Positions 1 to 8,943 of a stretch of DNA of 8,943 bases are shown here, one piece after another (the stretch's first letter is position 1; each line of letters begins with the position of its first letter). Source of the DNA: Thermococci archaeon (GTDB lineage: Archaea; Hadarchaeota; B88-G9); the NCBI GenBank assembly GCA_003660555.1, contig QMUK01000049.1:1-8943 (forward strand), given 5' to 3'. The position numbers and the translations under genes are program-made. The notes beneath the pieces are model-generated. The model worked only from the letters and a program-made list of their open reading frames with translations, made no database searches and was not told the DNA's origin.

Positions 1-1021
1 CCTCTCCAGTCCAGAGTACTTCTCTATCTCTTAGGACAACATCTCCCTTTCCTATGGAGAATCCAATGGGAAGAATAGTCTCTAGATGAGTGTAATCCTC
101 AACTTCATTCTCAGATCTCATTTTAACTATTATTTCCACGGAATCTCCAGGATAGACTTTTTCTCCAGGTAAGTCTATTATTCTGTGTGTTTCTATCTCT
201 ACCGGAGGAATTAACTTAGATATCCAAAGTATCAAGTTTTCGGCTAACTTCTCGTGATCCATTATCTCGATGTTCCCGTCTCTGAACAAGTCACCGTCTC
301 CAGAGAAGAATACTCTGCCGGAGCCGTACTGGGATATTGCCATCACAGGTATTCCTCCTACGGGCTCCCCTGGATCGTAACCGAAGTTTCCATCTCCCCA
401 TCTGTCGGAGTAGGCATCTATGTCAGTCCAAGCTATCTCCTCGGAGTAATCCCCAAAGACTCTTAGTGAACTGGATTCGAACACAGCTATTCTGTTCACT
501 CCAATCATGAGAGGGTGCGTCTCTCTCTTTCCAGGATTGGGATTCACTATCAGCTCAGGAGTATAATGAGTCGAGACGCAATGTCCTATGTTCGGATCTA
601 TCACTAGATCTGAATTGAATTCGACGCCAAATTCTTCCGATAAGGAACTAAGATGACGATTTTCACCTTTATCCCCAAACACTATTAGTCCTCCTCCATT
701 GGATACGAACTCCTTGATGTACTTTATCTCCTCTTCGGAAAAGGCCTCCTTGGGAGAAGAGATCACTAGAACATGGTACTTGTTCAACAAGTCTCTGGAC
801 AGTCTCTCAGTAGTTTCGTCAACAGTTAGCGCACCATTCAGAGCCTCTCTCCAAACTTCGATCAATTTGGAGAAGGACCCCCACTCCTGGGGATCTCCTG
901 CTAGTATATCACTATCTGGCTCGAAAATACTCTCTCCACCGTTTCCAGAGTACCAGAGTACCTTCAAGTGGAAACCAGGAATTATAGTCATGAAGAGTAA
1001 TGCCAATTTCAGCAAGACCAT
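1..1021 (-). CDS. Exported protein with GATase-like (DUF4350-like) domain and beta-sandwich, C-terminus outside window
   Basis: An uninterrupted minus-strand frame runs off the left edge, leaving about 340 N-terminal residues. Residues 1-17 (MVLLKLALLFMTIIPGF) look like a signal peptide or membrane anchor. Residues 20-270 look like a flavodoxin/class I glutamine-amidotransferase-like fold of the DUF4350/GldG kind: a strand LVISSP (85-90), a helix EEEIKYIKEFVSNGG, then GLIVFGD (111-117), and later YGSGRVFFSGDGDLF (232-246) followed by a helix ENLILWISKL. No Cys-His-Glu amidase triad is evident, so it is probably a binding or structural domain. From about residue 275 the sequence is strand-rich and resembles an Ig-like/DUF11-type surface domain, cut by the window edge. 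The start is ATG at 1021. An in-frame TAG lies four codons upstream, and GAGGGA is only 0-1 nt from the ATG, so a TTG at 1015 (6 nt from GAGGGA) is an alternative. The gene lies 35 bp downstream of valS. Function is unknown. Confidence 0.8.
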   Translation of the reverse strand, partial: MVLLKLALLFMTIIPGFHLKVLWYSGNGGESIFEPDSDILAGDPQEWGSFSKLIEVWREALNGALTVDETTERLSRDLLNKYHVLVISSPKEAFSEEEIKYIKEFVSNGGGLIVFGDKGENRHLSSLSEEFGVEFNSDLVIDPNIGHCVSTHYTPELIVNPNPGKRETHPLMIGVNRIAVFESSSLRVFGDYSEEIAWTDIDAYSDRWGDGNFGYDPGEPVGGIPVMAISQYGSGRVFFSGDGDLFRDGNIEIMDHEKLAENLILWISKLIPPVEIETHRIIDLPGEKVYPGDSVEIIVKMRSENEVEDYTHLETILPIGFSIGKGDVVLRDREVLWTGE

Positions 1022-1042
1022 TCCCTCTATTTTCTAGTATAG

Positions 1043-1056
1043 AAAAAGGGAAAAAA
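1043..1056 (-). terminator. Oligo-T tract after valyl-tRNA synthetase gene
   Basis: Read on the minus strand, TTTTTTCCCTTTTT follows directly after the valS stop codon. Archaeal RNA polymerase terminates at oligo-T tracts without needing a hairpin, so this could end the sufS-to-valS transcript. The spacer to the next gene is only 35 bp and also holds CTATACTAG, so partial readthrough or a weak promoter for the downstream gene is equally possible. Confidence 0.4.
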
Positions 1057-3708
1057 CTATGGCTTGACTAAAACCTTCACCCTTGGATCTCCAATATCGA
1101 CTATCTCTTTATCACCCACTCTCCTCTCAATTCTTATCTTGAGGTGTCTCTCGCTAACATTCACTGTTTCTCCACTTTCGAGCTTCAGCTCGATAATGCC
1201 TGAATTCAAGAGGCTTTTATAGAGTTTCTCTTCACCAATCTCTGACTTAATTTTCCTCATCTGTTCGATTACGTCCTTAGTTTTCTCCTTGAATTCTGGC
1301 CCTATTTTGGAAATATCTGGCTCTAGTTCCTTGACTACTACGTCTATTTCTGGCACCCCCTCCCTGATGAGGATTTCAGACCTAGTAGCACCCTCTATGT
1401 CCTCAAGGTTCCTCCTTATTTCCCCTAGCAGACGCTGATCATTCACGAATATTTCTACCTCTTTGAGTTTTCTATTCAGTGGAATTCCTTTTTCTCCTTT
1501 GTATCTTCTTATCCCCCTTATTATTAGAACGGATACCTCAGCACCTTCTTCTAACCAGGAACCAATTCTCTCAGGCCATTCTTCTATGTGTACACTTTCT
1601 TTTCTCCCGTCTATTTCCTGATATATTTCTTCTGCTATGAACGGAGTTATAGGAGCCACAAGTTTCACCAAATCCCTTAGTACCTTCAATAGAACGAATT
1701 GAGTTTTTCTCTTCTCTTCTATGGATTTTGGATCGTATATTCTATGTTTGACTATCTCTAGGTAGTCGTCTGCAAGTTTATTCCAAGTAAAAGACCATAT
1801 CCTCCTCATAATCTGGGGGAATTCGTATCTCTCGAAGTCATTGGTGGTGCTCTCTATTAACTGATCTAGGTGGTAAAGTATCCATCTATCTATTGGTTTG
1901 AGTTCCGATACATCGTATTCCGATCCATCGTAATCTGAGGTATTTTGCTTCACGAATCTAGCTATGTTCCACAACTTCCTTAGGAACTTGTGTCCGTGCT
2001 TCACCTCCTTCCAAGAGAAGGGCACGTCTTTTCCAAGTGCTCCAGTAGAGACCCACTGTCTAAGTGAATCTCCTCCGTATTTCTCCACCACTTCGTCTGG
2101 CTCTACAACGTTTCCATAGCTCTTGCTCATTTTTCTACCGTCGTCTCCCAAGACCATTCCATTTATCACTATCTCTTTGAATGGAGGCTTTCCTGTCAGC
2201 ATTAGACACCTAAATATCGTGTAAAAAGCCCAAGTTCTTATTATCTCATATCCCTGGGGCCTTATGCTTACCGGATACAGCTTCTCGAATTTCTCTCTTT
2301 CGTTAGGCCAACCCGTTATCACCAAGGGAGTTATAGAGCTATCCACCCAGCAATCACAAACGTCTCTAGCTGGAGAAATCCTTCTTGAGCCACAACTTGG
2401 GCATTCTTTGACAGGAGGTTCCCTTTCCGTAGGATCAAGGGGCAACTCCTCCTCTCTTGGAGCAATTATGTAGTGACACTTTTCGCAATACCAAAATGGT
2501 ATTGGGGTCCCCCAAATTCTCTGCCTAGATATGACCCAATCCCAATCTAGAGATTCAGCCCAATCTATCAACCTCTGAAGCATGTAGTCTGGAATCCACT
2601 TCATACTCATGGCAGCCCCTATTATGTCCTCCTTGAATTGTCTCACCTTTATGAACCACTGCAGAGTGGGAACGAACTCTATTGGTGTACCACACTTGTC
2701 GTGCACAGCTACTTGGTGAACGATCTTCTCTCTCTTGACGAGATATCCCTGCTTTTCCAAATCACTTATTATGGCTTCTCTCGCTTCTAGTATACCCATT
2801 CCCTTGTATTTCCCAGCCACTTTGGTCAACTTCCCCCTCTGGTTTATTGCCTTCACAACGGGCAAACCTCTTTCATATGCCCATTTGACGTCCTGCTCAT
2901 CTCCGAAAGTACATATCATGACTATTCCTGTTCCGAACTCAGGGTCTACTGCTCTGTCAGAGAATATTTCTACCTTCTGATTGAATATAGGAACTATGGC
3001 TTTTCTTCCTGGTAGATCCTTGTATCTGTCGTCCTCCGGATTAACGGCCACTGCGACACAAGCGGGAAGTAACTCGGGTCTAGTAGTAGCTATTTCTATT
3101 GTTTCCCCGTCTTCCAGCTTGAATTTGATGTAGTTGAGATATCCCTCCTCTTCTCTGTAATTTATTTCTGCTTTAGCTATAGCACTCTCGCAGCTCGGGC
3201 AAAAATGGACTGGATGCTCCTTTATATAAATTAATCCCTTTTCATGGAATTTAAGGAGAGAATACTGCACCCTCCTCCAGTAGTCCCTATCCATCGTTAC
3301 GTAGACGTTGTTCCAGTCAGGGAAGTATCCCACTGACTTGAGTTGCCTACTCATTCTCTCTATGCTGTACTCGGTCCACTTCTTACAAGCTTCTCTGAAT
3401 TTACTCCTGTCCTTTTTAGCTGACTTGCCCAACTCTTTTTCGACTTTGAGTTCTGTTGGCAAGCCTTGTGTGTCCCATCCGTGAGGGAAGTACACATCAA
3501 AGCCCCTCATTCTCTTGAATCTGGCAATCATGTCGAACCAGACGTATCCTAGTATCGTCCCCATGTGAGCGACTCCGGAAGTGTAAGGCGGAGGAGTATC
3601 TATGGAAAACACTTCTCTCCCATCGTTCTTGAACGAGTATATGTCACTCTTTGACCATTTCTCTATCCACTTCTTCTCTACTTCTTTGTGGTTGTATTCT
3701 TTATCCAT
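1057..3708 (-). CDS. valS: Valyl-tRNA synthetase, archaeal type
   Basis: Class I synthetase that joins valine to tRNA-Val in the cytoplasm; 883 residues, normal for the archaeal form. The N-terminal region has PPPYTSG and the HIGH-equivalent H48-M-G-T51, then GWDTQGLPTELKVEKELG. The CP1 editing domain, which removes mischarged threonine, holds TTRPEL (208-213) and FGTGIV with downstream D270 and D273. Zinc-type cysteines are C170/C173 and C408/C411/C436/C439. DCWVDSSITPLVI, RPQGYEIIRTWAFYTIFR and GRKMSKSYGNVVEPDEV (KMSKS at 526-530) are typical of ValRS rather than IleRS or LeuRS. An alpha-helical anticodon-binding domain follows, starting around DRWILYHLDQL. The ATG start at 3708 is supported by GGAGGTG 7 nt upstream. 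The first 31 nt overlap the MBL gene in another frame. One oddity is threonine in place of the second histidine of HIGH. Identity is secure. Confidence 0.96.
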   Translation of the reverse strand: MDKEYNHKEVEKKWIEKWSKSDIYSFKNDGREVFSIDTPPPYTSGVAHMGTILGYVWFDMIARFKRMRGFDVYFPHGWDTQGLPTELKVEKELGKSAKKDRSKFREACKKWTEYSIERMSRQLKSVGYFPDWNNVYVTMDRDYWRRVQYSLLKFHEKGLIYIKEHPVHFCPSCESAIAKAEINYREEEGYLNYIKFKLEDGETIEIATTRPELLPACVAVAVNPEDDRYKDLPGRKAIVPIFNQKVEIFSDRAVDPEFGTGIVMICTFGDEQDVKWAYERGLPVVKAINQRGKLTKVAGKYKGMGILEAREAIISDLEKQGYLVKREKIVHQVAVHDKCGTPIEFVPTLQWFIKVRQFKEDIIGAAMSMKWIPDYMLQRLIDWAESLDWDWVISRQRIWGTPIPFWYCEKCHYIIAPREEELPLDPTEREPPVKECPSCGSRRISPARDVCDCWVDSSITPLVITGWPNEREKFEKLYPVSIRPQGYEIIRTWAFYTIFRCLMLTGKPPFKEIVINGMVLGDDGRKMSKSYGNVVEPDEVVEKYGGDSLRQWVSTGALGKDVPFSWKEVKHGHKFLRKLWNIARFVKQNTSDYDGSEYDVSELKPIDRWILYHLDQLIESTTNDFERYEFPQIMRRIWSFTWNKLADDYLEIVKHRIYDPKSIEEKRKTQFVLLKVLRDLVKLVAPITPFIAEEIYQEIDGRKESVHIEEWPERIGSWLEEGAEVSVLIIRGIRRYKGEKGIPLNRKLKEVEIFVNDQRLLGEIRRNLEDIEGATRSEILIREGVPEIDVVVKELEPDISKIGPEFKEKTKDVIEQMRKIKSEIGEEKLYKSLLNSGIIELKLESGETVNVSERHLKIRIERRVGDKEIVDIGDPRVKVLVKP

Positions 3709-4547
3709 GGATTGGCACCTCCAAATTCAAGCAAACTAGATTGTCTAGGCAACATCTTCTTGAAAGAAACAGAGTCCTTATCTATTATAACTCTCAATCC
3801 AGTGTCTGCCGGAACGGTTCTGACACCAGTTTCCTCCTCTATCCTCTGACACTCACTCTCAGGTCCTTTCTGTATCATTTTCAGCCCCATGTGAGTTACC
3901 ACCATTAACTCAGGACCTATTTCGTCAGCTAATCTAAGAGCATCCTCTGTACAAAGGTGCCACCTAATCCTATCCTTCCCAGGTCTAGTAACGTTGGCTA
4001 TTAGCACTCTAGCTCCAGAGTGCTCTCTTTCCAATTCCCGATAGTACTCTGTATCCGATGTATAGGACAATATCTCCCAGTCCTTGTTTCCTCTGAGTTG
4101 GAAGCCCACCGTATAGGGATCGCTATGCTTTGCCTCAGTTGCTCTCACCGAATATCCCCCTAGCGAAAACTCTTCTCCAGCTTCCATCATCACAGACTCC
4201 TTAACTCTTTCTCTATGGTATTTGGATATAGCAGGCCCTATTCTACCATCTCCCTCCAAGACGCTTTTTACTGAGAGGAGTACTCCTCTCCTTCTAGTCA
4301 TTCCATACGTCATAGCTTCTATCACTACTTCAGCATCCGTATAGTGGTCCGGATGACAGTGAGTCACGAAGAGAGACGTCACTCTTCTAGGATCCAAGCC
4401 TAATTCACTTGAGGTCAATATGGCTCCAGGTCCAGGATCTACTTGCATGATCTCTTTGTTAAACGTAATCCTAAACCCTCCTGTTCTCTTTCTCTGTGTT
4501 ATGGTGGCGAACCTCCCTCCACCACTACCCAAGAACAATACTTCCAT
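3678..4547 (-). CDS. Metallo-beta-lactamase-fold hydrolase, RNase Z/PhnP-like
   Basis: A 289-residue single-domain MBL protein. It begins MEVLFLGSGGG, the usual first strand of RNase Z/PhnP-type enzymes. The metal-binding set looks complete: H63-C-H65-P-D67-H68, H141 (in AKHSDPYTVGF), D165 (in SYTSDTEYY) and H219 (in VVTHMGL). H197 (RWHLCTEDAL) matches the extra histidine of the HxxxxEA motif in RNase Z/PhnP-like proteins. A two-metal phosphodiesterase or nuclease activity is therefore likely, but the substrate cannot be read from sequence. I see no clear RNase Z exosite arm, so calling it tRNA 3'-processing RNase Z would be too strong. The ATG at 4547 shares its A with the TAA stop of ABCE1, and GGGGGA sits about 7 nt upstream. 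Its last codons contain the ribosome site of valS. Its position between ABCE1 and ValRS suggests an RNA-related job, which is inference. Confidence 0.85.
   Translation of the reverse strand: MEVLFLGSGGGRFATITQRKRTGGFRITFNKEIMQVDPGPGAILTSSELGLDPRRVTSLFVTHCHPDHYTDAEVVIEAMTYGMTRRRGVLLSVKSVLEGDGRIGPAISKYHRERVKESVMMEAGEEFSLGGYSVRATEAKHSDPYTVGFQLRGNKDWEILSYTSDTEYYRELEREHSGARVLIANVTRPGKDRIRWHLCTEDALRLADEIGPELMVVTHMGLKMIQKGPESECQRIEEETGVRTVPADTGLRVIIDKDSVSFKKMLPRQSSLLEFGGANPWIKNTTTKK
3716..3722 (-). promoter_or_regulatory. Ribosome binding site of valS inside the upstream gene
   Basis: GGAGGTG on the minus strand lies 7 nt before the ATG at 3708. It fixes that start and shows that valS translation begins within the last codons of the MBL gene, as expected for translational coupling. 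Confidence 0.8.
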
Positions 4548-6337
4548 TATCGGTCCCCCGAGACGTAGTAGTAATCTCCTTTCTCTCTCTGCTCTCTATC
4601 TAATCTACTACCTGGTTTGTTTATCCTAGGTCTGCCCGTAACGGGGTCTCTCCTGTAGGTGATGTCCATGTCCCTTAAGAAGGTATTCATTCCCTCTCTC
4701 TTGCTAGAGGGAGGGAGAGCCAATCCTCTCTTGCCAGGCTCACCTCTGAATATCATTATCCTGTCTGATATTACGTCAATTAATTGGATATCATGATCTA
4801 TTACCAAGGCAACGGACTCCTTTTTCTCGATTATTCTTCTTATTATCCTGGATAGGTTTATTCTCTCTTCCAAATCTAAAAAAGCGGTCGGCTCATCCAG
4901 TATGTACAAGTCAGCTTCCTTGGACAAAGCTGCAGCTATAGCAACTCTTTGTAATTCTCCACCACTCAAGCTACTTATCTCTCTTTCTAGAATCATCTTT
5001 AGCTTCAATGGAGAAATTATTTCAATTTCATACTCTCGTTTACCGAACTCTGGGGATAAAGACCTCAGTAGATCTTCTACAGTCCCTTCGAAGCTCAGAT
5101 CTATGTACTGAGGCTTATGTGATATTCTCACTTCCTCGAACTCCCACTCCACTGAGTCTGGTTCTAACTCTCCAGCTAGGATCCTGGCGAAAGTGGTTTT
5201 CCCTATACCATTGGGTCCTAAAACACCGATAATTTCCCCTTTGTAGAATCCTCCACTAGCAATTTCTAGAGAGAATCCATTTAAGCATTTCTTCATTGAA
5301 GGGTATTTGAACAGATAATCTTCCTCCCGTTTAATGTCAATAGGTGGTTTTATCTCGAATTTTATCTCATACTCTCGAATTTTAACGTTTTCAGTTTTAA
5401 GATATCCTTGAAGAAATGAGTTCACACCCTCCCTGACACTATACGTAGAGGAGACAATGCCGTAAACTCCAGGTTCTCCGTAAATCACGTGGACGTAATC
5501 CGATATGAAGTCCAAAATCGTCGCATCGTGCTCCACTAGGACTACTCCTTTCCCCATCTCTGAAATCTCTCTTATCGCTTTAGCGACGTTTATTCTTTGG
5601 TAGACGTCTACGAAGCTACAAGGCTCATCCAGTATGTACAAGTCAGCTTCCTTGGACAAAGCTGCAGCTATAGCAACTCTTTGTAATTCTCCACCACTCA
5701 AGCTACTTATCTCTCTGTCTAGAACTTCTTCGATTTCCAGTGTATTCGTCAGCTCACTTAGTACCCCTCTCTCGTCCACTCTCTGCAGTAACTTCTCTAC
5801 TTTCCCGGAATGTACTCTTGGAATCAAAGACACATTCTGGGGCTTGTAAGAAACTCTTATTTCCCCATTTCCAATCATTTCAAAGTATTTTTGTAACTCG
5901 GATCCCTTAAAGAACTTAGCAACATCTGACCAGTCTTTCTCTTCGCCCAAATCTCCTAAATTCGGCTTTAAAGTGCCAGATAATATGGAGAGAGCAGTGC
6001 TCTTACCGACACCGTTTCTGCCTATGACTCCTACGGACTTCCCCAATCTGACCACTGGGAGCCGGTACAATCTAAATGAATTTAGGCCGTATTGGTGAAC
6101 ACAGACTTCCTTTAGCTCTTCAGGTAAATTAACAACACGTATTGCCTTGAAAGGACACTTATTGACACATATTCCACATCCTGTGCACAACTCCTCTGAG
6201 ATAATAGCTTTCCCCGTTTCCTCATCTATTTTTATAGTATCTAGAACACCACCTCTTACCCTAGGGCAAAACCTCACGCACTCTGTATTACACTTGTTCG
6301 GTCGACAGAGTTGCTTATCTACTACCGCCACTCTCAA
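4547..6337 (-). CDS. abcE1: ABCE1 (Rli1) ribosome-recycling ATPase
   Basis: Cytoplasmic twin-ATPase that splits ribosomes after termination; 596 residues, full length. The N-terminal Fe-S domain has all eight cysteines for two [4Fe-4S] clusters (C11, C16, C20, C24; C51, C54, C57, C61). NBD1 has Tyr83 of the Y-loop, Walker A GRNGVGKST (106-114), the ABCE1-specific helix-loop-helix insert (FKGSELQKYFEM), signature LSGGE (213-217), Walker B YILDEP (234-239) and switch H270. A hinge around 286-332 (YGEPGVYGIVS) precedes NBD2: Walker A GPNGIGKTT (374-382), signature 457-461, Walker B 478-483 and H515. The C-terminal RRDPVTGRPRINKPGSRLDREQ is typical. The TTG start at 6337 gives the conserved MRVAVVDKQLC and has AGGAGGAT 10 nt upstream. 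It overlaps the 101-residue gene by 23 bp and the MBL gene by 1 bp. A 95-bp segment is duplicated exactly between the two NBDs. Confidence 0.97.
   Translation of the reverse strand: MRVAVVDKQLCRPNKCNTECVRFCPRVRGGVLDTIKIDEETGKAIISEELCTGCGICVNKCPFKAIRVVNLPEELKEVCVHQYGLNSFRLYRLPVVRLGKSVGVIGRNGVGKSTALSILSGTLKPNLGDLGEEKDWSDVAKFFKGSELQKYFEMIGNGEIRVSYKPQNVSLIPRVHSGKVEKLLQRVDERGVLSELTNTLEIEEVLDREISSLSGGELQRVAIAAALSKEADLYILDEPCSFVDVYQRINVAKAIREISEMGKGVVLVEHDATILDFISDYVHVIYGEPGVYGIVSSTYSVREGVNSFLQGYLKTENVKIREYEIKFEIKPPIDIKREEDYLFKYPSMKKCLNGFSLEIASGGFYKGEIIGVLGPNGIGKTTFARILAGELEPDSVEWEFEEVRISHKPQYIDLSFEGTVEDLLRSLSPEFGKREYEIEIISPLKLKMILEREISSLSGGELQRVAIAAALSKEADLYILDEPTAFLDLEERINLSRIIRRIIEKKESVALVIDHDIQLIDVISDRIMIFRGEPGKRGLALPPSSKREGMNTFLRDMDITYRRDPVTGRPRINKPGSRLDREQREKGDYYYVSGDR
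4890..4984 (-). repeat. Direct repeat copy B (ABCE1 NBD2, signature to Walker B)
   Basis: This 95-bp segment is identical base for base to 5622-5716, 732 bp away and in the same frame. It encodes R452 to P483 of NBD2. With one mismatch the match extends to 4992. Outside it the two NBD coding sequences diverge quickly. Confidence 0.95.
5622..5716 (-). repeat. Direct repeat copy A (ABCE1 NBD1, signature to Walker B)
   Basis: This is the partner of 4890-4984 and encodes R208 to P239 of NBD1. The 31 complete codons from R208 to E238 match exactly, including the choices at six-fold Ser, Leu and Arg codons. The first differences are D207/E451 on one side and the wobble base of P239/P483 on the other. 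Confidence 0.95.
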
Positions 6338-6620
6338 GTCCCAACATCCTCCTGAGTGAGGAAAGAGCGTCTTTTAGTTCTTCGAACCCCAGAAGAGTCA
6401 CTTCCCCGTCTTCCGCTATCAATACTTTTCTCCCGAAGTCATCCTCTTTCTTAGCGATTTTCTTCCCTAGTATTTCCTTACATTGTATTTCCTCCTTAGA
6501 ACATAGCTGTAACATCTTTTCTCTTGAAAACCCCCTTATTCTGCCGACTATTTTTATCTCTCCAGAGCTCGGACACGGTGAAACCTCTTCCAACTCCAAC
6601 TCCAGCTCTTCTGGAGTCAT
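6315..6620 (-). CDS. Unrecognised 101-residue protein between sufS and abcE1
   Basis: I do not recognise this family. The protein is small, soluble and charged, with no signal peptide or membrane segment. It starts with an acidic stretch (MTPEELELELEEVSPCPSS), followed by a likely strand GEIKIVGRIRG (about 21-31). The middle carries LCSKEEIQCKEILG, then a likely hairpin (RKVLIAEDGEVTLLGF) and a C-terminal helix (EELKDALSSLRRMLGL). Its only cysteines are C16, C40 and C47. The ATG at 6620 forms a 4-nt ATGA overlap with the sufS stop, and GGAGGTG lies 11 nt upstream inside sufS. Its end overlaps abcE1 by 23 bp and carries that gene's ribosome site. Tight coupling on both sides supports a real gene. 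Its place between a sulfur donor and an Fe-S protein hints at a sulfur/Fe-S role, but three cysteines without a known motif do not prove it. Confidence 0.8.
   Translation of the reverse strand: MTPEELELELEEVSPCPSSGEIKIVGRIRGFSREKMLQLCSKEEIQCKEILGKKIAKKEDDFGRKVLIAEDGEVTLLGFEELKDALSSLRRMLGLESGGSR
6346..6353 (-). promoter_or_regulatory. Ribosome binding site deciding the TTG start of abcE1
   Basis: AGGAGGAT on the minus strand ends 8 nt from the TTG at 6337, with its GGAGG core 10 nt away. The nearby ATG at 6347-6345 overlaps this site and is in the frame of the upstream small gene, so TTG is the credible start. It yields the conserved ABCE1 N-terminus. Confidence 0.7.
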
Positions 6621-7843
6621 ACTAAATCATACACCTCCTTTAGAGACGTGAGGAATGTCTCTATCTCTTCCATTGTATTGTAAACGTGGAGAGAAGCCCT
6701 AACGCTTCCCCTAGTTATGCCGAGACGCATCGCCAATGGCATGGCGCAGTGGTGTCCAGACCTCAAACATATTTTAAAACTGCTCATTGCTCTTGCCACA
6801 TCGTGTGGATCCTTTCCTCCTAGGTTAAACGATATTACTCCTATCCTGCTCTCTAAGTGATCTAGTCCTGGACCGTAATACTCTACTTTCACACCACCTT
6901 CTTTTAATCTCTCGAACCCATCTAGGATCTCTGAAGTTAGCTCTCTCTCCTTCTTCTCTATTCTCCTTATGCCTATCTCTGAGACGTATTCCACAGCTGC
7001 TGAGAGCCCAATAGCGCCTGCTATGTTAGGTGTTCCGGCTTCAATGGAAGCAGGTGGATCCATTAGTTCATATCCTTCGCTATCCACAGATCTAGGGGTA
7101 CCTCCGCCCAATAAGGCTGGCTCAATCTCCTCCCAAACGTCTCTTCTGTAGTACAGTCCCCCTATACCTGTAGGTCCCATTAACCCTTTATATCCAGAGA
7201 ATGCCAGAAAATCTGGACTGAAATCTCTCACACTAAACTCCACATGTCCCACGGACTGAGCTGCATCCACCAGAAAGTAAGGCGATGCATCCGATTCATC
7301 TATTATCTCTCTGATCTCCTCAAGTGGATTTATTACTCCTAAGACGTTGCTTACATGTGCTACAGAGACTAGTTTGGTTCTCTCCGTTAGGGAATTCCTT
7401 AGTTGATCTACGTTTATGAATCCTTGGTCGGAAATGTCCACTACTCTGACTTTCACACCGAATTTCCTAAGCCTAAGCCATGGAAGGAAATTGGAGTGAT
7501 GCTCCATTACAGTGGTTACTATCTCGTCACCTCTCTTCCAGTCTATACTAGATGCAACTATGTTTATTGCATGAGTAGTATTTAGAGTGAAGGCGACCTC
7601 TCCTTTTCTAGCACCAATGAACTTCTCTACCTTAGAATGGGCTTCATCGTACAATTTACTAGCTTCCAAGGAGAGAGTGTGTAATCCTCTATGGACGTTG
7701 GCTCCTATTTCCGTGTAGTACCTATGCATTGCATCCAAGACTTTTCTCGGCGTCTGAGCTTTTGCCGTATTATCTAAGTAGATCCATCCTTTCTTTAGTA
7801 GAGGGAAGTCCTCTCTTATTCCCGTCAATTTTTCTTGGGACAA
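6617..7843 (-). CDS. sufS: Cysteine desulfurase, SufS/CsdA-type (group II)
   Basis: PLP-dependent cytoplasmic enzyme that removes sulfur from L-cysteine as an enzyme-bound persulfide for Fe-S clusters or other thio-compounds; 408 residues, the family's normal length. Fold-type I landmarks appear in order: YLDNTAKAQTP (22-32), NVHRGLHTLS (49-58), phosphate-binding TTHAIN (89-94), EHHSNFLPW (114-122) with the ring-stacking histidine, VSNVLG, VDAAQSVGH (192-200), PLP lysine K219 in FSGYKGLMGPTGIG, and RSGHHCAMPL with catalytic C366. The HHCA loop and C-terminal GSVRASLHVYNTMEEI fit SufS rather than group I IscS/NifS. Two departures are SGYK in place of the usual SGHK and DNTA in place of DNAA. 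It is the first gene of the operon. The TTG start at 7843 has AGGGG 6 nt upstream and a TATA box at 7875-7882. No sufB, sufC or sufD is in view. Selenocysteine lyase or a CsdA-like role is possible. Confidence 0.92.
   Translation of the reverse strand: MSQEKLTGIREDFPLLKKGWIYLDNTAKAQTPRKVLDAMHRYYTEIGANVHRGLHTLSLEASKLYDEAHSKVEKFIGARKGEVAFTLNTTHAINIVASSIDWKRGDEIVTTVMEHHSNFLPWLRLRKFGVKVRVVDISDQGFINVDQLRNSLTERTKLVSVAHVSNVLGVINPLEEIREIIDESDASPYFLVDAAQSVGHVEFSVRDFSPDFLAFSGYKGLMGPTGIGGLYYRRDVWEEIEPALLGGGTPRSVDSEGYELMDPPASIEAGTPNIAGAIGLSAAVEYVSEIGIRRIEKKERELTSEILDGFERLKEGGVKVEYYGPGLDHLESRIGVISFNLGGKDPHDVARAMSSFKICLRSGHHCAMPLAMRLGITRGSVRASLHVYNTMEEIETFLTSLKEVYDLV
6632..6638 (-). promoter_or_regulatory. 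Ribosome binding site of the 101-residue gene
   Basis: GGAGGTG, within AAAGGAGGTG, lies 11 nt before the ATG at 6620 and inside the sufS coding region. It is strong evidence that the small frame is translated. Confidence 0.7.
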
Positions 7844-7849
7844 GGATTT

Positions 7850-7854
7850 CCCCT
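7850..7854 (-). promoter_or_regulatory. Ribosome binding site of sufS
   Basis: AGGGG on the minus strand lies 6 nt before the TTG at 7843 and supports that start. A second TTG at 7828 has no comparable site. Confidence 0.5.
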
Positions 7855-7874
7855 TACTTGGTCATCTCCCCTCA

Positions 7875-7882
7875 TTATAAAG
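7875..7882 (-). promoter_or_regulatory. TATA box of the sufS-abcE1-valS operon
   Basis: CTTTATAA on the minus strand matches the archaeal TATA consensus. Transcription would be expected roughly 24-28 nt downstream, near 7851-7855. That would give a leader of about 10 nt before the TTG at 7843, just long enough to include the AGGGG site. Confidence 0.6.
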
Positions 7883-7956
7883 GTATATCCAGAAGTTAGT
7901 TCTGATTCCTAGAGTAGGGAAGGGATTACATCAAGGAGTTTCATTCCCCACAAAGA

Positions 7957-7964
7957 TTTTTAAG
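7957..7964 (+). promoter_or_regulatory. TATA box of the hydrolase gene (leaderless)
   Basis: TTTTTAAG preceded by purine-rich CAAAGA (possible BRE) resembles an archaeal promoter. The expected transcription start, 24-28 nt from its centre, falls at 7984-7988, on the ATG at 7987. No ribosome site precedes that ATG (the bases before it are CCACCCTCT), so a leaderless mRNA is likely. Confidence 0.6.
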
Positions 7965-7986
7965 GAAGTTCGATGGACCACCCTCT

Positions 7987-8943
7987 ATGGAGAGATTCTC
8001 CCAAGCTCTTGTAATCAAGACAATAATTCCGTTGGCTCTAATTCTCTCTACCTCGCTAATAATTATTTCGTTGTATTTTCATCGAGGAAATCTGAAATTC
8101 GAGTTCGAGATTAAAGAAGACGAGTACAGGATAATAAGAAATGAGATCCTCGAGGCTTCAGGAGGAATCGTGAGGATTCTAGTCTTTGAATTCGAAAGCA
8201 CGGAATGGAAAGGTTCCCTCTGGACCCATAGGTTAATTTACTTGGAGCCAAAACCCCTTAGGTCTAGACTTACTCTGATAATCACCGGAGGTTTCGGAAA
8301 CGATCCAAATGAAACCTTTGGATACATCCTCGAATCCTCCTCTATTTCTGGAATTCCAGTGGCTATTATCACTAGAGTACCAAATGTAGATGATTCTCTA
8401 TTTTATTCCAGCAATTTGGAAGCAATTGAGATGGGAGATCCAAAACGCTCGTTGCTTTACCCCATGGCCCAAGCGTATATCAAGGCCATGTCCCTAGTCG
8501 AAAGGGTAGCTTCTCGTTCCCCTTCTGGATTCGTAATAAGCGGCGGAAGCAAGAGAGGATGGGCAGCATGGATAGCAGCTAGGCACGATCCACGGGTAGT
8601 CGCTCTGGTTCCTAGGAGCTTCAACATTGCTGACTTAACCCTAATTGAAGGGGCTCAGCTTGACGCCTATGGTAAGCTCTCCTCTATCTCTTCTTGGATA
8701 ACCAATTCAGAGAACTCAGCCGACTTCCTCGAGGAGTACAACCCAGTGAGTTGGATCGATGAAGTCAAGGAAAAGCCAGTATTAGTTGTAATGGGAACGA
8801 ACGATGATATCTTCCCACCTGGACTCGAGTCCACTTACGAGGACTTCCTCGAAAGTTTCCACATAGTCTATATTCCGAATGCTACACATTCAGGAGTTCA
8901 TGGACTCTCTGAGACTTGGTCTATAGTCTTCTCATTCGTTAAG
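7987..8943 (+). CDS. Membrane-anchored PhoPQ-activated (PqaA-like) alpha/beta hydrolase, C-terminus outside window
   Basis: The open frame reaches the right edge without a stop, giving 319 residues. Residues 9-30 form a single hydrophobic segment (VIKTIIPLALILSTSLIIIS), a signal anchor or uncleaved signal peptide that places the catalytic domain outside the cell. The core is alpha/beta-hydrolase: a strand and oxyanion-type loop LTLIITGGFGND (95-106), PVAIITRVPN, nucleophile S188 in ISGGSKRGWAAW, acid D273 in VVMGTNDDIFPP, and H301 in IPNATHSG. GGSKRGW followed by DPRVVALVP, and the GTND and NATH blocks, are the pattern of the PhoPQ-activated pathogenicity-related family (PF10142). Members are mostly bacterial and poorly characterised; substrates are unknown and a peptidase or esterase role is possible. 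The catalytic triad is inferred from pattern. The ATG at 7987 is chosen from the TATA spacing. A different subfamily of serine hydrolase remains possible. Confidence 0.82.
   Translation, partial: MERFSQALVIKTIIPLALILSTSLIIISLYFHRGNLKFEFEIKEDEYRIIRNEILEASGGIVRILVFEFESTEWKGSLWTHRLIYLEPKPLRSRLTLIITGGFGNDPNETFGYILESSSISGIPVAIITRVPNVDDSLFYSSNLEAIEMGDPKRSLLYPMAQAYIKAMSLVERVASRSPSGFVISGGSKRGWAAWIAARHDPRVVALVPRSFNIADLTLIEGAQLDAYGKLSSISSWITNSENSADFLEEYNPVSWIDEVKEKPVLVVMGTNDDIFPPGLESTYEDFLESFHIVYIPNATHSGVHGLSETWSIVFSFVK

Follow-up and report, generated by a model that had tools for sequence, protein, structure and literature searches.

Recurrent concerted evolution of prokaryotic paralogues has been described for 26 genes, seven of them archaeal, including mtrA, mtmB and archaeal histone (PMC6053082). 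In those cases, the copies within a genome are closer to each other than to their orthologues, silent sites included, which that survey credits to recurrent gene conversion, and the ABCE1 blocks of several archaea described below behave alike. The cases of PMC6053082 are separate paralogous genes, whereas the partners in ABCE1 sit within a single gene, as domains whose roles are not equivalent, and a block of 30–45 codons alone is homogenised. Intragenic homogenisation is known from repeat proteins (PMC5120217) and from spider silk genes (cited through PMC6053082), where, as in ABCE1, repeats within a gene are closer than orthologous ones; these cases are repeat arrays, while ABCE1 has two domains of different roles approximately 240 codons apart. 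Efficient gene conversion in an archaeon is likewise described for Haloferax volcanii, but the intermolecular process there evens out entire genome copies rather than the domains of a gene (PMC11276520). ABCE1 is absent from the archaeal table examined in PMC6053082, and no report of conversion between the nucleotide-binding domains (NBDs) of ABCE1 was found in the open-access literature, to which the search was confined. Conversion between NBD1 and NBD2 of ABCE1 is apparently without an earlier report, the closest known phenomenon being the concerted evolution of separate paralogues.

ABCE1 splits ribosomes, and its two ATP sites behave very differently despite near-identical motifs, the cause of which is debated (PMC6124641; PMC12937102). 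In each ATP site, the Walker A and Walker B motifs come from one NBD and the signature from its partner (PMC6124641; PMC6656783). The window, i.e., the whole stretch of DNA analysed here (8,943 bp), is contig C60 of a 150-contig, 1.3-Mb archaeal assembly and carries the only ABCE1 gene of its genome. The product matches the NCBIfam equivalog NF009945 for ABCE1/RLI over its full length at 874 bits (cut-off 469), and Pfam assigns Fer4_RLI, Fer4 and two ABC_tran stretches to it, so that the equivalog match is accompanied by the Fe-S domain and both NBDs. Its nearest solved structure is 3j15_B (E 9e-206), and the nearest ABCE1 among the genomes compared, from outside the genus and family of the window, has 56% amino acid identity. 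The gene and its repeated block are laid out as follows:

4547–6337, minus strand: abce1 (RLI), TTG start, 596 amino acids, Fe-S domain followed by NBD1 and NBD2.
5622–5716, minus strand: NBD1 copy of the block, residues 208–238, REISSLSGGELQRVAIAAALSKEADLYILDE; 95/95 nucleotides identical to 4890–4984.
4890–4984, minus strand: NBD2 copy of the block, residues 452–482; 95/95 nucleotides identical to 5622–5716.
5717–5724, minus strand: eight further nucleotides upstream of the NBD1 block with one mismatch (a D/E codon), giving a 103-nt repeat at 99%.
4985–4992, minus strand: eight further nucleotides upstream of the NBD2 block with one mismatch, giving a 103-nt repeat at 99%.

A 101-amino-acid open reading frame without a Pfam match overlaps the abce1 start at 6315–6620 on the minus strand. 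A sequence-only reading of the window had reported a perfect in-frame repeat from signature to Walker B, extending to 103 bp with one mismatch, and the repeat search returned it as described: a direct repeat of 103 nt at 99% (4890–4992 and 5622–5724) with a spacing of 732 nt, or 244 codons in frame, around a perfect core of 95 bp that amounts to 31 codons plus 2 nt in the same frame. The block comprises the ABC signature, a helix, Walker B and the catalytic glutamate. From the motifs and the numbering of PMC6124641, S214 and the catalytic E238 have their equivalents in the NBD1 copy, and S461 and the catalytic E485 in the NBD2 copy. Elsewhere in the 1.3-Mb assembly, there is no further copy or second source of the block.

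Outside the block, 69 of 181 aligned NBD1/NBD2 residue pairs are identical, and the same codon is used at 26 of these 69, where codon usage predicts 27.1; silent sites there are saturated. Inside the block, all 31 codons are shared, whereas local codon usage predicts 11.3 (P approximately 2e-15 given the protein, or 2e-14 when codon usage is drawn from the window gene alone, the model assuming independent sites so that the exact exponent is not to be relied on). The identity of the block is due to neither chance nor protein constraint; the sequence-only reading had likewise deemed selection on the protein alone insufficient. The block begins and ends sharply at homologous positions, and the domains keep their identity in the downstream flanks, with profile log-odds (positive values being NBD1-like) of +13 to +14 bits for NBD1 and −10 to −13 bits for NBD2; the six residues 5′ of the block do not discriminate between NBD1 and NBD2.

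A comparison independent of the codon-usage model was obtained from 363 abce1 genes of whole genomes across archaea, in which the longest exact NBD1/NBD2 match was measured. The median was 11 bp, and an in-register match of 85–130 bp was found in only seven genes, the next longest being 46 bp. These matches are 130 bp in G082, 102 bp in G862, 100 bp in G511, 99 bp each in G880 and G040, 95 bp in the window and 85 bp in G521. The seven span four families (f1, f17, f74 and f151): the window belongs to f1, G511, G880 and G862 belong to f74, G040 and G082 belong together, and G521 stands by itself. Sampling was uneven, f74 having been targeted after G511 was found and the phylum of G040 having been targeted too, so that 7/363 is not a frequency; before the targeted sampling of f74, the count was 5/324. 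The longest match within the gene reached at least 24 nt in 37 genes, in 35 of which it lay in register at the signature-to-Walker-B block. Matches of 30–46 bp (L260, L266, L185, L143, L057, L323 and others) were not counted as events, though several are nominally significant, and may be older or smaller conversion tracts; G883 alone is taken up below, since sister species polarise it.

Assembly chimerism, in which one half of the gene is misassembled from reads of the other half, had been named as the main alternative, and the window does offer some grounds for it, being one short contig of 150 with a repeat of 95 bp that can exceed an assembler k-mer. Such an error would, however, have to exchange homologous blocks without a shift of register or frame and still leave each copy within the flanks proper to its own NBD, and in other archaea the two blocks usually share only about 10 of 31 codons (median), too unlike for reads to cross-map. 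Furthermore, G511, G880 and G862 are single-contig genomes with the same pattern, which removes a chimera as a general explanation and makes it very unlikely for the window.

The support for concerted evolution comes from these other lineages, not from that of the window. G511 and G880 belong to one genus, and G862 belongs to another genus of the same family. The blocks of G511 and G880 agree at 33/33 amino acids but at only 14/33 codons (79.8% DNA identity), the same divergence as that of the whole gene (79.5%), while the NBD1 and NBD2 blocks inside each of the two genomes are 100% identical. Thus, 11 of 16 fourfold sites in the block differ between the two species and 0 of 17 within a genome. 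In G862, NBD1 and NBD2 share 32/32 codons of the block, against 10/29 shared with G511/G880. In the genus of G040 and G082, the same codon is used at 38/39 and 40/40 shared residues within the genomes and at 17/36 and 19/37 between them; in G062, the third member of that genus, the contig ends inside the gene and only NBD2 is comparable. The nearest neighbour of each f74 block is the other half of its own gene, while the flanks group by domain with those of relatives. Copies within a genome are therefore more alike than orthologues in both G511/G880/G862 and G040/G082, and identity within genomes together with silent divergence between species implies that the halves were homogenised after the species split, in each lineage. 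The pattern is one of concerted evolution of both blocks by recurrent intragenic gene conversion in at least two archaeal genera, with a minimum of seven homogenisations when one is counted per genome.

The same comparison bears on a constraint at the DNA or RNA level, such as codon choice or an RNA signal, that would hold the copies identical without copying. In both domains, it is the most highly conserved part that the block encodes, and the 324 genes pooled show a mild excess of shared codons within it (3142/5667 against 2557 expected, compared with 7503/15776 against 7214 expected outside), though conversion would raise this excess too. Most archaea lack any such identity, and a constraint of this kind should not let silent sites diverge between species whose copies match internally; it is refuted for G511/G880 and for G040/G082. 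The silent-site comparison among relatives that the sequence-only reading had proposed against constraint was decisive wherever it could be made, and a constraint is a highly improbable cause in the window. A domain-scale event, in which an NBD was deleted and duplicated anew or one half was exchanged for that of a foreign ABCE1, would also leave an in-register repeat, but is scarcely credible given an identity limited to 95–103 bp with sharp ends, downstream flanks of ordinary NBD1 and NBD2 type, silent saturation in the remainder of both domains, and a genome with two block copies and one ABCE1 gene only.

Non-reciprocal recombination within a single abce1 gene, i.e., intragenic, ectopic gene conversion from one NBD half to the other, very probably produced the 95-bp repeat, and the process is recurrent in at least two genera. 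The copying occurred at the level of DNA, recurs in other archaea and is confined to the block. Gene conversion, as originally suggested, is strongly supported by these data, as a recurrent process in other archaea and not as a one-off. Protein similarity between the NBD halves, and with it DNA similarity, is greatest in the signature-to-Walker-B stretch, and this peak of likeness makes the block the natural place for strand invasion or template switching to start. Some 30–45 codons would then be copied from one half over the other, up to the point where homology runs out, and the tract ends coincide with the end of protein similarity. For the pathway, we infer strand exchange of the RadA type or template switching during replication, and the rate of the process and its effect on the enzyme are likewise matters of inference.

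NBD2 had been considered the likely donor in the window on account of the LDEP motif in the NBD1 copy. This residue is indeed NBD2-like, but it is a single site among several, some of which are NBD1-like: the diagnostic sites of the block form a mosaic, five NBD1-like and six NBD2-like. The profile log-odds of the block (−1.8 bits against all archaea and −2.2 bits against its own phylum) are too near zero to assign a donor, genuine NBD1 and NBD2 blocks being tens of bits apart in the family profiles, and NBD2 is not supported as the donor. The mosaic fits several patchy conversions or a long evolution as one unit under the demands of both sites. Values elsewhere are intermediate in f74 (+2 to +3 bits) and in G521 (+6 bits, with only five relatives), and the blocks of G040 and G082 lean towards NBD1 (+24 to +28 bits). 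In G883, NBD2 reads QKLLI with CTA, the codon of its own NBD1, in place of the TAT (QKLYI) of sister species; this is a short tract that three sister species polarise as copied from NBD1 to NBD2. The event in the window had also been called recent. None of the 10 fourfold sites of its block differ between the copies, which excludes saturation as seen elsewhere in the gene and bounds the age weakly, but does not imply recency in absolute terms.

Each block carries the signature of one ATP site and the catalytic glutamate of the other, and homogenised species are natural swap experiments. With the signature, helix and Walker B identical for both sites, any asymmetry would have to arise elsewhere in the protein. 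It is an evenly balanced proposition that the block is, in several archaeal lineages, a single evolving unit that serves both ATP sites and stays identical through ongoing conversion, the asymmetry then being encoded outside it (Walker A, Q-loop, H-loop, hinges and Fe-S domain) or reduced. Family f74, to which three of the homogenised species belong, also holds L381, which is closely related and nearly identical to the ABCE1 of PDB entries 6tmf and 3ozx; by this likeness, f74 is most likely Sulfolobaceae, and the homogenised species have a close relative of a structurally solved ABCE1 within their family. L381 itself (genus g291) has the NBD1 signature LSGGGLQ and not LSGGELQ, as in 6tmf, so that the signature of one NBD is already deviant there. 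NBD phylogenies may be distorted at the homogenised block.

ABCE1 is regarded as essential. Repeated conversion has nonetheless taken place inside this gene, despite a direct repeat able to delete a domain: repeats of 95–130 bp at a distance of approximately 730 bp could also remove one NBD, the products of which are presumably lethal and so not expected to appear. During the survey, the phylum of the window gave no ABCE1 match (NF009945, E ≤ 1e-30) in 10 of its 28 genomes, namely, G001–G004, G009, G010, G012, G013, G026 and G027. They follow clades, including all four genomes of f2 (88–95% complete), both of genus g3, and also g9 and g11, and reflect genuine loss, extreme divergence or contigs missing from the assemblies. 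Similarly, in the phylum of G043, every sampled member of f228 (G722, G738, G759 and G760) and f224 (G715 and G729) was without an ABCE1 match at E ≤ 1e-100; these genomes are small (0.6–0.9 Mb, 91–95% complete). Second, more divergent ABCE1-like genes above the family cut-off were identified in G156, G553, G566, G812, G813, G816, G821, G824, G827, G837, G846 and G852, which are larger archaeal genomes.
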